Origin: Faecalibacterium prausnitzii
Lineage (GTDB): Bacteria; Bacillota; Clostridia; Oscillospirales; Ruminococcaceae
Direction of reading: 5' to 3'
DNA: 64,000 nt
Assembly (NCBI RefSeq): GCF_003287495.1
Contig: NZ_PRLE01000001.1
Location: forward strand, 124,001-188,000
Shown here: piece by piece, positions 1 through 64,000 of the stretch
How positions within the stretch are numbered: position 1 is the stretch's first letter
Layout: each line of letters opens with the position of its first letter
Notes under the pieces: generated by a model
The model's input: the letters and a program-made list of their open reading frames with translations, nothing else
The model's database searches: none
Told to the model about the DNA's origin: nothing
Made by a program: the position numbers and the translations under genes

Positions 1-588
1 GGTCCGGGAGTCCAGGATAGGCCCGCCTGCGGCCAGCGAATAGGCTGTGGAACCTGTGGGCGTGGCCACAATGACACCGTCGCCCCGGTAATGTTCTACC
101 AGAATATCATCGCAGTAAATGCTGAAATCAATAGCCTGCTGCAAACGGCCCTTGGTCACGACAACATCGTTCAGGGCGTGGCCTTTCCAGTTGTCTTCTC
201 CCAGCACCCGCGCATAGAGCAGCATCCGGCTGTCCAGCGAGTACTCGCCCCTGGCAACCGCCGCCAGCTTTGTTTCCATTTCGTCCACCTCACAGGTGGC
301 CAGAAAGCCGCAGCGGCCCAGGTTGACGCCGAGGATGGGCTTTTTGTACTCCAGCGTGAGGTTGGCTTCGTGCAGGATGGTGCCGTCGCCGCCAATGGTC
401 AGGATGACGTCTGCCTGCTGCAGGCACTCTTTTTCCGGCAGGTAAGAAACGCCCATGGTGTTGCAGCTGGCCTGCAGTTCTTCCCGCATCAGGACATGGG
501 AACCATGGTTGAGCAGGATCTGCGCGGCACGCACAGCAATGACATCCGCCAACTGTTTGTCAGGGTTCGGGGAGATCATAACGGTCAT
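1..588 (-). CDS. nadK: NAD kinase, C-terminus cut by window edge
   Basis: Phosphorylates NAD to NADP in the cytoplasm. The visible 196 residues carry the family signature GGDGT at about residues 66-70, preceded by a Rossmann-like N-terminus (MISPNPDKQ). Next come the GRCGFLA motif and the GDGVIVATPTGSTAYSLAAGGP segment, which binds nucleotide. Full-length homologues are about 280-290 residues, so roughly a third is missing beyond position 1. The ATG at 588 has an AGGAGG ribosome site 8 bases upstream; an internal ATG nine bases later is less well placed. It lies 21 bases after tlyA, in the usual dxs-tlyA-nadK order, and is probably cotranscribed with them. Confidence 0.95.
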   Translation of the reverse strand, partial: MTVMISPNPDKQLADVIAVRAAQILLNHGSHVLMREELQASCNTMGVSYLPEKECLQQADVILTIGGDGTILHEANLTLEYKKPILGVNLGRCGFLATCEVDEMETKLAAVARGEYSLDSRMLLYARVLGEDNWKGHALNDVVVTKGRLQQAIDFSIYCDDILVEHYRGDGVIVATPTGSTAYSLAAGGPILDSRT

Positions 589-609
589 ACGGCGTTTCCT
601 CCTGCCAGT

Positions 610-1413
610 TTATTTGTCCAGCGTGGAATGGCTTGCAGCAACCACCTGCTCGGCCACAGAATCATCCAGAACGCCTGGCTGCTCACTCTTCTGTACAAAC
701 ATCAAGTACTCAATGTTGCCCTCAGGGCCCTTGACGGGGCTGAAATCCAGCCCGCATACTTTGAACCCGTTGGCGGCTGCGTAGCCCATTGCATTGTGCA
801 GCACTTCGCGGTGGGTAGCCGGGTCACGCACGACACCGTTCTTGCCAACTTTCTCGCGGCCAGCCTCAAACTGAGGCTTGACCAGGCAGACACCCATGGC
901 GTCCGGCGTAGTGATCGCCTGTGCCACCGGGAAAATATGATGCAGCGAGATAAACGAGACATCCACGCTGAAAAACTCAATGGGCTCTTCCAGCATATCA
1001 GGGGTAACATTGCGGATGTTCGTCCGCTCCATATTCACCACCCGCTCGTCGGTGCGCAGGCTCCAGGCCAGCTGGCCGTAGCCGACATCCACCGCGTAGA
1101 CCTTGACCGCACCGTTCTGCAGCATACAATCGGTAAAACCGCCGGTCGAGGCACCAATGTCCATACAGACTTTTCCATTCGGGGTCAGCGGGAAGCACTG
1201 CATGGCTTTTTCCAGCTTCAGGCCGCCGCGGCTGACATAACCGATATCATGGCCACGCACTTCCACTTTGGCATCTTCTTTGATCATTTCACCGGCTTTG
1301 TCTACTTTCTGCTCGTTGACAAAGACAACACCTGCCATGATCATGGCTTTGGCGCGCTCACGGCTCTGGATGAGTCCGTGCTGCACCAGATATTGGTCCA
1401 ATCGAATTTTCAA
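610..1413 (-). CDS. tlyA: TlyA family rRNA methyltransferase / hemolysin-like
   Basis: Predicted 2'-O-methyltransferase of rRNA in the TlyA/YqxC family. Residues 1-60 form an S4 RNA-binding domain (RLDQYLVQHGLIQSRERAKA). An FtsJ-type SAM-binding domain follows, with DIGASTGGFTDCML as its glycine-rich loop and VKPQFEAGREKVGKNGVVRD near the end. The reading frame is open further upstream, but the family start is the TTG at 1413, which overlaps the dxs stop codon (TTTGA) and has an AAAGGAGAGG site just upstream. That gives 267 residues, a normal length. Translational coupling to dxs is likely. Confidence 0.93.
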   Translation of the reverse strand: MKIRLDQYLVQHGLIQSRERAKAMIMAGVVFVNEQKVDKAGEMIKEDAKVEVRGHDIGYVSRGGLKLEKAMQCFPLTPNGKVCMDIGASTGGFTDCMLQNGAVKVYAVDVGYGQLAWSLRTDERVVNMERTNIRNVTPDMLEEPIEFFSVDVSFISLHHIFPVAQAITTPDAMGVCLVKPQFEAGREKVGKNGVVRDPATHREVLHNAMGYAAANGFKVCGLDFSPVKGPEGNIEYLMFVQKSEQPGVLDDSVAEQVVAASHSTLDK

Positions 1414-3308
1414 ACCTTGGCCTCTCCTTTCGCTTCCGGGGCCTGTACGGCCTCCCGCACCGCCTGTGCCAGATGCTCCGCATCCAGCCCGGTCACCTGC
1501 TTGATCTGGGGCACCGTGGCATGGGGCAGGCAGAGCTGCTCCACCGCTGTGTGAATGTATCTGCCGTTCCATCCGGCGTGCTGCAGGGCCATTTCCAGAT
1601 GCTCTCCAATGCCGCCGCAGGCGACGCACTCTTCTGCCATCAGAACAACGTCATACCGCATGATCTCGCGGATGAGTTCTTCCGTAAAGGGGAAGATCTT
1701 CACGAGCTTGTAAACATCACAGGGGATGTTTTCCGCGCCCAGCAGCTTTGCCGCGTTCAGTACATCCTCCACTTCGTCCGCATAGCTGACCAGAACGATC
1801 TTTGCGCCCGGCGCAGTGTAGAGGTGATCGTACTCCTTACCGGAGCAGCCATACTGCGCCAATGCCTTGCTCTCACCGCCGCGCGGGTAGCGGATGGCGC
1901 GGGGGCCCTGCATCTCATTGCTCAGCAGAATGGGGAGCCAGTATTTGAGCTCTGCATAGTTGGAGGGAGAATAGATGGGCATCCCAACCTGGCTGAGGAA
2001 TGCCGGGTCATAGATGCCCTGATGCGTCTCACCATCGGCCGGGACAAAACCGGCACGGTCAATGGCGAAGACCACATTCTCTTTCAACAGGTTGACGTCA
2101 TGAATGATCTGATCGTAGGAACGCTGGAGGAATGTGGAATAAATACACACCACCGGGAGCATTCCCTGGCTGGCCAGACCGGCCGCAAAAGTCACAGCGT
2201 GCTGTTCTGCCATGCCAACATCAAAAAAGCGCTTGGGGTGCGTATGGTAGAAGAACTGCAGGCCAGTGCCATATTTCATGGCGGCGGTAATGGCACAGAT
2301 CTTCTCATTCTCACTTCCCTGCTTATTGAGCAGGTTGCCAAACACGGTCGAGAACGATTCTTTCGGAGCTACCTCCGGGTCCGGGATACTGTGAACCAAA
2401 TCAAAGGTCGAAACGCCATGGAAGTTGCCGGGGTTTGCCTCTGCCGGGGCGTAGCCCTTGCCCTTTTTGGTCACAACATGGAGGAAATGGGGGCCGGGCT
2501 GGCTGCAGATGGCGCGCAGCGCGCGCTCCAGCTCTGCTTCGTTATGGCCGTCAATGGGTCCGAAATAATGGAACCCCATATCCTCAAACATGGTAGAATG
2601 GTACATGGCCCGGCGCACCATGCTCTTACCGCCCTGAATGGCGGATTTGAGCGGCGGACCGACCACGGGGACTCCATCCAGAAACGTCCGGACGTTCTCT
2701 TTTGCATCAATGTAACGGCTCGTGGTGCGCAGATGGCTGAAATACCGTGCCAGCGCACCAACGTTTTTGGAAATGGACATCTTGTTGTCGTTGAGGACCA
2801 CCAGCAGGTTGTCCAGCCCGCCAATGTTGTTCATCCCCTCGTAGACCATGCCGCCCGTGAACGAGCCATCGCCAATGACGGCAACCACATGGCCCGGCTC
2901 CCCCCGCAGTTTCCTGGCCCAGGCCATGCCAATAGCCAGGGAGAGCGAGGTGTTGCCGTGACCCGCCACAAAGGCGTCATGGACGCTCTCTTTTGGGTTG
3001 GGGAAACCGGAAATGCCATCCAGCTGCCGCAGCTTGGCAAAGCCCTCCCGGCGGCCGGTCAGCAGTTTATGGGTATAGCACTGATGACCGACATCAAACA
3101 CGATCTCGTCTTTCGGCGTTTCCAATACGCGGTGCAATGCAACGGTCAGCTCTACCGCACCGAGGTTGGAGGCGAGATGTCCACCTGTTTTGGAAACATG
3201 ATCCAGCAGAAATGCCCGGATCTCTTCACACAGCTGATTGACCTGCCCGCTCGAAAGCTTTTTCAAATCGCTAGGCTGTGAAATTTTTTCGAGCAAAGGA
3301 AAATTCAT
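1410..3308 (-). CDS. dxs: 1-deoxy-D-xylulose-5-phosphate synthase
   Basis: First enzyme of the methylerythritol phosphate route to isoprenoids, joining pyruvate and glyceraldehyde 3-phosphate with thiamine diphosphate. The 632 residues match the full family length. The thiamine-binding GDGS at residues 146-149 is followed by NNIGGLDNLLVVLNDN, and the transketolase pyrimidine domain has DRAGFVPADGETHQGIYD. A transketolase C-terminal domain ends the protein. It lies downstream of ispA, so two isoprenoid genes sit in one transcription unit, separated by a small PAP2-like gene. tlyA begins within its stop codon. Confidence 0.97.
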   Translation of the reverse strand: MNFPLLEKISQPSDLKKLSSGQVNQLCEEIRAFLLDHVSKTGGHLASNLGAVELTVALHRVLETPKDEIVFDVGHQCYTHKLLTGRREGFAKLRQLDGISGFPNPKESVHDAFVAGHGNTSLSLAIGMAWARKLRGEPGHVVAVIGDGSFTGGMVYEGMNNIGGLDNLLVVLNDNKMSISKNVGALARYFSHLRTTSRYIDAKENVRTFLDGVPVVGPPLKSAIQGGKSMVRRAMYHSTMFEDMGFHYFGPIDGHNEAELERALRAICSQPGPHFLHVVTKKGKGYAPAEANPGNFHGVSTFDLVHSIPDPEVAPKESFSTVFGNLLNKQGSENEKICAITAAMKYGTGLQFFYHTHPKRFFDVGMAEQHAVTFAAGLASQGMLPVVCIYSTFLQRSYDQIIHDVNLLKENVVFAIDRAGFVPADGETHQGIYDPAFLSQVGMPIYSPSNYAELKYWLPILLSNEMQGPRAIRYPRGGESKALAQYGCSGKEYDHLYTAPGAKIVLVSYADEVEDVLNAAKLLGAENIPCDVYKLVKIFPFTEELIREIMRYDVVLMAEECVACGGIGEHLEMALQHAGWNGRYIHTAVEQLCLPHATVPQIKQVTGLDAEHLAQAVREAVQAPEAKGEAKV

Positions 3309-3345
3309 AGCTCCACGTCCTTCTCATTTTTCTTCCTGAAAATTC

Positions 3346-3819
3346 TCACACCGGGCTCATCGGGTAAAGGAGCCCTACCGCAACACCGACCAGAACGCCT
3401 GCCACCACCTGCAGCGGTGTATGGCCGACCATCTCTTTCAGGTGCATGTTCTGCAAAAACGGCGAATTTTGCTCACTGATGTCGATCCACTGCTCGATCA
3501 TCTGGTTCAACACCTTGGCCTGCTCGCCGGTCTCATGCCGCACGCCCATGGCGTCGTGCATGGTGATAATGGCGACAACACTTGCAACTGCAAAGATCGA
3601 GGAGCCGACTCCCGCGCTGCGTGCCGTTGCGATGACCATTGCACAAACGGTCGCGCTGTGTGCGCTGGGCATACCGCCGTCGCCCCACATCCGCTCCAGC
3701 TGAAATTTGCCGAGCAGGATAAAATTGATGATCGTCTTGAGCACCTGGGCTACAAACCAGCCCAGAAGCGATACGGTCAGGATCTCGTTTACCGAGAACA
3801 GATCTTTGATCAATTGCAT
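3346..3819 (-). CDS. Divergent PAP2 family membrane protein (YuiD/DUF212 type)
   Basis: A 157-residue membrane protein of the divergent PAP2 family. The signatures GGMPSAHSATV and HDAMGVRHETGEQAKVLNQ correspond to the acid phosphatase/vanadium haloperoxidase motifs of this group. Several hydrophobic segments are visible (about residues 10-35, 60-95 and 135-155). The substrate is unknown; a polyprenyl or lipid phosphate is a plausible guess because the gene sits between ispA and dxs. Spacing is 27 bases from ispA and 37 bases to dxs, consistent with one operon. Confidence 0.88.
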   Translation of the reverse strand: MQLIKDLFSVNEILTVSLLGWFVAQVLKTIINFILLGKFQLERMWGDGGMPSAHSATVCAMVIATARSAGVGSSIFAVASVVAIITMHDAMGVRHETGEQAKVLNQMIEQWIDISEQNSPFLQNMHLKEMVGHTPLQVVAGVLVGVAVGLLYPMSPV

Positions 3820-3846
3820 GTTTTGTCCACCTTCTTGTGTATTTCC

Positions 3847-4728
3847 TCAGCTGCGCCGGACCAGAAGCTCCCTGGCCAGCTCCACCAGGAACGCGCTCTT
3901 CTCCCCGAACTCCCGGTGGAGCGAAACGCAGGTCTCGTTGTTCAATTTCTTGGCCAGCTCCATAGCGCCGTCTGTGCCAAACAGGGTCACAAACGTGGTC
4001 TTGCCGTTCTCGCTATCGCTGCCAATGGGCTTGCCCAGCTGCTCCTGTGAGCCGACTACATCCAGCACGTCATCCACGATCTGGAACACCAGACCGATGC
4101 CGTACGCATAGTCTTCCAGCTCTTTGCTCTGCTGTTCCGTTGCCTGTGCGGCGGCGGCACCCATCTGGATGGCAGCATTGATGAGCGCACCCGTCTTGTG
4201 GCGGTGGATCAGGCGCAGTTGTTCTTCAGTGGCGGCAAGTGCCTCATATTTGAGGTCCAGCTCCTGGCCGTAGACCATACCGTGGCTGCCAGCCCCAATG
4301 CCCAGTGCCTGTGCGGCACGGACACGGATCTCAGCCGAAGCCGGAGCGTGTGCAATGGCGTTGAATGCTTCCGTCAGCAGGACATCGCCGGCCAGCATGG
4401 CAGTGGCTTCTCCAAATGCCTTGTGGCAGGAGGGTTTGCCGCGGCGCAGGTCATCGTTGTCCATGCAGGGCAGGTCATCATGGATGAGAGAATAGCAGTG
4501 CAGCATCTCAACCGCCGCCGCAAACTGCTCGGCTGCCTCGGCATTGCCATGGAGCATATCGCAGACGGACAGCACCAGTACCGCACGGATGCGCTTGCCG
4601 CCGCTCATCAGGCTGTAGCGGGCCGCGCGGCAGACCTCGGATTCCTCCGGCAGGTAGGTATTGCAGGCGGCTTCCAGTGCACGGTCGACCCGGGCAAGAT
4701 ATTCATGATACTGCTTTTCGTAATCCAT
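3847..4728 (-). CDS. ispA: Farnesyl/geranyl diphosphate synthase (polyprenyl synthetase)
   Basis: Condenses isopentenyl diphosphate with allylic diphosphates to give C15/C20 prenyl chains. Both aspartate-rich motifs are present: HDDLPCMDNDDLRRG, and later QIVDDVLDVVG. GGKRIRAVLVL and the KTGALI segment are also typical. The frame is open upstream, but the ATG at 4728 (MDYEKQYHEY) has AGGAGG 8 bases before it and gives 293 residues, the family length. It follows xseB by 14 bases, the same order as in Bacillus subtilis (xseA-xseB-ispA-dxs). Confidence 0.95.
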   Translation of the reverse strand: MDYEKQYHEYLARVDRALEAACNTYLPEESEVCRAARYSLMSGGKRIRAVLVLSVCDMLHGNAEAAEQFAAAVEMLHCYSLIHDDLPCMDNDDLRRGKPSCHKAFGEATAMLAGDVLLTEAFNAIAHAPASAEIRVRAAQALGIGAGSHGMVYGQELDLKYEALAATEEQLRLIHRHKTGALINAAIQMGAAAAQATEQQSKELEDYAYGIGLVFQIVDDVLDVVGSQEQLGKPIGSDSENGKTTFVTLFGTDGAMELAKKLNNETCVSLHREFGEKSAFLVELARELLVRRS

Positions 4729-4742
4729 ATGGACTTCCTCCT

Positions 4743-4964
4743 TCAATCGTCGGCTGCAGCGGGCTTTGCCGCGCTGCGTTTTGCGTCGATCTCGTCGATC
4801 TGCAGAGAAGCTTTTTCCAGCGTCGCTCTGCAATATTCCATCAGTGAGGCCGCTTCCGCGTACAGCTTGACCGATTCGGCCAGTGTGGTATCCTCACTTT
4901 GCATCTGGGTTAAAATCGTATCCAGACGGGCCATCCCGTCCTCAAAGGTTTTGGGTGCTCTCAT
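4743..4964 (-). CDS. xseB: Exodeoxyribonuclease VII small subunit
   Basis: Small subunit of exonuclease VII, which degrades single-stranded DNA together with XseA. It is 73 residues long and has the characteristic pattern KTFEDGMARLDTILTQMQS...SVKLYAEAASLMEYCRATLEKA, a short helical hairpin. The ATG at 4964 follows a GGAGG site and lies inside the last 23 bases of xseA, so the two subunits are translationally coupled. The tail after about residue 60 (AKRSAAKPAAADD) is low complexity. Confidence 0.93.
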   Translation of the reverse strand: MRAPKTFEDGMARLDTILTQMQSEDTTLAESVKLYAEAASLMEYCRATLEKASLQIDEIDAKRSAAKPAAADD

Positions 4965-6165
4965 CTTGTTCCTCCACGGAGATGACTGTGCAATGTGCAA
5001 GTTTTGCAGCTCCCCGCACAGTGACCGTATCTCCTGCACGCAGAGAATCCGCGGTGCAGAGCTTTTTGTTTTTATCGTAGAGCATGGCATAGCCGCGGGC
5101 CAGCACCTGATAAGGGCTCAGGGAGCCAGCCAGGGCCGCGGCGTGGCCGAGCTGCTCTTTTTTGTTACGGAGCGTTTGCTGCATCACCTGCTGAAGCTGC
5201 TCCTGCCGTGCAGCAAGGCTCTGCCGCCGAGCGGCCAGCGGAGTGCGTACCGCTTCCGGCGAAAGCGTCTGCTCCGCCTGCATAAGCTCATTATAGCATA
5301 TTTTCAGCTGGTTTTGCATTATATTCTGAATATTTTGTTCCAGGTTGTATAATTTGCGTGCCAGTTCCGCCCTGTCTGGTACAGCCAGCTCTGCTGCTGC
5401 AGAAGGGGTAGGCGCACGCTGATCTGCAACAAAGTCCAGAATCGTGAAATCGATCTCGTGTCCGATGGCACTGATGAGGGGCGTTTTGCAGCGGTAAGCT
5501 GCCCGGGCAATGATCTCCGCGTTGAAGACCCAGAGGTCTTCCCGACTGCCGCCGCCACGGGCCACAATGATGGTGTCCACTTCCCCGCTTTTATCCAGCC
5601 GGTCGATGGCGGCTGCGATCTCTTTGGCGGCTTCAAAGCCCTGCACGTTGACCGGGCAGAGCAGCAGCCGCACCGCAGGCCAGCGGCGGGAGATGATGTT
5701 GCGGATATCCTGCAGCGCAGCTCCCGTTTTGCTGGTAACAATCCCGATGCATTTGGGGTAAGCAGGCAGCGGCTTTTTGTGCTCTGGAGCAAACAGGCCC
5801 TCTTGTTCCAGCTTTGCTTTCAGCTGCTCAAAGGCCAGCTGTGCGGAGCCGATGCCATCCGGAAACATATCGTTGACATAGACCTGAAATGCACCATCCC
5901 GCTCATAAAGGGTGGCACGGCAGCGGACGATGACTTTCATTCCCTCTTCCGGGCGGAAGCCAAGCCGCCGCGCGTCCGAGCGGAACATGACCGCTTTCAC
6001 ACTGCTGGCCTCATCCCGGAGGGAAAAATAGCAGTGTCCGCTCCGGGAATTCTGCACAAAATTAGCGATCTCACCTCGCAGAGCCAGATCAAACAAAATG
6101 TCGTTTGCATCCAGAAGTGTTTTGACATACTGGTTCAGGGCAGAAACCGAGATCACTTCAGCCAT
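4942..6165 (-). CDS. xseA: Exodeoxyribonuclease VII large subunit
   Basis: Catalytic subunit of exonuclease VII. An N-terminal OB-fold (residues about 1-100, ISVSALNQYVKTLLDANDIL...GEIANF...GHCYFSLRD) precedes the nuclease domain. That domain contains GIVTSKTGAALQDIRNIISRR, IVARGGGSREDLWVFNAE and AIGHEIDFTILDFVADQRAPTPSAAAEL, all family signatures. A coiled-coil region and a C-terminal beta segment (VLARGYAML) complete the 407 residues. It overlaps the upstream TsaD-like gene by 13 bases and xseB by 23, so it sits in a tightly packed operon. Confidence 0.96.
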   Translation of the reverse strand: MAEVISVSALNQYVKTLLDANDILFDLALRGEIANFVQNSRSGHCYFSLRDEASSVKAVMFRSDARRLGFRPEEGMKVIVRCRATLYERDGAFQVYVNDMFPDGIGSAQLAFEQLKAKLEQEGLFAPEHKKPLPAYPKCIGIVTSKTGAALQDIRNIISRRWPAVRLLLCPVNVQGFEAAKEIAAAIDRLDKSGEVDTIIVARGGGSREDLWVFNAEIIARAAYRCKTPLISAIGHEIDFTILDFVADQRAPTPSAAAELAVPDRAELARKLYNLEQNIQNIMQNQLKICYNELMQAEQTLSPEAVRTPLAARRQSLAARQEQLQQVMQQTLRNKKEQLGHAAALAGSLSPYQVLARGYAMLYDKNKKLCTADSLRAGDTVTVRGAAKLAHCTVISVEEQDESTQNL

Positions 6166-7094
6166 AATCCGGCCTCCCGTGCCGCCAGGATCGAAACTCC
6201 AATGGCGTTATCGCTGGAGTACTGTCCCGGCACAAAGTAGACCTTGGGCAGACGCTGCTGCACCCAGGCATGGATAATATCACTGCTCATCACGCCGCCG
6301 GCGCAGACCACGGGGAGCCCGGGATATTCTTTCTGGGCCGCTTTTGTCATTTTCACAACGGTATCGGCCACGCAGAGCAGGCAGTACTTGCAGACATACT
6401 CCGGGCTTTTGCCCTCTTTGAGCAGGGCATTGCACTGATTTTCCAGCCCGGAGAGGCTGCACTGCATCCCTCTGACACTGGATCTTGGCTTGATAGGCTC
6501 GGTACAGTTTGCCGCAAGGTGAGAAACTTCCGCACCCGCCGGGAAGCCAAAGCCAAGTTTGACACCCACCCGATCCACAGCCTGTCCGGCATAGAGGTCT
6601 GTGCTGGTGCCAAGGGTCTCGATGCGTCGGACTTCATCACAGAGCAGCAGGTCGGTGGTGCCGCCGGAAATATGAAACAGCAGCACTTTCTGGCGGAACA
6701 GTTTGTCCCCCTCCGCAGCAAAAAGCGCGGCGGCCGCATGGCCCTGCTGGTGCGTCGTATGGATGAGCGGGATGCCCCGGGCCAGCGCAAAGGCCGTGGC
6801 CGCGTTGACGCCTGCCAGGAAGCAGGGCATATAACTTCCCTCCACCGGACGCGGTTTCTGGGAGACGCCCACCGCTGCGATTTGGGTCAGATCAAACTCA
6901 TGACCAAGCTCTTCCAGCATTTCCGGGAGTGCAACCGTGTGGTGGAACAACGCATCACTCTGGCGCAGCCCAAGCTGGCCCTCCTTGACCGGGAGAAACC
7001 GCTTCTTTGCGCAAACAACCTCTCCGGCTGTATCAAAAACGGCCAGAGAGGTTGCATAGTTGCTTGTGTCGATTCCAAGTGTGTAACAGCTCAC
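6153..7094 (-). CDS. TsaD/Kae1-like protein (O-sialoglycoprotein endopeptidase family paralogue)
   Basis: A 313-residue ASKHA-fold protein of the TsaD/Kae1 family. It shows GIDTSNYATS at the N-terminus, HTTHQQGHAAAALF where TsaD has its metal-binding histidines, HISGGTTDLLL for the phosphate loop, and CAGGVMSSDIIHAW near the end. True TsaD makes the threonylcarbamoyl-adenosine base of tRNA. The motifs here diverge from it (for example IDTSNYATS rather than IETSCDETA), so this is probably a paralogue of unknown substrate. It starts with GTG overlapping the nusB stop (GTGA) and occupies the place that folD has in Bacillus. Confidence 0.82.
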   Translation of the reverse strand: MSCYTLGIDTSNYATSLAVFDTAGEVVCAKKRFLPVKEGQLGLRQSDALFHHTVALPEMLEELGHEFDLTQIAAVGVSQKPRPVEGSYMPCFLAGVNAATAFALARGIPLIHTTHQQGHAAAALFAAEGDKLFRQKVLLFHISGGTTDLLLCDEVRRIETLGTSTDLYAGQAVDRVGVKLGFGFPAGAEVSHLAANCTEPIKPRSSVRGMQCSLSGLENQCNALLKEGKSPEYVCKYCLLCVADTVVKMTKAAQKEYPGLPVVCAGGVMSSDIIHAWVQQRLPKVYFVPGQYSSDNAIGVSILAAREAGLWLK

Positions 7095-7537
7095 AGCTCT
7101 TCAGACTCCATCGCATCGGCAGCATCGAGCCCTTTCTCGCGGGCTACTGCACCCAGCAGACCGTTAACGAACTGGTAGTCCTCGTCTGCGCCGTATTTCT
7201 TGGTCAGTTCAACCGCCTCGTTGATGACAACGCCAGGCTTTTTCTCGTCGCCGTACAGCATCTCTGCCAGAGCAAGACGCAGCACGGTCAGGCTGACACG
7301 GGGCAGACGCTCCATGGTCCAGTTGCGCAGATGGTCACGGATGAGGTCATCCACCTCAGCCGAGTGGCCGTAGTAAGCGCGCAGCAGGCGCTGACCGAAC
7401 ACATCCACAGGATGCTCTTCGTCGCACTCTGCGTGGTTATCGAGTGCTTCTTCCAGAGCGATATCACCAAAGGTCTGAGAAAATGCCAGCAGAAAGGCGT
7501 TTTCGCGGGCTTCACGACGGGGCAAAATTTTATCCAT
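7091..7537 (-). CDS. nusB: Transcription antitermination factor NusB
   Basis: Small helical RNA-binding protein that works with NusE/S10 in rRNA antitermination. It has 148 residues beginning MDKILPRREARENAFLLAF, the typical RxxARExAfqllF start, and later LRNWTMERLPRVSLTVLRLALAEML and GVVINEAVELTKKYGADEDYQFVNGLLGAV. The ATG at 7537 is preceded by AGAGGAAT and is preferred to an in-frame upstream ATG that lacks family similarity. A GC-rich hairpin lies directly upstream. The stop codon is shared with the start of the TsaD-like gene. Confidence 0.93.
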   Translation of the reverse strand: MDKILPRREARENAFLLAFSQTFGDIALEEALDNHAECDEEHPVDVFGQRLLRAYYGHSAEVDDLIRDHLRNWTMERLPRVSLTVLRLALAEMLYGDEKKPGVVINEAVELTKKYGADEDYQFVNGLLGAVAREKGLDAADAMESEEL

Positions 7538-7551
7538 AATATTCCTCTCGC

Positions 7552-7590
7552 AGCAGGGCATTCCGCGGCCACAGCCGCAGAAGCCCTGCT
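7552..7590. other. Hairpin between yqhY and nusB
   Basis: AGCAGGGC and GCCCTGCT form an 8-bp stem around an inner GGC/GCC pair. The T-rich stretch follows only on the plus strand, where no gene precedes it. On the coding (minus) strand the hairpin lies just before the nusB ribosome site and may be an RNA-processing or stability element rather than a terminator. Confidence 0.4.
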
Positions 7591-7620
7591 TTTGTTTTTA
7601 TTCACATTCTTTGGGGTTGA

Positions 7621-7995
7621 TCAGTCGATTGCGGCATCCTGTGCCGGAGCAAGGCCCGCGATCACAAGGTCTACACGGCTGACGGTGACGTTCGTCATGT
7701 TCTGGACGGCTGTTTTGACGTTTTCCTGCACCTTTTCCGCCACGGAGGGGATGCGCGCGCCGAATGCGACGACGAGATGCAGGGTGATCTCAGCCGTGCC
7801 ATCCCGCATTTCTACCGTAACAGGAGACTGCACGTTCGCACGCTCCAAAAAGTCTTTTACTTTCCGGTTCTGGCTGCCGCAGGAAACTTCTGCAACGCCC
7901 GCTACTTCCAATGCGGCACAACGCGCAATCTTACCCAGGACTTCGGTCGAAATCTGCAGGCTGCCGCCTCTAAGATCCATATTCTGTAATTCCAT
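7621..7995 (-). CDS. yqhY: Asp23/Gls24 family envelope stress response protein (YqhY-like)
   Basis: A 124-residue Asp23/Gls24 (DUF322) protein: GSLQISTEVLGKIARCAALEVAGVAEV, then VTVEMRDGTAEITLHLVVAFGARIPSVAEKVQENVKTAVQNMTNVTVSRVDLVI. In B. subtilis the gene upstream of nusB is yqhY of this family, implicated in fatty-acid synthesis balance; here the neighbouring accB/accC genes are absent. The ATG at 7995 has GGAGG 8 bases upstream; the open frame beyond it shows no family similarity. It probably belongs to the same long transcription unit as nusB. Confidence 0.85.
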   Translation of the reverse strand: MELQNMDLRGGSLQISTEVLGKIARCAALEVAGVAEVSCGSQNRKVKDFLERANVQSPVTVEMRDGTAEITLHLVVAFGARIPSVAEKVQENVKTAVQNMTNVTVSRVDLVIAGLAPAQDAAID

Positions 7996-8120
7996 TCTAT
8001 GGTCCTCCATCCAAAATGAGCGCAAACTCATTCTATTTTGTTTTGGTCTGTGCAGAGAATTCTCCCTGCCATTGAATGCTTACTGTTATTATACCATTCT
8101 TTCTGCATTTTCACAACACC

Positions 8121-8753
8121 TTACTTCACTTCTACCACAGTGATATTCTGGGCGGTCACAGAGCTTTTACTCAAAACGATGTCCCGGATCTGTGCCACCT
8201 GCGCGGCAGTCAGAGCGTCGCCGGAGGTCATGACGGTCAGATCAGCCCGGCCGGACTGCAAAAAGCACAGGCAGTCCGCGAAGCCTTTGGCTTTGACCAG
8301 CGTTTCGATCTCATTTTCCGCATTGAGGTCTTCCAGGTTTCCGGTCAGTTGCTGCGCGTAGGATTTCTTTTCCTCGGCGGAGAGGTTGGAGCTTTTGAGC
8401 GTTTTCTGGATGGTATCCAGTGCGGCATCGTGGGCTTTTTCCCGCTTGAGGCGGGCTTCTTCAAAAAATTTGGAGCCGGAGTCGTTTGCCACGCTGACAA
8501 GCTGTGCTTCGCCGTAATTCTTGTTGGCACTGGAAACCGCTTCTGCTTCCGTCATCAACCCATCCGTGATGGGAGAAGCCGCAACAGCCTCCGCTTCTGT
8601 CTCGACCACAGCGGCTGAAACATTGACCGCATCTTCATTCAGGCTGACTCCGGTGCGGGAATATTGCCAGTTAAGGTAAACTGCTACCACCAGAGCGGCG
8701 GCCAATGTAATGGCAGTGGCCTTGCGGGTCGTACTTTTTGCAGTGGCTCTCAT
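8121..8753 (-). CDS. spoIIIAH: Stage III sporulation protein AH
   Basis: Mother-cell half of the SpoIIQ-SpoIIIAH channel across the two membranes around the forespore. The 210 residues have one N-terminal membrane anchor (about residues 13-32, ATAITLAAALVVAVYLNW), a variable linker, then the conserved YscJ/FliF-like domain. Typical pieces are FFEEARLKREKAHDAALDTIQKTL and LSAEEKKSYAQQLTGNLEDLNAENEIETLVKAKGFADCL. The ATG at 8753 is preceded by AAGGAGG. It is the last gene of the spoIIIA operon, 38 bases after spoIIIAG. Confidence 0.92.
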   Translation of the reverse strand: MRATAKSTTRKATAITLAAALVVAVYLNWQYSRTGVSLNEDAVNVSAAVVETEAEAVAASPITDGLMTEAEAVSSANKNYGEAQLVSVANDSGSKFFEEARLKREKAHDAALDTIQKTLKSSNLSAEEKKSYAQQLTGNLEDLNAENEIETLVKAKGFADCLCFLQSGRADLTVMTSGDALTAAQVAQIRDIVLSKSSVTAQNITVVEVK

Positions 8754-8791
8754 GTTCGTTCCTCCTTGCAAATACAAATCGCAAATACAAA

Positions 8792-9307
8792 TCAGTTTCG
8801 GGTACGGCGCTGCTCAACACAGACGCGGTTGGACGGAACATCCAGCAGGGCACCTACCAGCTCTGTGATGCGGGAGGCGACCCGGACATCTCCGCCGCCC
8901 TCGCAGACGACCGCCACACCGCAGATGGTCGGTAGATAAACAGTTTGTTCCAGTGCGGTCCCGTCGTCCAGCAGCACATGAGTCTGCTGCGTCTGGGTCT
9001 GTCCCGAGAGCGTGTCCAAGGCATAAACGGTCTCCTCCCCGCTTTCCAGTGTGAGCATCACAGTGGTCTTTCCTGCTCCCTGTACCTGCTCGATCAGCTC
9101 TGTCAGCTGCTGCTCCAGCTGTGTTTTGTAAGTACCCTCCTCCGGAGATACAGCCTGCGGTGCCGCCGGGGCTTTTGCCGGGAACAATTCTGAAAGCAAA
9201 ATGAGCGCCATGGCGATGCAACCCAGAACCAATGCAAGCCGTGCACGGTTCTGCTTTTTCAGCAGGGTTTGCAGCCGCTTCCTCAGTTCCGAAAGTTCTG
9301 GCTTCAT
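8792..9307 (-). CDS. spoIIIAG: Stage III sporulation protein AG
   Basis: Ring-forming component of the SpoIIIA feeding-tube complex in the mother-cell membrane. The 171-residue protein has a membrane span at about residues 25-42 (ALVLGCIAMALILLSELF), a proline/alanine linker, then the ring domain: LEQQLTELIEQVQGAGKTTVMLTLESGEETVYA and ICGVAVVCEGGGDVRVASRITELVGALLDVPSNRVCV. GVAVVCEGGG and the VPSNRV end are family hallmarks. It starts at the ATG overlapping the spoIIIAF stop (ATGA), with GGGGGAGG before it. Confidence 0.93.
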   Translation of the reverse strand: MKPELSELRKRLQTLLKKQNRARLALVLGCIAMALILLSELFPAKAPAAPQAVSPEEGTYKTQLEQQLTELIEQVQGAGKTTVMLTLESGEETVYALDTLSGQTQTQQTHVLLDDGTALEQTVYLPTICGVAVVCEGGGDVRVASRITELVGALLDVPSNRVCVEQRRTRN

Positions 9308-9786
9308 GGTGTTTCCTCCCCCGCTGCGGCGATCCGGATCTGTTTCGGCAGCAGCTGAAGCTTTTCCTGCAAAAAGGCCCCTGCCTGCTGCCGTTCTTCC
9401 GCGGTACAGTTTGCCGGGAGCGTCATTTGTGCGGAACAAATAGCGACAACCGAATCGGTCTCTTTCAGCATCACGGCTACCGAAGCTTCTCTCCCGGTTT
9501 TCGTGCACCACTGTTCCGCGAGTGTCTGTTCCAGCTGCGCCTGCGTCTGCGCTAAAATGGCCGTTTCGGGCGATGCAATGGAAACCGGCTCCTGCATTGG
9601 AACTAAAAACGCCCGGAGCTGCACATGGGCTTGCGGCACGGTGCGGGCAAACACTACTAGAATATATAGCCCTGCCACGGCTTTTATGCACCGCCGGGCC
9701 CAGGTGCTGCCCGCCAGTTGCGTGGTCAGCTCTGCACAGATACAGGCGATACAGAAAATCGCCACGGCCCGTTCCAACGGCTGCAT
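9304..9786 (-). CDS. spoIIIAF: Stage III sporulation protein AF
   Basis: Membrane component of the SpoIIIA complex, 160 residues. Two hydrophobic N-terminal stretches (about residues 7-24 and 34-48) are followed by a soluble domain ending LLPKQIRIAAAGEETP. The N-terminus (LERAVAIFCIACICAELTTQL) fits the family, and the position between AE and AG supports the call; the sequence itself is one of the less conserved members. It starts directly after the spoIIIAE stop and overlaps spoIIIAG by four bases. Confidence 0.87.
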   Translation of the reverse strand: MQPLERAVAIFCIACICAELTTQLAGSTWARRCIKAVAGLYILVVFARTVPQAHVQLRAFLVPMQEPVSIASPETAILAQTQAQLEQTLAEQWCTKTGREASVAVMLKETDSVVAICSAQMTLPANCTAEERQQAGAFLQEKLQLLPKQIRIAAAGEETP

Positions 9787-10881
9787 TTACCCACCTCCCG
9801 CAAGAAACAAAAATACCGTTCCCATTATAAATAATCCAAAGAAAAGCGCGGCTGCTGCCGCCATACAACGGACAGCTTCGGCAAAGCAATCCAGTAAGGC
9901 CTTACAGCGGATGTTCCCTGTCAGGCTGCAAAACAGGCTGCATCCGCACAAAAGAGCCAGCTGGAGCATCATGCCAAGATACAGCGGGAAAAATTCCGCC
10001 CCAAGAAACGCAATGGCCGCAAGGCCGAGGCCGCTTTTCAAGAGCTGGATTCCTGCGAGAAACGCTTCTGAAACATCGCTTAAAGTCTGTCCTACAATGG
10101 GGACGCTCCCGGCCAGAAGCCGGCCTGTGCGGAGCGCGGCACGGTCCAGCTGCAATGCTGTAACCCGCTGCAACCCCAGCAAAAGTGCCAGAAACTTCCC
10201 CGCCCAATGAAGTGCCTGGCGCAGCAAAGCGCCTGTACTTTGGCAGAAAGCGGCAAGCCCGTGATCTGTGCTGATGCAGCAGGCCATGCTGAGAGCCAGA
10301 TAGCATTGCAGCAAGGGCCGGACAAATGCTGTCAGGCACTGCGCCAGAAAGCAGAGGATCGTCAGAAAAAATCCGCTGGCCGCGCTGCCTGCTGCCGTTT
10401 CCCCACCCATGGTCAGGACTCCGGCATAGACCGGGAGAAACCCCAGCAAAAAGCCGCGCCACTCTCCCATCTGTGCACAGAGCTGTTCCGCAAGCGTGAG
10501 GAGCTTGCTCCAGAGGAGAACACCGCACCCACCTGCCGCGATCAGATCAAGCAGTTCGCCGTTGGTGGTCTCACTTGTCAGAAAAGACAAAAGCGCAACA
10601 AGGAGCAAAAATAACAGCGCATCCGTGCTGCCACGCAGTGTCTCCTGCAAGGCAGCTGCCATGGAACCGTGGAAGAGCTTTTTTAAGGAATCGAGCGGGG
10701 CATCCGCAAAATCCGAAATGCTTATCGGGCTTTGTTCGAGGTAAGGCTGCCACTGTTCTGCCCCGGGGATGCCGGATAGAGTTGTTTCGTCCAGAGCCAG
10801 TGCCGCCGGGGGAATAATGCAGAGGCTTGTCCAGACCAGAAAAAGGGCAAAAAGAAGCTTTTTGAATCCATGTTGTTTCAT
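9787..10881 (-). CDS. spoIIIAE: Stage III sporulation protein AE
   Basis: Large polytopic component of the SpoIIIA complex, 364 residues. A signal-like segment (FKKLLFALFLVWTSLCIIPPAALA) is followed by a short soluble part and many hydrophobic segments. TSETTNGELLDLIAAGGCG and RTGRLLAGSVPIVGQTLSDVSEAFLAGIQLLKSGLG match the conserved family core. The ATG at 10881 overlaps the spoIIIAD stop (ATGA); the open frame further upstream is not family sequence. It is part of the translationally coupled AA-AH series. Confidence 0.92.
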   Translation of the reverse strand: MKQHGFKKLLFALFLVWTSLCIIPPAALALDETTLSGIPGAEQWQPYLEQSPISISDFADAPLDSLKKLFHGSMAAALQETLRGSTDALLFLLLVALLSFLTSETTNGELLDLIAAGGCGVLLWSKLLTLAEQLCAQMGEWRGFLLGFLPVYAGVLTMGGETAAGSAASGFFLTILCFLAQCLTAFVRPLLQCYLALSMACCISTDHGLAAFCQSTGALLRQALHWAGKFLALLLGLQRVTALQLDRAALRTGRLLAGSVPIVGQTLSDVSEAFLAGIQLLKSGLGLAAIAFLGAEFFPLYLGMMLQLALLCGCSLFCSLTGNIRCKALLDCFAEAVRCMAAAAALFFGLFIMGTVFLFLAGGG

Positions 10882-11261
10882 CCAAGAACACTCCAGATCC
10901 GTTGTCCGATCTCTTCCAGCAGCGGCCACGCCGCCGCCAGAACCAAAAGCCGCCCAGCCAGCGAAGCGCACCATGCCAGCGATTCCGCTCCGGCTTCCTC
11001 GCAGAGCGTCCGTGCGTAGTCGGTCAGCAGAACGATGCCCGTACAGCGCAGCAGACAGCCGTATGCATCTCCGCCGGCGCGCTGCTCCAACCGGACAAGC
11101 CCGGAAAGAACACTTTGCGCGGCACTCCCGACCCGGGCCAGCAAAATCAGGGCCGCAGCCATGGAAACCAGCAGTGAAAAAGTGGGGGCACTTTTCTGGA
11201 ACAGTGCGTACAAAACTGCCGCCAGCACGGCAATGGCAAGGCTGGAAAGAGCAAGGCTCAT
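10878..11261 (-). CDS. spoIIIAD: Stage III sporulation protein AD
   Basis: Small polytopic membrane protein of the SpoIIIA complex, 127 residues with four hydrophobic segments. LALSSLAIAVLAAVLYALFQKSAPTFSLLVSMAAALILL matches the family start, and YGCLLRCTGIVLLTDYARTLCEEAGAESLAWCASLAGRLLVLAAAWPLLEEI is the typical AD core with its DxxxxxCxxAGxxxLA pattern. It overlaps spoIIIAC and spoIIIAE by four bases each. Confidence 0.92.
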   Translation of the reverse strand: MSLALSSLAIAVLAAVLYALFQKSAPTFSLLVSMAAALILLARVGSAAQSVLSGLVRLEQRAGGDAYGCLLRCTGIVLLTDYARTLCEEAGAESLAWCASLAGRLLVLAAAWPLLEEIGQRIWSVLG

Positions 11262-11452
11262 AATGCGAATAAAGATTTTATGGTGATAAACAATGCGCTG
11301 ATCTGCTTGACCAGAATGGACAAAACTACCACGAGCCCGGCCAATGTCGTCATCATGGCCTGATCTTCCCGGCCGGAGCGGATCAGCAACTGGTTGAGCA
11401 CCGCTACGATGATGCCGATGGCCGCAATTTTGAAAATGAGATCAATTTCCAT
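11258..11452 (-). CDS. spoIIIAC: Stage III sporulation protein AC
   Basis: A 64-residue membrane protein, exactly the family length, with two hydrophobic helices (IFKIAAIGIIVAVLNQLL and LAGLVVVLSILVKQISALF). The linking GREDQAMMTTLAGL is conserved. The ATG at 11452 has GGGAGG upstream; the longer open frame is not family sequence. It overlaps spoIIIAD by four bases and follows spoIIIAB by 41. Confidence 0.92.
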   Translation of the reverse strand: MEIDLIFKIAAIGIIVAVLNQLLIRSGREDQAMMTTLAGLVVVLSILVKQISALFITIKSLFAL

Positions 11453-11493
11453 TGCCCGGTTTCCTCCCTGTATTTGAAACGAAGTTTTGCGCT

Positions 11494-11952
11494 TTAAAAA
11501 AGGAGAATGGCTGCCGTAAGTCCAAGAAGTATCCCGAGTTTCGGGGCAAGCACCAGGCGGCTCTGCGCAGCTTTTTCCTGCTGCTGCAAAAAGCTGCGGA
11601 AGCGCTCTTGATAAAATGCCAGCCTGCTGCACTCCTGTTCTGCTTCCGTATGGCCAAGGGCGGAAAAACACTCCGCAAAGCAGGCGGCTTCCTGCGGAGA
11701 GAAACTCTGCGGTGGAATGGCCGTCTGAATCATTTTGGCGGAGCAGAAGAGTTTGTGCTCACGCTGTAACTTTTTCGCCAGCATGTTCAGGTCAGCCCGG
11801 CGGAATGTGATCTCCTGCTCGATCTCCTCCAGGAGCGCAATGGTTTGCCGGAGTGCTTCCAGATGCTCCTGCGTGCGGATGCAGACGGCATCCCCTGCGC
11901 ACCAGCCGCACACCACCAAAAAGAATGTGCCCACCAGCCGTAAAGCCGTCAT
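11494..11952 (-). CDS. spoIIIAB: Stage III sporulation protein AB
   Basis: Membrane-anchored component of the SpoIIIA complex with similarity to GspF-type secretion proteins. The 152 residues have an N-terminal hydrophobic segment (LVGTFFLVVCGWCAGDA), a helical body (RTQEHLEALRQTIALLEEIEQEITFRRADL, which is typical) and a C-terminal hydrophobic anchor (APKLGILLGLTAAILLF). It overlaps spoIIIAA by four bases. Confidence 0.9.
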   Translation of the reverse strand: MTALRLVGTFFLVVCGWCAGDAVCIRTQEHLEALRQTIALLEEIEQEITFRRADLNMLAKKLQREHKLFCSAKMIQTAIPPQSFSPQEAACFAECFSALGHTEAEQECSRLAFYQERFRSFLQQQEKAAQSRLVLAPKLGILLGLTAAILLF

Positions 11953-12842
11953 AACATCCGCACCGCGGCAACCTGACCCGGATGATCACGGCCACGAAGC
12001 AGCACGGCAGCCTGCAACGCCCCGCAGGCTCGGAATTCCTGCAGCTGTGGGCGGCAGAATGCTTCTTCCCAGCTGGAGGCATGGAGAGTGGCAATAATGG
12101 CGGCACCACTGAACATTCCCTGTTCCAGCGCCCGGACTTCTTCCGTGCCACCAAGCTCGTCCAGCAGGATAAACTGGGGCGAGAGGGTGCGCAAAGCCAT
12201 CTGGACAGCCATTGCCTTGGGCAGACCTGAAATTTCATCAACGGCCATGAGTTTCTGCTCGTAAGGGACGGTGGATCCCGGGCAGATTTCCCGGCGTTCA
12301 TCAATGACGCAGACGGTTTTGTCCTGTGCGGCCAGTGCCTGCGCTATGCTACGCAAAAGGGTGGTTTTGCCACTGTCCGGCTCGCCGATCAAAAGCACCC
12401 CCGTCAGCCTTTGTTCCAGCAGGCCGCGCAGTTCTTCTGGTAAGGTGATCCATTTCCGCCGGGCAATGCGGAGGTTGACTGAGTGGAGCTGCTGCAAAAC
12501 CGCGCCCTGTGTTGGATGCAGAAAAAAGCGTCCGCCAAGACCTGCCCGGCAGCCATTTGGCAGGGTGACATACCCTTGGGCGACTTCCGCCTGATGGGTG
12601 TGGACAGAGCCGTCGCAGAGCGTGAGGAAAATCTCATCCATCTGCAGCTGGGTCAACACGATTTGCCGGAGCGCCGGGACGCAGGCCGACGTGCAGAGAA
12701 CGCCGGAAATGGTCATCTGCACCGGACAGCCCACCCGCAGCCGAATCTCATGGACCTGCTCTGCCAGTTCAACCGGGAGTTCTGCCAGCGGCCGGGAAAG
12801 CCAGCTGGGCAGAGACTGAATCGCGCGGTAATACTCGTCCAT
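11949..12842 (-). CDS. spoIIIAA: Stage III sporulation protein AA (secretion-type ATPase)
   Basis: ATPase thought to power the SpoIIIA complex at the forespore. The 297 residues contain a Walker A loop GEPDSGKTTLLRSI and a Walker B FILLDELGGTEEV, with the family sequences GCRAGLGGRF, SVNLRIARR and ERREICPG. It is the first gene of a complete spoIIIAA-AH operon. An AAGGGGA ribosome site precedes the ATG at 12842, and a sigma-E-like promoter lies about 50 bases upstream. Confidence 0.95.
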   Translation of the reverse strand: MDEYYRAIQSLPSWLSRPLAELPVELAEQVHEIRLRVGCPVQMTISGVLCTSACVPALRQIVLTQLQMDEIFLTLCDGSVHTHQAEVAQGYVTLPNGCRAGLGGRFFLHPTQGAVLQQLHSVNLRIARRKWITLPEELRGLLEQRLTGVLLIGEPDSGKTTLLRSIAQALAAQDKTVCVIDERREICPGSTVPYEQKLMAVDEISGLPKAMAVQMALRTLSPQFILLDELGGTEEVRALEQGMFSGAAIIATLHASSWEEAFCRPQLQEFRACGALQAAVLLRGRDHPGQVAAVRML

Positions 12843-12892
12843 TTTTATTTCCCCTTTCCGGACGGTTTTGGATTTTTAGTCCTCTTGTCCTC

Positions 12893-12920
12893 ACTGTATG
12901 GCGGCAGGCTTGCATTTAGA
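12893..12920 (-). promoter_or_regulatory. Possible sigma-E promoter of spoIIIA operon
   Basis: On the minus strand a -10 element CATACAGT (12893-12900) matches the sigma-E consensus CATACA-T. A weaker -35 candidate, TCTAAAT, lies 13 bases upstream. Known spoIIIA operons are sigma-E controlled. The weak -35 limits confidence. Confidence 0.5.
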
Positions 12921-12928
12921 ACCGCAGC

Positions 12929-12974
12929 AAAAAAGCAGCCCCACGGTGGAGCACTTTCCACGGTAAGGCTGCTT
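12929..12974 (-). terminator. Terminator downstream of ligA
   Basis: On the minus strand AAGCAGCC pairs with GGCTGCTT around an inner CCGTGGA/TCCACCGTGG stem, followed by a run of T. It lies 20 bases after ligA and insulates the spoIIIA operon. Confidence 0.85.
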
Positions 12975-12993
12975 GCAAGATTTGATTTGAATT

Positions 12994-15049
<2,056 letters not shown>

Positions 15050-15324
15050 CCCCAAGACAGAAGAAAAACGTTCTGCATCGCGGTGCCGATTTTTTGAAGT
15101 TGCAGACAAAACTACTCAATTATTGCGTGAAATTGGCGTTTCAATACAACCTGTATTTTTCACGTTCTAGATGTCGGATTTAAGCCCCTGACAGTTGATT
15201 TAAAATCAATAACTGAAAAATACAAATTGTTATATTCAAATTATATAGCGATTTATCGATATTATTTGTGATAAAATCGGGCATGGATTTTTGTGTCCAT
15301 CTTGCAATCGCAGCTTCAAGACAA
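15050..15324. other. AT-rich intergenic stretch between ligA and pfkA
   Basis: This stretch separates the ligA promoter from the pfkA terminator. It is much more AT-rich than its surroundings, especially 15170-15290. I see no convincing gene, RNA gene or strong promoter; the short open frames have no ribosome site or family similarity. Confidence 0.5.
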
Positions 15325-15359
15325 CAAAAAAGAACCCCAGAAAGGCTCTGGAGTTCTTC
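15325..15359 (-). terminator. pfkA terminator
   Basis: Minus strand GAACTCCAGA and TCTGGGGTTC form a hairpin followed by TTTTTT, 26 bases after the pfkA stop codon. Confidence 0.85.
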
Positions 15360-15385
15360 AAGTTCGTATTCTTCTGAATGAAATA

Positions 15386-16360
15386 TCAGATGGAAATGGT
15401 ATTGCAAACGTCAATCAGCACAGGATCAAGGCTCTTGGTCATTTCGAGAGCTTCATCCACGGGGTAGTCCACAAGGTGTTCACCTTTCATACCGACGATG
15501 CGGTTGTATTTGCCCTGTTCCAGCAGGCAGACTGCATGATAACCCATCGCAGAAGCGTTTACACGGTCACGCAGAGTGGGAGAACCGCCGCGCTGGACGT
15601 GGCCCAGAATGGTGGCACGGGTGTCGATGCCGGTGCGGGCCTGGATCTCGTTGGCGATCTCCTGCGAGTGGCCAATGCCCTCTGCCACGATGACGATGAA
15701 GTGGCGCTTACCGGTGCGCTGGGTCTCCACGATCTTATCCAGAATGTCGTGCTGCATATCGAACTCTTTTTCCGGCAGCAGAACCGCCATAGCGCCGGAA
15801 GCAATGGCGACGTTCAGTGCAATGTAACCGGCGTTGCGGCCCATGACCTCGACCACACTGCAGCGGTCGTGGCTCTGGGTGGTATCGCGCAGCTTGTCGA
15901 TCATCTCCAGTGCGGTATTCATAGCGGTATCGTAACCGATGGTGTAATCGGTGCAGGCAATGTCGTTGTCGATGGTGCCGGGCAGGCCGATCATCGGGAT
16001 GCCGCGGTGTGCCAGCTCACGGGCACCACGGTAAGAGCCGTCACCACCAATGACGACCAGAGCATCGATGCCGAGCTCACGGCACTTTGCAGCGCCCTTA
16101 TCCTGACCCTCTTTGGTCTTGAACTCCAGGCAGCGGGCAGTATACAGGATGGTACCACCTGCCGAGATGATGTTCGAGACACTGCGCAGGTTCATCTCAA
16201 AGCACTCGCCGTTCAGCAGACCGTTGTAGCCACGCTGAATGCCGATCATACGGAAACCCTTGTGCAGGCCGGTACGAACCACGGCGCGAACCGCGGCGTT
16301 CATGCCAGGAGCGTCACCGCCACTGGTCAGAACGCCAATCGTCTTGATTTGCTTTTCCAT
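15386..16360 (-). CDS. pfkA: ATP-dependent 6-phosphofructokinase
   Basis: Phosphorylates fructose 6-phosphate in glycolysis. The 324 residues fit the bacterial homotetrameric type. ATP-binding LTSGGDAPGMNAA is at the N-terminus, and VIGGDGSYRGA carries glycine (GGDGS) where pyrophosphate-dependent enzymes have aspartate, so ATP is the predicted donor. The catalytic loop reads PGTIDNDIACTDYTIGYDTA, and later VEVMGRNAGYIAL and LGHVQRGGSPTLRDRV. It is a single-gene unit with its own promoter and terminator. Confidence 0.97.
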   Translation of the reverse strand: MEKQIKTIGVLTSGGDAPGMNAAVRAVVRTGLHKGFRMIGIQRGYNGLLNGECFEMNLRSVSNIISAGGTILYTARCLEFKTKEGQDKGAAKCRELGIDALVVIGGDGSYRGARELAHRGIPMIGLPGTIDNDIACTDYTIGYDTAMNTALEMIDKLRDTTQSHDRCSVVEVMGRNAGYIALNVAIASGAMAVLLPEKEFDMQHDILDKIVETQRTGKRHFIVIVAEGIGHSQEIANEIQARTGIDTRATILGHVQRGGSPTLRDRVNASAMGYHAVCLLEQGKYNRIVGMKGEHLVDYPVDEALEMTKSLDPVLIDVCNTISI

Positions 16361-16466
16361 AGAGAGATTCCCTCCAATTTGTTTCTTTCACGCATCATGC
16401 CGAGCGACGTCTCCCATTCTGTTGGACGCCGCCCAATGCTTCCTCTTACGATTGCTTGCCTCGTTT

Positions 16467-16495
16467 ATTATATCACAAACCCAGCTTTTTGAAAA
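16467..16495 (-). promoter_or_regulatory. pfkA promoter
   Basis: Minus strand TTTTCA (16490-16495), 17 bases, then TATAAT (16467-16472) with an extended TGA before it. It lies about 100 bases upstream of the pfkA start. Confidence 0.65.
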
Positions 16496-16539
16496 CTCTT
16501 AGCACATCCCGTTTTGTGCATAAAGCGTGCACGGAGATG

Positions 16540-19500
16540 TCATTTTGTTGCAACATTGCATGCTCCCACCACCCGCTTGAGCTCCTGGAAGAAGAGTGGA
16601 TGGCCGGAGGTGTACAGGCGGCGGGGAGCGGCCAGCTTCTGCTTGGTATCTTCCAGATAGAAGATGACCGGCATGTCGCCATCAAAGATCTCCAGCAGGT
16701 TGATGACCTTGGCGTACTCCGGGCAGGTGCGGGAGGGCAGGCGGATGTAGAGCCGCTGCGTGGCGTCCCGCATGAGGTTTGGTTTATTGGCCTGCGGGTG
16801 TTTGGGGTCATAGCCCTCAATGGGCAGGATGCTCTCCGCCATCAGCTTGGCAGGCTCATCTTCCCGCACCGAGAGGCGGCCCTCGATGACGACGACCGCG
16901 TTTTCTTTGATGGAGTCCCGGAACGTATCCAGCACCCGCGGGAAAACGATGACTTCCATGGTGCCCGTCAGGTCTTCCACGCTGGTAAACGCCATCATGG
17001 TATTGGATTTTGTTGTCATCATCCGGTTTTTGACAATGGTGCAGACGATGCGCACATGGGAGTTATCCAGTACATGAGCATCCTCCCCGGTCAGCGCTTT
17101 GATGGCGTGGGAGGCGAACCGCGCCGACTGTTCCCGGTAAGCGTCCAGCGGGTGGCCGGACAGGTACAGGCCGCTGACTTCTTTTTCCTGCTGAAGCAGC
17201 TCTGTATGGCTGTACTCCGGGAATGCTTTGATCTCATAGCTGTCGGCATTTTCGCTTCCAGCGGCGTTCAGACCGCTCATAACCGAGAACAGGTCCAGCT
17301 GGCCGTCCAAATTGCGCTTGTTGTCACTTTCCACGCTTTTGATAATGCCGTCTACGGCTTCCACCAGGCTGTGGCGGTTGACGCCCATGCGGTCGAACGC
17401 ACCAGCTTTGATGAGGCTCTCCACCGCCCGGCGGTTCAGCTCATTGCCATACATCCGCTTGCAGAAATCGTACAGGCTGGTATAGGGTTTTCCCTGCCGT
17501 TTCTCCACGACCTGTTCAATGAGGTTTCGGCCGACATTTTTCACGGCATTCAAGCCAAAGCGAATCTGCCCGTTGGCATCGGCTGTAAAACCGCCGCCCG
17601 AGACATTGACATCCGGCGGCAGCACTTTGATGCCCAGCCGGGCGCACTCGCCAGAGTACTCGATGACCTTATCGGTATTGTCCAGCACACTGGTGAGCAA
17701 AGCGGCCATAAACTCGCTGGGATAATGGCACTTGAGATACGCGGTCTGGAATGCCACATAGGCATAGCAGGCCGCATGGCTCTTGTTGAATGCGTAGGAC
17801 GCAAAGCTGGACATCTCATCATAAATTTCGTTGGCCACTTTTTCGGAGATGCCGTTTGCCACGCAGCCGGGGCACTGGTTGCCGGGGTCGGTGCAGCCAT
17901 GGACGAAATGCTCCCGTTCGGCCTCCATCACGGCGTGCTTCTTTTTACTCATGGCACGGCGGACATTATCTGCCTGGCCGAATGAGAAACCAGCCAGCTC
18001 CCGGAAAATCTGCATGACCTGTTCCTGATAGACGATGCAGCCGTTGGTCACATCCAGGATATGCGCCAGCTGGGGCGTTTTATAGCTGATTTTATCCGGC
18101 TCATGGCGGTTGCGCAGGTATGTCGGGATGGAATCCATGGGGCCGGGGCGGTACAGACTGATCAGAGCGATGACATCTTCCAGGTTCTGCGGTTGCAGAC
18201 CCATCAGGACTTGTTTCATGCCCGAAGATTCGAGCTGGAATACACCCTCCGTCTCACCCCGGGAGAGCATCTGGTAGGTCTCCGGGTCATCATAATCCAG
18301 CTTTGCGATTGCGAACGTTGGATCCTTTTTCTGAACAGCAAGCTCTGCATCCCGGATGACGGTCAGGGTGCGCAGACCCAGGAAGTCCATCTTTAACAGA
18401 CCCATCTCTTCAATTTCCGTCATATTGAACTGGGTCACAGGCAGGCCGTCGTTGGTCGCCAGAGGCAAATAGTAGTCTGTCGGCTCCGGGGTGATGACAA
18501 CACCGGCCGCATGGGTAGAGGCATGGCGGGGCATTCCCTCCACTTTCAAGGCAGTATCGATGAGCTCCGTTACCTGCGGGTCTGTATCGTACATCCGCTT
18601 GAGCTCCGGGGAGACTTCCAACGCGCGTTTCAGCGTCATTTTCAGTTCCATCGGGACCTGCTTTGCCACCACGTCCACACTCTGATACGGCATTCCCAGC
18701 ACACGACCCACGTCGCGGATGGCGTTGCGGGCTGCCATCGTGCCGAACGTGACGATCTGGGCCACGTGGTCGGCACCATACTTGCGGTTGACATAGTCAA
18801 TGACTTCCTGCCGCCGCTCGTAGCAGAAATCCACATCGAAATCGGGCATACTGACGCGCTCCGGGTTCAGGAAACGCTCAAAGATCAGATTGTAACGGAT
18901 GGGGTCGATATCCGTAATGCCGACGCTGTATGCGGCAATACTGCCCGCGCCGGAACCACGGCCCGGGCCTACCGGGATGCCCTGGCTCTTGGCGTAGTTG
19001 ACGTAATCCCAGACGATGAGGTAGTAATTGGTATAGCCCATCGTTTTGATGACGCCAATTTCATAGCTCAGGCGGTCCTTGTTGGCCTGCGGGACATCGG
19101 GGCCGTAGCGGCGCTCCAGGCCCTCCCAGCAGAGCTTTTCAAAAAAATCCTGGTTGTCCATTCCACCCGGGGCCTTATAATAAGGAATCTTGGTGTGGCC
19201 AAAATCAAACTCAAAATTGCACTGATCGGCGATGATCCGCGTATTCGAGCAGGCTTCCGGCACCATGGCAAACAGATCGTACATTTCGTCTGTCGTTTTG
19301 ACATAGAATTCATCGGTCTGGAACTCCATGCGGTCCGCATCCTGCATGGTCTTGCCCGTCTGGATGCAGAGCAGAATGGCCTGCATCTTGGCGTCTTCCT
19401 TGCGCAGATAGTGGGAGTCGTTGGTTGCCGCCATGGGGATCCCCGTCTCCCGGGCCAGCTTGATGAGCTGGGGCAGTACGATGTTGTCTTCTTCCAGCCC

Positions 19501-20061
19501 GTGGTCCTGTAACTCGATATAATAGTTGCCGACGCCGAACAGCTCCTGATACCACAGAGCCGAAGATTTGGCGCGCTCATAATCGCCCGCCAGAATTGCC
19601 TGCGGGATCTCGCCTGCCAGACAGGCAGAGAGACAGATCAGACCCTCGTGGTACTGCTCCAAGAGCTGTTTGTCCACGCGGGGCTTGGAGTAGAAGCCCT
19701 CGACAAAAGCAGCCGACACCATTTTGCAAAGGTTTTTGTAACCGGTCTCGTTCTTGCAGAGCAAAATCAGATGGTTGTTGCCATCAATTTTATTTACCTT
19801 ATCAAAGCGGGTACGGGTGGCCACATAGACCTCACAACCGATGATGGGCTTGATGCCCGCCTTTTTTGCAGCCTTGTAAAACTGCACACAGCCGTACATA
19901 ACACCGTGGTCGGTGCAGGCAATGGCAGTCTGACCGCACTCTTTTACGCGGTCCATCAACTGGTCAATGCGGCAGGCACCATCCAGCAGACTGTATTCTG
20001 TATGAATATGCAGGTGGACAAAGTCTCTCCCCTGTTTGTTATTCTCGCTCGGTTCCGTCAT
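16540..20061 (-). CDS. dnaE: DNA polymerase III subunit alpha
   Basis: Replicative DNA polymerase of the DnaE1 type, 1173 residues. An N-terminal PHP domain (FVHLHIHTEYSLLDGACRI) precedes the polymerase core, whose catalytic aspartates lie in MPDFDVDFCYERRQEVIDYV and LKMDFLGLRTLTVI. Other signatures are GPGRGSGAGSIAAY, RPGPMDSIPTYLRNRH and YQEQVMQIFRELAGFSFGQAD. A helix-hairpin-helix region and a C-terminal OB-fold (RIVCTIVKNRMMTTKSNTMMAF) follow. The start overlaps the whiA stop by four bases, so it ends the hprK-murB-rapZ-whiA-dnaE unit. Confidence 0.98.
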   Translation of the reverse strand: MTEPSENNKQGRDFVHLHIHTEYSLLDGACRIDQLMDRVKECGQTAIACTDHGVMYGCVQFYKAAKKAGIKPIIGCEVYVATRTRFDKVNKIDGNNHLILLCKNETGYKNLCKMVSAAFVEGFYSKPRVDKQLLEQYHEGLICLSACLAGEIPQAILAGDYERAKSSALWYQELFGVGNYYIELQDHGLEEDNIVLPQLIKLARETGIPMAATNDSHYLRKEDAKMQAILLCIQTGKTMQDADRMEFQTDEFYVKTTDEMYDLFAMVPEACSNTRIIADQCNFEFDFGHTKIPYYKAPGGMDNQDFFEKLCWEGLERRYGPDVPQANKDRLSYEIGVIKTMGYTNYYLIVWDYVNYAKSQGIPVGPGRGSGAGSIAAYSVGITDIDPIRYNLIFERFLNPERVSMPDFDVDFCYERRQEVIDYVNRKYGADHVAQIVTFGTMAARNAIRDVGRVLGMPYQSVDVVAKQVPMELKMTLKRALEVSPELKRMYDTDPQVTELIDTALKVEGMPRHASTHAAGVVITPEPTDYYLPLATNDGLPVTQFNMTEIEEMGLLKMDFLGLRTLTVIRDAELAVQKKDPTFAIAKLDYDDPETYQMLSRGETEGVFQLESSGMKQVLMGLQPQNLEDVIALISLYRPGPMDSIPTYLRNRHEPDKISYKTPQLAHILDVTNGCIVYQEQVMQIFRELAGFSFGQADNVRRAMSKKKHAVMEAEREHFVHGCTDPGNQCPGCVANGISEKVANEIYDEMSSFASYAFNKSHAACYAYVAFQTAYLKCHYPSEFMAALLTSVLDNTDKVIEYSGECARLGIKVLPPDVNVSGGGFTADANGQIRFGLNAVKNVGRNLIEQVVEKRQGKPYTSLYDFCKRMYGNELNRRAVESLIKAGAFDRMGVNRHSLVEAVDGIIKSVESDNKRNLDGQLDLFSVMSGLNAAGSENADSYEIKAFPEYSHTELLQQEKEVSGLYLSGHPLDAYREQSARFASHAIKALTGEDAHVLDNSHVRIVCTIVKNRMMTTKSNTMMAFTSVEDLTGTMEVIVFPRVLDTFRDSIKENAVVVIEGRLSVREDEPAKLMAESILPIEGYDPKHPQANKPNLMRDATQRLYIRLPSRTCPEYAKVINLLEIFDGDMPVIFYLEDTKQKLAAPRRLYTSGHPLFFQELKRVVGACNVATK

Positions 20062-20993
20062 GCTTTCACCTCCTCGGCTTCCTGTTCCAGACGCTGACGC
20101 AGCGTATCGGCCAGCGACTCCAGTTTCTTCATCCGGTGCGAAAGGCCGGATTTGCTGACAGCCGGGTCAAAGCAGGCACAGAGTGCTGTCAATGAAAGAT
20201 CCGGATAGGCCAGCCGTTTGGCGGCGGCATCCTGCAACACCTCCGGCAATGTTTCCAAGGCGTTCTGCTCTTTCAAAAAGCGGATGGCTTTCAGCGTCTG
20301 TGCATTGGCGCGGGCCGTCTTGCTGAGGTTTGCGGTATCGCAGTTGGTGTGGCGGTTGATCTGGTTGCGCACCTGTTTGACCGCTTTTTGCGCTTTGATC
20401 TGTGCTGCCGCATTCGCTGCCCCCATAAAGGCCAGAATGCGCTCCACATTGGCGCTGTTCTTGACATAGATGAGGTTCACACCGTTCCGGCGAGTACGAT
20501 GCGGTGCAAATTCATGCTCCGCCAGCAACGCTTCAAAATCCTTGGCCAGATTGGTGCGGCTGGTCAAAAACTCAATATTATATTCTTTTTGTGGATCTAT
20601 CACCGTTCCACTGCACAAAAAAGCCGACCCGATGTATGCGCTGACACAGGTCTGGCAGCGTATCAGCTCCGGGTCGATCTGCAAGCTCGTTTCTGAGCCA
20701 GTGGTGCCAAAAAGCTCATGCATCCGCGTCACCTGTTCCGGCGCACGGATGCCAAACTCATATACCACCCCGCTGGGGCGGATTTTTTCGGTGATGGTTC
20801 CCTGAACACCGCAGCGGGCAAACAACTGCTCTGCCACCTGTGCGGTCAGGGCCTGCTCGGTCTGCAGCACCAGCCCCTTTGCATCAAAATACTTGGCAAA
20901 GCAGGCAAAGCCATAGGCCGCCGCGCGAACACAGCAATCCTTTTGCAGGCTGCGCCGCGCGATTTCTTCCCGCGCCTGGGACGCAAAACTCAT
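20058..20993 (-). CDS. whiA: WhiA-type DNA-binding protein
   Basis: DNA-binding protein of the WhiA family, which in Gram-positive bacteria is linked to cell division and, in Streptomyces, sporulation. The 311 residues have the LAGLIDADG-like N-terminal half (CCVRAAAYGFACFAKYFD; RRNGVNLIYVKNSANVERILAFMGA) and a C-terminal helix-turn-helix (LTALCACFDPAVSKSGLSHRMKKLESLA). The middle segment NRHTNCDTANLSKTARANAQ is highly conserved in the family. Following rapZ is the standard Firmicute arrangement. Confidence 0.95.
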   Translation of the reverse strand: MSFASQAREEIARRSLQKDCCVRAAAYGFACFAKYFDAKGLVLQTEQALTAQVAEQLFARCGVQGTITEKIRPSGVVYEFGIRAPEQVTRMHELFGTTGSETSLQIDPELIRCQTCVSAYIGSAFLCSGTVIDPQKEYNIEFLTSRTNLAKDFEALLAEHEFAPHRTRRNGVNLIYVKNSANVERILAFMGAANAAAQIKAQKAVKQVRNQINRHTNCDTANLSKTARANAQTLKAIRFLKEQNALETLPEVLQDAAAKRLAYPDLSLTALCACFDPAVSKSGLSHRMKKLESLADTLRQRLEQEAEEVKA

Positions 20994-21035
20994 ATTGTTT
21001 TATCCTTTTCTGTTCTTTAAAACAAGGGCACAGGC

Positions 21036-21899
21036 TCAGCGGGCAGAATCCCGATGCTGGGTGCTGGGCTGATAGCCTTTTTCTTCGCAAAATTCCGCGA
21101 TCTTCCGAGCAAAGGTAATGGAGCGGTGTTTGCCGCCCGTGCAGCCCACCGCGATGGTCAGCTGGCTTTTGCCCTCCTTGACATAGAGCGGCAGGGCGTA
21201 ATCCAGAAAATTCTCATACCGGCGCAAAAGCTCCTGTGCCTCCGGATGCCCCATAACAAAATCGACGACCTCCTGGTCAAGTCCGGTCTTGTGCTTGAGC
21301 TCCGGCACATAGAACGGATTGGGCAGGCAGCGAACGTCCAGCACAAGGTCTGCTTCCGGCGGGATGCCAAACTTGAAGCCGAAAGACAGGATATTCAGGC
21401 GCATGGCGCTCTTGGCTCCCCCGTTCTTCAAGAACAGGTCGCAGACGCGTTCTTTGTTCTGCGCCGTTGAGAGCAGGGCGGTGTTGATGGTGTAGTTTGC
21501 CCGTTCTTTCAGCGGCTGCAAGATCTGACGTTCTTTTGCAAATGCCTCCCGGGTGGAGATTCCTTCCGCAATGCTGATGGGGTGACGGCGGCGGGTCTCG
21601 CTGTAACGGCGCATCAGCACATCATCCGGCGCGTCCAGAAACAGGATCTCATAGGAGATTCCCTGCTGATCCAGCTGCTCCAACCCCTGCTCGATCTCCT
21701 CTTTGCTGCGGCATCCGCGGACATCCATGGATAAGGCCACCCGCTTGAGCTGGTTATCGCCCGCTTTGGAAAAGGCCATGATACTGGGCAAAAGCCCTGC
21801 CGGGATGTTATCAATGCAGAAAAAACCAATATCCTCCAGCGCATTCATGGCCACCGATTTTCCCGCGCCGGAAAGTCCGCTGACGATGAGAAGATCCAT
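21036..21899 (-). CDS. rapZ: RapZ/YvcJ family nucleotide-binding protein
   Basis: P-loop protein of the RapZ (YvcJ) family, 287 residues. Walker A is GLSGAGKSVAMNALEDIGFFCIDN at the N-terminus, followed by LFLDAPDDVLMRRYSETRRRHP. The conserved C-terminal half includes DVRCLPNPFYVPELKHKTGLD and IAVGCTGGKHRSITFARKI. In enterobacteria RapZ is an RNA-binding regulator of amino-sugar metabolism; in Firmicutes the role is less clear, and YvcJ has GTPase activity. It stands between murB and whiA. Confidence 0.95.
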   Translation of the reverse strand: MDLLIVSGLSGAGKSVAMNALEDIGFFCIDNIPAGLLPSIMAFSKAGDNQLKRVALSMDVRGCRSKEEIEQGLEQLDQQGISYEILFLDAPDDVLMRRYSETRRRHPISIAEGISTREAFAKERQILQPLKERANYTINTALLSTAQNKERVCDLFLKNGGAKSAMRLNILSFGFKFGIPPEADLVLDVRCLPNPFYVPELKHKTGLDQEVVDFVMGHPEAQELLRRYENFLDYALPLYVKEGKSQLTIAVGCTGGKHRSITFARKIAEFCEEKGYQPSTQHRDSAR

Positions 21900-21916
21900 A
21901 GTTATTCCTCTTTCCG

Positions 21917-22852
21917 TTATGCCCTTACGACCCGAATCTCTTTTTCAAGGTCATAGCCTGTTTTCTCTTTGACGATGGACCTCACTTCATCACAAAGTGC
22001 CAGTACATCGGCACAAGTTGCGCCGCCCAGGTTGACCACAAAACCGCAGTGCTTTTCGCTGACGGCAGCCCCGCCGTGGCGGTAGCCCCGCAGGCCGCAC
22101 TGGTCGATGAGGGCCGCGGCGAAAGCCCCTGCCGGCCGCTTAAAGGTACTGCCAGCGCTGGGTTTGTCCAACGGCTGTTTGTCGATCCGTTTTTGCATCA
22201 ATTCGTCCATCCTGGCCTTGATGGATGCAGCGTCTCCTTTTTTCAGGCGGAACGTTGCGCTCAGAATGCAGCCGCCGTTCTCCTCAAAAATGCTATGCCG
22301 GTACGATAAATCCAACTCAGCGGCTGGCACTTCGATGATGTTTCCGTCCGCAGCCAAATACTCCACGGACGTCAGAACATCTTTCATCTCGCCGCCGTAA
22401 GCACCTGCATTCATATAGATCGCACCGCCCACCGTGCCGGGAATGCCGTAGGCAAACTCTAAACCGGTGCAGCTGTGGTTCAGTGCAAAATTGCAAAGAG
22501 TCGAAAGCTTCGTCCCGGCCCCGACCGTCACGTTGCAATAAACTACACCGGACTCTTCGCCGGGAATGTTCTCTTTCATCCCAATGCCGGTTTTCATGGC
22601 CGTCAGGTCCAGAACAGCCCCCCGGAAACCTGCATCCTCAAACAGAATGTTGCTGCCGTTCCCCAGCAGATAATAGCGAGCTCCCTGCTCCTTGCAAAAA
22701 GCCACTGCCCTGCACAGCTGGATTTCGTCGCATGGTTTTATAAATATGTCTGCCGGACCACCGATACGGAACGTACAGTGGTCGGCCAACAGCTCGTTTC
22801 GGGTACAAGCAATGCCCGCCGCATCCAGTGCGGCGCACAAAGGTTCAAACAT
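21917..22852 (-). CDS. murB: UDP-N-acetylenolpyruvoylglucosamine reductase
   Basis: Second committed enzyme of peptidoglycan precursor synthesis, an FAD/NADPH-dependent reductase giving UDP-MurNAc. The 311 residues contain the FAD-binding TFRIGGPADIFIKP, YYLLGNGSNILF and AYGIPGTVGGAIYMNAGAYGGEMKDV segments. The substrate-binding end includes GSTFKRPAGAFAAALIDQCGLRG. Length and motifs fit the type IIb enzymes of Gram-positive bacteria. It lies 17 bases upstream of rapZ and 23 downstream of hprK. Confidence 0.96.
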   Translation of the reverse strand: MFEPLCAALDAAGIACTRNELLADHCTFRIGGPADIFIKPCDEIQLCRAVAFCKEQGARYYLLGNGSNILFEDAGFRGAVLDLTAMKTGIGMKENIPGEESGVVYCNVTVGAGTKLSTLCNFALNHSCTGLEFAYGIPGTVGGAIYMNAGAYGGEMKDVLTSVEYLAADGNIIEVPAAELDLSYRHSIFEENGGCILSATFRLKKGDAASIKARMDELMQKRIDKQPLDKPSAGSTFKRPAGAFAAALIDQCGLRGYRHGGAAVSEKHCGFVVNLGGATCADVLALCDEVRSIVKEKTGYDLEKEIRVVRA

Positions 22853-22875
22853 AGTGCTCCTCCATGGGAAAATCG

Positions 22876-23811
22876 TTAATCCAGCGTTTCGTCCAGACCC
22901 AGACGGATCAGCAGCTCCTTGGCGGCATTGTAGCCCATCTTCTTCTGGCGGTTGTTGATGGCTGCCGTTTCCAGCACGACAGCCATATTACGGCCAGGCG
23001 AAACCGGGATGCTGGTACTGGGAATGCTCACACCCAGAATATCACAATACTCGCTTTCGAGGCCGGTACGCTGGTAGTTCTTGGTGGGGTCCCAGGGCTC
23101 CAGCTGCACCACAAGGTCGAGGCTCTCGCTCACTTTAACAGCACCCACACCGAAAATCCGGGCCACATTGACAATGCCAATGCCGCGCAGCTCAATAAAG
23201 TGGCGAATGTTTTCCGGTGCCGTGCCCATGATCTGGCGGTTGGAAACTTTGCGCAGTTCCACGGCGTCATCCGCTATGAGACGATGGCCGCGCTTGACCA
23301 GCTCAATGGCCAGCTCGCTCTTTCCAATGCCGCTGTCACCCAGAATGAGAATGCCCTCGCCGTACACTTCCACCAGCACACCGTGGCGGGTGATGCGGGG
23401 GGCAAGTTCCAGATTCAGCACACTGATGAGGCTTCCCATCAATGTGCAGGTCGTCTCATTGGAGCGCAGCAGCGCCACACCGTGTTTTTTTGCCAGTTCC
23501 AGCATCTCGGGAAACGGCTCCAGTTCTTCACTGCGGCCCACGATAACAGCAGGCGGCTGCTGCCGGAACAGCTGATCCAGACGCTCCCGACGCTTTTCCT
23601 CCGGGAGGCCCGCCAGGAAGTTCATCTCCGCCAAGCCCATGATCTGCAGACGCAGCTTATCAAAATAATCATAGTAACCCGCCAGGAACAGGCCCGGACG
23701 GTTGACCTCTGCAATTTCAACACTGATGTTTTCCAGATCCTGCGGCGTGTAAACCACGTCCATACTGACTTTCTCCGTCAGCTTTTTAAGCGAAACGGTG
23801 AAGTTCCCCAT
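22876..23811 (-). CDS. hprK: HPr kinase/phosphorylase
   Basis: Bifunctional enzyme that phosphorylates and dephosphorylates Ser46 of HPr, the sensor for carbon catabolite control in Firmicutes. The 311 residues contain the P-loop GDSGIGKSELAIELVKRGHRL and the HprK signature ELRGIGIVNVARIFGVGAVK, followed by SIPSTSIPVSPGRNMAVVLETAAINNRQKKMGYNAA. It is the first gene of an operon running to dnaE. A TATAAT on the minus strand lies about 190 bases upstream, leaving a fairly long leader. Confidence 0.97.
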   Translation of the reverse strand: MGNFTVSLKKLTEKVSMDVVYTPQDLENISVEIAEVNRPGLFLAGYYDYFDKLRLQIMGLAEMNFLAGLPEEKRRERLDQLFRQQPPAVIVGRSEELEPFPEMLELAKKHGVALLRSNETTCTLMGSLISVLNLELAPRITRHGVLVEVYGEGILILGDSGIGKSELAIELVKRGHRLIADDAVELRKVSNRQIMGTAPENIRHFIELRGIGIVNVARIFGVGAVKVSESLDLVVQLEPWDPTKNYQRTGLESEYCDILGVSIPSTSIPVSPGRNMAVVLETAAINNRQKKMGYNAAKELLIRLGLDETLD

Positions 23812-23995
23812 CGTTTTTCCTCCTGTAGGCTCTTTTCATCTGATGCACTGGTTCAAAATGGGGGGGCATCGCACCCCATCTTGTTTGTCAAAAACAACAT
23901 TGGTGCATCTAAAAGCGAAACAATCCATCTGTCCAATAAGTGGAAGGCATAATAAAGCATCATATCGTATGCTTACAAAAGTTCTAGTACACTCT

Positions 23996-24001
23996 ATTAT
24001 A
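23996..24001 (-). promoter_or_regulatory. Likely -10 element of the hprK operon promoter
   Basis: A perfect TATAAT on the minus strand, about 185 bases before the hprK start. No good -35 element is visible at 17 bases (TTTTAT). The leader it implies contains a GC-rich stretch (GGGGTGCGATGCCCC) that could fold. Confidence 0.45.
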
Positions 24002-24166
24002 GCAAACCAGCATAAAAAATAAAAGACCCCTGACAACCTTTCTAAGTGCAGATCCCATCGCTGGCCCGTAAGCGCGGGTAGATCTTGGAGTTACAACATC
24101 CAATTTTCTTCTGCTTCCCGCTCCATCAAAAATCCAGAGAATCTTTTCCTGAATTGCTTCATTTGC
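24002..24166. other. Intergenic stretch with an unassigned 62-codon minus-strand open frame (23984-24172)
   Basis: The region between the hprK promoter and the cotransporter operon has an open frame on the minus strand ending with a run like LDVVTPRSTRAYGP. There is no ribosome site in front of its ATG and I do not recognise a family. It may be a non-coding or repeat-derived sequence. Confidence 0.3.
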
Positions 24167-24194
24167 TTGCATCCGCTGCCGATTTCTTTATAAT
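24167..24194 (+). promoter_or_regulatory. Possible additional plus-strand promoter
   Basis: TTGCAT (24167-24172), 16 bases, TATAAT (24189-24194). It would start transcription upstream of the PHO-box repeats and could give basal expression of the operon. The -35 match is modest. Confidence 0.35.
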
Positions 24195-24226
24195 AAAGGT
24201 AGGCACCTCACGGATGTGTTGCATCC

Positions 24227-24281
24227 TTTACATGAGTTTTACATTTGGCTGATTTCCGATTTTACATTTCATCTTTATACT
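24227..24281 (+). promoter_or_regulatory. PHO-box-like operator and promoter of the Na/Pi cotransporter-PhoBR operon
   Basis: TTTACA occurs at 24227, 24238 and 24261. The first two are spaced 11 bases apart and the third is 23 bases further, close to two more turns. PhoP of Firmicutes and PhoB of enterobacteria bind direct repeats with 11-base spacing. A TATACT -10 candidate follows at 24276-24281, with no normal -35, as expected for an activator-dependent promoter. The downstream genes are a phosphate cotransporter and a PhoB/PhoR-like pair, which suggests autoregulation. Confidence 0.6.
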
Positions 24282-24328
24282 CATAGTGTAGGAAAATAAC
24301 ACGTCAAATCAAAGTGAGGAAACACGAA

Positions 24329-26122
24329 ATGACTATTTTCAATGTCTTTTCCTTGTTCGGCGGCCTGGCCCTGTTCCTGTTCGGCATGGACATTATGGGC
24401 AAGGCGCTGGAGAAGCAGGCTGGCGGCCAGCTGCAGAAGATCCTGAGCAAGCTGACCGATAACCCCATCAAGGGATTTTTCCTTGGCCTGTGCGTAACCG
24501 CGATCATTCAGTCTTCCAGTGCCACCACCGTTATGGTGGTCGGCTTTGTCAACAGCGGCATCATGGAGCTGCACCAGGCCATTGGCGTGATCATGGGCAG
24601 CAACGTGGGCACCACTGTTACCAGCTGGATTTTAAGCCTTTCCGGCCTGCAGGGCGACAGCCTGCTCATCCAGATGCTCAAACCCACTTCGTTCAGTCCG
24701 GTGCTGGCATTTATCGGCATCCTGCTGTATCTGGGCAAAAACGAAAAGCGCAAGGGCATAGGCACCATCATGATCGGCTTTGCCATCCTGATGACCGGCA
24801 TGACCACGATGTCCAACGCGGTGGCTCCCCTGCAGGACGAAGCCTGGTTCACCAACCTCTTTGTCCGCTTCTCCAACCCCATTCTGGGCGTGCTGGTGGG
24901 TGCCATTGTTACCGGTGTCATCCAGTCCTCCAGTGCCAGTGTCGGCATCCTGCAGGCCTTGAGCGCCACGGGCGTTATCACGTACGGCAGTGCCATCCCC
25001 ATCATCATGGGCCAGAATATTGGTACTTGCGTCACTGCACTGCTCTCCTCGGTGGGTGCCAACAAGAATGCCCGCCGGGCTGCTATGGTCCATCTGTACT
25101 TCAACATCATCGGCGTCATGCTGTTCCTGATCATTTTCTATGGTTTGAACAGCGTGCTGCACTTCACCTTTGTCAATGACACCATCGCGGCCTGGGGCAT
25201 TGCCGTGGTCCACTCCACGTTCAACATTGCTGCCACTGTGGTTCTGCTCCCCTTTGCAGGTCTGCTTGAAAAGCTGGCCATCCTGACCATCCCGGACGAC
25301 ACTCAGAAAGAGAGCTTTGCCTTGCTGGATGAGCGTCTGCTCAATACGCCTGCCATGGCTGTGGAGCGTGCCCGTGCCGCAACCGCCGAAATGGCTGAGC
25401 TTGCCCGCGTGGGTGTGTTCCAGGCCATGAGCCTGACCCACAAATGGGACGACACTCTGGCCGAAAAGGTCAAAGAGGAAGAAAGCAAAGTGGATCAGTA
25501 TGAGGACGCCCTCGGCACTTATCTGGTCAAGCTTTCCGGCCGGGAGCTGAACCACGCTGACAGCCAGAGCGTCAACACCCTGCTCCACACCATCAGTGAT
25601 TTTGAGCGCATCAGCGACCATTCGGTCAACCTGCTCAAATCTGCCGATGAGATGCACACCAAGAACGTACAGTTCTCCCAGGATGCCCAGGAAGAGCTGC
25701 AGGTGCTGGAAGACGCTGTGCAGGACACGCTGAACCGCACCACGGAAGCTTTCCGCAAGGGCGACCTGCATCTGGCCAGTAAGGTCGAGCCGTTGGAGCA
25801 GGTGGTGGATGAGCTGGTGCGTGCCATCAAGGCCCGCCATATTGCCCGCCTGCAGGCCGGCAGCTGCTCCATTGAATACGGTTTTGTGCTGGATGATCTG
25901 CTGACCAACTATGAGCGTGTCTGCGACCACTGCAGTAATGTGGCCGTGGCACAGATCGAGGTCGCGCAGGACAGCTTTGATACCCACGCATACCTCAACG
26001 ACCTGCGCAGCGGCAACGCTGCCAAGGAGAGCGAAGTGTTCCAGCGCCGTCTGGACCGCTACCGCGAGCGTTACATTTTCCCGGAAAATGAAACCACCCC
26101 AACGGAGGAAAAACAGGGATGA
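24329..26122 (+). CDS. Na/Pi cotransporter family protein with PhoU-like domain
   Basis: Sodium-coupled phosphate transporter of the NptA/YjbB (PF02690) type. The membrane domain (about residues 1-320) contains two copies of the family repeat, IIQSSSATTVMVV and VIQSSSASVGIL, with GSNVGTTVTSW and GQNIGTCVTALL. The C-terminal part (about 345-560) is a PhoU-like helical domain (LNTPAMAVERARAATAEMAELARVGV; HTISDFERISDHSVNLL). The ATG at 24329 has GTGAGGA 8 bases upstream; an in-frame GTG at 24314 would be too close to any site. It overlaps the response-regulator gene by four bases. Confidence 0.93.
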   Translation: MTIFNVFSLFGGLALFLFGMDIMGKALEKQAGGQLQKILSKLTDNPIKGFFLGLCVTAIIQSSSATTVMVVGFVNSGIMELHQAIGVIMGSNVGTTVTSWILSLSGLQGDSLLIQMLKPTSFSPVLAFIGILLYLGKNEKRKGIGTIMIGFAILMTGMTTMSNAVAPLQDEAWFTNLFVRFSNPILGVLVGAIVTGVIQSSSASVGILQALSATGVITYGSAIPIIMGQNIGTCVTALLSSVGANKNARRAAMVHLYFNIIGVMLFLIIFYGLNSVLHFTFVNDTIAAWGIAVVHSTFNIAATVVLLPFAGLLEKLAILTIPDDTQKESFALLDERLLNTPAMAVERARAATAEMAELARVGVFQAMSLTHKWDDTLAEKVKEEESKVDQYEDALGTYLVKLSGRELNHADSQSVNTLLHTISDFERISDHSVNLLKSADEMHTKNVQFSQDAQEELQVLEDAVQDTLNRTTEAFRKGDLHLASKVEPLEQVVDELVRAIKARHIARLQAGSCSIEYGFVLDDLLTNYERVCDHCSNVAVAQIEVAQDSFDTHAYLNDLRSGNAAKESEVFQRRLDRYRERYIFPENETTPTEEKQG

Positions 26123-26808
26123 TCTATATTGTAGAGGACGATGCCGCCATCCGCGAGCTGGAACAGTATGCACTGCAGTCCAGTGGCTATCAGGTCAACA
26201 GCTTCCCCTCGTCAGAGCCGTTCTGGCAGGCAATGCGCACGACGGAGCCAGAGCTGGTGATCCTGGATGTGATGCTGCCGGGCGAAGATGGCTTTTCCAT
26301 CCTGAAAAAGCTGCGCAACACCCCCTCCCTGCGGAGGCTGCCCATCATCATGGTCACGGCCAAATCCAGTGAGCTGGACACCGTGCGCGGGCTGGATTGC
26401 GGTGCGGACGATTATATCACCAAGCCTTTTGGTATCATGGAGTTCCTGAGCCGGGTGCGAGCAGCCCTCCGCCGCTCGGAGCCCGAGACTCATACCAGCG
26501 TCTACAGCTTCCATGAGATCCTGCTGGACAACGCCCGCCACAGCGTGACTGTCAGCGGCGTCAATGTAGACCTGACCTACAAAGAGTACAGCTTGCTGCG
26601 GCTTCTGCTGGAGCACACCAACCTGGTCGTGACCCGTGAGACCATCCTGCAGGTGGTCTGGGGCACGGACATTTCGGTGGAGAGCCGCACCGTGGACATG
26701 CACATCCGCACCCTGCGCAAAAAGCTGGGCGACGCGGGCAAATACATCTGTACTGTCCGCAAGGTGGGCTACAAGCTGGCGGACAGTGAGGAGGAACCCG
26801 AAGAATGA
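26119..26808 (+). CDS. PhoB/OmpR-family response regulator
   Basis: Two-component response regulator, 229 residues. The receiver domain has acidic residues in YIVEDDAAIRELEQYALQSSGY, the phospho-acceptor aspartate in LVILDVMLPGEDGFSILKKLR, and the lysine in MVTAKSSELDTVRGLDCGADDYITKPF. The C-terminal winged helix (LTYKEYSLLRLLLEHTNLVVTRETILQVVW; SRTVDMHIRTLRKKLGD; VRKVGYKL) is of OmpR/PhoB type. It overlaps the cotransporter and kinase genes by four bases on each side (ATGA), so all three are coupled. A phosphate response is inferred from context and the upstream PHO-like boxes. Confidence 0.93.
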   Translation: MIYIVEDDAAIRELEQYALQSSGYQVNSFPSSEPFWQAMRTTEPELVILDVMLPGEDGFSILKKLRNTPSLRRLPIIMVTAKSSELDTVRGLDCGADDYITKPFGIMEFLSRVRAALRRSEPETHTSVYSFHEILLDNARHSVTVSGVNVDLTYKEYSLLRLLLEHTNLVVTRETILQVVWGTDISVESRTVDMHIRTLRKKLGDAGKYICTVRKVGYKLADSEEEPEE

Positions 26809-28154
26809 AACCACGCAGTATGGAAGAAAAAATCGGCTATCGGCTGTTCCTGATGGGATTTGTGGGCCTGTTATGCACGGCAGCACTCTGTATTTTTGTA
26901 TTCCATAAGGCGTTCCGCACACAGGTCTGGACGGCAATGGAGCACGAAGCGGATCTGGTATCCGCCGGGTATCGTCTTTCCGGTGACCCGCGGCAGCTCA
27001 GTGCATACAGCACCAGCAGCCTGCGCATCACGCTCATTGACCCGGACGGCAATGTTCTGTTTGAATCCGCCACGGCACAGCCGCTGGAAAATCATCTCAC
27101 CCGCCCGGAGATCCAGCAGGCCATGCAAAGCGGGGTCGGGCGCGACTGCCGCGATTCCCAGACCACCGGATATGAAACCTATTACTACGCTCTCCTGCTC
27201 CCCAGCGGCGAGATCCTGCGCGTAGCTCAGGATTCTGAGACGACCTGGTCTATCTACGATGATGCCATCCCCGCCATCATCCTGAGCTGTGTGCTGATGA
27301 TGGCCGCGGCTGCACTCATGGCCGGGCTGCTGACCAAAAGCCTTGTGCAGCCGGTGCTGAAGATGACGGATGATCTTGACCGCATCCAGGACAATGTGCC
27401 CTACAAAGAGCTCATTCCTTTTGCAGAGAGCATCCATTCGGACCGCCTGCTGCGGGAGAACAATGAAAAAATGCGGCAGGAGTTTACGGCCAATGTCAGT
27501 CATGAGCTCAAAACGCCGCTTACCAGCATCTCCGGCTATGCAGAGCTCATTGAAACAGGCATTGCACAGCCCAAAGACATCCCGGATTTTGCCCGGAAGA
27601 TCCATGTGGAAGCATCCCGGATGATTCAGCTGGTCAACGATATCTTGCAGCTGTCCAATCTGGACAATGTCAGTGAGGCCGGTACGCCCCTCACGATGGA
27701 GACGGTTGATCTGCTGGAGGTCGCCAGAGAGTGCGTGGAGCGGCAGAAAGTCAACGCCAAGCGTTCCTTTATCTCCCTCACCTACCTGGGCGAGAGCGCT
27801 CCCGTGCTGGGCAGCCGCAGCCTGCTGGACGAGCTGTGCCAGAACCTGTGCGACAACGCCATCCGCTACAACCGCCCCGGCGGCAAAGTCCAGATCATTA
27901 CCGCCTGTACCCGGGACGGCCACTGCTCCCTCACCGTGAAAGACAACGGCATCGGCATCCCGAAAGAAGCGCAATCCAGTGTGTTTGAGCGCTTTTACCG
28001 GGTGGATAAGAGCCGGAGCAAAGCCACCGGCGGCACCGGCCTGGGGCTGGCCATCGTCAAGCATATTGCCCGGATCCACAACGCCCGCATCAAGCTGGAA
28101 AGTGAGATCGGCGAGGGCACGACCATTACCGTGCTGTTTGAGACGGCACATTAA
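26805..28154 (+). CDS. PhoR-like sensor histidine kinase
   Basis: Membrane sensor kinase, 449 residues. Two membrane segments (about residues 12-32 and 155-178) flank an extracytoplasmic domain of about 120 residues. The kinase has its H-box in FTANVSHELKTPLTSISGYAELIE, the N-box in ELCQNLCDNAIRYNRPGG, the D-box VKDNGIGIPKEAQSSVFERFYRVDKSRS and the G-box GGTGLGLAIVKHI. No clear PAS domain is visible. Partner of the overlapping response regulator. A terminator lies just downstream, inside the end of the convergent gerC gene. Confidence 0.92.
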   Translation: MKPRSMEEKIGYRLFLMGFVGLLCTAALCIFVFHKAFRTQVWTAMEHEADLVSAGYRLSGDPRQLSAYSTSSLRITLIDPDGNVLFESATAQPLENHLTRPEIQQAMQSGVGRDCRDSQTTGYETYYYALLLPSGEILRVAQDSETTWSIYDDAIPAIILSCVLMMAAAALMAGLLTKSLVQPVLKMTDDLDRIQDNVPYKELIPFAESIHSDRLLRENNEKMRQEFTANVSHELKTPLTSISGYAELIETGIAQPKDIPDFARKIHVEASRMIQLVNDILQLSNLDNVSEAGTPLTMETVDLLEVARECVERQKVNAKRSFISLTYLGESAPVLGSRSLLDELCQNLCDNAIRYNRPGGKVQIITACTRDGHCSLTVKDNGIGIPKEAQSSVFERFYRVDKSRSKATGGTGLGLAIVKHIARIHNARIKLESEIGEGTTITVLFETAH

Positions 28155-28157
28155 AAT

Positions 28158-29129
28158 TCATCCCAGAAATATTACGTCTGCCTGCACTGCCGGGCAGGCG
28201 TTTTTTTCTGTCAGAAACGCTGTTTTTTGTCCATCCTGCAGGGCGCGCACGCTCCCCAGCGAGAGGATATCCGCCCCGGCATCCCAGCAGCGCTGGACGG
28301 TCTCAGCACATAGTGTTTCCAGTTTCTGGCACTGCGTTTCTGTAGGCGTGGCAGATGCCGCTTTTTTCTGGAATGTCAGCTGGACGGTAAAGCCATCCCC
28401 TGCTGCCTGCACCCCCAGCACACTGCGGCGGATGGTAATGGGCGTTTCCTCTACCGTGAACGTATGCTCCTGTCCATATTCCAGCAGCACACGGGCCATC
28501 TCGGTTTCTTCTTCAGTCAGGCTGAAGGTGCCAGTCTCCGTCAGCAGCAGCGCTTCTTTTTGGAGCGTTATGCTCCCCTCTTTCAGCTGTACCACCGGGA
28601 GCAGCAGTCCTTTCCCCCGCTCATACAGGTGTGGTGCACGCTCTGCCGTATCCTTGGCGCATTGGAGCAGCTGCTCCGGGAAACGCTCTTCCTCTTCTGC
28701 CCGGGCCAGAAGCTCCTCACAGCCGGGCGTCACCGCCAGCACCCGGGTGGCCAGCCGGAGGTCCGCACGTTCACAAAAGAGCGGCTCACAGGCGGAAAGC
28801 TCCCCCCGCAGGCTGCCGGTATTCAAAAACAGATACTCACACAGGCGGTAGCTGGGCCGCTGCGGCAGATGCTCCTCCGCCGCAAAGAGGGCCTGCTCCA
28901 GCGTTTTGCCGGTCCCGGCACAAAGCTGCACGGAAGCAGCTGCATCCGAGGAATCAGCCGCAGCCTCCGGGAATTGATAGAGCAGTGCCACATTCCACTG
29001 CTCAGGTGTCTGTTCCAGCAGCAGCGCCCGGACAATGCTTTTTTCGGTGTTTTCACTCCGCAGGAAAACGCCGCACCAGCAGAGCAGCAACCCCAGCAGC
29101 AAAAGCCGCAGTGTGGCCCGGCGGCTCAT
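28158..29129 (-). CDS. Ger(x)C-family spore germination protein
   Basis: Third subunit of a GerA-type spore germinant receptor, 323 residues. The N-terminus is hydrophobic (LRLLLLGLLLCWCGVFL). Family members are usually lipoproteins, but no standard lipobox is visible; a cysteine in LLLCWCG is the only candidate. The body is weakly conserved (YRLCEYLFLNTGSL; RADLRLATRVLAV), so the call rests mainly on its place after GerA- and GerB-type genes, with which it overlaps by four bases. It ends only three bases from the convergent kinase gene. Confidence 0.78.
   Translation of the reverse strand: MSRRATLRLLLLGLLLCWCGVFLRSENTEKSIVRALLLEQTPEQWNVALLYQFPEAAADSSDAAASVQLCAGTGKTLEQALFAAEEHLPQRPSYRLCEYLFLNTGSLRGELSACEPLFCERADLRLATRVLAVTPGCEELLARAEEEERFPEQLLQCAKDTAERAPHLYERGKGLLLPVVQLKEGSITLQKEALLLTETGTFSLTEEETEMARVLLEYGQEHTFTVEETPITIRRSVLGVQAAGDGFTVQLTFQKKAASATPTETQCQKLETLCAETVQRCWDAGADILSLGSVRALQDGQKTAFLTEKNACPAVQADVIFLG
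28179..28208 (+). terminator. Terminator of the cotransporter-TCS operon
   Basis: GCCTGC and GCAGGC form a stem around ACTGCCGG, followed by GTTTTTTT. It lies 25 bases after the kinase stop, within the antisense of the last codons of gerC, so the two convergent units overlap in sequence. Confidence 0.8.
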
Positions 29130-29971
29130 GGGCTTACCTCACAGACACTTCGGCCGCGGAACTTCTCCCAGAGCAGCCGGAGGATGTGGGCCAGCACACA
29201 GATGCGGAAGAACATTGCGGCCAGCCAGAGAAGCAGAAAAACCGCGTCGAACCGGGAAAATGCCCCCAGTGTCCAGGAACGCAGCAGCTCATAGCCGGGC
29301 AGGCCGCTCCCCTGCCGTGCGCCAAATAAAAGCGCCATTCCAAAGCAGAACGCTGCCTGCACCCCAAAGCTGCCCAGCGGCATCCAGACCGCCTTGCGCC
29401 ACTGCCGCTGCGGGCAAAGAAAGGTCAGTGCGAAATATTCCGGGTAGAGTATCTGCCCCAAATCTGCCCCTGTAAAACGGTACGATGCCGGAAATAAATT
29501 CTGCCAGTGCAGCTGCCCGGCAAGCCCCGCTGCACAGAGCAGAGCTCCCAGCCCTGCCAGCCACCAGAGTACCCGGGAGGAGCGGTCAAACACAGCCTCC
29601 GGCAGCGCCCAGCCTGCCCAGAGCAGCAGCGGCAGAACGCTGAGCGCCGCCATGGAAGAAAACTGGCTCCAGCAGACTTCCTGTGCTGTGCGGACAGTTC
29701 GTATCAGCTCCACTGCAAACCAGAGTCCGGACACTCCGCAGCCCAGACGGGAGAAGACACCTTTTCCAGAGAAAAGCTCCCGGGCCTGAAACTCCGCTGC
29801 CAACAGTGCGGAAAGCAAACAGAGCCCCAGCGCTGCCGGGAGCCCCCACAGGAGAAAACTCCGGGCAGAAAGTTCTTCTGTCTTGAGGAAACTGGACGCC
29901 AGGCTGGAAGCAGCCAGTCCTAAAAACAGAGTCTGCGGAGCAAAACCGCCGTTCACTGCAGGTTGATTCAT
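29126..29971 (-). CDS. GerAB/GerB-type spore germination permease (short)
   Basis: Multi-spanning membrane subunit of a germinant receptor, APC-transporter-like. The 281 residues have about eight hydrophobic segments, fewer than the usual 350-370 residues and ten spans, so this is a short or diverged member. Recognisable features are the N-terminal permease-like segment and FTGADLGQILYPEYFALTFLCP. Gene order (gerA-gerB-gerC with four-base overlaps) supports the assignment more than the sequence does. Confidence 0.75.
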   Translation of the reverse strand: MNQPAVNGGFAPQTLFLGLAASSLASSFLKTEELSARSFLLWGLPAALGLCLLSALLAAEFQARELFSGKGVFSRLGCGVSGLWFAVELIRTVRTAQEVCWSQFSSMAALSVLPLLLWAGWALPEAVFDRSSRVLWWLAGLGALLCAAGLAGQLHWQNLFPASYRFTGADLGQILYPEYFALTFLCPQRQWRKAVWMPLGSFGVQAAFCFGMALLFGARQGSGLPGYELLRSWTLGAFSRFDAVFLLLWLAAMFFRICVLAHILRLLWEKFRGRSVCEVSP

Positions 29972-31407
29972 TCCGGTTTCCTCCTTTGCCAGATCGTAAA
30001 TGGGTTGCTGGATAAGACACGGTAGTTGCGCCGGATGACCCCGTCACTCGAGAATGAACTATCGTTCAGATACGGCACTCCCAGCGTCGAAACCTGTGTC
30101 AGCCCAAAGAGAACAAACAGCCCGGCACTGACCAGCCCCACCGGGCCCGCAAGACCGGCTGCCAGCACCACCAGAAGCCGCAGCAGCGTGGCCGGCTCAT
30201 AAAGAGAGGGCGTAATAAAAATCGCCACGGACGTAATGCCCGCCACCAGCAGCACCGGGGTACTCATCAGGCCTGCAGCAATGGCGGCGTCTCCCACAAT
30301 GAGCGCCGCCACCAGACTGACCGAGTGCCCCAGTGTCTGGGGCATCCGCAGCCCGGCCTCCCGGATGATCTCTAAGATCAGGATGATCATAACCATTTCG
30401 GCAAACAGCGGCAGCGGCGTGGCTTTTTCGGCCGCCGCGATTTTAAAGAGCAATATCGGCGGAAGCAGCTCCGGCAGATACACGGCGGTGCAGACGAAAG
30501 CCCCCGGCAGGAAAATGCTCAGGTAAAAGGCTCCATATTTCAAAATACGCAGGAACGACGAAAAAAAGGCCGTGGTGGCATAATCGTCCAGACAATCAAA
30601 GTTTTCGCAAAAAAGGGTGGGCAAAATCATGGCAGAGGGGCTGCCGTTGACCAGAACAATGATTTTCCCCTCGCAGAGTTTTGCCGCCGCCACCGCCGGG
30701 CGCTCGGTATAGCTGACCGGAGAAAACAGCCGGAAGCGGCATGGAAAGAGCCAGGGCACAAAATAGCTGGAATCCAGCAGCAGCTCCGGCTTTGCCTGCG
30801 CCAGGATCTTCCGTACCTGCGCAAGCGCTCCGGGACTGACTTTCCCCTTGCAGTAGCAAAGCGCGTACTCGGTTTTCATCTCACAGTCCGCCTGCGTTAC
30901 TTCCTGCACCAGCTGTTCGGTTCGGATGAGCCGCCGCAGCAGGCTCAGGTTGACCCGCAGCAGATCCGCAAACCCCTCCCGGGAGCCCCGGAGATTCCCC
31001 TCCCCTGGCGGTTCTTCCACCGAGCGAAACTTGAGGCTCTGGACCGAGAACGCGATGCCCTGTGCACAGCCATCCAGCAGCAGAACGGCCATCCCGGCCG
31101 TCAGCCGCCTGGTCAGATCGTCCAGTGTCTCTACGGGGCTGCTCTCCGCCGGGAGGCCGGAATGGTGCAGCAGTAAATCAAAGACGGCACTCCCGCCCGG
31201 CGTTTCATCCAGTGCGGGCGTGCGGCGGCTGACAGCGTCCAGCAAAAGCTCCCAGAGCGATTCCAGGCTGGCCATCCCGTCAAAAAGCACCAGCGCCCCG
31301 CGGCAGTGGTAAAGCTCGACCTCCTTGGAATAAAAATCCGCCGAGCTGCCAAACATTTCGTCAAGCAGGGCGAGATTCTCCGTTAGTTTCGGTGAAAGCT
31401 GTGGCAA
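29968..31407 (-). CDS. GerA-type spore germination protein
   Basis: GerAA/SpoVAF-family subunit of a germinant receptor, 479 residues. The soluble N-terminal domain has LSPKLTENLALLDEMFGSSADFYSKEVEL, and the membrane part contains GSPSAMILPTLFCENFDCLDDYATTAFFSSFLRILKYGAFYLSIFLPGAFVC and FAEMVMIILILEIIREAGLRMPQTLGHSVSLV, hallmark sequences. The frame is open to 31506, but the TTG at 31407 has AGGAGG 7 bases upstream and matches the family N-terminus. It also avoids overlap with the divergent DUF421 gene. A sigma-G-like promoter precedes it. Confidence 0.9.
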   Translation of the reverse strand: MPQLSPKLTENLALLDEMFGSSADFYSKEVELYHCRGALVLFDGMASLESLWELLLDAVSRRTPALDETPGGSAVFDLLLHHSGLPAESSPVETLDDLTRRLTAGMAVLLLDGCAQGIAFSVQSLKFRSVEEPPGEGNLRGSREGFADLLRVNLSLLRRLIRTEQLVQEVTQADCEMKTEYALCYCKGKVSPGALAQVRKILAQAKPELLLDSSYFVPWLFPCRFRLFSPVSYTERPAVAAAKLCEGKIIVLVNGSPSAMILPTLFCENFDCLDDYATTAFFSSFLRILKYGAFYLSIFLPGAFVCTAVYLPELLPPILLFKIAAAEKATPLPLFAEMVMIILILEIIREAGLRMPQTLGHSVSLVAALIVGDAAIAAGLMSTPVLLVAGITSVAIFITPSLYEPATLLRLLVVLAAGLAGPVGLVSAGLFVLFGLTQVSTLGVPYLNDSSFSSDGVIRRNYRVLSSNPFTIWQRRKPE

Positions 31408-31430
31408 AATACCCCCTCCTTTCTCCAAGC

Positions 31431-31459
31431 AGTATGCCCCGCCCTGCCAACGATATTCC
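31431..31459 (-). promoter_or_regulatory. Sigma-G-like promoter of gerA operon
   Basis: Minus strand GGAATA (31454-31459), 17 bases, CATACT (31431-31436). This is close to the sigma-G/sigma-F consensus (TGAATA and CATACTA at similar spacing). It lies just upstream of the AGGAGG site and TTG start, as expected for forespore expression of germinant receptors. Confidence 0.6.
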
Positions 31460-31480
31460 AAGCCAATGGAGGGCCCCGCC

Positions 31481-32185
31481 TTGAAACTGTTGATCTTCCG
31501 CACCATTTTAATTTATCTCTGCGTGCTGTTTTCCATGCGGCTGATGGGCAAGCGCCAACTGGGAGAGCTGCAGCCGGAGGAGCTTGTCTCCACCATCCTC
31601 ATCTCCAATCTGGCCTCCATCTCCATTGAATCCGAAGAAGTGCCTGTTACCGCCAGCCTCATCCCGCTTTTTCTGATCGCCGCGCTGGAACTGCTGGGGT
31701 CTGTGCTCAGTTTCCGGAGCCAGTGGTTTTTCAACCTGATGTCCGGGCGGCCCAAGACCGTGATCCTGGATGGGCAAATCGACCAGAACGCTTTACGGAT
31801 GCTTCGGCTGACTGTGACCGATCTGATGGAAGCCCTGCGCGGAAAGGACATTTTTGACCCCCGGGATGTCTCCTATGCCGTCATTGAGACGAACGGCAAT
31901 CTTTCCGTCGCCCTGCGGCCGGAACGGGAACCGGCCCGGCTGGCCGATCTGCAGCTGAAGACCACCCAGACCAACGCCACCATCCCTTTTGTCCTGGACG
32001 GGCAGGTTCTGGAAGACAACCTCCACTGGTGCGGTAAGAATCATGCCTGGCTGGAACGTACCGCAGAGGCTAACACCGTCCTGATCTCTGAAATTTTACT
32101 GCTTGTAGGCAATGAGACGGAGGACTATTTCCTGCTCAAAAAAGAGAGCCGCCACTCCGGCAGCTCCCGCAAAAAGGATGCGTGA
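31481..32185 (+). CDS. DUF421 (YetF/YcaP family) membrane protein
   Basis: A 234-residue DUF421 protein. Hydrophobic helices at the N-terminus (LLIFRTILIYLCVLFSMRLMGKRQLGELQPEELVSTILISNLASI) are followed by SGRPKTVILDGQIDQNALRMLRLTVTDLMEALRGKDIFDPRDVSYAVIETNGNLSV, the family core. Molecular function is unknown. An ATG lies at 31466, but GGAGGG seven bases before the TTG at 31481 and the family N-terminus favour the TTG. It is followed directly by a DUF4363 gene, a pairing I recall from other Clostridia. Confidence 0.88.
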   Translation: MKLLIFRTILIYLCVLFSMRLMGKRQLGELQPEELVSTILISNLASISIESEEVPVTASLIPLFLIAALELLGSVLSFRSQWFFNLMSGRPKTVILDGQIDQNALRMLRLTVTDLMEALRGKDIFDPRDVSYAVIETNGNLSVALRPEREPARLADLQLKTTQTNATIPFVLDGQVLEDNLHWCGKNHAWLERTAEANTVLISEILLLVGNETEDYFLLKKESRHSGSSRKKDA

Positions 32186-32190
32186 GGTCT

Positions 32191-32559
32191 ATGAGACGAA
32201 TTTACGCCTGTATTGCCATTGTGGCCGTGCTGCTGGTGGCAGCTTTTTACAGCAGCTGGAAAGTACAGCACTTTGCCGAGGAGATTTTTTCTGACATTGA
32301 CACCGCCATGGAAGCCATCCGGGATGAGGATTTCACAACCGCCCGCAAGGCATTGGCCCATGGGGCTGACCTGTGTGACCAGATGCGGATGCACATGAAC
32401 CACCTGCTCCGCACCGAGGATTTTACAGAGCTGGAAGCCTCCCTCCGCGCGGCAGACGGCCACCTGGAAATGAACGCCGCCGAGGAGGCTTTTGGGGAGC
32501 TGCGCCGGGCACAGGTCCAGGTGGAAACGATGGAATGGCTGGCCCAGCGGATCATCTGA
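32191..32559 (+). CDS. DUF4363 family protein
   Basis: A 122-residue protein with one N-terminal membrane helix (IYACIAIVAVLLVAAFYSSW) and a helical remainder (AEEIFSDIDTAMEAIRDEDFTTARKALAHG; AEEAFGELRRAQVQVETMEWLAQ) matching DUF4363. Function is unknown. The ATG at 32191 has GAGG five bases before it; the alternative GTG at 32182 overlaps the DUF421 stop. Coupling to DUF421 is likely. Confidence 0.78.
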   Translation: MRRIYACIAIVAVLLVAAFYSSWKVQHFAEEIFSDIDTAMEAIRDEDFTTARKALAHGADLCDQMRMHMNHLLRTEDFTELEASLRAADGHLEMNAAEEAFGELRRAQVQVETMEWLAQRII

Positions 32560-32567
32560 ACAGGCAA

Positions 32568-32624
32568 ATAAAAAAGCCGTACCGGCTCCGGAACAAATTG
32601 TCCGGAAACCGACACGGCTTTTAC
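32568..32624. terminator. Bidirectional terminator between DUF4363 gene and nrdR
   Basis: AAAAAGCCGT pairs with ACGGCTTTT around an inner CCGG/CCGG hairpin, with A- and T-runs on the two sides. It can end both the plus-strand DUF421-DUF4363 unit and the minus-strand nrdR transcript. Confidence 0.85.
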
Positions 32625-32636
32625 TGTATTTGCGTC

Positions 32637-33098
32637 TTATTTCTTGTGGTCGCCCATCAGCTTTTTCAGTTCATTGAAAAAGCTCTCGACATCCGCAAAC
32701 TGCTGGTAGACCGAGGCAAAGCGGACATAAGCCACTTCGTCGATCTTTTTCAGCTCCTGCATCGTCAGCTCTCCAATGCGGACGCTGGTCACCTCGCGGT
32801 CATAGGAGCTCATCAGGCTCTGCTCAATGCTGCTGACAGCACGCTCCAGCGTCTCGTAACTGACGGGGCGCTTGGCGCAGGCCCGCAGCATGGCGTTGAG
32901 CAGCTTCTGGCGGTCGAACGGCTCACGGGAGTTGTCTTTTTTGATGACGATGAGGGGCACCGTTTCCACTACCTCATAGGTGGTAAAGCGCATGTGGCAG
33001 CGCAGGCATTCCCGGCGGCGGCGAATGCGCTCCCCGTCTTCGGTCGGGCGGGAATCGATCACCTTGGATTCTTCATCCCCGCAATAAGGACATTTCAT
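32637..33098 (-). CDS. nrdR: Transcriptional repressor NrdR
   Basis: Represses ribonucleotide reductase genes in response to (d)ATP. The 153 residues have the zinc ribbon ([22 protein letters not shown]...[13 protein letters not shown]) and the ATP-cone domain ([31 protein letters not shown]). Length and both domains are standard. It lies 57 bases downstream of secDF on the same strand. Confidence 0.97.
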
Positions 33099-33155
33099 AG
33101 TAGTTCCTCCTGAATTCGGCCTTTTTCGCCGGAAATGGGAAATGGCTGTGGGCCA

Positions 33156-35483
33156 TCAGTTCTTGTCCGCCTTTTTGCGCTCGCTCCAGACGACCCATGC
33201 GGAAGTGGAAACACAGAGCGAGGTGTACACACCGCTGATCATACCCATCATCAGCGGGAATGCAAAGGTGAAGATGCTGTCCAGGCCATACAGCTTGGAG
33301 ATGATGCACATAACGCCCAGCGCCATCACCGTTGTCACCGTGGTGATGACGGTACGGCGGGCCGACTGGTTGACGGAGTGGTTGACCAGCTCTTCAAAGG
33401 TAGATTTCTTGCCCATCAGGCTGCGGTTTTCGCGGATACGGTCATAGACCACAACGGTATCGTTGATGGAGTAGCCCAGAATGGTGAGCATGGCGGCAAT
33501 AAAGTTGCCATCCAGCGGGGTGCGCAGGAGCACAAAGGTGCCAAACACCACCATCAGGTCGTTGAGCAGGGCCAGCACGGCCATCATGCCGCCCGTCAGG
33601 CCGCCGATCTTCTGGAAGCGGAACGCGATGTACAGCAGGATCAGCACCAGTGCAAACACCACAGCCACCAGACTCTTCTGGAGGAACTTGGTGCCCATTG
33701 CCGCGCTCACGTTGCTCAGAGAGAGCTGGGCAAAGGCATTGTCCGGGTACTGCTCGTTCAGAGAATCCAGCAGGTTCTGCACCTCGTCGGTGGTCACGGT
33801 CTCGGTGCCGGGCATCGAGATCTTCAGCGTCTGCTCCCCGGTGGCAACGTTCTCGCCGGTCTGCAGGGTCAGGTCCTTGCTGCCCAGTGCGGCGGAAGCC
33901 GTCTTCTGAACCGCAGAGAGGTCAAAGCTGTCCTCGTAGCTCAGGGTGATCATTGCACCGCCCGTGAACTCGGTGTCCATCCGGACGCCCAGCACCACGG
34001 CGCAGAGGACGATGGCTGCCATCAGGCAGGCGGAAATGGTCAGGAAGCGCTTGCGCAGGGAGACAAAGTTGATGGGCTTCTTCTCTGCCGGTGCGTTTTT
34101 GTCTGCACCATACAGCCACGGGTTGCGCAGCGCCTTGATGGACGCGGCGCCACGGATCATCACGCGGGTAGCGAACACGCCAAACACAAAGTTGAGCAGA
34201 ACGCCCGTGAGCAGCGTGTAGCCAAATGCGTAGATGGTGCCAGCCGTAGAGGGGCCAAAGGCAAAGAACACAAAGTGCAGTGCCTTGGCAAACAGACCAT
34301 CCGAGGGGCCAAAGGCACCCATCAGCACGATGGCGACGATGACGATGGTCACGTTGCCGTCAATGATGGGAGTCAGGCCGCGGGCAAAACCGCTCTTGAG
34401 GGCACCGTCCAGCGATTTGCCGCTGCGCAGTTCCTCCTTGATGCGCTCTGCCGTAATGACATTGGCGTCCACGCCCATGCCGATGGCCAGGATAATGCCC
34501 GCGATACCGGGCAGGGTGAGCGTAAAGCTCTCAAACACCGGGAAGTAACCGGAAACGAACGCCAGCGTTGCCGCCACCTGTCCGGCCAGCGCGATGCAGG
34601 CCAGGAAGCCCGGCAGACGGTAGAGGGCCGTCATCAGCACCACGATGAGGGCAAAGGCAATAAGGCCTGCCAGCACCATGGCGCTGAGGCTGTTCTCGCC
34701 CAGGCTGGGGCTGACGGTAGAATAGCTGTCCACCGTCAGAGCGAAAGGCAGCGAGCCGGAGTTGATCTGGCGGGCCATCTTGACGACATCCTCCTGGGTG
34801 AACGGGTTGGATGCCGAGCTGGTGATGATGGCCTGTCCATCGGTGATGGCGGCATTGACGGACGCCGTGCTGACATTCTCATCGTCCAGCCAGATGCTGA
34901 TGGTGCCGCCGGACTGGTACAGCTTGGTAGTGGCATCGCCGAACGCCTTGGCACCCTCGTCCGTAAACTTGAGCGCGACATAGTATTCCGAGCTGCTGCC
35001 GCTGACAGGGCCGTACTGGGCCGCTGCACTCTCCACCATGGAGCCGTCCAGGATGAGCTCGCCGTCGGCACTGCTCCCCTCCCGGAACGTCAGGTAGGCG
35101 GTGGTGCCGATTTCCTCAATGGCAGCTTCCGGGTCGAAATTCGTCTCACCGGACTGCCACGGGAACTCGAGGATGAGGCTGTCAGAGTTGTTATCCACAT
35201 ACAGCTCATAGTCGGTCACATTGAGAGCCACCAGACGGTTTTCAATGACGAGCTGGGCTGCTTCCAGCTGGTCGTCGGTCGCGTCATAGTCATCGGACGG
35301 GACAAAGGTCACATTGACACCGCCCTTGATGTCCACACCAAAGCGGATGTCCTTTGCGCCTTTGAGGTAGGGAGTGGTCACATCACCATACTTGACCGCG
35401 ACGCCAAAGAATGCCGTATAGACAAACGTCGCGATCAGCAAAACGGTGACGATCAACTGCCATGCTTTGCCTTTTGTCTTCAT
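33156..35483 (-). CDS. secDF: Fused protein translocase SecD-SecF
   Basis: Membrane component that uses the proton gradient to help Sec-dependent export. The 775 residues join SecD and SecF in one chain, a form found in many Firmicutes. The SecD half starts with a membrane helix and RFGVDIKGGVNVTF, continues with a large external P1 domain, and has FTLTLPGIAGIILAIGMGVDANVITAERIKEELRSG. The SecF half contains VRMDTEFTGGAMITLSYE and the final spans (GYSINDTVVVYDRIREN). No frameshift separates the halves. Confidence 0.96.
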   Translation of the reverse strand: MKTKGKAWQLIVTVLLIATFVYTAFFGVAVKYGDVTTPYLKGAKDIRFGVDIKGGVNVTFVPSDDYDATDDQLEAAQLVIENRLVALNVTDYELYVDNNSDSLILEFPWQSGETNFDPEAAIEEIGTTAYLTFREGSSADGELILDGSMVESAAAQYGPVSGSSSEYYVALKFTDEGAKAFGDATTKLYQSGGTISIWLDDENVSTASVNAAITDGQAIITSSASNPFTQEDVVKMARQINSGSLPFALTVDSYSTVSPSLGENSLSAMVLAGLIAFALIVVLMTALYRLPGFLACIALAGQVAATLAFVSGYFPVFESFTLTLPGIAGIILAIGMGVDANVITAERIKEELRSGKSLDGALKSGFARGLTPIIDGNVTIVIVAIVLMGAFGPSDGLFAKALHFVFFAFGPSTAGTIYAFGYTLLTGVLLNFVFGVFATRVMIRGAASIKALRNPWLYGADKNAPAEKKPINFVSLRKRFLTISACLMAAIVLCAVVLGVRMDTEFTGGAMITLSYEDSFDLSAVQKTASAALGSKDLTLQTGENVATGEQTLKISMPGTETVTTDEVQNLLDSLNEQYPDNAFAQLSLSNVSAAMGTKFLQKSLVAVVFALVLILLYIAFRFQKIGGLTGGMMAVLALLNDLMVVFGTFVLLRTPLDGNFIAAMLTILGYSINDTVVVYDRIRENRSLMGKKSTFEELVNHSVNQSARRTVITTVTTVMALGVMCIISKLYGLDSIFTFAFPLMMGMISGVYTSLCVSTSAWVVWSERKKADKN

Positions 35484-35510
35484 AAAAATCGGGAAACCTC
35501 CAAATATAAT

Positions 35511-35553
35511 AAATCTCCACTGCGCCGTCGTTGCGGCGGTGCAGGGAGATTTT
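35511..35553 (-). terminator. Hairpin after the aminotransferase gene
   Basis: AATCTCC pairs with GGAGATT around a long inner GC stem (CTGCGCCG/CGGCGGTGCAG). On the minus strand it lies 16 bases after the aminotransferase stop, but the T-run is interrupted (TTTATTATATTT), so termination may be partial. Confidence 0.55.
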
Positions 35554-35568
35554 CAGCACGGGAAACGA

Positions 35569-36855
35569 TCAGGCTTCTTCTTTTTCAGCCAGCAGCTTTT
35601 CGGCAGCTGCCAGGCGGACGCAGACGCACAGCAGGTCGGATGCAGTTTCCACCTCGTCCAGGCTGGGGTAAGTGGGTGCAATGCGCAGGTGTGAATCGTC
35701 CGGGTCCTTGTGGTAGGGGTATGCGGAGCCGGCACCGGTCAAAGTCAGGCCAGCCTCCTTGCAGAGGGCAGCCACCCGCTTGGCGCAGCCGGGCATCACA
35801 TACAGGCTGATGAAGTAGCCGCCCTTGGGGTTGGTCCAGTGGGCGATATCGCCGCAGGGAGTCAGCTCCTCTTTGAACGCGGTCTTCACAGCGTCAAAGC
35901 AGGGCACCAGGCGGCGGCGATGCTTTGCCATGTGGGCCAGCACGCCCTCCTTGTTCTTCAGGAAACGGACATGGCGCAGCTGGTTCATCTTATCGTAGCT
36001 GATGATCATGACCGAGAAGCGCTTGCAGATGTACTTCATCATGGCTTCGCTGCAGGCCAGCGCCGAAACACCAGCACCCGGGAACGTGATCTTGCTGGTG
36101 GAAGTGAACATGAAGACACGGTCTTCCGTGCCATATTTCTTGCACTGGTTCAGCAGGACCGGTGTCTCGATGATCTCATCGGTCAGATGGTGGACGATAT
36201 AAGCCTCGTCCCAGAAAATTTTAAAGTCAGGAGCGGCGGTCTTCATGGACGCAAAGCGCTCAATGGTCTCGTCGCTGTAGGTATAGCCATCAGGGTTGGA
36301 GTACTGGGGCACACACCAGATGCCCTTGATGGTATCATCCTCGGCCACCAGCTTCTCGATCATGTCCATATCCGGGCCGGTGGGGCTCATGGGGACACTG
36401 ATCAGCTCAAAGCCAAACTCCTCTGTGATGGCAAAGTGGCGGTCATAGCCGGGCACCGGGCAGAGGAACTTGCGGTTGGGCACCTGAGACCAGGGGCAGG
36501 GAGACTCCGGGAAACCGAACGAATACCCCATCGAGATCAGATTGTACATCAGCTGCAGGCTGGAGTTTCCGCCCACGAACACTTCCTCAGGTTTGACCCC
36601 CATCACATCGGCAAACAGCTCACGGGCCTCATGCAGGCCCTCCAGGTCGCCGTAGTTGCGGGCATCGGTGCCAGCGTCAGTAGTGTAATCCGTCATCTGC
36701 AAAAGTCCCATAGCCAGATCCATCTGGTGAGGGCCGGGTTTGCCGCGAGCCATGTTCAGCTTCAGGCCCATATCCTGAAATTTTTTATACGATTCTTCCA
36801 GCTTTGCTTTTTCAGCGGCCAGCTCTTTGCGGCTCATCTCAAAATAATTTGCCAT
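35569..36855 (-). CDS. Class I/II pyridoxal-phosphate aminotransferase (MocR/aspartate aminotransferase-like)
   Basis: A 428-residue fold-type I aminotransferase. Recognisable parts are GLKLNMARGKPGPHQMDLA, YGDLEGLHEARELFADVMGV, PQYSNPDGYTYSDETIERFA, IFWDEAYIVHHL (the cofactor-binding aspartate and tyrosine) and FTSTSKITFPGAGVSALACS, where the lysine binds PLP. The subgroup is annotated in other genomes as putative aspartate aminotransferase; the substrate cannot be set from sequence. The ATG at 36855 is chosen over a GTG at 36864, which is too close to the AAGGAG site. Confidence 0.9.
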   Translation of the reverse strand: MANYFEMSRKELAAEKAKLEESYKKFQDMGLKLNMARGKPGPHQMDLAMGLLQMTDYTTDAGTDARNYGDLEGLHEARELFADVMGVKPEEVFVGGNSSLQLMYNLISMGYSFGFPESPCPWSQVPNRKFLCPVPGYDRHFAITEEFGFELISVPMSPTGPDMDMIEKLVAEDDTIKGIWCVPQYSNPDGYTYSDETIERFASMKTAAPDFKIFWDEAYIVHHLTDEIIETPVLLNQCKKYGTEDRVFMFTSTSKITFPGAGVSALACSEAMMKYICKRFSVMIISYDKMNQLRHVRFLKNKEGVLAHMAKHRRRLVPCFDAVKTAFKEELTPCGDIAHWTNPKGGYFISLYVMPGCAKRVAALCKEAGLTLTGAGSAYPYHKDPDDSHLRIAPTYPSLDEVETASDLLCVCVRLAAAEKLLAEKEEA

Positions 36856-36976
36856 AGTGCACACACTCCTTTATCGTACTTCCTTGGTTCCCACTGTGTC
36901 TGGGCTGCGTTTTTTCCATACGCCCCTGCCAGAGGGCGTTTTTGCACTTTTGTTTCACTGCAATCCAGACTCTCAT

Positions 36977-37005
36977 ATTCTACTACATTTTGGCCGCAGA
37001 AACAA
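36977..37005 (-). promoter_or_regulatory. Promoter of the aminotransferase gene
   Basis: Minus strand TTGTTT (37000-37005), 17 bases, TAGAAT (36977-36982), about 120 bases before the aminotransferase start. Confidence 0.5.
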
Positions 37006-37017
37006 GTCGGATGCCAC

Positions 37018-37060
37018 AAAAAAGCCCCGCCAAAAGCAAAAAGCTTTCAGCGGGGCTTGC
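37018..37060 (-). terminator. clpX terminator
   Basis: On the minus strand AAGCCCCGC pairs with GCGGGGCTT, followed by TTTTT. It lies 24 bases after the clpX stop and separates the Clp genes from the aminotransferase. Confidence 0.9.
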
Positions 37061-37083
37061 TCTTCCCTGCTGTGGGCCGAGCC

Positions 37084-38409
37084 TCAGCTCAGGGAAGCCT
37101 GGTTTTTATAACGCTTGCGCACCGCACCATAGTCCATGTGGGCCTCGCCGCCCTCCACGGTATCCTTGTCGATGGTGACACGGACGATGGTGGGGTCGTT
37201 GGGCACATCGTACATGATGGGCATGAGGATGCTCTCCATCACGCTGCGCAGGCCACGGGCACCAGTCTTGCGCTCAATGGTCTTGCGGGCAATGGCGTGG
37301 AGCGCCTCATCGGTGATCTCCAGCTCCACATTGTCCATGGACAGCAGCTCTTTGTACTGCTTGACCAGGCTGTTGCGGGGCTCCTTGAGCACGCGCACCA
37401 GAGCGTCCTCGTCCAGATCGTCCAGCACGGTGATGACCGGCAGGCGGCCGATCAGCTCCGGGATGAGGCCGAACTTGACCAGATCGTGGGGCTCCACCTT
37501 GCGCAGGAGGGCACGCTCCGCCTCTACGGAGTTATCCTTGAGGGGGCTGCCAAAGCCCAGAGCGGACTTATCCGTGCGGCGCTGGATGTACTTGTCCAGG
37601 CCATCGAATGCACCACCGCAGATGAAAAGGATGTTGGTGGTGTCGATCTGGATAAACTCCTGCTGGGGGTGCTTGCGGCCGCCCTGGGGCGGCACATTGC
37701 TCACGGTGCCCTCCAGGATCTTCAGCAGGGCCTGCTGCACGCCCTCACCGCCCACGTCGCGGGTGATGGAGGGATTCTCGCTCTTGCGGGTGATCTTATC
37801 GATCTCGTCGATATAGATAATGCCGATCTGTGCTTTCTGCACATCAAAATCCGCTGCCTGGATGAGCTTGAGGAGAATGTTCTCCACATCCTCACCCACA
37901 TAGCCAGCCTCCGTCAGGGTGGTGGCATCTGCGATCGCAAACGGAACGCCGAGCATCTTGGCCAGCGTCTGGGCCAGCAGGGTCTTGCCGACACCGGAGG
38001 GGCCCAGCAGCAGGACGTTGGACTTCTGCAGCTCCACGTCCGCGCCTTTGCCGCTCAGGATGCGCTTATAATGGTTGTAGACCGAGACGGCCAGCACACG
38101 CTTGGCCTCGTCCTGCCCGATGACATACTGATCCAGGCCCTCTTTGATCTCTGCCGGGGTCTTGATGTTGACCGACAGGCCATCCGTAGCCTGAATGCGG
38201 GCCCGGCTTGCACCGCCGCGGCTCGGGCGGCTGCCGCTCTGGTGATCCGGCTTGTCCGAGAGCAGGTCCGCACACAGGCCGATGCACTCGCTGCAGATAT
38301 TGACGCCCGGGCCAATGATCATCCGCTCCACTTCGTCCTGATGCTTGCCGCAAAAACTGCAAACCAGATCTTTTTCGTTTTTATCTCTGCCGGAATTGTT
38401 GTTTGCCAT
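37084..38409 (-). CDS. clpX: ATP-dependent Clp protease ATP-binding subunit ClpX
   Basis: AAA+ unfoldase that feeds proteins to ClpP. The 441 residues begin with a zinc-binding domain ([30 protein letters not shown]), then a Walker [22 protein letters not shown], Walker [24 protein letters not shown] and a sensor region ([16 protein letters not shown]). The C-terminus has [24 protein letters not shown]. It follows clpP by 43 bases in the conserved tig-clpP-clpX order. Confidence 0.98.
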
Positions 38410-38452
38410 AGCCGTTTTTCCTTATCCTGGGTGTATTGCGTTCCGCATGGGT

Positions 38453-39052
38453 TCAGCGGTGAGCGATGACCTCATCGATCAGGCCGTACGCCTTGGCTTC
38501 CTCTGCGGAGAGGAAGTTGTCGCGCTCGGTGTCCAGCTGCACCTTTTCCAGCGGCTGGCCGGTGTACTCGCTGAGCATCCGGTTCATCTTCTCGCGGGTG
38601 CGGACGATGTGATCGGCATGGATCTTGATGTCGGTCGCCTGGCCGGAAAGGCCGCCGCCCTGGCCGCCTGCAATAAGGGGCTGGTGGATCATGATTTCCG
38701 CGTTGGGCAGTGCAAAGCGCTTGCCCTTGGTGCCGCTTGCCAGCAGGAATGCCCCCATGGAAGCTGCCATACCCATGCAGATGGTGGAGACATCACACTT
38801 GATATACCGCATGGTATCATGGATGGCCATACCTGCCGAGATGGAGCCGCCGGGGCTGTTGATATACAGGCTGATATCCTTATCCGGGTCCTGCCCTTCC
38901 AGATACAGCAGCTGTGCCACTACCAGACTGGCCGAAGTATCATTGACATCCTCGCTCAAAACGATGATACGGTCGTTCAGCAGACGGGAGAAGATATCGT
39001 AGGAACGCTCCCCGTGCGCCGACTGCTCGACAACGTAAGGAACAAAACTCAT
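38453..39052 (-). CDS. clpP: ATP-dependent Clp protease proteolytic subunit
   Basis: Barrel-forming serine protease, 199 residues. The catalytic serine lies in [16 protein letters not shown] and the histidine in [10 protein letters not shown]; the aspartate is in the [17 protein letters not shown] region. [32 protein letters not shown] is the usual N-terminus. It sits between tig and clpX; a strong terminator after tig suggests that clpP-clpX can also be transcribed separately. Confidence 0.97.
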
Positions 39053-39090
39053 AGGGTTCGCCTCCTGAATGGAAAGTTTATAGTATTTGC

Positions 39091-39143
39091 AAAATTGACC
39101 GATACGGCCAGAAAGGGACTCCGCACCGTATCGGTCAATTTTA
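39091..39143 (-). terminator. tig terminator
   Basis: A 17-bp stem (AAAATTGACCGATACGG paired with its complement) around an 18-base loop, with a T-run on the minus strand. It lies 58 bases after tig and before clpP. Confidence 0.85.
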
Positions 39144-39201
39144 ACAACCTTTGCTTACAGGGCCTGTGCCCTGCAATATGCGACCGTGTGCGCCAAATAA
39201 A

Positions 39202-40518
39202 TTATTCAGCAGCCTCGGTCTTCTCGGCCTCAGCGGCCTTCTCCACGACATTGGCGTGGCTCTTGATGAAGTCGATGGCCTTGTTGACTGCCAGATCTTT
39301 CTTCAGATCCTCGACATTGACCAGCTCACGGACCTTGTCCTCTTCCATCTTGTACTGGTCAGCAATGCGCTTGATCTCAGCGTTGACGTCATCCTCAGAA
39401 GCCTCGATGTTCTCGGCAGCGGCAACAGCCTCCAGAGCCAGACGGATCTTGACCTGCTTCTCAGCCTGCGGCATAAAGGAAGCGCGGAACTGATCCATGC
39501 TCTGGCCCATATACTTCAGGTAGTCCTCGAGGCGCAGACCCTGCTGCTCCACGCGGAATGCGAAATCGTTGACCATCTCGTCCATACGGGTCTCGTACAT
39601 AGCCTGGGGGATCTCAGCCTCCATGCCCTCGATGACCTGATCGACCAGAGCGTTCTCAACAGCCAGATCGTCCTGCTTGTCGAGCTGCTCCTGGTTGTTC
39701 TTGCGGATGGAGTCCTTGAAAGCCTCCAGCGTGTCATACTCGGAAACGTCCTTCGCCAGCTCGTCGTCCAGCGCGGGCAGCTCCTTGTACTTGACCTCGT
39801 GCAGCTTGATCTTGAAGACAGCAGGCTTGCCAGCCAGCTCGGCAGCCTGATACTCCTCGGGGAACGTGACGTTGACGTCAAACTCCTCGCCAGCGGAGTG
39901 GCCGACGACCTGATCCTCAAAGCCGGGGATGAAGCTGCCGCTGCCCAGGGTCAAGCTGTAGTGCTCAGCCTTGCCGCCCTCGAAAGCAACACCGTCCACA
40001 AAGCCCTCGAAGTCGATATCCACGATATCGCCGTTCTCAGCAGCGCCCTCACGGGTCAGCTCACGGGCATTGCGCTCCTGCACACGCTTCAGCTCAGCGT
40101 CCACAGCCTCATCGGTAACAGTATGGACCGTCTTCTCAACGGTCAGACCATTGTAATTGCCAATCTTGACTTCGGGCTTGATGGCAACCTTAACGGTCAG
40201 GGTGCAGCCGTCGGCCTCGTTTGCAGAATCCACGGTGACCTCCGGGCGGCCAACGGGCTCGATGCCAGCTTCCTTGACGGCAGCCTCATAAGCAGCCGGG
40301 AACAGCTCGTTGATGGCATCATAGGTAAAGACGTCAGCGCCGTACATCTTCTCGATCAGAGCGCGGGGAGCCTTGCCCTTACGGAAGCCGGGCACTGCAT
40401 ACTTCTTGCCCTCTTTCTTGAAGACATCGGCCACCGCGGCCTTAAAGGCCTCAGCGTCGATGGAGAACTGCAGCTCTGCCATGCTCTTCTCGAGCTTTTC
40501 GCACTTGATGAATTTCAT
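39202..40518 (-). CDS. tig: Trigger factor
   Basis: Ribosome-associated chaperone and peptidyl-prolyl isomerase, 438 residues. The ribosome-docking signature is GFRKGKAPRALIEKMYG at about residue 45. An FKBP-type isomerase domain (NGDIVDIDFEGFVDGVAFEGGKAEHYSLTLGSGSFIPGFEDQVVG) follows, then a long helical arm. The ATG at 40518 has GGAGG upstream; a longer open frame lacks similarity. A strong promoter lies about 140 bases upstream, leaving a GC-rich leader. Confidence 0.97.
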   Translation of the reverse strand: MKFIKCEKLEKSMAELQFSIDAEAFKAAVADVFKKEGKKYAVPGFRKGKAPRALIEKMYGADVFTYDAINELFPAAYEAAVKEAGIEPVGRPEVTVDSANEADGCTLTVKVAIKPEVKIGNYNGLTVEKTVHTVTDEAVDAELKRVQERNARELTREGAAENGDIVDIDFEGFVDGVAFEGGKAEHYSLTLGSGSFIPGFEDQVVGHSAGEEFDVNVTFPEEYQAAELAGKPAVFKIKLHEVKYKELPALDDELAKDVSEYDTLEAFKDSIRKNNQEQLDKQDDLAVENALVDQVIEGMEAEIPQAMYETRMDEMVNDFAFRVEQQGLRLEDYLKYMGQSMDQFRASFMPQAEKQVKIRLALEAVAAAENIEASEDDVNAEIKRIADQYKMEEDKVRELVNVEDLKKDLAVNKAIDFIKSHANVVEKAAEAEKTEAAE

Positions 40519-40657
40519 TTTGTTTATCCTCCACTCAAAAATTCTATTGCGTTGGGCAGCGGGAAAACTGCCCCTGCAACCGCGCACCGCGTCCTAGCTG
40601 TTTGCGAAATGCGGGGACGCGCGCGCTCAATTGGGTGCAACAATCGCGTCAGAGCTT
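40519..40657 (-). promoter_or_regulatory. GC-rich leader of tig
   Basis: About 135 transcribed bases before tig. They contain a hairpin (GGGGCAG and CTGCCC around TTTTCCCG) and an alternating GC stretch (GAGCGCGCGCG). No known RNA family was recognised. Confidence 0.35.
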
Positions 40658-40686
40658 ATTATAGCACGCTTTGGACACAATTGCCA
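40658..40686 (-). promoter_or_regulatory. tig promoter
   Basis: Minus strand TGGCAA (40681-40686), 17 bases, TATAAT (40658-40663) with an extended TGC before the -10. Confidence 0.6.
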
Positions 40687-40752
40687 GACCAAATTTTGAC
40701 TTTTTGTTCTTTTTGACAGCTTATTCACAGGGATTCCTGCCTTGGGCTGCCT

Positions 40753-41436
40753 TTAATTGATGCGGTAGGGGCAAAACCGCAGCCCGTCAGCGCTGACGAG
40801 CTTATAGCGGATGCCGTCCACATCGCCTTGCACCGCATAGCGGATGGCATTGCCGTGCAGGTGGCCGTAAAAACATTTCCGGATGCCGTAGGCCTTGAGG
40901 GTGGCTACGATCTCCGGGGCGCTGGTGCCGGTATAAACAGGCGGATAATGCAGGAACACCAGTTTTTCCAGCCCCGGCTCCGCAGCATCCAGACTCATTT
41001 TCAGCCGCCCGATCTCGCGGTTCATGACTTTCTCGTCGTGGGGCTCCCCCACATCGAACAGCCAGCCGCGGGTGCCGCAGAGGGCGTAGCCCTCTACACG
41101 ATAGGAATTGTTATGCAGGATATGCAGGGTATCAAAGCCCTCCGCCTTGAGGTAGGCGTTCATCTTGTTGGCTGTGGTCCACCAGTAATCGTGGTTGCCT
41201 TTCATGATGAGCTTCTGGCCGGGCAGCTCCTGCAAAAACGCAAAATCCTTGCGGGTATCCGTCAGGCGCATGGCCCAGCTGATGTCCCCTGCCAGCACGA
41301 TGGTATCCTGCGGGGTGATGAGTTTGCGCCAGTTGCGCTCCAGCCGCTCCAGGTAGCCATCCCAGCCCGGGAAAATATCCATGGGCTTGGAAGCACCTAA
41401 GGAGAGGTGGGTATCGCCAAGCACAAAAAGTGCCAT
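40753..41436 (-). CDS. Metallophosphoesterase
   Basis: A 227-residue calcineurin-like phosphoesterase. Metal-binding motifs are GDTHLS (with D and H), LAGDISWAM, MKGNHDYWW and YGHLHGNA, in the family order GDxH, GDxxD-like, GNHD and GHxH. Substrate is unknown. A longer conserved region (KLYALC-type surfaces absent; FLHYPPVYTGTSAPEI present) matches uncharacterised Firmicute members. It lies 35 bases after thrC. Confidence 0.9.
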   Translation of the reverse strand: MALFVLGDTHLSLGASKPMDIFPGWDGYLERLERNWRKLITPQDTIVLAGDISWAMRLTDTRKDFAFLQELPGQKLIMKGNHDYWWTTANKMNAYLKAEGFDTLHILHNNSYRVEGYALCGTRGWLFDVGEPHDEKVMNREIGRLKMSLDAAEPGLEKLVFLHYPPVYTGTSAPEIVATLKAYGIRKCFYGHLHGNAIRYAVQGDVDGIRYKLVSADGLRFCPYRIN

Positions 41437-41471
41437 GTTTGTTTACTCCTGTTCTCGGTTTTGCAGATGCC

Positions 41472-42932
41472 TCAGCTCTCGTAGCTCAGTGCCACCTGCG
41501 CGATCCGCGCCGGGTCGATGACCGTGCTGAAGCGCTCTGCTTTCTGGCGCAGGGCCGCAAGGCTTGCGGGCGCGTCATGATGAGTGACAGCCTCCAGCTC
41601 CTGCATGGCCTCAAAATCGTTCTGCGGGGCGGTATGGCCCAACGCTTCCAGCACGCTGCGCGGGAACTTGAACGGCGAAGCCGTAGAGAGCACCACCATG
41701 GGCACGCCCTCCCGCTTCTGCTGCTCTGCCACATGGAACGCGACTGCCGTGTGGGTATCGCAGAGGTAGCCATTCTGCTCGTAGCGGGCGCGAATCTCCC
41801 CTGCCACCTGCTCCTCGCTGCTCCAGCCGCAGCCAAAGCTTTCCTGAATGGTTTTCAGCGTCTCGGGGCGGACGGTATAGCTGCCCGTCTCGGCCAGGCT
41901 CTTCATCAGAGCGGCCACCTCCGCGTCGCTGCCCGTGACATGATAGAGCAGGCGTTCGAGGTTGGAAGAGACCAGAATGTCCATACTGGGCGAAGTGGTC
42001 TTGAAGAACTCCCGCTTGGCGGTGTAAGTACCCGTGGTGAGGAAATCCGTCAAAACATTGTTCTCATTGGAAGCACAGATCAGCTTACCCACGGGCAGGC
42101 CCATCTGTTTGGCGTAATAGCCCGCCAGAATGTCGCCGAAATTCCCCGTCGGGACACAGAAATCCACTTTATCGCCGTACACAATTTTCCCGGCCTTGAG
42201 CAGCTGCGCGTAAGCGGCAAAATAGTAGACGATCTGCGGCACAAGACGTCCCCAGTTGATGGAGTTGGCGCTGGAAAGGCGGATATTCCGCTCAGCCAGC
42301 CGGGCCGCAATGGCCTTGTCGCCAAAGACCTTCTTGACGCCCGTCTGGGCATCGTCGAAGTTGCCGCGCACGGCGTAAACAGCGACATTCCCGCCCTCCT
42401 GCGTTGCCATTTGCAGACGCTGGATCTCGCTGGTGCCGCCCGTGGGGTAGAACACCGCGATCTCCACGCCGGGAATGTCGTGGTAGCCATCCAAAGCCGC
42501 CTTTCCGGTATCGCCGCTGGTCGCCACCAGGATCAGGGTCTTCTCGGTGCGGCCAAGGTTCTTCTTCGCCTCCACCAACAGCTTCGGCATCAGCTGCAGG
42601 GCGTAATCCTTGAACGCGCAGGTAGGGCCATGCCACAACTCCAGCGCATAGACGTCCTGCGACACCGGAGCCAGATAGCCCGCCTTGCCGCCGAACGCTG
42701 CACCATAGGTCGTTTTCGTTGCCTGTGCCAGGAACTCTTTGGAATAATCCGTCAGGTATTCCCCCACGATGGCCGCTGCCATCTCCGGGTAATCCAGCGC
42801 ACAAAGTGCCTGGACATCCACCTGCGGAAAGCTTGCAGGGACAAACAGGCCGCCCTCGTCGGACAAGCCCTGTGCAATCGCCTCCGAAGAGGTCACCACG
42901 CGGTTACGATCTCTTGTGCTGTAAAATTGCAT
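41472..42932 (-). CDS. thrC: Threonine synthase
   Basis: Converts O-phosphohomoserine to threonine with PLP. The 486 residues fit the longer class of threonine synthases: MQFYSTRDRNRVVTSSEAIAQGLSDEGGLFVP, the PLP lysine in WHGPTCAFKDYALQLMP, the phosphate-binding VATSGDTGKAAL, and SSANSINWGRLVPQIVYYFAAY and CVPTGNFGDILAGYYAKQMGLP. The ATG at 42932 with AAGGAG upstream gives the standard N-terminus; the open frame beyond it is not conserved. No T-box leader is visible upstream. Confidence 0.95.
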   Translation of the reverse strand: MQFYSTRDRNRVVTSSEAIAQGLSDEGGLFVPASFPQVDVQALCALDYPEMAAAIVGEYLTDYSKEFLAQATKTTYGAAFGGKAGYLAPVSQDVYALELWHGPTCAFKDYALQLMPKLLVEAKKNLGRTEKTLILVATSGDTGKAALDGYHDIPGVEIAVFYPTGGTSEIQRLQMATQEGGNVAVYAVRGNFDDAQTGVKKVFGDKAIAARLAERNIRLSSANSINWGRLVPQIVYYFAAYAQLLKAGKIVYGDKVDFCVPTGNFGDILAGYYAKQMGLPVGKLICASNENNVLTDFLTTGTYTAKREFFKTTSPSMDILVSSNLERLLYHVTGSDAEVAALMKSLAETGSYTVRPETLKTIQESFGCGWSSEEQVAGEIRARYEQNGYLCDTHTAVAFHVAEQQKREGVPMVVLSTASPFKFPRSVLEALGHTAPQNDFEAMQELEAVTHHDAPASLAALRQKAERFSTVIDPARIAQVALSYES

Positions 42933-43032
42933 GATTTGTCGCTCCTTTTTTACCAGAGGGCCCATCCTTTGGCCCCATCTTACGGCAGCGGCAAGTGCCG
43001 GTTCCTGCCGTTTTCCCACCGGAGCAGGCCCA

Positions 43033-43395
43033 TCAGGCCGTGAACGCTCCCTTTATAATATGTACCATCCAGCGCCCGCTGTCAAGAGGGGTCACCTCCG
43101 CAACATCAAAACGCATGGGCTGGTCACTCTGGTTGGTGTGTTGCAAATAGAGCTGGGCCGTGCGGAGGATCCGCCGCTGTTTCGCCGGTGTCACTGCCTC
43201 AGCAGGGGTGGTCAGAGAATCCGGCTGGCGGGTCTTTACCTCGCAGAAAACCAGTGTCCCGTCTGGTTCCCGCAGGATGAGGTCGATCTCCCCTACCAGC
43301 TGGCTGTAGTTGTGGGCCACCAGCAGGCAGCCCTGTTTCTGGTAAAAGCGGGCAGCCACAGCCTCCCCGCGCCGACCGACCTCTGCCCGGTCCAT
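43033..43395 (-). CDS. yraN: YraN family endonuclease-like protein (UPF0102)
   Basis: A 120-residue protein of the YraN/UPF0102 family with a restriction-endonuclease-like fold. The typical pattern is GRRGEAVAARFYQKQGCLLVAHNY...GEIDLILREPDGTLVFCEVKTR, which retains the GEIDLI and EVKTR catalytic-like residues. Function is unsettled. The ATG at 43395 has GGAGGG six bases upstream; a GTG three bases earlier is also possible. It begins within the rnhB stop codon. Confidence 0.9.
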   Translation of the reverse strand: MDRAEVGRRGEAVAARFYQKQGCLLVAHNYSQLVGEIDLILREPDGTLVFCEVKTRQPDSLTTPAEAVTPAKQRRILRTAQLYLQHTNQSDQPMRFDVAEVTPLDSGRWMVHIIKGAFTA

Positions 43396-44039
43396 CACTT
43401 TCCCTCCGGCCAGTAGCCCTGCTTTTTTAAAAAACTGCGGCGGTAGAACGGCTGGATGCCGTACTGCTCGATGAGCTCATAATGGAGTTTTGTCGGGTAG
43501 CCTTTGTGCTTTGCCAGCTGGTACTGCGGGTACTGCTGATCCAGCTCCAGCATGTAACGGTCACGGCTGACCTTTGCCAGAACCGAGGCCGCGCCGATGC
43601 TGGCGCTGGTGGCATCTCCCTTGACCACCGGCTGGGCCGGGAGGAGCAGATCTTTGGGCGTGCGGTTGCCGTCCACAAGAACGAGGTTTGGCACGATGTC
43701 CAGCCCCTCCACGGCCTGCCGCATCCCACCCATGGTGGCGTTGAGGATGTTGTCGCGGTCAATGATCTCCGGCCCCACAAAAATGATCTTGTAGGCCAGA
43801 GCTTTTTCCACGATTTCATCAAAAAGGGCTTCCCGCTTTTTCTCGGTCAGTTTTTTGGAGTCGTTGATGCCATACACCGGGTTTTCCGGGTCGAGAATGC
43901 AGGCCGCCACACAGACCGGGCCGCACAGTGGTCCCCGCCCGGCTTCATCGACGCCTGCAAAACAGCCGTACTGCGCCCGGATGGCGGCGTCGTACTCATA
44001 CAGCGGCGCTGAGATCTCTTCGTCCGTCCGGCGCTTCAT
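43395..44039 (-). CDS. rnhB: Ribonuclease HII
   Basis: Removes ribonucleotides from RNA-DNA hybrids. The 214 residues have the metal-binding [18 protein letters not shown] near the N-terminus, [43 protein letters not shown] in the middle, and [34 protein letters not shown] at the end. It overlaps rbgA by four bases (ATGA) and yraN by a base. The rbgA-rnhB pairing is conserved in Firmicutes. Confidence 0.96.
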
Positions 44040-44959
44040 TCGTCGTCATCCTCCGCAAAATCTGCCAGATCATCCCGCTGGGGCGGGCGCTCCAGCGAGA
44101 TACGGCCCCACTTGCAGGCGCGGAATTCATCCACCAGCATAATCGCGCAGCGTTCGGTGTTCACCTCGCCGCCCCGTACCAGCAGACCACGCTTGCGTCC
44201 GATGGCCTCCATCAGCTCATAGGGCGGCAGGGCCAGCGTCTCGGCATCCAGCTTATAGCGCTGAGCCACCAGTTCCGGGTAATTGCGGCGCACCTCGTCC
44301 AGCAGGTTCATGGCCAGTTCCTCGACATCCAGAATGTCGTCCTTGATGGAACCGATGAACGCCAGATTGGAGGCGATGGTCTTGGAATCAAACTTTTTCC
44401 AGAGCACGCCGGGCATGTCCAGCAGGTCGAATTTCTCGGTACTGACCCACTGCTTGCCCTTGGTCACACCGGGACGGTCTGCCGCTTTTGCACGGGCCGA
44501 GCCCGCAAACGTATTGATAAAAGTCGATTTGCCCACATTGGGGATGCCGCAGAGCATCACCTGGGTCTTGGCACCGCCCATGCCGCGGTTCTGACGGCGG
44601 GCCAGCAGGCCGGAGAGCTCTTTTTCAATGGCAGTCTGCACAGCTTTTGCGCCGCCTTTCTGCTTGGCGCTGATGGCCACGCAACCGGCATCTGCCGCAT
44701 GGAAGTATTTGATCCACTCTTCCGTCACGGCGGGGTCTGCCAGGTCCGCCTTGTTCAGCGCATACAGCTTCGGCTTACGAGCCGTGATCCGCTCGATCTC
44801 CGGGTTGAGGCTGGACAGCGGGATGCGGGCGTCCAGCAGGACCAGGCTGGCATCCACATGCTGGATCTCCTGTTCCATCATGCGGAGGGTCTTGGTCATA
44901 TGGCCCGGAAACCACTGGATATTCAACTGGTTTGCAAACCGGGGTTCCTGATTGTTCAT
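44036..44959 (-). CDS. rbgA: Ribosome biogenesis GTPase YlqF/RbgA
   Basis: Circularly permuted GTPase needed for late assembly of the 50S subunit, 307 residues. The order of motifs shows the permutation: G4 ([10 protein letters not shown]) precedes G1 ([13 protein letters not shown]) and G3 ([10 protein letters not shown]). The N-terminus has [37 protein letters not shown], standard for YlqF. The ATG at 44959 overlaps the lepB stop and has GGAGTGG before it; an upstream in-frame ATG inside lepB is not conserved. Confidence 0.95.
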
Positions 44960-45525
44960 TTTACCACTCCAAAATCCGAAAAAGGCAAAAAGCAAAGCAG
45001 CACTTTGCCCAAAATATCACGTTCGTCAATGCAGCCCACATAGCTTGAGCGGCTGTCCAGCGAGGCGTTGCGGTTATCGCCCATCACAAAGACCGTTCCC
45101 TCCGGGACGGTATACGGAAACTCGACATCATAGCCGAGGTAGGTGGGCTCCGCAATGTAATCTTCCTGCAAAAGCTCCCCGTTCACCGTGACCGCGCCCG
45201 TGGAATAATCAATGCTGATGGTGTCGCCGCCTTTGGCAATGACCCGCTTGACCAGCGGCTTGCCATAGGAGGTGTAGCTGTCCACGATGACCACATCACC
45301 GCGCTGCGGCTCATACCCCGCGCCCCAGACAATGAGCTTATCCCCGTTGTCCAGCGTGGGCACCATGGACTCGCCATCCACCTGAATGATGCGGAAGAAA
45401 AAGGAAAACACCAAAACCAGAACCAGTGCGGCCGAGATCAGCGCCTCGTACCATTCCATCAGGTTCTGCCCCCGGAGCGGCTTTCCGGCCTTTGGCTGAG
45501 CTGCCGGGCACACCTGTTCGTCCAT
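44956..45525 (-). CDS. lepB: Signal peptidase I
   Basis: Membrane protease that removes signal peptides, 189 residues. A membrane segment (ALISAALVLVLVFSFFFRIIQ) leads into the catalytic serine in VDGESMVPTL; the lysine is in LVKRVIAKGGDTISID, and PEGTVFVMGDNRNASLDSRSSYVGCID is box E. The ATG at 45525 has GAGGTG eight bases before it. It lies downstream of a terminator after rplS, so transcription may depend on read-through or a promoter that I could not identify. Confidence 0.95.
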   Translation of the reverse strand: MDEQVCPAAQPKAGKPLRGQNLMEWYEALISAALVLVLVFSFFFRIIQVDGESMVPTLDNGDKLIVWGAGYEPQRGDVVIVDSYTSYGKPLVKRVIAKGGDTISIDYSTGAVTVNGELLQEDYIAEPTYLGYDVEFPYTVPEGTVFVMGDNRNASLDSRSSYVGCIDERDILGKVLLCFLPFSDFGVVK

Positions 45526-45587
45526 TTTCAATGCACCTCACAATCTGCAGGCGGCTGCAGTTTTGTGCAGCTGACCGATAAATAAAG

Positions 45588-45617
45588 AAAAAAGGGACAA
45601 CAAGTTGTCCCTTTTCT
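45588..45617 (-). terminator. rplS terminator
   Basis: On the minus strand AAAAGGGACAAC pairs with GTTGTCCCTTTT, followed by T. It lies 22 bases after the rplS stop. Confidence 0.9.
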
Positions 45618-45638
45618 CCCGTTTTGAACCGGGGATCA

Positions 45639-45980
45639 TCAAATATCGCTCTTGACCTTGGCAGCCTTGCCCGTACGACCACGCAGGTAGAACAGCTTTG
45701 CGCGGCGGACCTTGCCCTTGCGGACAACGGTAACTTTCTCAACAAAGGGGCTGTTGATGGGGAAGACACGCTCGATGCCAACACCGTAAGCCACGCGGCG
45801 AACGGTAAAGGTCTCAGCAACGCCGCCGTGCTTCTTTGCGATCACAGTGCCCTCAAAGGCCTGGATGCGCTCACGGTCGCCTTCCTTGATACGAACATCA
45901 ACGCGGACGGTATCGCCAACGTTGAACTGGGGCTTCTCAGCCTTGATGCTGCCTTCAGAGATAATCTTCAGTGCGTCCAT
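45639..45980 (-). CDS. rplS: 50S ribosomal protein L19
   Basis: Ribosomal protein at the interface of the subunits, 113 residues. The sequence is typical: [35 protein letters not shown], then [54 protein letters not shown]. The ATG at 45980 has GGAGG upstream. It is transcribed from a good promoter with a structured leader and is followed by a terminator. Confidence 0.98.
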
Positions 45981-46099
45981 TTTTGAATCCTCCATTTGTT
46001 TTTAGACGTTCATACACGGCAAACCCGCCGTCAGAGGACCGCCCGTTTAATGATAACGTGTCATTAACCCCGCTGTGGTTTCTCAGCGGACACTAACGC
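45981..46099 (-). promoter_or_regulatory. Structured rplS leader, possible L19 leader
   Basis: The 5' region shows two hairpins on the minus strand: CCGCTG...CAGCGG and TTAATGA...TCATTAA. L19 leaders are known autoregulatory elements in Firmicutes. I did not match the full consensus, so the identity is inferred from position and the hairpins. Confidence 0.5.
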
Positions 46100-46105
46100 C
46101 TAAAT

Positions 46106-46134
46106 AGGATATCACAAAACGCGTGTAAAAGCAA
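46106..46134 (-). promoter_or_regulatory. rplS promoter
   Basis: Minus strand TTGCTT (46129-46134), 17 bases, TATCCT (46106-46111) with an extended TGA before it, about 125 bases upstream of rplS. Confidence 0.6.
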
Positions 46135-46164
46135 GCGATTTGAACAAAAAATCCAAGAAAATTT

Positions 46165-46809
46165 TTACGCAAACGCTTTCTTGTCCGCTGTCAGGAATTT
46201 CGTGCGCAGGATGTTGGCGTTTGCCGCGGGCAGGCCGAATTTTTCTTCCAGGAACGCCACCAGCAGCGAGGGGTTGAGCGTCAGGTCCTGAGAAGCCGGC
46301 AGGCAGATGGGGAAATGCACCCACTCTCCTGCTTCGTGCAGCTCCAATGCCGGGACGTATTCTTTCAGCTCCACGGTCTTTGTCTTGCGCTTGCTCTTTT
46401 TCTCCACCGGCACGCTCTCCAGTGCATTGTACTGAGCCAGTACCGGAGCAGCATCCGCCGGGTAGCTGATCTCATAGCAGGCATAGGCAATGAGGTCCGC
46501 TTTCATCTGCATCGGCTCTACGTTGTAGACCTCGATGCCCGCAGGCATGATCGCGTTGAGTGCTTCTTTCCACTGGGCAAAATCCGGAGCCTCAGCCTCG
46601 GTCTTGACATCCACACACTCGCACTCACTCTCCTGCCCCAGCGACAGCGGGCAGGCAAAGGTCATGTAGATATGGGGGTTGAAGCCCAGCGTGTGCCACA
46701 CGGGCAGGCCGCTCCGCTTGAGCACCCGCTGCATGACCCGCTGCATGTCCAGCAGCGAGATATAGGAGGCCTCATTCTTCTTTTTAAACGAGATTCTGAC
46801 TGTAATCAA
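46165..46809 (-). CDS. TIGR03936 family radical SAM-associated protein (DUF2344)
   Basis: A 214-residue DUF2344 protein: VRISFKKKNEASYISLLDMQRVMQRVLKRSGLPVWHTLGFNPHIYMTFACPLSLGQESECE is a highly conserved start. Members are found beside, or fused to, B12-binding radical SAM proteins, as here. Function is unknown. It starts with TTG at 46809, with AGGAGG eight bases before it, and overlaps the upstream radical SAM gene by 26 bases. Confidence 0.9.
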   Translation of the reverse strand: MITVRISFKKKNEASYISLLDMQRVMQRVLKRSGLPVWHTLGFNPHIYMTFACPLSLGQESECECVDVKTEAEAPDFAQWKEALNAIMPAGIEVYNVEPMQMKADLIAYACYEISYPADAAPVLAQYNALESVPVEKKSKRKTKTVELKEYVPALELHEAGEWVHFPICLPASQDLTLNPSLLVAFLEEKFGLPAANANILRTKFLTADKKAFA

Positions 46810-48643
46810 AGCAGGGACCTCCTAACAGATGATTGGCACCGCAGCCGCTGCAGGCACGGTTGCAGGGTTTGGTGGTCTGGGCAGCAAGAGCCTTGTTGTA
46901 CTCCCGCACCAGGAAATCATGGGTAATGCCGTAGTCCATATGAGACCAGGGCGTCACCTCATCCAGCCCGATGGGACGCTGGCAGTAGAAGCGCGGGTCA
47001 ACGCCCAGGTCTTCAAACACCTGCATCCAGGTATCGTACTTGAAGCACTCCTCCCAGCCGTCGAAGTAGCAGCCCCGCTTGTAAGCTTCCAGAATGACCG
47101 GAGCCAGACGGCGGTCACCCTTGGCAAACACGCCCTCGAGGAAGCTGGTGGTACTGTCGTGGTAGTTGACCTTGATCTTCCGGCTGTGCACGCTCTCCAG
47201 CAGATGCTTCTGCTTGGCTTGCAGGGTCTCAGCCGTGTCCATGGGCACAAACTGGAACGGCGTGTGGGGCTTGGGCACAAAACAGGCGCAGCTGATGGTC
47301 ACCTGAACGCCGCGGCCCTTGGCATGGTCCATACTATAATAAAGGTCTACGACTTTCTGGGCCGTCTCGGCAATGCCCTCGATATCCTCCAGCGTCTCGG
47401 TAGGCAGGCCCATCATAAAGTAGAGCTTGACCGAAGAATAGCCGCCCTTGAATGCAATGCGGCAGGTCTTCTCGATCTCGTCCCAGGTAACATTTTTGTT
47501 GATGACATTGCGCAGGCGCTGGGTACCGGCCTCCGCCGCAAACGTCAGGCCGCTCTTGCGCACCTTGGTGGTCTTTTCAATAAGGCTCTCGGAGAAGTTG
47601 TCCACACGCAGAGACGGCAGCGAAAGACTGACATGCTCTTTGGGTGCCCACTCGTTCAAATCATCCAACAGCTCTTCCAGCTGGCCGTGGTCGGAAGTGG
47701 ACAAGCTGGACAGACTGAGCTCTTCGTAGCCCGTGTTGGAGCAGAGCTCCTGGGCGGCCTTGTTCAGCAAATTGGCATCCCGCTGGCGCATGGGGCGGTA
47801 CAAAAAGCCCGCCTGGCAGAAACGGCAGCCACGGACACAGCCGCGCAGCACCTCAATGCTGGCGCGGTCCTGGATGGCACCCACCATTGGGACGACGAAA
47901 TTTGTCGGCGGCGTAAACTCGTTCAGATCCTTGATGATGGCCTTGGTGATTTTGGCCGGAATGCCCGACTCATTGGGCGTGATGGCTTCGATCCGACCGT
48001 CTTCCTGATAGGTAACATCGTAGAACGCCGGGATATACACGCCCGGAATTTTAGCAATTCGGAGCAGCAGCTCTTTTTTGGAGACGCCGCCCTCCTTTTT
48101 GGCTTTCTCAATTTCGGCGCAGATGCCGGGCAGCTGATTCTCACCCTCGCCCAGCTGAATAACGTCAAAGAAATCCGCAATGGGCTCCGCATTGCAGGCA
48201 CAGGGGCCGCCTGCCACGATCAGCGGCCAGGATCCATCACGGTCTTTGGAATAAAACGGGATACCTGCCAGGTCCAGCATGGCCAGGATGTTGGTATAGG
48301 AAAGCTCGTATTGGAGGGTAAAGCCCACCGCGTCAAAATCCGTGAGCGGATCCTTGCTCTCCATGGTATACAGAGGCAGCTGCAGCCGCTCCATTTCCGC
48401 TTTCATATCCAGCCAGGGCATAAAAGCACGCTCGCACCACCAGTTTTCGTGGGAGTTGAGCAGCTCATACAGGATTTTCTCCCCCAGGAATGACATACCC
48501 ACTTCATAGGTATCCGGGAAGCAGAACGCAAACCGCACATCCACGTTGTTTTTATCTTTATATACGCTGCCCGGCTCGCCACCGGTGTAACGGCCCGGCT
48601 TCTGCACCCGGCCCAGCGCTTCTTTCAGTTTTGGGTCAAACAT
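46784..48643 (-). CDS. TIGR03960 family B12-binding-domain radical SAM protein
   Basis: A 619-residue radical SAM protein. An N-terminal cobalamin-binding-like domain (VDVRFAFCFPDTYEVGMSFLGEKILYELLN; GPCACNAEPIADFFDVIQLGEGE) precedes the radical SAM core with its cysteine triad in RGCVRGCRFCQAGFLYRP (CxxxCxxC). The C-terminus has a cysteine cluster (PCNRACSGCGANHLLGGPCFD) that could hold another cluster. Its chemistry is unknown. It is the last chromosomal gene before the prophage boundary and has its own promoter. Confidence 0.92.
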   Translation of the reverse strand: MFDPKLKEALGRVQKPGRYTGGEPGSVYKDKNNVDVRFAFCFPDTYEVGMSFLGEKILYELLNSHENWWCERAFMPWLDMKAEMERLQLPLYTMESKDPLTDFDAVGFTLQYELSYTNILAMLDLAGIPFYSKDRDGSWPLIVAGGPCACNAEPIADFFDVIQLGEGENQLPGICAEIEKAKKEGGVSKKELLLRIAKIPGVYIPAFYDVTYQEDGRIEAITPNESGIPAKITKAIIKDLNEFTPPTNFVVPMVGAIQDRASIEVLRGCVRGCRFCQAGFLYRPMRQRDANLLNKAAQELCSNTGYEELSLSSLSTSDHGQLEELLDDLNEWAPKEHVSLSLPSLRVDNFSESLIEKTTKVRKSGLTFAAEAGTQRLRNVINKNVTWDEIEKTCRIAFKGGYSSVKLYFMMGLPTETLEDIEGIAETAQKVVDLYYSMDHAKGRGVQVTISCACFVPKPHTPFQFVPMDTAETLQAKQKHLLESVHSRKIKVNYHDSTTSFLEGVFAKGDRRLAPVILEAYKRGCYFDGWEECFKYDTWMQVFEDLGVDPRFYCQRPIGLDEVTPWSHMDYGITHDFLVREYNKALAAQTTKPCNRACSGCGANHLLGGPCFDYSQNLV

Positions 48644-48680
48644 CCATTTCCTCCATGACAGAATGATTTTCTATTGTTGT

Positions 48681-48709
48681 ATTGTACCTTATTTGACCAA
48701 GGATTGCAA
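48681..48709 (-). promoter_or_regulatory. Promoter of the radical SAM gene
   Basis: Minus strand TTGCAA (48704-48709), 17 bases, TACAAT (48681-48686), 38 bases before the start codon. Confidence 0.6.
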
Positions 48710-48730
48710 GAAAAGAAAGACACACAAACA

Positions 48731-48780
48731 AAAATCCCCGAAAACTGGCTTCACAAACCAACTTTCAGGGATTTCTTTTT
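48731..48780 (-). terminator. Terminator of the interrupted tRNA gene
   Basis: On the minus strand AAATCCCTGAAAGTTGG pairs imperfectly with CCAGTTTTCGGGGATTT, followed by T. It directly follows the tRNA 3' fragment, so it is the original terminator of that tRNA gene on the chromosomal side. Confidence 0.75.
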
Positions 48781-48824
48781 GGAGCTACTGATCCGATTCG
48801 AACGGACGACCTGCTCATTACGAG
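48780..48824 (-). other. tRNA-Thr(CGT) 3' fragment: prophage attachment site
   Basis: On the minus strand the sequence reads as the 3' part of a tRNA: anticodon loop CTCGTAA (anticodon CGT), stem half TGAGC, variable loop AGGTC, T-arm GTCCG/TTCGAAT/CGGAT, acceptor strand CAGTAGC, discriminator T and CCA. The 5' anticodon-stem half that should be GCTCA reads GCACG, and no D-arm or acceptor partner is present. This is what remains at one end after site-specific integration into a tRNA gene; the complete tRNA is expected at the far end. Confidence 0.85.
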
Positions 48825-48919
48825 CGTGCATCAATTCTGTGAATTATATCGCATTATCATCATTTATACAAATTCTTTGCGCCACCTTGTCGCCACCCGT
48901 TTCATTTCAGCGCCACCTC

Positions 48920-49342
48920 TTATTTCCGCTCTTCTTTCCCTTTCTTCCGCAGCACGTCCACCGCCTGAGTGATCGTCTCCGGAATGGGCACCCCCATCAG
49001 CCCGGCGTTCTCAATGATCGAGATTGCCTCGTTCGCCATAAAGCCGATGATGGCAGCATTCCGGATGAAGCTGGAACCCATCACCTTGTCCAGCTGGCAG
49101 GCTACCAGCACCACCAGCAGCGTCACACCTTTGCGGCAGAGCCCTTTCCAGCCCGCCAGGCTTTCCAGTGCTCCGCTCTCCGTCTTGGGGCTGGTGTGGA
49201 AGATGCCCGCCACCATCAGCCCGGTGATGTAGTCGATGGCCATAAAGGTCACAAGCGCCGCCAGCGCCGTGTCCCAGCCGCCAAAGGCGGTGGCAATGGC
49301 CCCGCCTACAATGCCAATGATCGTGCACACTTCATTTTTCAT
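48920..49342 (-). CDS. Phage holin family protein
   Basis: Membrane-pore protein that lets the endolysin reach the cell wall. The 140 residues have hydrophobic segments (TIIGIVGGAIATAFGGW, ALAALVTFMAIDYITGLMVAG, GVTLLVVLVACQLDKVMG, AAIIGFMANEAISIIENAG) and match the TcdE/phage holin_4 family (MAIDYITGLMVAGIFHTSPKTESG...SLAGWKGLCRKG). A charged tail RKKGKEERK ends it. It lies 12 bases after the endolysin gene, forming a lysis cassette at the prophage end. Confidence 0.92.
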   Translation of the reverse strand: MKNEVCTIIGIVGGAIATAFGGWDTALAALVTFMAIDYITGLMVAGIFHTSPKTESGALESLAGWKGLCRKGVTLLVVLVACQLDKVMGSSFIRNAAIIGFMANEAISIIENAGLMGVPIPETITQAVDVLRKKGKEERK

Positions 49343-49354
49343 GGTTCTTTCCTC

Positions 49355-49783
49355 CTATAATGTCCATCTGCTCTTTTTCGGCCGGGTGTCCACATGCACC
49401 CAGCCTGTTTTCCGTTTGGGGTGGGCTTTGTCCTTGGGGTAGCGTCCAATACCGCCCCGTTCCGGCAGCAGCGTCTCGGCATAGTCCGCCACGGCAGCGA
49501 TCGTCACACCCTCCACCCAGAAATCCGCAGCCCGGCCCAGCAGGTGCTGGCTGGTTTTGGAGCCGTTCACATCCGGGCGGGCGTTGTAGCTGCCGGTGCG
49601 GTATCCGCTGGTAATGTGCAGCGGCTTGCCAAAGTGCTCCCGGATGCGCTGCAATACCACCACCAGCTCCTCGTCGATCATGATTGGGTCGCTGCCGTCC
49701 TTGCAGGCAAACTCTCTTACCCTAAAGTTGGCGCTCAGTTTCTTCTCGCCGTCCTTGGCGAGAGAATACGTTTCGATTCCCAT
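49355..49783 (-). CDS. Phage endolysin, peptidase M15 (D-Ala-D-Ala carboxypeptidase type)
   Basis: Predicted cell-wall peptidase of the M15_3 family, 142 residues. Zinc-binding residues are in TSQHLLGRAADFWVEG (HxxxxxxD) and TGWVHVDTRP (HxD). LSANFRVREFACKDGSDPIMIDEELV and HITSGYRTGSYNARPD are typical. The ATG at 49783 has AAGGTG seven bases upstream; an in-frame ATG 15 bases earlier lacks a clear site. It is followed by the holin. Confidence 0.9.
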   Translation of the reverse strand: MGIETYSLAKDGEKKLSANFRVREFACKDGSDPIMIDEELVVVLQRIREHFGKPLHITSGYRTGSYNARPDVNGSKTSQHLLGRAADFWVEGVTIAAVADYAETLLPERGGIGRYPKDKAHPKRKTGWVHVDTRPKKSRWTL

Positions 49784-49887
49784 GTTTTTCACCTTCATTT
49801 TGAAATTTTGTCCAGCTTACTTCTCCGTAATTTAACCCCGAGAGAAAGTAATGCAAATCATCGGAATTGCTGTTGCTTGATTTAAGC

Positions 49888-50319
49888 TTATTCGATTCTC
49901 CAGCCCCCCTGATATACGAAAAAACCTAGTTGGATGGCGCAACTTATTCCATCAGGTGTCGTCGCTATCAGCCTACATTTACATACGCCTACGACATTAG
50001 TAGCAGTCAGTGTGCATGTCGTGGCATTTTGCGCACTAATGTCGACGTCATTTTGATCGCTTATGGTCCATTTAATCGATAGGTTTGTTGCATTGGATGG
50101 CGTAAAGACCGCCTTGATGATACATGTAGCACCCTTTTTACTTGCAATTTCCAGCTTCACGCCCGTCACAGGGATATAGCTCTGGTACACCAGCCTTGCT
50201 TTCCCGCCCACGCCAACGTATACTTTTTTGACTTTGCGGGCTTTGCCGCCTACTCCCACATACAGGGCTTTCACTTTGCGGGCTTTGCTGCCAACGCCCA
50301 CCAATAAATTCTTTGCCAT
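49888..50319 (-). CDS. Phage protein with VGVGGKARKVK repeats and Ig-like domain
   Basis: A 143-residue structural-type protein. The first 45 residues contain three copies of a motif like VGVGGKARKVKxxY (LLVGVGSKARKVKAL, YVGVGGKARKVKKV, YVGVGGKARLVYQS). A beta-rich domain of about 90 residues follows (VTGVKLEIASKKGATCIIKAVFTPSNATNLSIKWTISDQ), resembling bacterial Ig-like (BIG2) domains. Such proteins occur in Firmicute phages as tail-tip or decoration components. The role here is inferred. It is preceded by a repeat-containing leader. Confidence 0.75.
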   Translation of the reverse strand: MAKNLLVGVGSKARKVKALYVGVGGKARKVKKVYVGVGGKARLVYQSYIPVTGVKLEIASKKGATCIIKAVFTPSNATNLSIKWTISDQNDVDISAQNATTCTLTATNVVGVCKCRLIATTPDGISCAIQLGFFVYQGGWRIE

Positions 50320-50339
50320 AGAACTACCTACCCTTGATA

Positions 50340-50359
50340 ACAGGGCCCTCCATTTTGAA
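50340..50359 (-). repeat. Leader cassette copy 1
   Basis: ACAGGGCCCTCCATTTTGAA (plus strand), identical to 51625-51644 and similar to 50868-50893. Like copy at 51625, it is followed after 17-18 bases by CGGTCTGGTGC. It lies just upstream of the VGVGGKA gene. On the minus strand it includes ATGGAGGGCCCTGT, which could start a tiny leader peptide or act as a ribosome site. Confidence 0.7.
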
Positions 50360-50387
50360 TTTTCGCAAAGCTTAATTCGGTCTGGTG

Positions 50388-50412
50388 CTGTCAGCTTCGC
50401 TGACTGAGAGGT
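50388..50412 (-). repeat. Palindromic repeat copy A (partial)
   Basis: Plus strand GTCAGCTTCGCTGAC followed by TGAGAGG. On the minus strand it reads CCTCTCAGTC with a 6-bp hairpin GTCAGC/GCTGAC. The second hairpin of the family is missing. It lies between the CmpB-like and VGVGGKA genes. Confidence 0.75.
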
Positions 50413-50436
50413 TGTCCCCCTCCCGATGCTTGTGCA

Positions 50437-50856
50437 TCAAACCCACTTGTACCTCGGCTTCTCCTCGTGGAACAGCCTCCACCGCAGTGCGTCATCCACA
50501 AAGATGCAGAGAACGCTCAGCGCCGCCCACAGTAGGCTGAACGGCAGGCAGATTTGTCCCAGCAGGTTGCAGGGCAGGCCCGAGTAGTCCCAGATGCCGA
50601 GGTTCAGATATAAATTCAGGATGATCCCCGCCACCAGCTCCACGGCTGTCACCAGGGCGCTGCCGCAGAGCGCCTGCTTCCAGATGGGCATTTCCCAGGG
50701 CAGGTAGTTGTTTAAGCCCCCGATGAGCACAAAACACACCCCGCCCACAATGCCCATGGTCCAGTGGGTGCGGCCCCGCCAGAGCAGCTCCACACCCATA
50801 TAGAGCATCCCGCCCAGCGCCGCTAAGATGGATAGTTTCACAAATTCCCGTTTCAT
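50437..50856 (-). CDS. CmpB-like (ABC_trans_CmpB) membrane protein of phage
   Basis: A 139-residue membrane protein with about four hydrophobic segments (FVKLSILAALGGMLYMGVELLW; MGIVGGVCFVLIGGLNN; ALCGSALVTAVELVAGIILNLYLN; LPFSLLWAALSVLCIFVDDALRW). WRGRTHWTMGIVGGVCF and NLGIWDYSGLPCNLLGQICLPFSLLW match the family annotated as putative ABC-transporter permease CmpB. Its placement close to the lysis genes suggests a role at the membrane during lysis, but that is only inference. Confidence 0.78.
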   Translation of the reverse strand: MKREFVKLSILAALGGMLYMGVELLWRGRTHWTMGIVGGVCFVLIGGLNNYLPWEMPIWKQALCGSALVTAVELVAGIILNLYLNLGIWDYSGLPCNLLGQICLPFSLLWAALSVLCIFVDDALRWRLFHEEKPRYKWV

Positions 50857-50867
50857 CGATCCATTGC

Positions 50868-50893
50868 TCCATTTTAAATTTTTCGCGCAAGCC
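50868..50893 (-). repeat. Leader cassette copy 2 (diverged)
   Basis: Plus strand GCTCCATTTTAAATTTTTCG, similar to the CCTCCATTTTGAATTTTCG part of copy 1. It lies just upstream of the CmpB-like gene start, the same relative position as in the other copies. Confidence 0.55.
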
Positions 50894-50900
50894 CTCCCTC

Positions 50901-50955
50901 TTTGCTAAGGGCTCGCCCTTTGGGTGAGCTGGCGAGCGTCAGCGAGACTGAGAGG
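50901..50955 (-). repeat. Palindromic repeat copy B
   Basis: On the minus strand it starts CCTCTCAGTC, has a TCGC-type spacer, then GCTCACCCAAAGGGCGAGC as the second hairpin (with one mismatch) and the conserved end GAGCCCTTAGC. Its 5' part encodes the last residues and the stop codon of the preceding gene (TSQSR, stop). Confidence 0.75.
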
Positions 50956-51601
50956 TCTCCAGCTTCTTCGCAATGGCCTCCACCTGCTCTTTTGCCTTCT
51001 GCAGGATATCCGCCACCTCGGCTTTCAGGTCCTCCGGCAGCTCCACGCCATAGGAGATGCCTTTCAGCACCTCCAGGCTGTTTTCCCGCCTGATCCACTG
51101 CCGCAAAGCGTTGTTGTAGGTGGTCTGCTGGGTGATGGCGCTCTGCTTTGCCGTGTACAGCGTCACGATGTCGGCGGCAGAGTACAGCTTGCACTGCTTT
51201 CCGTCTGCGTGGTAGGGGTAGGCCGTGGCCCCCAGCATCACTGCGTTGAACACGCCGTCGATGTTGGATTGGTCGGGCACCTCCAGTGAGAAATGCTCCT
51301 GCCTGCCGTCGCCAAACAGCACGTCGATGCCGCTCGTAATGGCTGCTTCGCAGGCGTCGGAAGCCGCTTTTAGCTTCTCGGTGCGCATGGTCTCCATCTG
51401 TTCGGCCTCACTGGGCGGCATGGGCACTTCACCGTAGTCGTACACCGTGTAGGTGCTGTTTTCGATGCTGATGCCCCAGTATTTCTCACCTGGGGCCGCA
51501 TTCTGGTTGTGCTCCTCCACCGTCTTGCTGATGGCGTCGTAGGTGGCAAAGTTCTCCCCCTCTTCCACCGGGGCAGTATAACCGGGTTGAATGATCTCCA
51601 T
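50939..51601 (-). CDS. DUF4376-like phage tail-associated protein
   Basis: A 220-residue protein. The central part, MRTEKLKAASDACEAAITSGIDVLFGDGRQEHFSLEVPDQSNIDGVFNAVMLG...YPYHADGKQCKLYSAADIVTLY, resembles the DUF4376 domain of phage tail or tail-assembly proteins. The C-terminal half is helical. The last residues, TSQSR, and the stop are encoded by palindromic repeat copy B, so the original C-terminus may have been replaced. It follows the tail-tip genes. Confidence 0.75.
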   Translation of the reverse strand: MEIIQPGYTAPVEEGENFATYDAISKTVEEHNQNAAPGEKYWGISIENSTYTVYDYGEVPMPPSEAEQMETMRTEKLKAASDACEAAITSGIDVLFGDGRQEHFSLEVPDQSNIDGVFNAVMLGATAYPYHADGKQCKLYSAADIVTLYTAKQSAITQQTTYNNALRQWIRRENSLEVLKGISYGVELPEDLKAEVADILQKAKEQVEAIAKKLETSQSR

Positions 51602-51624
51602 ATTCTATCCTCCTGACGAGGGCG

Positions 51625-51644
51625 ACAGGGCCCTCCATTTTGAA
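51625..51644 (-). repeat. Leader cassette copy 3
   Basis: ACAGGGCCCTCCATTTTGAA (plus strand), identical to 50340-50359. CGGTCTGGTGC follows 17 bases later, as in copy 1. It lies directly upstream of the DUF4376-like gene start. Confidence 0.7.
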
Positions 51645-51684
51645 ATTCATAGAAACCCAAGCGGTCTGGTGCCGTTAACGGACA

Positions 51685-51734
51685 TGCCAAGGGCTCTCCT
51701 GTCAGGAGAGCTGTCGCCGTAGGCGACTGAGAGG
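51685..51734 (-). repeat. Palindromic repeat copy C (full, 50 bases)
   Basis: Full-length copy with two hairpins: GTCGCC/GGCGAC and GCTCTCC/GGAGAGC. It differs from the in-frame copy at 57465-57514 at only two bases, which pair with each other in the second stem (T-A here, C-G there). Confidence 0.85.
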
Positions 51735-51753
51735 TCCTACCGGAACAGCGCTC

Positions 51754-52347
51754 TTACTCATACACCAGCAGCACCACGCCGCTGGTCAGGGCACTCCCTG
51801 CCCCGGGGTCACTGGTCCGGCTCTGGATGCTGTACCCGCCCACATTCGCTGCCGTGGTGGCGTTCTTGGCAAGATCTGCGCTCTTGGCATTGGTCGCGTT
51901 GGCCGCCGTGTCTGCCGACGCCGCGCTGGCTGCACGTGTGGCGCTGTCCGCCGTTCCCGCTGCCTCCGCTTTGCCCACCACACTTCCGTGGAAACTTCCA
52001 TCTCTCCCAAACCAGCTCTTCACCGCACCGTTCAGTGCAAGAGAAAATCCGCTTGCCGCCCCCAGCAGGTTCCAGATCAGAGTCCCCCGCCCAGCTGCAT
52101 CGGTCTGCAAATACACTTCCGCACCGTCTTCTTCCCCGCTCCACCCGATTTTTCTGGACGTCGCACTTTTTCCAATGGACGGGAATTTCAGCGGCCCGCT
52201 CAGGGTGCCCCCTGTCTTGTCAAACTTCTTTGCCAGCGCGTCCCCCGCCGCTTTGGCGTCCGCTGCCACATTTTCTTTTGTCAGCGTCTGGTCCGTGATC
52301 AGGCTGAACGCTCCCTCACTGCCCACGCTCATTGGCCCAAATGCCAT
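51754..52347 (-). CDS. Phage tail fibre-type protein
   Basis: A 197-residue fibre protein. The N-terminal part (MAFGPMSVGSEGAFSLITDQTLTKENVAADAKAAGDAL) and DKTGGTLSGPLKF are typical of tail-fibre shafts. An alanine-rich stretch (about 130-170, ADSATRAASAASADTAANATNAKSADLAKNATTAANVGGY) leads to a tip module ending TSDPGAGSALTSGVVLLVYE. The same tip occurs in the neighbouring 52430 gene. It follows a GGAGATT site and is probably part of the receptor-contact structure. Confidence 0.82.
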   Translation of the reverse strand: MAFGPMSVGSEGAFSLITDQTLTKENVAADAKAAGDALAKKFDKTGGTLSGPLKFPSIGKSATSRKIGWSGEEDGAEVYLQTDAAGRGTLIWNLLGAASGFSLALNGAVKSWFGRDGSFHGSVVGKAEAAGTADSATRAASAASADTAANATNAKSADLAKNATTAANVGGYSIQSRTSDPGAGSALTSGVVLLVYE

Positions 52348-52370
52348 TTTTAATCTCCTTTCCTCTTAAA

Positions 52371-52410
52371 CTCCCCTTTCAAGGGGAGCTGGCGCAAAGC
52401 GCCTGAGAGG
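52371..52410 (-). repeat. Palindromic repeat copy D
   Basis: Minus strand CCTCTCAG, then hairpin GGCGCTTTGCGCC, then CTCCCCTTGAAAGGGGAG. It lies between two tail-fibre genes, 20 bases after the upstream stop codon and before the downstream ribosome site. Confidence 0.8.
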
Positions 52411-52429
52411 TCTTAACGAAATAGCGCTC

Positions 52430-52789
52430 TTACTCATACACAAACAAAAATTTGTTCGTCGTCAGGCTGCTTCCCGCCCCCGGGTCGCTGGTCTGCACCC
52501 CAAAGGTAAAGCCGTTCACGCTGGCCGCCGTGCCACCAGCACTTCCAGATCCTGCGTAGTTGTGGGTGTGGCTGCTGTTGGCCTTTCCGTTGAGCTTCGT
52601 GTCAATCTCGCTCTCGGTGTAGTAGCGGCTATCGTGGTTGTGGCTGGCTGCTGCAAAATCTCCGGTGTTTTTCACGGCGGCCGTCCCCAGCCCGTCTACC
52701 TGCTCCGCTTTGGTGGCCGGGTAAAGCAGCATCTTGTTGCCGCTTGCGTCCTTACAGGTCATCAGGACCTTTGCTTCTGTCGTCGCCAA
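52430..52789 (-). CDS. Short tail fibre protein with shared tip module
   Basis: A 119-residue fibre protein. It contains ASHNHDSRYYTESEIDTKLNGKANSSHTHNYAG, a His-rich motif common in phage tail fibres, and ends with the tip module VQTSDPGAGSSLTTNKFLFVYE, which parallels the 51754 gene. Both share even the stop codon context (GTGTATGAGTAAGAGCGCT). It lies between the 52814 gene and palindromic repeat copy D. Confidence 0.8.
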   Translation of the reverse strand: MATTEAKVLMTCKDASGNKMLLYPATKAEQVDGLGTAAVKNTGDFAAASHNHDSRYYTESEIDTKLNGKANSSHTHNYAGSGSAGGTAASVNGFTFGVQTSDPGAGSSLTTNKFLFVYE

Positions 52790-52813
52790 AGAGCTCTCCT
52801 CCTTTCCGGCCTC

Positions 52814-53254
52814 TTAAAGGATCTGGAACCACAGGTCGCCCGCTTTCAGGCCCGTCGGTTCACTGGCCTGGGCGTAGATCACCGGCATGGCAATATTTAC
52901 CCCCTTGCTGGTAACGGTCTGGGCCGTGCCGTTCACCTTGATGGTCTCGATCTTGTTCACCTGGGCCCCTGCCGCAATGCCGTTCAGCTTGTTCAGCAGG
53001 TCCGTGGTAAAGTCGTTAGTGGAGAGCACCTTGCTGCCGTCTTTCTTCACGTAGCTGTTCAGGGCATTCGTGATGTCCTCCGGGGTCGCCTTGCCGTTCA
53101 GGGCCGCAATGTATTCCGCCAGCTTAGCCGAGAGCGTCACCTCGGTGCCGTTATCGTCCAGCACCACATTGTCGGTGTTGGTCTTGAGCATCAGGTCTGT
53201 GATCACGCCCTCCACCAGTGCCCGCGCAATTGCATTTTTTACACTTGTTGCCAT
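52814..53254 (-). CDS. Tail/baseplate-type protein
   Basis: A 146-residue protein typical of phage tail-fibre assemblies: a helical N-terminus, KDGSKVLSTNDFTTDLLNKLNGIAAGAQVNKIETIKVNGTAQTVTSKGVNIAMP, and a small C-terminal beta segment ending GDLWFQIL. The NKIETIKVNG unit is like the VNG repeats of the neighbouring 53273 gene. No enzyme motif is visible. Confidence 0.75.
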   Translation of the reverse strand: MATSVKNAIARALVEGVITDLMLKTNTDNVVLDDNGTEVTLSAKLAEYIAALNGKATPEDITNALNSYVKKDGSKVLSTNDFTTDLLNKLNGIAAGAQVNKIETIKVNGTAQTVTSKGVNIAMPVIYAQASEPTGLKAGDLWFQIL

Positions 53255-53272
53255 ATCTCTACCCCTTTTCTG

Positions 53273-53809
53273 TTATAGGATCGTAAAATCGTATCGGTCC
53301 TGGCTGCTCTGGGTGCTGAGCTCTTCTTCCGGTTCGGTATCCGCTGCCGGGTCTACTGCCACCCAGAGCCGCGTGTTTCTGGGCGGTTCGCTGCCGTCAA
53401 AGGAAACGCCCACTTTCTCCCGCAGCTTTGCGTTCATCTCGTCCTCGGTGTAGTACTGGTCGTCGTTCACAAGGTCGCTGACCTTGGTGGGCACAAACAG
53501 GTCTACGCCCTTTCCGTCCTGGATGTTCTGCTCCGCGCCGTTCACACAGATTTTTTCCAGTACGTTCTCCTGGTATCCCGCGTCGTTTTCCAGCTGCCCC
53601 ACCCGAGTGGGCACAGGGATGTCCACCGTCTTGTTCTCATCCGGCGTCAGGAGCTGACCGTTCACTTTCAGCCGTTCCAGCACATTGGCCTGCCCTCCGG
53701 CCTCTTCCAGCGCCCCGATCTGCTGTGTCAGTTCCCCAGTCACCTGATTAAATTTCTCCCCCAGCGCCCGCAGCTGGCTCAGTTTTGCTAAAATCACTTC
53801 ATCTGCCAT
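53273..53809 (-). CDS. Tail/baseplate-type protein with repeated VNG units
   Basis: A 178-residue protein. After a helical start (LSQLRALGEKFNQVTGELTQQIGALEEAGG) come two tandem units: VLERLKVNGQLLTPDENKTVDIPVPTRVGQLENDAGY and VLEKICVNGAEQNIQDGKGVDLFVPTKVSDLVNDDQY. It ends PPRNTRLWVAVDP...DRYDFTIL. Such units form tail-fibre shafts in phages. It overlaps the upstream gene by 11 bases. Confidence 0.75.
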   Translation of the reverse strand: MADEVILAKLSQLRALGEKFNQVTGELTQQIGALEEAGGQANVLERLKVNGQLLTPDENKTVDIPVPTRVGQLENDAGYQENVLEKICVNGAEQNIQDGKGVDLFVPTKVSDLVNDDQYYTEDEMNAKLREKVGVSFDGSEPPRNTRLWVAVDPAADTEPEEELSTQSSQDRYDFTIL

Positions 53810-55145
53810 GGAACAGCGCCTCCATCATATCCTCAAACTCTTCGTCCGTCGCTGCCCGCGTCGAGATGCCGCCGCCGCTGTCCACGTCCATGCCATCGCC
53901 GATTTTCACAAGGCCCAGCTCTGTCCGTGTCGCCGGGCGGTTCACCGGCTCTTCTTTCCGCAGCAGCATCAGGATCACGTCAATGTTCGCCTCCGGCTGC
54001 CGCACCGCGTAGAACCGCACAAACCCGTCGTAGGTCTCCACCACGCTGGCCAGCCCCGCCGGGGTGGCCGCTTCAAAGTTTTCCAGCCCCGTCGTCGCCA
54101 GTGGGGTCAGCGTGGCCAGACACCCTGCCACCGGTACGTCGCAGCAGTAGCGGTTCGGCCCCACCGGGGCCTCCATCTGCTTCCAATCCGTCACCGGCAG
54201 GGTCAGCTCATAGCTCAGGGTGCCCACGCCAAACAGCGTCAGCACCAGGTCAATATCTGCTGTGGGCACCCGCATGGCAAACAGCCGCAGCGCTCCGTTC
54301 CGTGTCTCCACAGCGTTGGCCACACCCGCTGCCACCGCCGCCGCATAGCTTTCCAGCCCCGTGGCTGCAAAGGGCGAAAACTGGTCTGTCAGTTCTTCCA
54401 CCGGGATGTCGCAGGAGTAGTGATAAGGCCCCCGGGCTGGGTCCAGCGGCTTCCAGTCTGCCTGCACCGCCGTCAGGTCGTAGGTTTTCAGGTATCCGCC
54501 GCTGTAGTCTTTCTTGGCGTTCGCAATGGCATCCTTGGCGCTCTCGCTGTACTTTTTGGCGGCATTCTCGCTGGCCGCACTTTTCTCAGCACTGACTGCG
54601 CTCTCTTCCGCACTGGCTTTGGCCCGCTGTGCCGCGTCCTTGCTCTCCGCCGCGCTGTCTGCCGCAGCGCCGGCACTGGCCGCGGCTGTTTCTTCGCTGG
54701 CCTTGGCCTCAGCAGCGCTCTTCCGGGCGTTCTTGGCATCTCCCCGGATGGTCTCCACAAACTTCTCGTACATGGATTGCGGGATGTCTTCCTCGCCCGT
54801 GGTCTCCAGTGTCTCGTAGCACTCGTATCTGGCCGGTTTCGTCATAGCCCGGTATCCGTCCCCGCCAATGGCCGAGAGCATCCACAGGCCCCTCTTTTCC
54901 GCCGTCCAGTTCTTGGTCACCGGGGCGCTGTTCTCATAGTCCAGTACCTGCGGTGTGGGCAGGGCCCCGCTCATCCGCTGCACATGCAGCGTCACAGCGC
55001 AGTCTTCCCACTCTTTCGGCAGCTCAAACCGCAGCCGGTCCACCTGCGCCGAGCCAATGCCGCCCAGGTACAGCGTCTCCGGGTTCGCCCGGAACGTCGA
55101 GCCGTTGTCCTGCAATTTTCGGATTTTGATTACCACTTCGCTCAT
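53799..55145 (-). CDS. Tail/baseplate upper-part protein with duplicated domain
   Basis: A 448-residue protein. Its N-terminus (about 1-125) is a beta-rich domain typical of BppU-type baseplate proteins (VVIKIRKLQDNGSTFRANPETLYLGGIGSAQVDRLRFELP). A long alanine- and serine-rich helical stretch (about 138-200) follows. Then two copies of an 80-residue domain appear, DWKPLDPARGPYHYSCDIPV... and DWKQMEAPVGPNRYCCDVPV..., each ending with an ADIDLVLTLF- or ANIDVILMLL-type segment. The ATG at 55145 has AAGGAAG before it; the longer frame is not plausible. Confidence 0.8.
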   Translation of the reverse strand: MSEVVIKIRKLQDNGSTFRANPETLYLGGIGSAQVDRLRFELPKEWEDCAVTLHVQRMSGALPTPQVLDYENSAPVTKNWTAEKRGLWMLSAIGGDGYRAMTKPARYECYETLETTGEEDIPQSMYEKFVETIRGDAKNARKSAAEAKASEETAAASAGAAADSAAESKDAAQRAKASAEESAVSAEKSAASENAAKKYSESAKDAIANAKKDYSGGYLKTYDLTAVQADWKPLDPARGPYHYSCDIPVEELTDQFSPFAATGLESYAAAVAAGVANAVETRNGALRLFAMRVPTADIDLVLTLFGVGTLSYELTLPVTDWKQMEAPVGPNRYCCDVPVAGCLATLTPLATTGLENFEAATPAGLASVVETYDGFVRFYAVRQPEANIDVILMLLRKEEPVNRPATRTELGLVKIGDGMDVDSGGGISTRAATDEEFEDMMEALFHGR

Positions 55146-55257
55146 ATTTCTCTTCCTTAATTCCTGGCGCTCCCACAAATTTCTTCTTTCCCCCAGCCTA
55201 TCACACTTCTCCCCACAAAAATACTGCGGACATTTGCAAAATCCCCTCTGGCAGCAC

Positions 55258-55292
55258 AAAAGGGAGGCACCCCCGCCGGGTGCCTCCCTTTT
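55258..55292. terminator. Terminator between toxin-antitoxin genes and tail operon
   Basis: AAAAGGGAGGCACCC pairs with GGGTGCCTCCCTTTT, a perfect stem with A/T tails on both sides. It lies 12 bases after the toxin gene, so the tail genes must be read through or have a promoter that I could not identify. Confidence 0.88.
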
Positions 55293-55303
55293 CCTTGTGC
55301 ATT

Positions 55304-55570
55304 TTAGAACTGGTTCAGAATGTCGTGGTGTCCAATGTCCAGCAGCAGGATCAGCGTCTCACCATCGTAAGACCAAATCACCCGCACATCCATGTTCACG
55401 CTGAACTCAAACAGGTCACTCGTGCCCTGAATGCGCTTTGTCCGCAGTGAGGGGTAAAGCGGGTCCTGCATCAGCAGCTCCAGCTTTTTCTTGAGCTGTG
55501 CCTGCTCCGCCGCGTTCAGCTTCTTCACGTTTTTCAAAAACCGTTTGGTATATGTGATCCTGTATGCCAT
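55304..55570 (-). CDS. RelE/ParE-family toxin
   Basis: An 88-residue RelE/ParE superfamily protein: MAYRITYTKRFLKNVKKLNAAEQAQLKKKLELLMQDPLYPSLRTKRIQGTSDLFEFSVNMDVRVIWSYDGETLILLLDIGHHD. The RxKxxxG and ExxxxxxxRVIW pattern and the final DIGHHD are family typical. Toxins of this kind usually cleave mRNA at the ribosome. The ATG at 55570 overlaps the antitoxin stop, so the pair is coupled. Confidence 0.87.
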   Translation of the reverse strand: MAYRITYTKRFLKNVKKLNAAEQAQLKKKLELLMQDPLYPSLRTKRIQGTSDLFEFSVNMDVRVIWSYDGETLILLLDIGHHDILNQF

Positions 55571-55833
55571 CAACTCACACCATCCAGCATGTCAAACAGC
55601 GCATCCACAGAGTCAAATGTGGGCTGCTTCCCTGCTGCCACCCGGGCCTTTGCCTCGTCGATTTCTCCCCGCAGCTCCTCCAGATATTTCTTCGGGTACA
55701 CTGCCACCGGGATGATCTGGATCACGCCGTCCTTTTCCACCACATCCAGTTTGTCACCCTCGGCAAGGCCCAGGTGCTTCACGATGTCTTTCGGAATCGT
55801 GATCTGTGATTTGGTCCTCAGTTCGGTCAGCAT
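55570..55833 (-). CDS. AbrB/MazE-family antitoxin
   Basis: An 87-residue antitoxin. The N-terminal SpoVT/AbrB DNA-binding domain reads LTELRTKSQITIPKDIVKHLGLAEGDKLDVVEKDGVIQIIPV; the C-terminal part (YLEELRGEIDEAKARVAAGKQPTFDSVDALFDMLDG) is helical and would mask the toxin. It likely represses its own promoter, where GAAAGT/ACTTTC inverted repeats are visible. It lies between the giant protein and tail genes, read as an accessory insert. Confidence 0.87.
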   Translation of the reverse strand: MLTELRTKSQITIPKDIVKHLGLAEGDKLDVVEKDGVIQIIPVAVYPKKYLEELRGEIDEAKARVAAGKQPTFDSVDALFDMLDGVS

Positions 55834-55890
55834 TCTCATCCACTCCTTTGCGCGTTTTTGAAAGTTGGATTTTCTCACTTTCGTACTTTC

Positions 55891-55919
55891 ATTATACACG
55901 CTTCCCGTTCAAAATGCAA
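55891..55919 (-). promoter_or_regulatory. Promoter of the toxin-antitoxin pair
   Basis: Minus strand TTGCAT (55914-55919), 17 bases, TATAAT (55891-55896). Repeats of GAAAGT and ACTTTC between 55860 and 55890 overlap the start region and are good candidates for the antitoxin operator. The -35 overlaps the end of the giant gene's non-coding tail. Confidence 0.65.
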
Positions 55920-55923
55920 CTGT

Positions 55924-58900
55924 TCACCGCAGCCCTGCCCACTCGTCTGTGGTCTTTTTGGCCTGTTCCTCCTTTTTCTTGGCCTGCTTCACCCACTGCT
56001 CAAAGGTCTTTCTCTCGTACAGCTTGCCGCCGCTGTCGTCTTCCAGTTTCAGCAGCATGGCCTCCATCTGTGCCCTGTCGTGGTCATTGCCTGCCAGGTA
56101 CACCGGTTTCACCAGCTCTGTCACCTTGCTCTTTAAGCTGTCGGCTTCCTTGCCCGCAGTCATCAGGCGGTTGAGTTCGTCCTGTACGTCTTTCACCCGG
56201 CCAGAGTCCAGTGCGTCGGAAAGGTCATCGTACAGCCCGGCCCGGCCGCCTTTCAGTTGGGCGTTGGCTACGTCGGTGATGGCTCCGGTCACCAGGTCGA
56301 TCACCTGCTCCCGCTTGGCTGCATCGGCCTTATCTGTCCGGTCAATGCCCAGCGTCTCGTACAGTCCCAACACCATGTCCCGGGTCAGCTGCTGCCGGGT
56401 GGCATCGTCTCCGGCCACCTGCGCCTTGGCCGCTCTCTGGATGGTGCCGTCGTACTTTTTCATCCGGGTCTTGAGCTGGCTGTAAATGGTTTTGTCGTCC
56501 TTGCCCATGGCTTCCAACTTGGCCCGGGCAGCTGCCGCTTCCTCTGTGTCGCCATTCCGGATGGCGTTATAGAGGCGGTCATACTGGCCGGTGGCACTGG
56601 CAGGCAGCCCGTTCAGGCTGAGCTTTTCCCCTGCTTTCAGCCTCTTGGCATCCTCCCAATACCCCATGATGGCCTGCCGCATTTTCTCGGCATTTCCCAG
56701 CGGCACACCCAGCAGCTCAAAGCCGTACTCGAGTACGTCCATGCCGGCTTTCATCAGTTTCTGGTGGTACTTTTCCAGCTCCACCTCATCCATCTCGCTG
56801 GTGTCCCGTTTCACCAGGGTGATAAACTTCGAGACTGCCGCAAAGGTATCATTCACGGCACTGATGTTGGTGGCGCTCACCACATCGTAATCGGTGCCGT
56901 TCAAAGCATTGCCCACCAGCGTGTACAGCTCAGAACCAAACAGGAAGTTGCCCGCAAAACTCTCCGTGTAGAGGTCCAAAAAGCGCTTGCCCATACTGGC
57001 TGCCGTCACGTCGCCGTTTTCGTCCCGCTCCCGGTCCCAACGGTGGAGCAGGAAGTCCGCGCCAATTTTCATCAGGGCAAACACAGCCGTCTGGGTCAGC
57101 TGGCTGGCCACGGCCCGGTTCAGCTGCTTGCCCGCCCGGTCCAGTTCAGCCTTATTCGCTGCGCTGGCTTCTGCCTTATACCGGGCCCGCTGGGCGTTGT
57201 AGTCGCCCACCGCATCGGCCAGGATGCCGTAGTTCTGGAACCGCTGGGTCGTAAACATGGTCAGCGTCTTTGTGATCTCGTTGTCACTGCGCTGGATGCC
57301 TGCCCGCTGCATGGTGGTGTAGTTAGGCTGTGTCTCCTCAATGACTCTCTGGTACATCTTATTGACCGCATCCCAATAGGCATCATTGCGGTTGACCTTG
57401 GCCGCAGGGCCCGCGCTTTCACGGCCCACAAAATCCTTTGCGTCCTGCTCAGAGTTTCCCGTCCTGCCAAGGGCTCCCCTGTCAGGGGAGCTGTCGCCGT
57501 AGGCGACTGAGAGGTTAAACTCCTCTGCATGGTGCTCCACATATCGCTTTGCGCCCTCCCACAGAGCCGCCACCGTGATCTCGTCCATGCCGTTGATCCA
57601 GCCCGTCAGGATCTTGGGCAGCTTGTCCATGGCATTCTGGGCCAGGCCCTTGTCCACACCAATGGAGGCCAGTTCTCCCACCTGGGAGCCCCGCATCCGG
57701 TAGCGCAGCAGCGCATCCCCGTGCTGGCTGATTTCTGCTTCCACCATCTTCAAACGATTATCGGTCCAGCCTGCTTTGCTCATCAGCTTGTTCATTGGGT
57801 CAATATTTTTGAAGAATGGCACCACCGTTGCCATGGTATCTGCCCCCAGCACTGCGCCTGCCGTGGGCAGAGAGGCTGCCTGTGCAATGGCCACGCCCGG
57901 GTTCAGCGTCAGGATGGCTCCGGCATAGTTGCCCCGCAGCTTGCCCAGCCCCCGGCCAACGCCGTCCATCCGCTTCCGCTGGGTCGATTGCAGGTCGGTG
58001 AGCAGATAGTCGATGTAATCCACGGCCTCCCGGCCCCAGTGCTCTTTGATGATCTTGTTTTTCAGGATGCCAACGCCCTGGGCCGTCTCCACCTCGCTGT
58101 TCAAGATTTTCTGCACGTCCCGGATCGGCGCTGCCAGACCCGCGTAGGCCGCCGTATCCCGCAGGGAGCGCTGCACCACATTGTTGCACTCTTCCAACAG
58201 GATGGGCTGGCTGCTCTTCACACGGTTTTTCAAGAAGCCGCGCCCCTCGATGGTGGCATCCAGCTTCAAGCCCTCGATCTGGGTTGCCAGCTGGGTCTTG
58301 TCCACCGCAATGGGGTAATAGTTCTTTACGGTGGCCCGCTGGTAGCCCAGCAGCTTCATGCTGGTCTCGTTGATGAGATTGGTGGTGTACCGCCCAAAGA
58401 AGTCTTCCATGTCCTTGCACCATGCCCGGTCGTAATCGGTCATAGCCTTTTCGACGGTCTGCACAATGGTGTCCGCCATCGGGGTTCCGTCGGCGTTCAG
58501 CAGGCTGCCCAGCTGCACAGTCTGACCTTTCTGGTAGGCTGCCTCAATGTCTCCCTTGTGGTAGGCTTTTGCGTCCGGCAGGGTCAGGCCGCCTGCCAGC
58601 AGGTGGTTCCGGCTGTCCGCATTTTTCAGGTGCATGTGCAGGCTGCACAGCTGGGCGTGGGTCAGGGGCACCGCGGTGCCCTTGGTGTCTTTCAGTCCCA
58701 CGTCTACCAGCTCCGCGCCTGGGCCCGCAAACTGCTCCATGTTCTTCACGTTGGCTTTGCCCGTCACGTTGTCAAACAGGGCCGTTCCCTCCACCGTGAT
58801 CTGGGTCTGCTTCCGCTGGCCCTCGTTCAGGATGTCCGCCAGCTGCTCCATCTGGCCGTCCTTGGTATAGCCGCCCAGCATCCGGAACACCCGCTTGGCT

Positions 58901-61900
58901 CCCAGCATGTCCAGGTTGTACAGCGTCAGCGCTTTCTGCAGGCGGGGGCTTCCCGGCTCGTTGCCCTTGGCTGCCAGCACCTCGTGGGCCGTTCTCTGGG
59001 CAAAAGCGTCCACTTCCTTGGCCTTTTCCAGGCTCAGGGTCTTGTTGGCCGTCCGGATCACATGCAGCGTGCTGGCCGTGATGGCTTTCAGCATCCGCAT
59101 CTGGTCCACGGTCATGGGCAGGTATACCCGGTTTTCCGTCTCGTTGATCCGCTGCTGCAAACGGTCCTGCAAGGCCCGGGCCTTTTCGCTGTCTGGCAGG
59201 GCCCTGGCCTCGGCCATCTGTTTGTTCAGACGGTCCAGCTGTGCCTGCTTGGTCGCCGTCAGGTCCATTTCCAGTGTGTCGATCAGCTTCATCACACCGC
59301 TCTGCTCCCAGTCCACGCTCACACCACTGGCGCTGCCCTCGGTGCCCTGCGCCATCTTGATGCTGGTGCGCAGGGCTTCCAGACTCTGCACGGCCTTAAA
59401 GTTCATCACAGTCAGGTCGGCCAGCTTTGCCACCTCTGCCGCCTGCACGATGAGACTCTTCTGCACATACTTGCCCGGTGCAGGCCGCAGCACCATCTGG
59501 TTCAGCTGGGCCGCGTTCCGCTGGATGCTCCGCCGGAGCTCGTCTTTCTGGCGTCCCTCCCGGGCTTTCTGCACCCGCTTTTCCGCCAGTGCCTTGGCCA
59601 CGGCAATGTCCTCATCCCGCTGCTGCCGTGCCACCTCAATAGCAATTGCATTCTGCTGGGCCTGTTGCTGCTGCCAGGCTTCTGCCTTGCGCTGGTTCTC
59701 CTGCTCCCATTCCAGGATGTCGTTTTCCTGGAAAATGAGCTGCCGCTCGGCCCGGTCTGCCCGGCGCTGTTCCCCTGCCACCTGCCGGGCCAGCTCCGCA
59801 TTCTCCGCTTTCAGCTGTCGGCGCTCCAGGGCAATGTCGTCCAGCATCTGCCGCCGTTCCTCCCGCATCCGCTGCTTTTCGGCTTTCCATTCCCGGTCGT
59901 AGGTCTCCCGCAGCACTTCCAGCTTCTCGTTCAGGTCCCCGATGTTCGAGATGTCCACACCCAGCATGTCCAGGTTCTGGTCCAGCAGCCTCTCGGCTGC
60001 CCGGTTCTTCTGTTCCTGCCGGGCAAAGGCCTTTGCCTCGTCGCTCTGGGCAGCAGCCTTGCTGTTCTCGTACAGCCTCCGGTTAAACTCCCGGGTCTGC
60101 TCTCTCTGGACCCCTTTCAGGCTCTTGAGCACTTCGGCTGCTCGCTCCTCACTGCCTGCGGCCGCGGCAGCCACTTCCCGGTTGTGTTTCTGGATGCCAT
60201 TGAAGATGGTCTGCACGTCGGTCATCTCATTCAGGTTCATCACCTCGCCCAGCATCCGGCCCGCCAGCTCCACCTTGGCGTCCTCATACTCGGCCACGTC
60301 GGCAAAGCGGCTCATCATCTTGGGCTTGATGGCATCATGCACGTTCATCAGCACTTCCAGCCACTCGGTGCTTTCCATGCTGGCTGCATTCGCCACGCCT
60401 GCATTCTTGGCCGCCGTGCGGAACAGTGCCGCTGCACCGTCTTTCATGCCGCCCACGCTCCGGGTGTCGTTCACGATGCTCTCATACTGTTCCACCGGGT
60501 TGCCATCCCGGTATCCGGCCTCTCGCCGCAGCTGCACCCCGTGGCTCCTGGCGTCTTTCACCGCCGCGCCCCAGGTGCCGTACCGCCGGGCAAGCTCTGC
60601 CTCCGCCTGTCCGCCCTTGGCCACGGTATAGCTCAGGTCATGCAGTTCCGGGTACTGGTCCCACAGCTCTGTGTTGCGGTAGGTCGCATGGTCCAGCACC
60701 TCTCCTGCCAGCACTTCGGCCATGCTCTGGGCCTTTTGCATGTCGGCCCCGTCGGCTTTCAGGTACTCCACCAAAGGCCGCAGCTCCTTGGCAAACTCGC
60801 TGGAATGCAATTTGCCTTTGGCCCCGCTTCCATTGATGATCCGCAGCGCCATCCCCTCCAGGCTGTCGTCCGAGATCCGCACGCCCCGGGTGATTCCAAA
60901 GAAGTCCATCAGGGTCTTGAGGGAGGCGTCCCGCTCTGCAATAGCCCGGCTGGCCTGCCGCTGGGTGTTCTTCCGGGCGTCCTTGTCGGCGCTCTCTGCC
61001 ATCTGGAACCGGACGTTTGGCACCTTGTTCAGCAGCTCTGCCCGCTGGGCCTCGTCTCCGGCCTTGTACTGCTCCACGGCAATGCCGTGCCCTTTCAGGC
61101 TGTCCACCAGCGCCGCGCTGGCATTGTCCGGCAGGATCGCGGCTTTCACTTCTTCAAAGCCCACAGCCCGCTGGGGCTTTGCCTCAAAGTATCCGGTGGG
61201 GATGGCAGCCACGTCCTTGTACAGCTGCCGGATCAGCGCCGCCGTATCCTTGCTGATGCTGTAGCCCTCCTTGGCAAACGCCTTGCCAATGGCTGTGGTA
61301 GTCTGGCTGCCCTGCGCTGCCCGCAGCAGGATGTCGCCCAGGATTTCCCGTTCTTCAAAGCTGTTGCTCGTGTGGGACTCCGTCTCGCTGCGCAGCTTGC
61401 TGAGGATGGTCTCGATTTGGCCGTCTGCCTTTTCCAGCAGGGCTTTATACTCCTCCTCCGGCATCTGCTGCAAGCGTCCTTTGTCTGCCCGCACTTCGTC
61501 CAGGTTCTTATACTCCGCCGTGGCCGTGCTCATCAGGGTATTGGCCGAGAGTCCCCACGCGCCTTTTCCCCGGGCTTCCTCCTGGTTCATGGCTGCCACA
61601 AGGTTTTCCAGGGTGTAGGGGTTGTGCAGCTGGGCAAAACTGCGGCGGCTGCCCTGCTTGGTGTAGGGGTCCTTTCCGTTGTAGATACCCTTTTCTCCCA
61701 GAATCTTCTCCATTTTGGGCAGCAGCCAGGAGGCCACATCGGCGTCCGGTGCCTTTTCCCGCAGCTCCTGCTGCATGGCGTCAGTATCCTGCACCAGCTT
61801 GCCCGCAATTTCTTTGGTCGTTACATACTCGTATGCGTTTTCCAGCCGGGACCGCAGCATGGGCGCGATCAGCCGGGCCGCTTTGGCCTGTGCCTTTTCC

Positions 61901-64000
61901 TCGCTCCATCCCAGCTCTTCCATAGCCCAGGCCGTTTCTGCCTGCCGCACCTCGTCCAGCACCGCGTTGGCCCGGTCATGGTTCCCGCTCACCACGTCCG
62001 TCTCCACGATGTCCCGCAGCACGCTCTCCCCGCCAATAGCCTCCATGATCTTCTCATACCGCTTCTTCTGGCTCTCGGTAAACCGCACCTCCGGCTTTGT
62101 CACCACCTGGATGTCCTCACCCTTGTCAGCCAGATACGCTGCCTTAACGGCATCGTTCTGGGCTAGGCTCCCCGCCAGCTGCTTCGGGCTCTGGCTGGAG
62201 GCCTCCATGTTCAGCGTGCCGGTCAGCACACTGCCCCGGGCAAAGGCCCCCTTGGCGGTCTGGCGGCTCAACTGTGCAAGCTCCGTGTTCAGCTTCATGG
62301 CCTGGTCCGCATTCACCTTATACTCCACACTCGGTCTTGTCGGCGTCCAGGCATCTGAGCCATACACCCGGTTTGCACGGTTGGCCATAGGGTCAATACT
62401 GTCCGGGCCAAACACCAGCGAGATGGGGCCATACTGGCTGTGTCCCTCCTGGGCTTTCACCACCGCAATGGAGGGCGAGGGCATCCCACCCAGATCCAGC
62501 GCTTCCCGCAGGTTTTCCTCGGTCAGGTTGTGCACGGCAACCAGCTCTTTGGTCTCATTTACTTCCACCGGGCTGGCCAGCTGGAACCGGGTAGTTTTCT
62601 TCACAGGTTCATCTGTCCGGGCGTTTTCCACGCTTACGCTCTTGACATTTCCATCGGAATAGCGTAAACTAGCAATGGAACCATACTTGGTTATGCGTAA
62701 CGGCAATTGGAGCCCATTGACAGCTAACCAAGTATTGGTTCTATTTTTATTGGGGTCGATGTAAAGGATTTCATCACGGTTCAAAAGGCCCTGCACATTT
62801 TTCTTTCCATAGGCGCTCGTCACCACAATGTTATCCATTTCCAGCCCGCCCCGGCTTGTCGGCAGCAGCTCCAGCGAAACATCCACAGGCTTCCCGGTCT
62901 GGTCATAGACTTCGCCAAACATATAGATACGGCTGGCATAGTCCGCATTTCGGCTTGTGTCAGAATGGAGCACAACAATAGGGCTTTCCAGAACCTGCGG
63001 CACCTGTTTGATGATTTCTCTTGTCATAATAGAGTCATCAATTCCGGCCCGGAAGTTTTCTGCACTGTGTTTCTGCAAAATTTTCCGGATCTTGCCGCTG
63101 TCCCAGTAAATATTCTGGTCCTTTACGCCAATGCTTTGTAACACTTTTGATGTCGAGCCCACAAGGATTTGCTTTGACCATACTTTTGCATTTACATCCA
63201 GTTCATCAATGGCTTTTTCAAATCCCTTGTCAATTTCAAACCGCGTCCCCAGTTTTTCCGCCGCGTCCTCGGTCTTGAGGGCTGCGGCGTTTTTATTTTC
63301 GGCAGCTTTTGCAGCACGCAGGTTGTCCATGGCCTTTTCGGCATGGGCAAAGTATTCTTCCTGCAATGCCCGCTTCTCGGCTTCTGCCAGGCGCCGGGCC
63401 TTTCGTGCTGCGGTATTCTCCGGGTCAATGCGCAGCACTTCCTTGGCTTTGGAGATGATGTTTTCCAGCATGGTCTTCACCTGCTGCATCACCTTGTGGA
63501 TACTTCCGGCACGGCCTGCGTTCTTGTCCGCCTGCTCCCGCTGGAACTGAGCCCACCGCCGCACACTCTCCTCGCTGTCAAAGATGCCGCCCCAGGCATC
63601 CGCCACCAGCTCTTCCGCTGCCTGCTCATAGGTCAGGCTCTGGGCGGCATAATCGCCCATCTTGGCCCGGATCATCTCGTCTATGGTTTCATAGCCATTC
63701 TTCTGGGCCAGGTACAGCAGCGCATGGTCCTGCAAGGTCTTGGCACCCTCAGCGTCCAGTGCGTTATACCAGTGGTAGTCCTCGTGCAGCACGGTAGAAA
63801 AAACATCCTGCGCACTGTCGCCAAAGAAAATGCGGGCCGTCTCCGTGTCCACATAGGCCCGGACATTCGCATTCGGTGCCCCGTCCGGCCCATTCAGTAC
63901 GCTTTTCAGCACCGCATCAGTGCCCGTACCCTGGGCGTTCAGGCGGATGATCTGGCTGGCCACAGCATCTTCCGGGCGCAGGGTGCCGCGGTAGTAGGTC
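55924..64000 (-). CDS. Giant polyvalent-type phage protein, N-terminus beyond window
   Basis: More than 2,690 codons are open to the window edge, with no frameshift. From the first in-window GTG (63963) the parts are: an HExxH zinc-peptidase motif (LHEDYHWYN, residues 60-64) with EELVAD at 117-122 as a likely third ligand; a region at about 268-445 (QILVGSTSKVLQSIGV; LESPIVVLHSDT) resembling the phage MuF C-terminal/PBECR predicted nuclease; a conserved block at 474-560 (LVAVHNLTEENL; GGMPSPSIAV); a coiled coil at about 1330-1480; and a region at about 1830-2040 (RATVKNYYPIAVDKTQ; LTLNPGVAIAQAASLP) like a large polyvalent-protein-associated domain. Such proteins are thought to be injected with phage DNA. 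Residues about 2150-2166 are encoded by palindromic repeat copy E. Confidence 0.85.
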   Translation of the reverse strand, partial: TYYRGTLRPEDAVASQIIRLNAQGTGTDAVLKSVLNGPDGAPNANVRAYVDTETARIFFGDSAQDVFSTVLHEDYHWYNALDAEGAKTLQDHALLYLAQKNGYETIDEMIRAKMGDYAAQSLTYEQAAEELVADAWGGIFDSEESVRRWAQFQREQADKNAGRAGSIHKVMQQVKTMLENIISKAKEVLRIDPENTAARKARRLAEAEKRALQEEYFAHAEKAMDNLRAAKAAENKNAAALKTEDAAEKLGTRFEIDKGFEKAIDELDVNAKVWSKQILVGSTSKVLQSIGVKDQNIYWDSGKIRKILQKHSAENFRAGIDDSIMTREIIKQVPQVLESPIVVLHSDTSRNADYASRIYMFGEVYDQTGKPVDVSLELLPTSRGGLEMDNIVVTSAYGKKNVQGLLNRDEILYIDPNKNRTNTWLAVNGLQLPLRITKYGSIASLRYSDGNVKSVSVENARTDEPVKKTTRFQLASPVEVNETKELVAVHNLTEENLREALDLGGMPSPSIAVVKAQEGHSQYGPISLVFGPDSIDPMANRANRVYGSDAWTPTRPSVEYKVNADQAMKLNTELAQLSRQTAKGAFARGSVLTGTLNMEASSQSPKQLAGSLAQNDAVKAAYLADKGEDIQVVTKPEVRFTESQKKRYEKIMEAIGGESVLRDIVETDVVSGNHDRANAVLDEVRQAETAWAMEELGWSEEKAQAKAARLIAPMLRSRLENAYEYVTTKEIAGKLVQDTDAMQQELREKAPDADVASWLLPKMEKILGEKGIYNGKDPYTKQGSRRSFAQLHNPYTLENLVAAMNQEEARGKGAWGLSANTLMSTATAEYKNLDEVRADKGRLQQMPEEEYKALLEKADGQIETILSKLRSETESHTSNSFEEREILGDILLRAAQGSQTTTAIGKAFAKEGYSISKDTAALIRQLYKDVAAIPTGYFEAKPQRAVGFEEVKAAILPDNASAALVDSLKGHGIAVEQYKAGDEAQRAELLNKVPNVRFQMAESADKDARKNTQRQASRAIAERDASLKTLMDFFGITRGVRISDDSLEGMALRIINGSGAKGKLHSSEFAKELRPLVEYLKADGADMQKAQSMAEVLAGEVLDHATYRNTELWDQYPELHDLSYTVAKGGQAEAELARRYGTWGAAVKDARSHGVQLRREAGYRDGNPVEQYESIVNDTRSVGGMKDGAAALFRTAAKNAGVANAASMESTEWLEVLMNVHDAIKPKMMSRFADVAEYEDAKVELAGRMLGEVMNLNEMTDVQTIFNGIQKHNREVAAAAAGSEERAAEVLKSLKGVQREQTREFNRRLYENSKAAAQSDEAKAFARQEQKNRAAERLLDQNLDMLGVDISNIGDLNEKLEVLRETYDREWKAEKQRMREERRQMLDDIALERRQLKAENAELARQVAGEQRRADRAERQLIFQENDILEWEQENQRKAEAWQQQQAQQNAIAIEVARQQRDEDIAVAKALAEKRVQKAREGRQKDELRRSIQRNAAQLNQMVLRPAPGKYVQKSLIVQAAEVAKLADLTVMNFKAVQSLEALRTSIKMAQGTEGSASGVSVDWEQSGVMKLIDTLEMDLTATKQAQLDRLNKQMAEARALPDSEKARALQDRLQQRINETENRVYLPMTVDQMRMLKAITASTLHVIRTANKTLSLEKAKEVDAFAQRTAHEVLAAKGNEPGSPRLQKALTLYNLDMLGAKRVFRMLGGYTKDGQMEQLADILNEGQRKQTQITVEGTALFDNVTGKANVKNMEQFAGPGAELVDVGLKDTKGTAVPLTHAQLCSLHMHLKNADSRNHLLAGGLTLPDAKAYHKGDIEAAYQKGQTVQLGSLLNADGTPMADTIVQTVEKAMTDYDRAWCKDMEDFFGRYTTNLINETSMKLLGYQRATVKNYYPIAVDKTQLATQIEGLKLDATIEGRGFLKNRVKSSQPILLEECNNVVQRSLRDTAAYAGLAAPIRDVQKILNSEVETAQGVGILKNKIIKEHWGREAVDYIDYLLTDLQSTQRKRMDGVGRGLGKLRGNYAGAILTLNPGVAIAQAASLPTAGAVLGADTMATVVPFFKNIDPMNKLMSKAGWTDNRLKMVEAEISQHGDALLRYRMRGSQVGELASIGVDKGLAQNAMDKLPKILTGWINGMDEITVAALWEGAKRYVEHHAEEFNLSVAYGDSSPDRGALGRTGNSEQDAKDFVGRESAGPAAKVNRNDAYWDAVNKMYQRVIEETQPNYTTMQRAGIQRSDNEITKTLTMFTTQRFQNYGILADAVGDYNAQRARYKAEASAANKAELDRAGKQLNRAVASQLTQTAVFALMKIGADFLLHRWDRERDENGDVTAASMGKRFLDLYTESFAGNFLFGSELYTLVGNALNGTDYDVVSATNISAVNDTFAAVSKFITLVKRDTSEMDEVELEKYHQKLMKAGMDVLEYGFELLGVPLGNAEKMRQAIMGYWEDAKRLKAGEKLSLNGLPASATGQYDRLYNAIRNGDTEEAAAARAKLEAMGKDDKTIYSQLKTRMKKYDGTIQRAAKAQVAGDDATRQQLTRDMVLGLYETLGIDRTDKADAAKREQVIDLVTGAITDVANAQLKGGRAGLYDDLSDALDSGRVKDVQDELNRLMTAGKEADSLKSKVTELVKPVYLAGNDHDRAQMEAMLLKLEDDSGGKLYERKTFEQWVKQAKKKEEQAKKTTDEWAGLR
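57465..57514 (-). repeat. Palindromic repeat copy E, in frame inside the giant gene
   Basis: The 50-base copy has no stop in the frame used and encodes LSVAYGDSSPDRGALG within the giant protein. Two hairpins are intact: GTCGCC/GGCGAC and GCTCCCC/GGGGAGC. It differs from copy C by one compensatory base pair. Confidence 0.85.

Follow-up and report, generated by a model that had tools for sequence, protein, structure and literature searches.

A two-hairpin palindromic repeat family in Faecalibacterium with copies in frame in prophage and chromosomal genes

A segment in the gene of a giant phage protein of Faecalibacterium prausnitzii derives, with high probability, from a mobile palindromic repeat (REP/MITE-like, with two hairpins per arm), a copy of which was inserted in frame in a variable linker of the protein and is tolerated there. 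The 50-mer at 57465-57514, which lies within this segment, is one arm of a dispersed repeat family with about 120 copies in the Faecalibacterium genome. Members of this family lie in frame in three unrelated genes and in more than one reading frame, relatives of the giant protein without the segment exist, and close phages differ in the presence or absence of copies. The window referred to below is the whole stretch of DNA analysed, 64,000 nucleotides in length; its features and the related copies outside it are collected in Table 1.

Results

The repeat unit and its copies

The initial annotation had described a 50-base element that occurs once inside the giant gene and once between genes. 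The 50-mer is indeed found at 57465-57514 and, with two differences, at 51685-51734 (48/50 bases identical). The two mismatches are both sides of one and the same pair of hairpin 2 (C-G versus T-A). In gene sense, the core consists of CCTCTCA, hairpin 1 (GTCGCC-TAC-GGCGAC), a single A, hairpin 2 (GCTCCCCT-GAC-AGGGGAGC) and CCTTGGCA, that is, of two hairpins within about 50 nt. The RNA fold of the gene-sense strand of the core at 57465-57514 has an energy of -24.8 kcal/mol. An Rfam search of the window gave 0 matches above the gathering score.

Further copies are numerous in the host genome. With a 101-nt stretch as query, blastn found 40 places at E ≤ 0.001, which include the intergenic copy (E 1.2e-17), and a covariance model built from 25 hand-picked copies, which therefore match by construction, gave 140 matches at E ≤ 1. 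At a threshold of at least 26.9 bits 121 copies were kept, and 19 weaker or partial ones were dropped; 110 of the 121 are located outside the prophage, 57 on the plus and 53 on the minus strand. Beyond this genome, matches to the 101-nt query were obtained in 16 of 41 genomes and matches to the covariance model, used with stricter filters, in 17 of 80 genomes of the family, the own genome being included in both counts. Plasmids searched with a 74-nt stretch gave no match. A 161-nt stretch matched 14 phage records, 13 of these in its repeat part, and a strict pattern matched a single stretch of IMG/VR; the repeat in the exact form of the strict pattern is, therefore, not widespread in IMG/VR.

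Many copies are solo arms. Outside the prophage, 29 pairs of neighbours are separated by less than 250 nt; 27 of them are inverted (18 convergent, 9 divergent) and 2 have the same orientation. By eye, the neighbouring pairs are composed of two arm types and have spacer motifs in common, and spacers of 13-14, 44-47 or 86-87 nt separate the partners in 24 of 30 pairs when a wider distance limit is used and the prophage is included. Long BIME-like arrays of arms with conserved spacers (AGCGATACG...CGTATCGCT) were seen at C15:175093-175912 and C15:184353-184774. The window also holds a close group of three minus-strand open frames, each exactly 311 aa long (20058-20993, 21917-22852 and 22876-23811), which are possible paralogues.

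Copies are frequently found directly behind genes. The stop codon of an open frame of at least 100 codons precedes the repeat motif by 0-6 nt in 31 of 119 copies (2 of the 121 had no motif), compared to 56 of 4178 random positions drawn from the same stretches (Fisher p 9e-28), but the random positions fall mostly inside genes and part of this excess is thus avoidance of coding DNA. An internal check among the 66 copies with such a stop within 0-60 nt gave 31 within 0-6 nt, where 7.6 are expected if stops were spread evenly (p 7e-13). In 44 of 119 copies, no such stop is present within 120 nt.

Table 1 Features of the window and related repeat copies elsewhere
Feature	Position	Strand	Remarks
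Giant gene, 3' part	55924..64000	-	3620-aa open frame running past the window to C8:190786
Repeat-derived in-frame segment NLSVAYGDSSPDRGALGRTGNSEQDAKDFVGRESAGPAA, frame a	57400..57516	-	39 codons; copy 4/4 of the giant frame
50-base core	57465..57514	-	CCTCTCAG + hairpin 1 + hairpin 2 + CCTTGGCA, gene sense; R1 75.5 bits
Intergenic core copy (50-mer 51685-51734)	51681..51740	-	Between gene 51754-52347 and the start of 50939-51601; R1 70.9 bits
Degenerate intergenic copy	52360..52416	-	Model match 28 bits
Copy at 3' end of tail-fibre-like gene 50939-51601	50899..50961	-	58.2 bits; holds TSQSR + TGA stop
Nested-module sites past the window	C8:188946-189053, 193071, 195574, 196063, 200780		Prophage copies
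rseP linker of G000			Antisense copy; full-length model match 47.7 bits
rseP linker of G020			Sense, frame a, NPSAADGGSSPDRGALG; full-length model match 60.3 bits
rseP linker of G015			Sense, frame c, QPLSQRSGADGSPDGGA; full-length model match 31.9 bits

The giant phage protein

The minus-strand frame of 3620 codons stays open across the copy at 57465-57514, and the earlier claim that the reading frame around the insert is intact holds. Two other parts of the initial annotation have to be corrected. The gene had been called structural, but the domains of its product are MuF_C and PBECR5 (a nuclease); from these the product is predicted to be a large polyvalent phage protein, and nothing marks it as a part of the virion. 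The insert had been taken to add about 17 residues, but the stretch bounded by the conserved flanks ALWEG..F and YW counts 45 residues in the window protein and 9 or 10 in the eight sequences found to be free of the segment (L054-L060 and G011), a net gain of 35 or 36 residues. The eight include sequences that are not independent: L055 appears almost identical to L059, the record of genome G044. The nearest segment-free relative, L058, has a DNA identity of 90% on one flank (63 nt) and of 93% on the opposite flank (1464 nt). To a 3379-aa frame of G044, which belongs to the same genus, the giant protein is 61% identical over 1716 residues, and the insert is the largest gap in this alignment.

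An intermediate length was found in three viral contigs (L051-L053). They have 26 residues between the flanks and carry an eroded, shorter copy, NLSAASGDSSTNRGA, in the same frame; that of L051 and L053 is matched by the model with 35.8 bits. Beyond the core, the second part of the segment, GNSEQDAKDFVGRESAGPAA, resembles the copies at C8:198040, in a scaffold-like protein, and C8:198702. An AlphaFold model of the insert region was poor, with a mean pLDDT of 36.6 that is too low for use.

The giant frame harbors four copies, at residues 86, 580, 749 and 3091; frame a (NLSV..) and frame c (PLS..) are each used by two of these, and the first three are located past the end of the window. The copy at residue 580 is a weak match (24.2 bits in one search, 17.4 in another) that is not among the 121, because a second module is nested inside it, in frame. 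In the phage record MT836973 (L061), the corresponding linker contains a copy of 54 bits in which the nested module is absent by eye; this record lacks copy 3, and its N-terminal linker contains an eroded copy of its own, a partial match of 27.5 bits that by eye is read in frame a. Scans of viral contigs with two N-terminal segments of the giant protein gave no relatives, yet MT836973 holds one. Around copies 1 and 2 the homologues align poorly and offer no clean empty site, a point against the mobile-repeat reading.

Further coding frames of the prophage

The genes around the giant gene resemble those of a P22-like podovirus prophage (P22_portal, Terminase_6N, Phage_capsid_4). Between the portal and capsid genes, a 484-aa open frame holds one copy; this frame is without a Pfam match and is called scaffold-like from its position only. 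Its insert is common to our prophage and the viral contig L144 (96.8% identical over 1872 nt). L175 and L176 are without it, but much of the surrounding sequence is absent from them as well, and the comparison is not clean. In L144 the capsid gene is joined directly to a fragment of the giant gene, which is not the arrangement of our prophage and points to a rearranged phage or a chimeric assembly. The tail-fibre match of gene 50939-51601, whose final residues (TSQSR) and TGA stop codon fall within another copy, is weak (E 8.3e-6).

Open frames of at least 140 aa that cover a copy with at least 30 residues on each side were judged by eye, and three were taken as coding carriers: the giant protein, the scaffold-like protein and rseP. 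The remaining open frames over copies looked, by eye, spurious or like upstream extensions of genes that start past the copy. In other species 12 frames were read, and only rseP of G020 was accepted, again by eye. Together with the intergenic copies, the four copies of the giant gene, the one of the scaffold-like gene and the repeat-derived rseP linkers of four species bear out the guess of the initial annotation that the family is spread through both intergenic and coding DNA.

Prophage gene junctions

The prophage stretch is rich in copies: 11 of the 121 kept copies lie in 30 kb where 1.24 are expected (Poisson p 9e-8, a value that is too good since the stretch was delimited after the copies had been seen). 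All 11 are on the coding strand, many of them at gene junctions, and further weak or nested copies are present besides. In five copies of the prophage, and in several on the chromosome, hairpin 2 has a second, related palindromic module (e.g. AAAGACTCCCTCCGGCCGGAGGGAGATGGCGCTGCAAGCGACAGAGGGAGG) nested within it.

Three junctions of the phage MT836324 and the two compared of MT838161 have a ribosome-binding site close after the stop codon where, by eye, our prophage has a copy in between; the fourth junction of MT836324 has a spacer of its own and is copy-free (by eye). The model search listed no matches for either of these two phages. MT836159 (L176), a different phage, has family copies of its own at three of the same four junctions, seen by eye and as model matches.

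A close comparison is offered by L251, a relative with an identity of 96.7% on the portal side (1558 nt) and of 89.3% on the terminase side (2866 aligned positions). L251 has an empty junction between terminase and portal, which reads GTGT-GAGGTGCCCA-TGG, compared to GTGT-AACCTC...GAAAT-TGG in our prophage. If the empty state is the older one, the repeat would have changed the stop codon from TGA to TAA and taken the place of about 10 nt. No target duplication was seen at this one clean empty site, where about 10 nt differ, which speaks against the mobile-repeat reading; other sites are too diverged. In addition, one copy of L251 contains a nested module that is absent from ours, and L251 has a full core at a place where ours is 45 nt shorter. 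The differences between L251 and our prophage are the best sign of recent change.

A chromosomal gene with repeat-derived linkers

The product of rseP has a Peptidase_M50 match over residues 8-352 of 369. Of 31 genomes of the genus, 30 were found to have the gene, and parsing of its linker succeeded in 29 of them, G024 being the exception. In 4 of the 29 parsed species, the linker is repeat-derived, and three states of frame and orientation are represented by our genome (G000), G020 and G015. The fourth, DADGSPDGGA in G041, seems to be related to the G015 linker, though eroded, and keeps the frame (partial match of 12.6 bits, E 0.098). The linker of G006 is long, but it is without a model match and was left uncounted. 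Since frames and orientation differ, we infer at least three insertion events in rseP. The linker of G000 is only 2 residues longer than that of several relatives, which is a point against the mobile-repeat reading; as the net gain is so small, part of the old linker must have been lost. In G045, an inverted arm pair (L241 1352-1485) adjoins rseP, outside the portion matched by the RseP query.

Discussion

The mechanism that we favor is as follows. A copy of the repeat would insert into a variable linker of the giant protein with the frame preserved. Copies would move by transposition in trans through some enzyme; a point against this is that the search for a transposase, which covered the Y1 family, linked none to the repeat. 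The same family often adjoins stop codons and gene junctions in the form of single arms or inverted pairs, at times with a second module nested. Copies in coding DNA would survive through tolerance (they are G+C-rich, have few stops and sit in flexible linkers), and not through any usefulness of the peptide. Tolerance best accounts for their survival since the sites are variable linkers and the number of open frames matches that of shuffled sequences: the 90 of the 121 copies that could be cleanly cut out have 3.91 open frames of six per copy, compared to 3.98 ± 0.09 in shuffles of the same dinucleotide composition. This equality lends no support to the notion of an element shaped by evolution for translation in many frames.

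Alternatively, copies could be kept by a role at the RNA level, with hairpins that end transcription or that protect or regulate the polycistronic phage mRNA; coding copies would then be accidents of spread. This is possible, although we consider it rather improbable. It would fit the location of 11/11 kept prophage copies on the coding strand, the many copies that adjoin stop codons, the stable RNA fold and the one compensatory pair between the two window copies. However, copy-free junctions exist in the relatives MT836324, MT838161 and L251, a T run after hairpin 2 is absent from both window copies, and a palindrome would be equally kept by a mechanism at the DNA level.

A second alternative is a classical REP system, in which the arms would be REPs mobilized by a RAYT (Y1 tyrosine transposase) and intragenic copies would be rare by-products. 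The preponderance of inverted pairs, the mosaic arrays and the position of copies after stop codons are what such a system would give, and the foot tag and tail are partly like those of CGTC REPs. Among the 117 of 121 copies that fitted the parsing pattern (4 did not), the foot of hairpin 1 is tagged AGTC in 41, CGTC in 35, AGGC in 35 and otherwise in 6, with only NGNC admitted by the pattern; a CCA tail, directly followed by hairpin 2, is present in 81 of the 117, counted over the listed classes of a pattern that admitted only CCA, ACA, GCA or TCA. On the other hand, GTAG within 6 nt after CCTCTC was found in 0 of 121 copies; GTAG or its complement occurs somewhere within the copy ±10 nt in 18 of 121. 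The search for Y1_Tnp (PF01797), which matched 5 of 14 control genomes, gave 0 matches in our genome, and Y1/RAYT is therefore rejected as the mover here. In the genus, PF01797 occurs in 11 of 31 genomes, but its presence does not track copy number, and the rich carriers G005, G015 and G020 are without it. Altogether, we regard a classical REP system as unlikely.

It is also quite doubtful that the coding segments are useful linkers, selected as flexible, hydrophilic spacers in proteins such as RseP. The same rseP linker was hit repeatedly, in three states of frame and orientation, and the frame is kept in the apparently related linkers of G015 and G041, which speaks for such a role; but the rseP linker is highly variable even in species free of the repeat, and the shuffles described above show that stops are not depleted beyond composition. 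An artefact of assembly or annotation, with mis-joined repeats or a wrong reading frame, is hardly conceivable: repeats commonly cause mis-assembly, our genome is a draft of 19 contigs and L144 is itself rearranged relative to ours, but L144, a separate assembly, has the same scaffold insert, related copies of the giant-gene inserts are found in L051-L053 and L061, and rseP copies occur in other species.

With insertion of a mobile, tolerated repeat as the preferred reading, the family can be compared to known systems. The palindromes of Rickettsia (RPEs; Ogata et al. 2000, 2002, as presented in PMC10969869 and PMC3733652) lie in frame in proteins. Our repeat is like them in being, apparently, a mobile palindrome that occurs between genes and in frame in unrelated protein genes, where it adds tens of residues; this hallmark is seen here in the giant protein, the scaffold-like protein, rseP and the intergenic copies. 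It differs in its host, Faecalibacterium (Firmicutes) plus a prophage with many copies and not Rickettsia or its kin, and in its two-hairpin arms, several reading frames and both orientations; the likeness is one of description, not of sequence. REPs are divided into GTAG and CGTC classes in the text of PMC3733652, according to which CGTC REPs mostly end in CCA and have no known dedicated transposase, and the intragenic CGTC repeats of R. conorii are equated there with RPE-4 and RPE-6. As far as CGTC REPs are described in that text, our repeat partly fits their plan in the foot tag of hairpin 1 and the CCA tail of many copies, and shares with them inverted pairs, a location downstream of genes, intragenic copies and the lack of a known dedicated transposase. 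Unlike them, its unit adds a second hairpin and the CCTTGGCA end, has AGTC and AGGC tags as well and is not a single stem-loop of 20-40 bp. By these comparisons, the Faecalibacterium repeat works like an RPE and partly resembles CGTC-type REPs.

Clusters of REPs are termed BIMEs in the text of PMC3733652. The two arm types in inverted order and the recurring spacer lengths of our pairs are similar by description, but a Y1/RAYT gene is absent from our genome. QMITE1 and QMITE2 of Coxiella, as described in the text of PMC5896051, are small repeats of about 50 copies per family that overlap protein genes, and in this respect they resemble our repeat; QMITE ends carry direct repeats, whereas none were seen at our one clean site. 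The words Firmicutes, Clostridi and Faecalibacterium are absent from the main text of PMC3733652, and a literature search found no publication on such a repeat family in Faecalibacterium.

In the literature, as far as it is covered by these sources, coding palindromic repeats are mainly a matter of Rickettsia and other Proteobacteria; here they are encountered in a human gut commensal genus and its prophage. By all appearances, a short hairpin repeat has landed several times inside genes of Faecalibacterium and the prophage without breaking the frame, and the predicted proteins carry peptides encoded by the repeat. What is added to the known cases are relatives free of the repeat, a nested module that differs between phages, and linkers of a housekeeping gene in three states of frame and orientation. 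Two old questions thereby become testable, namely by what means repeats of this kind move when no transposase is known for them, and whether the proteins gain anything from them. We can conceive, tentatively and with some reserve, that the family is a Firmicutes counterpart of the coding palindromes of Rickettsia which is still moving, and that the temperate phage serves as its amplifier and carrier: copies may load the junctions and linkers of the phage, pass between phages and chromosome, and repeatedly rewrite permissive linkers, such as those of rseP and the giant protein, in any frame that is open.
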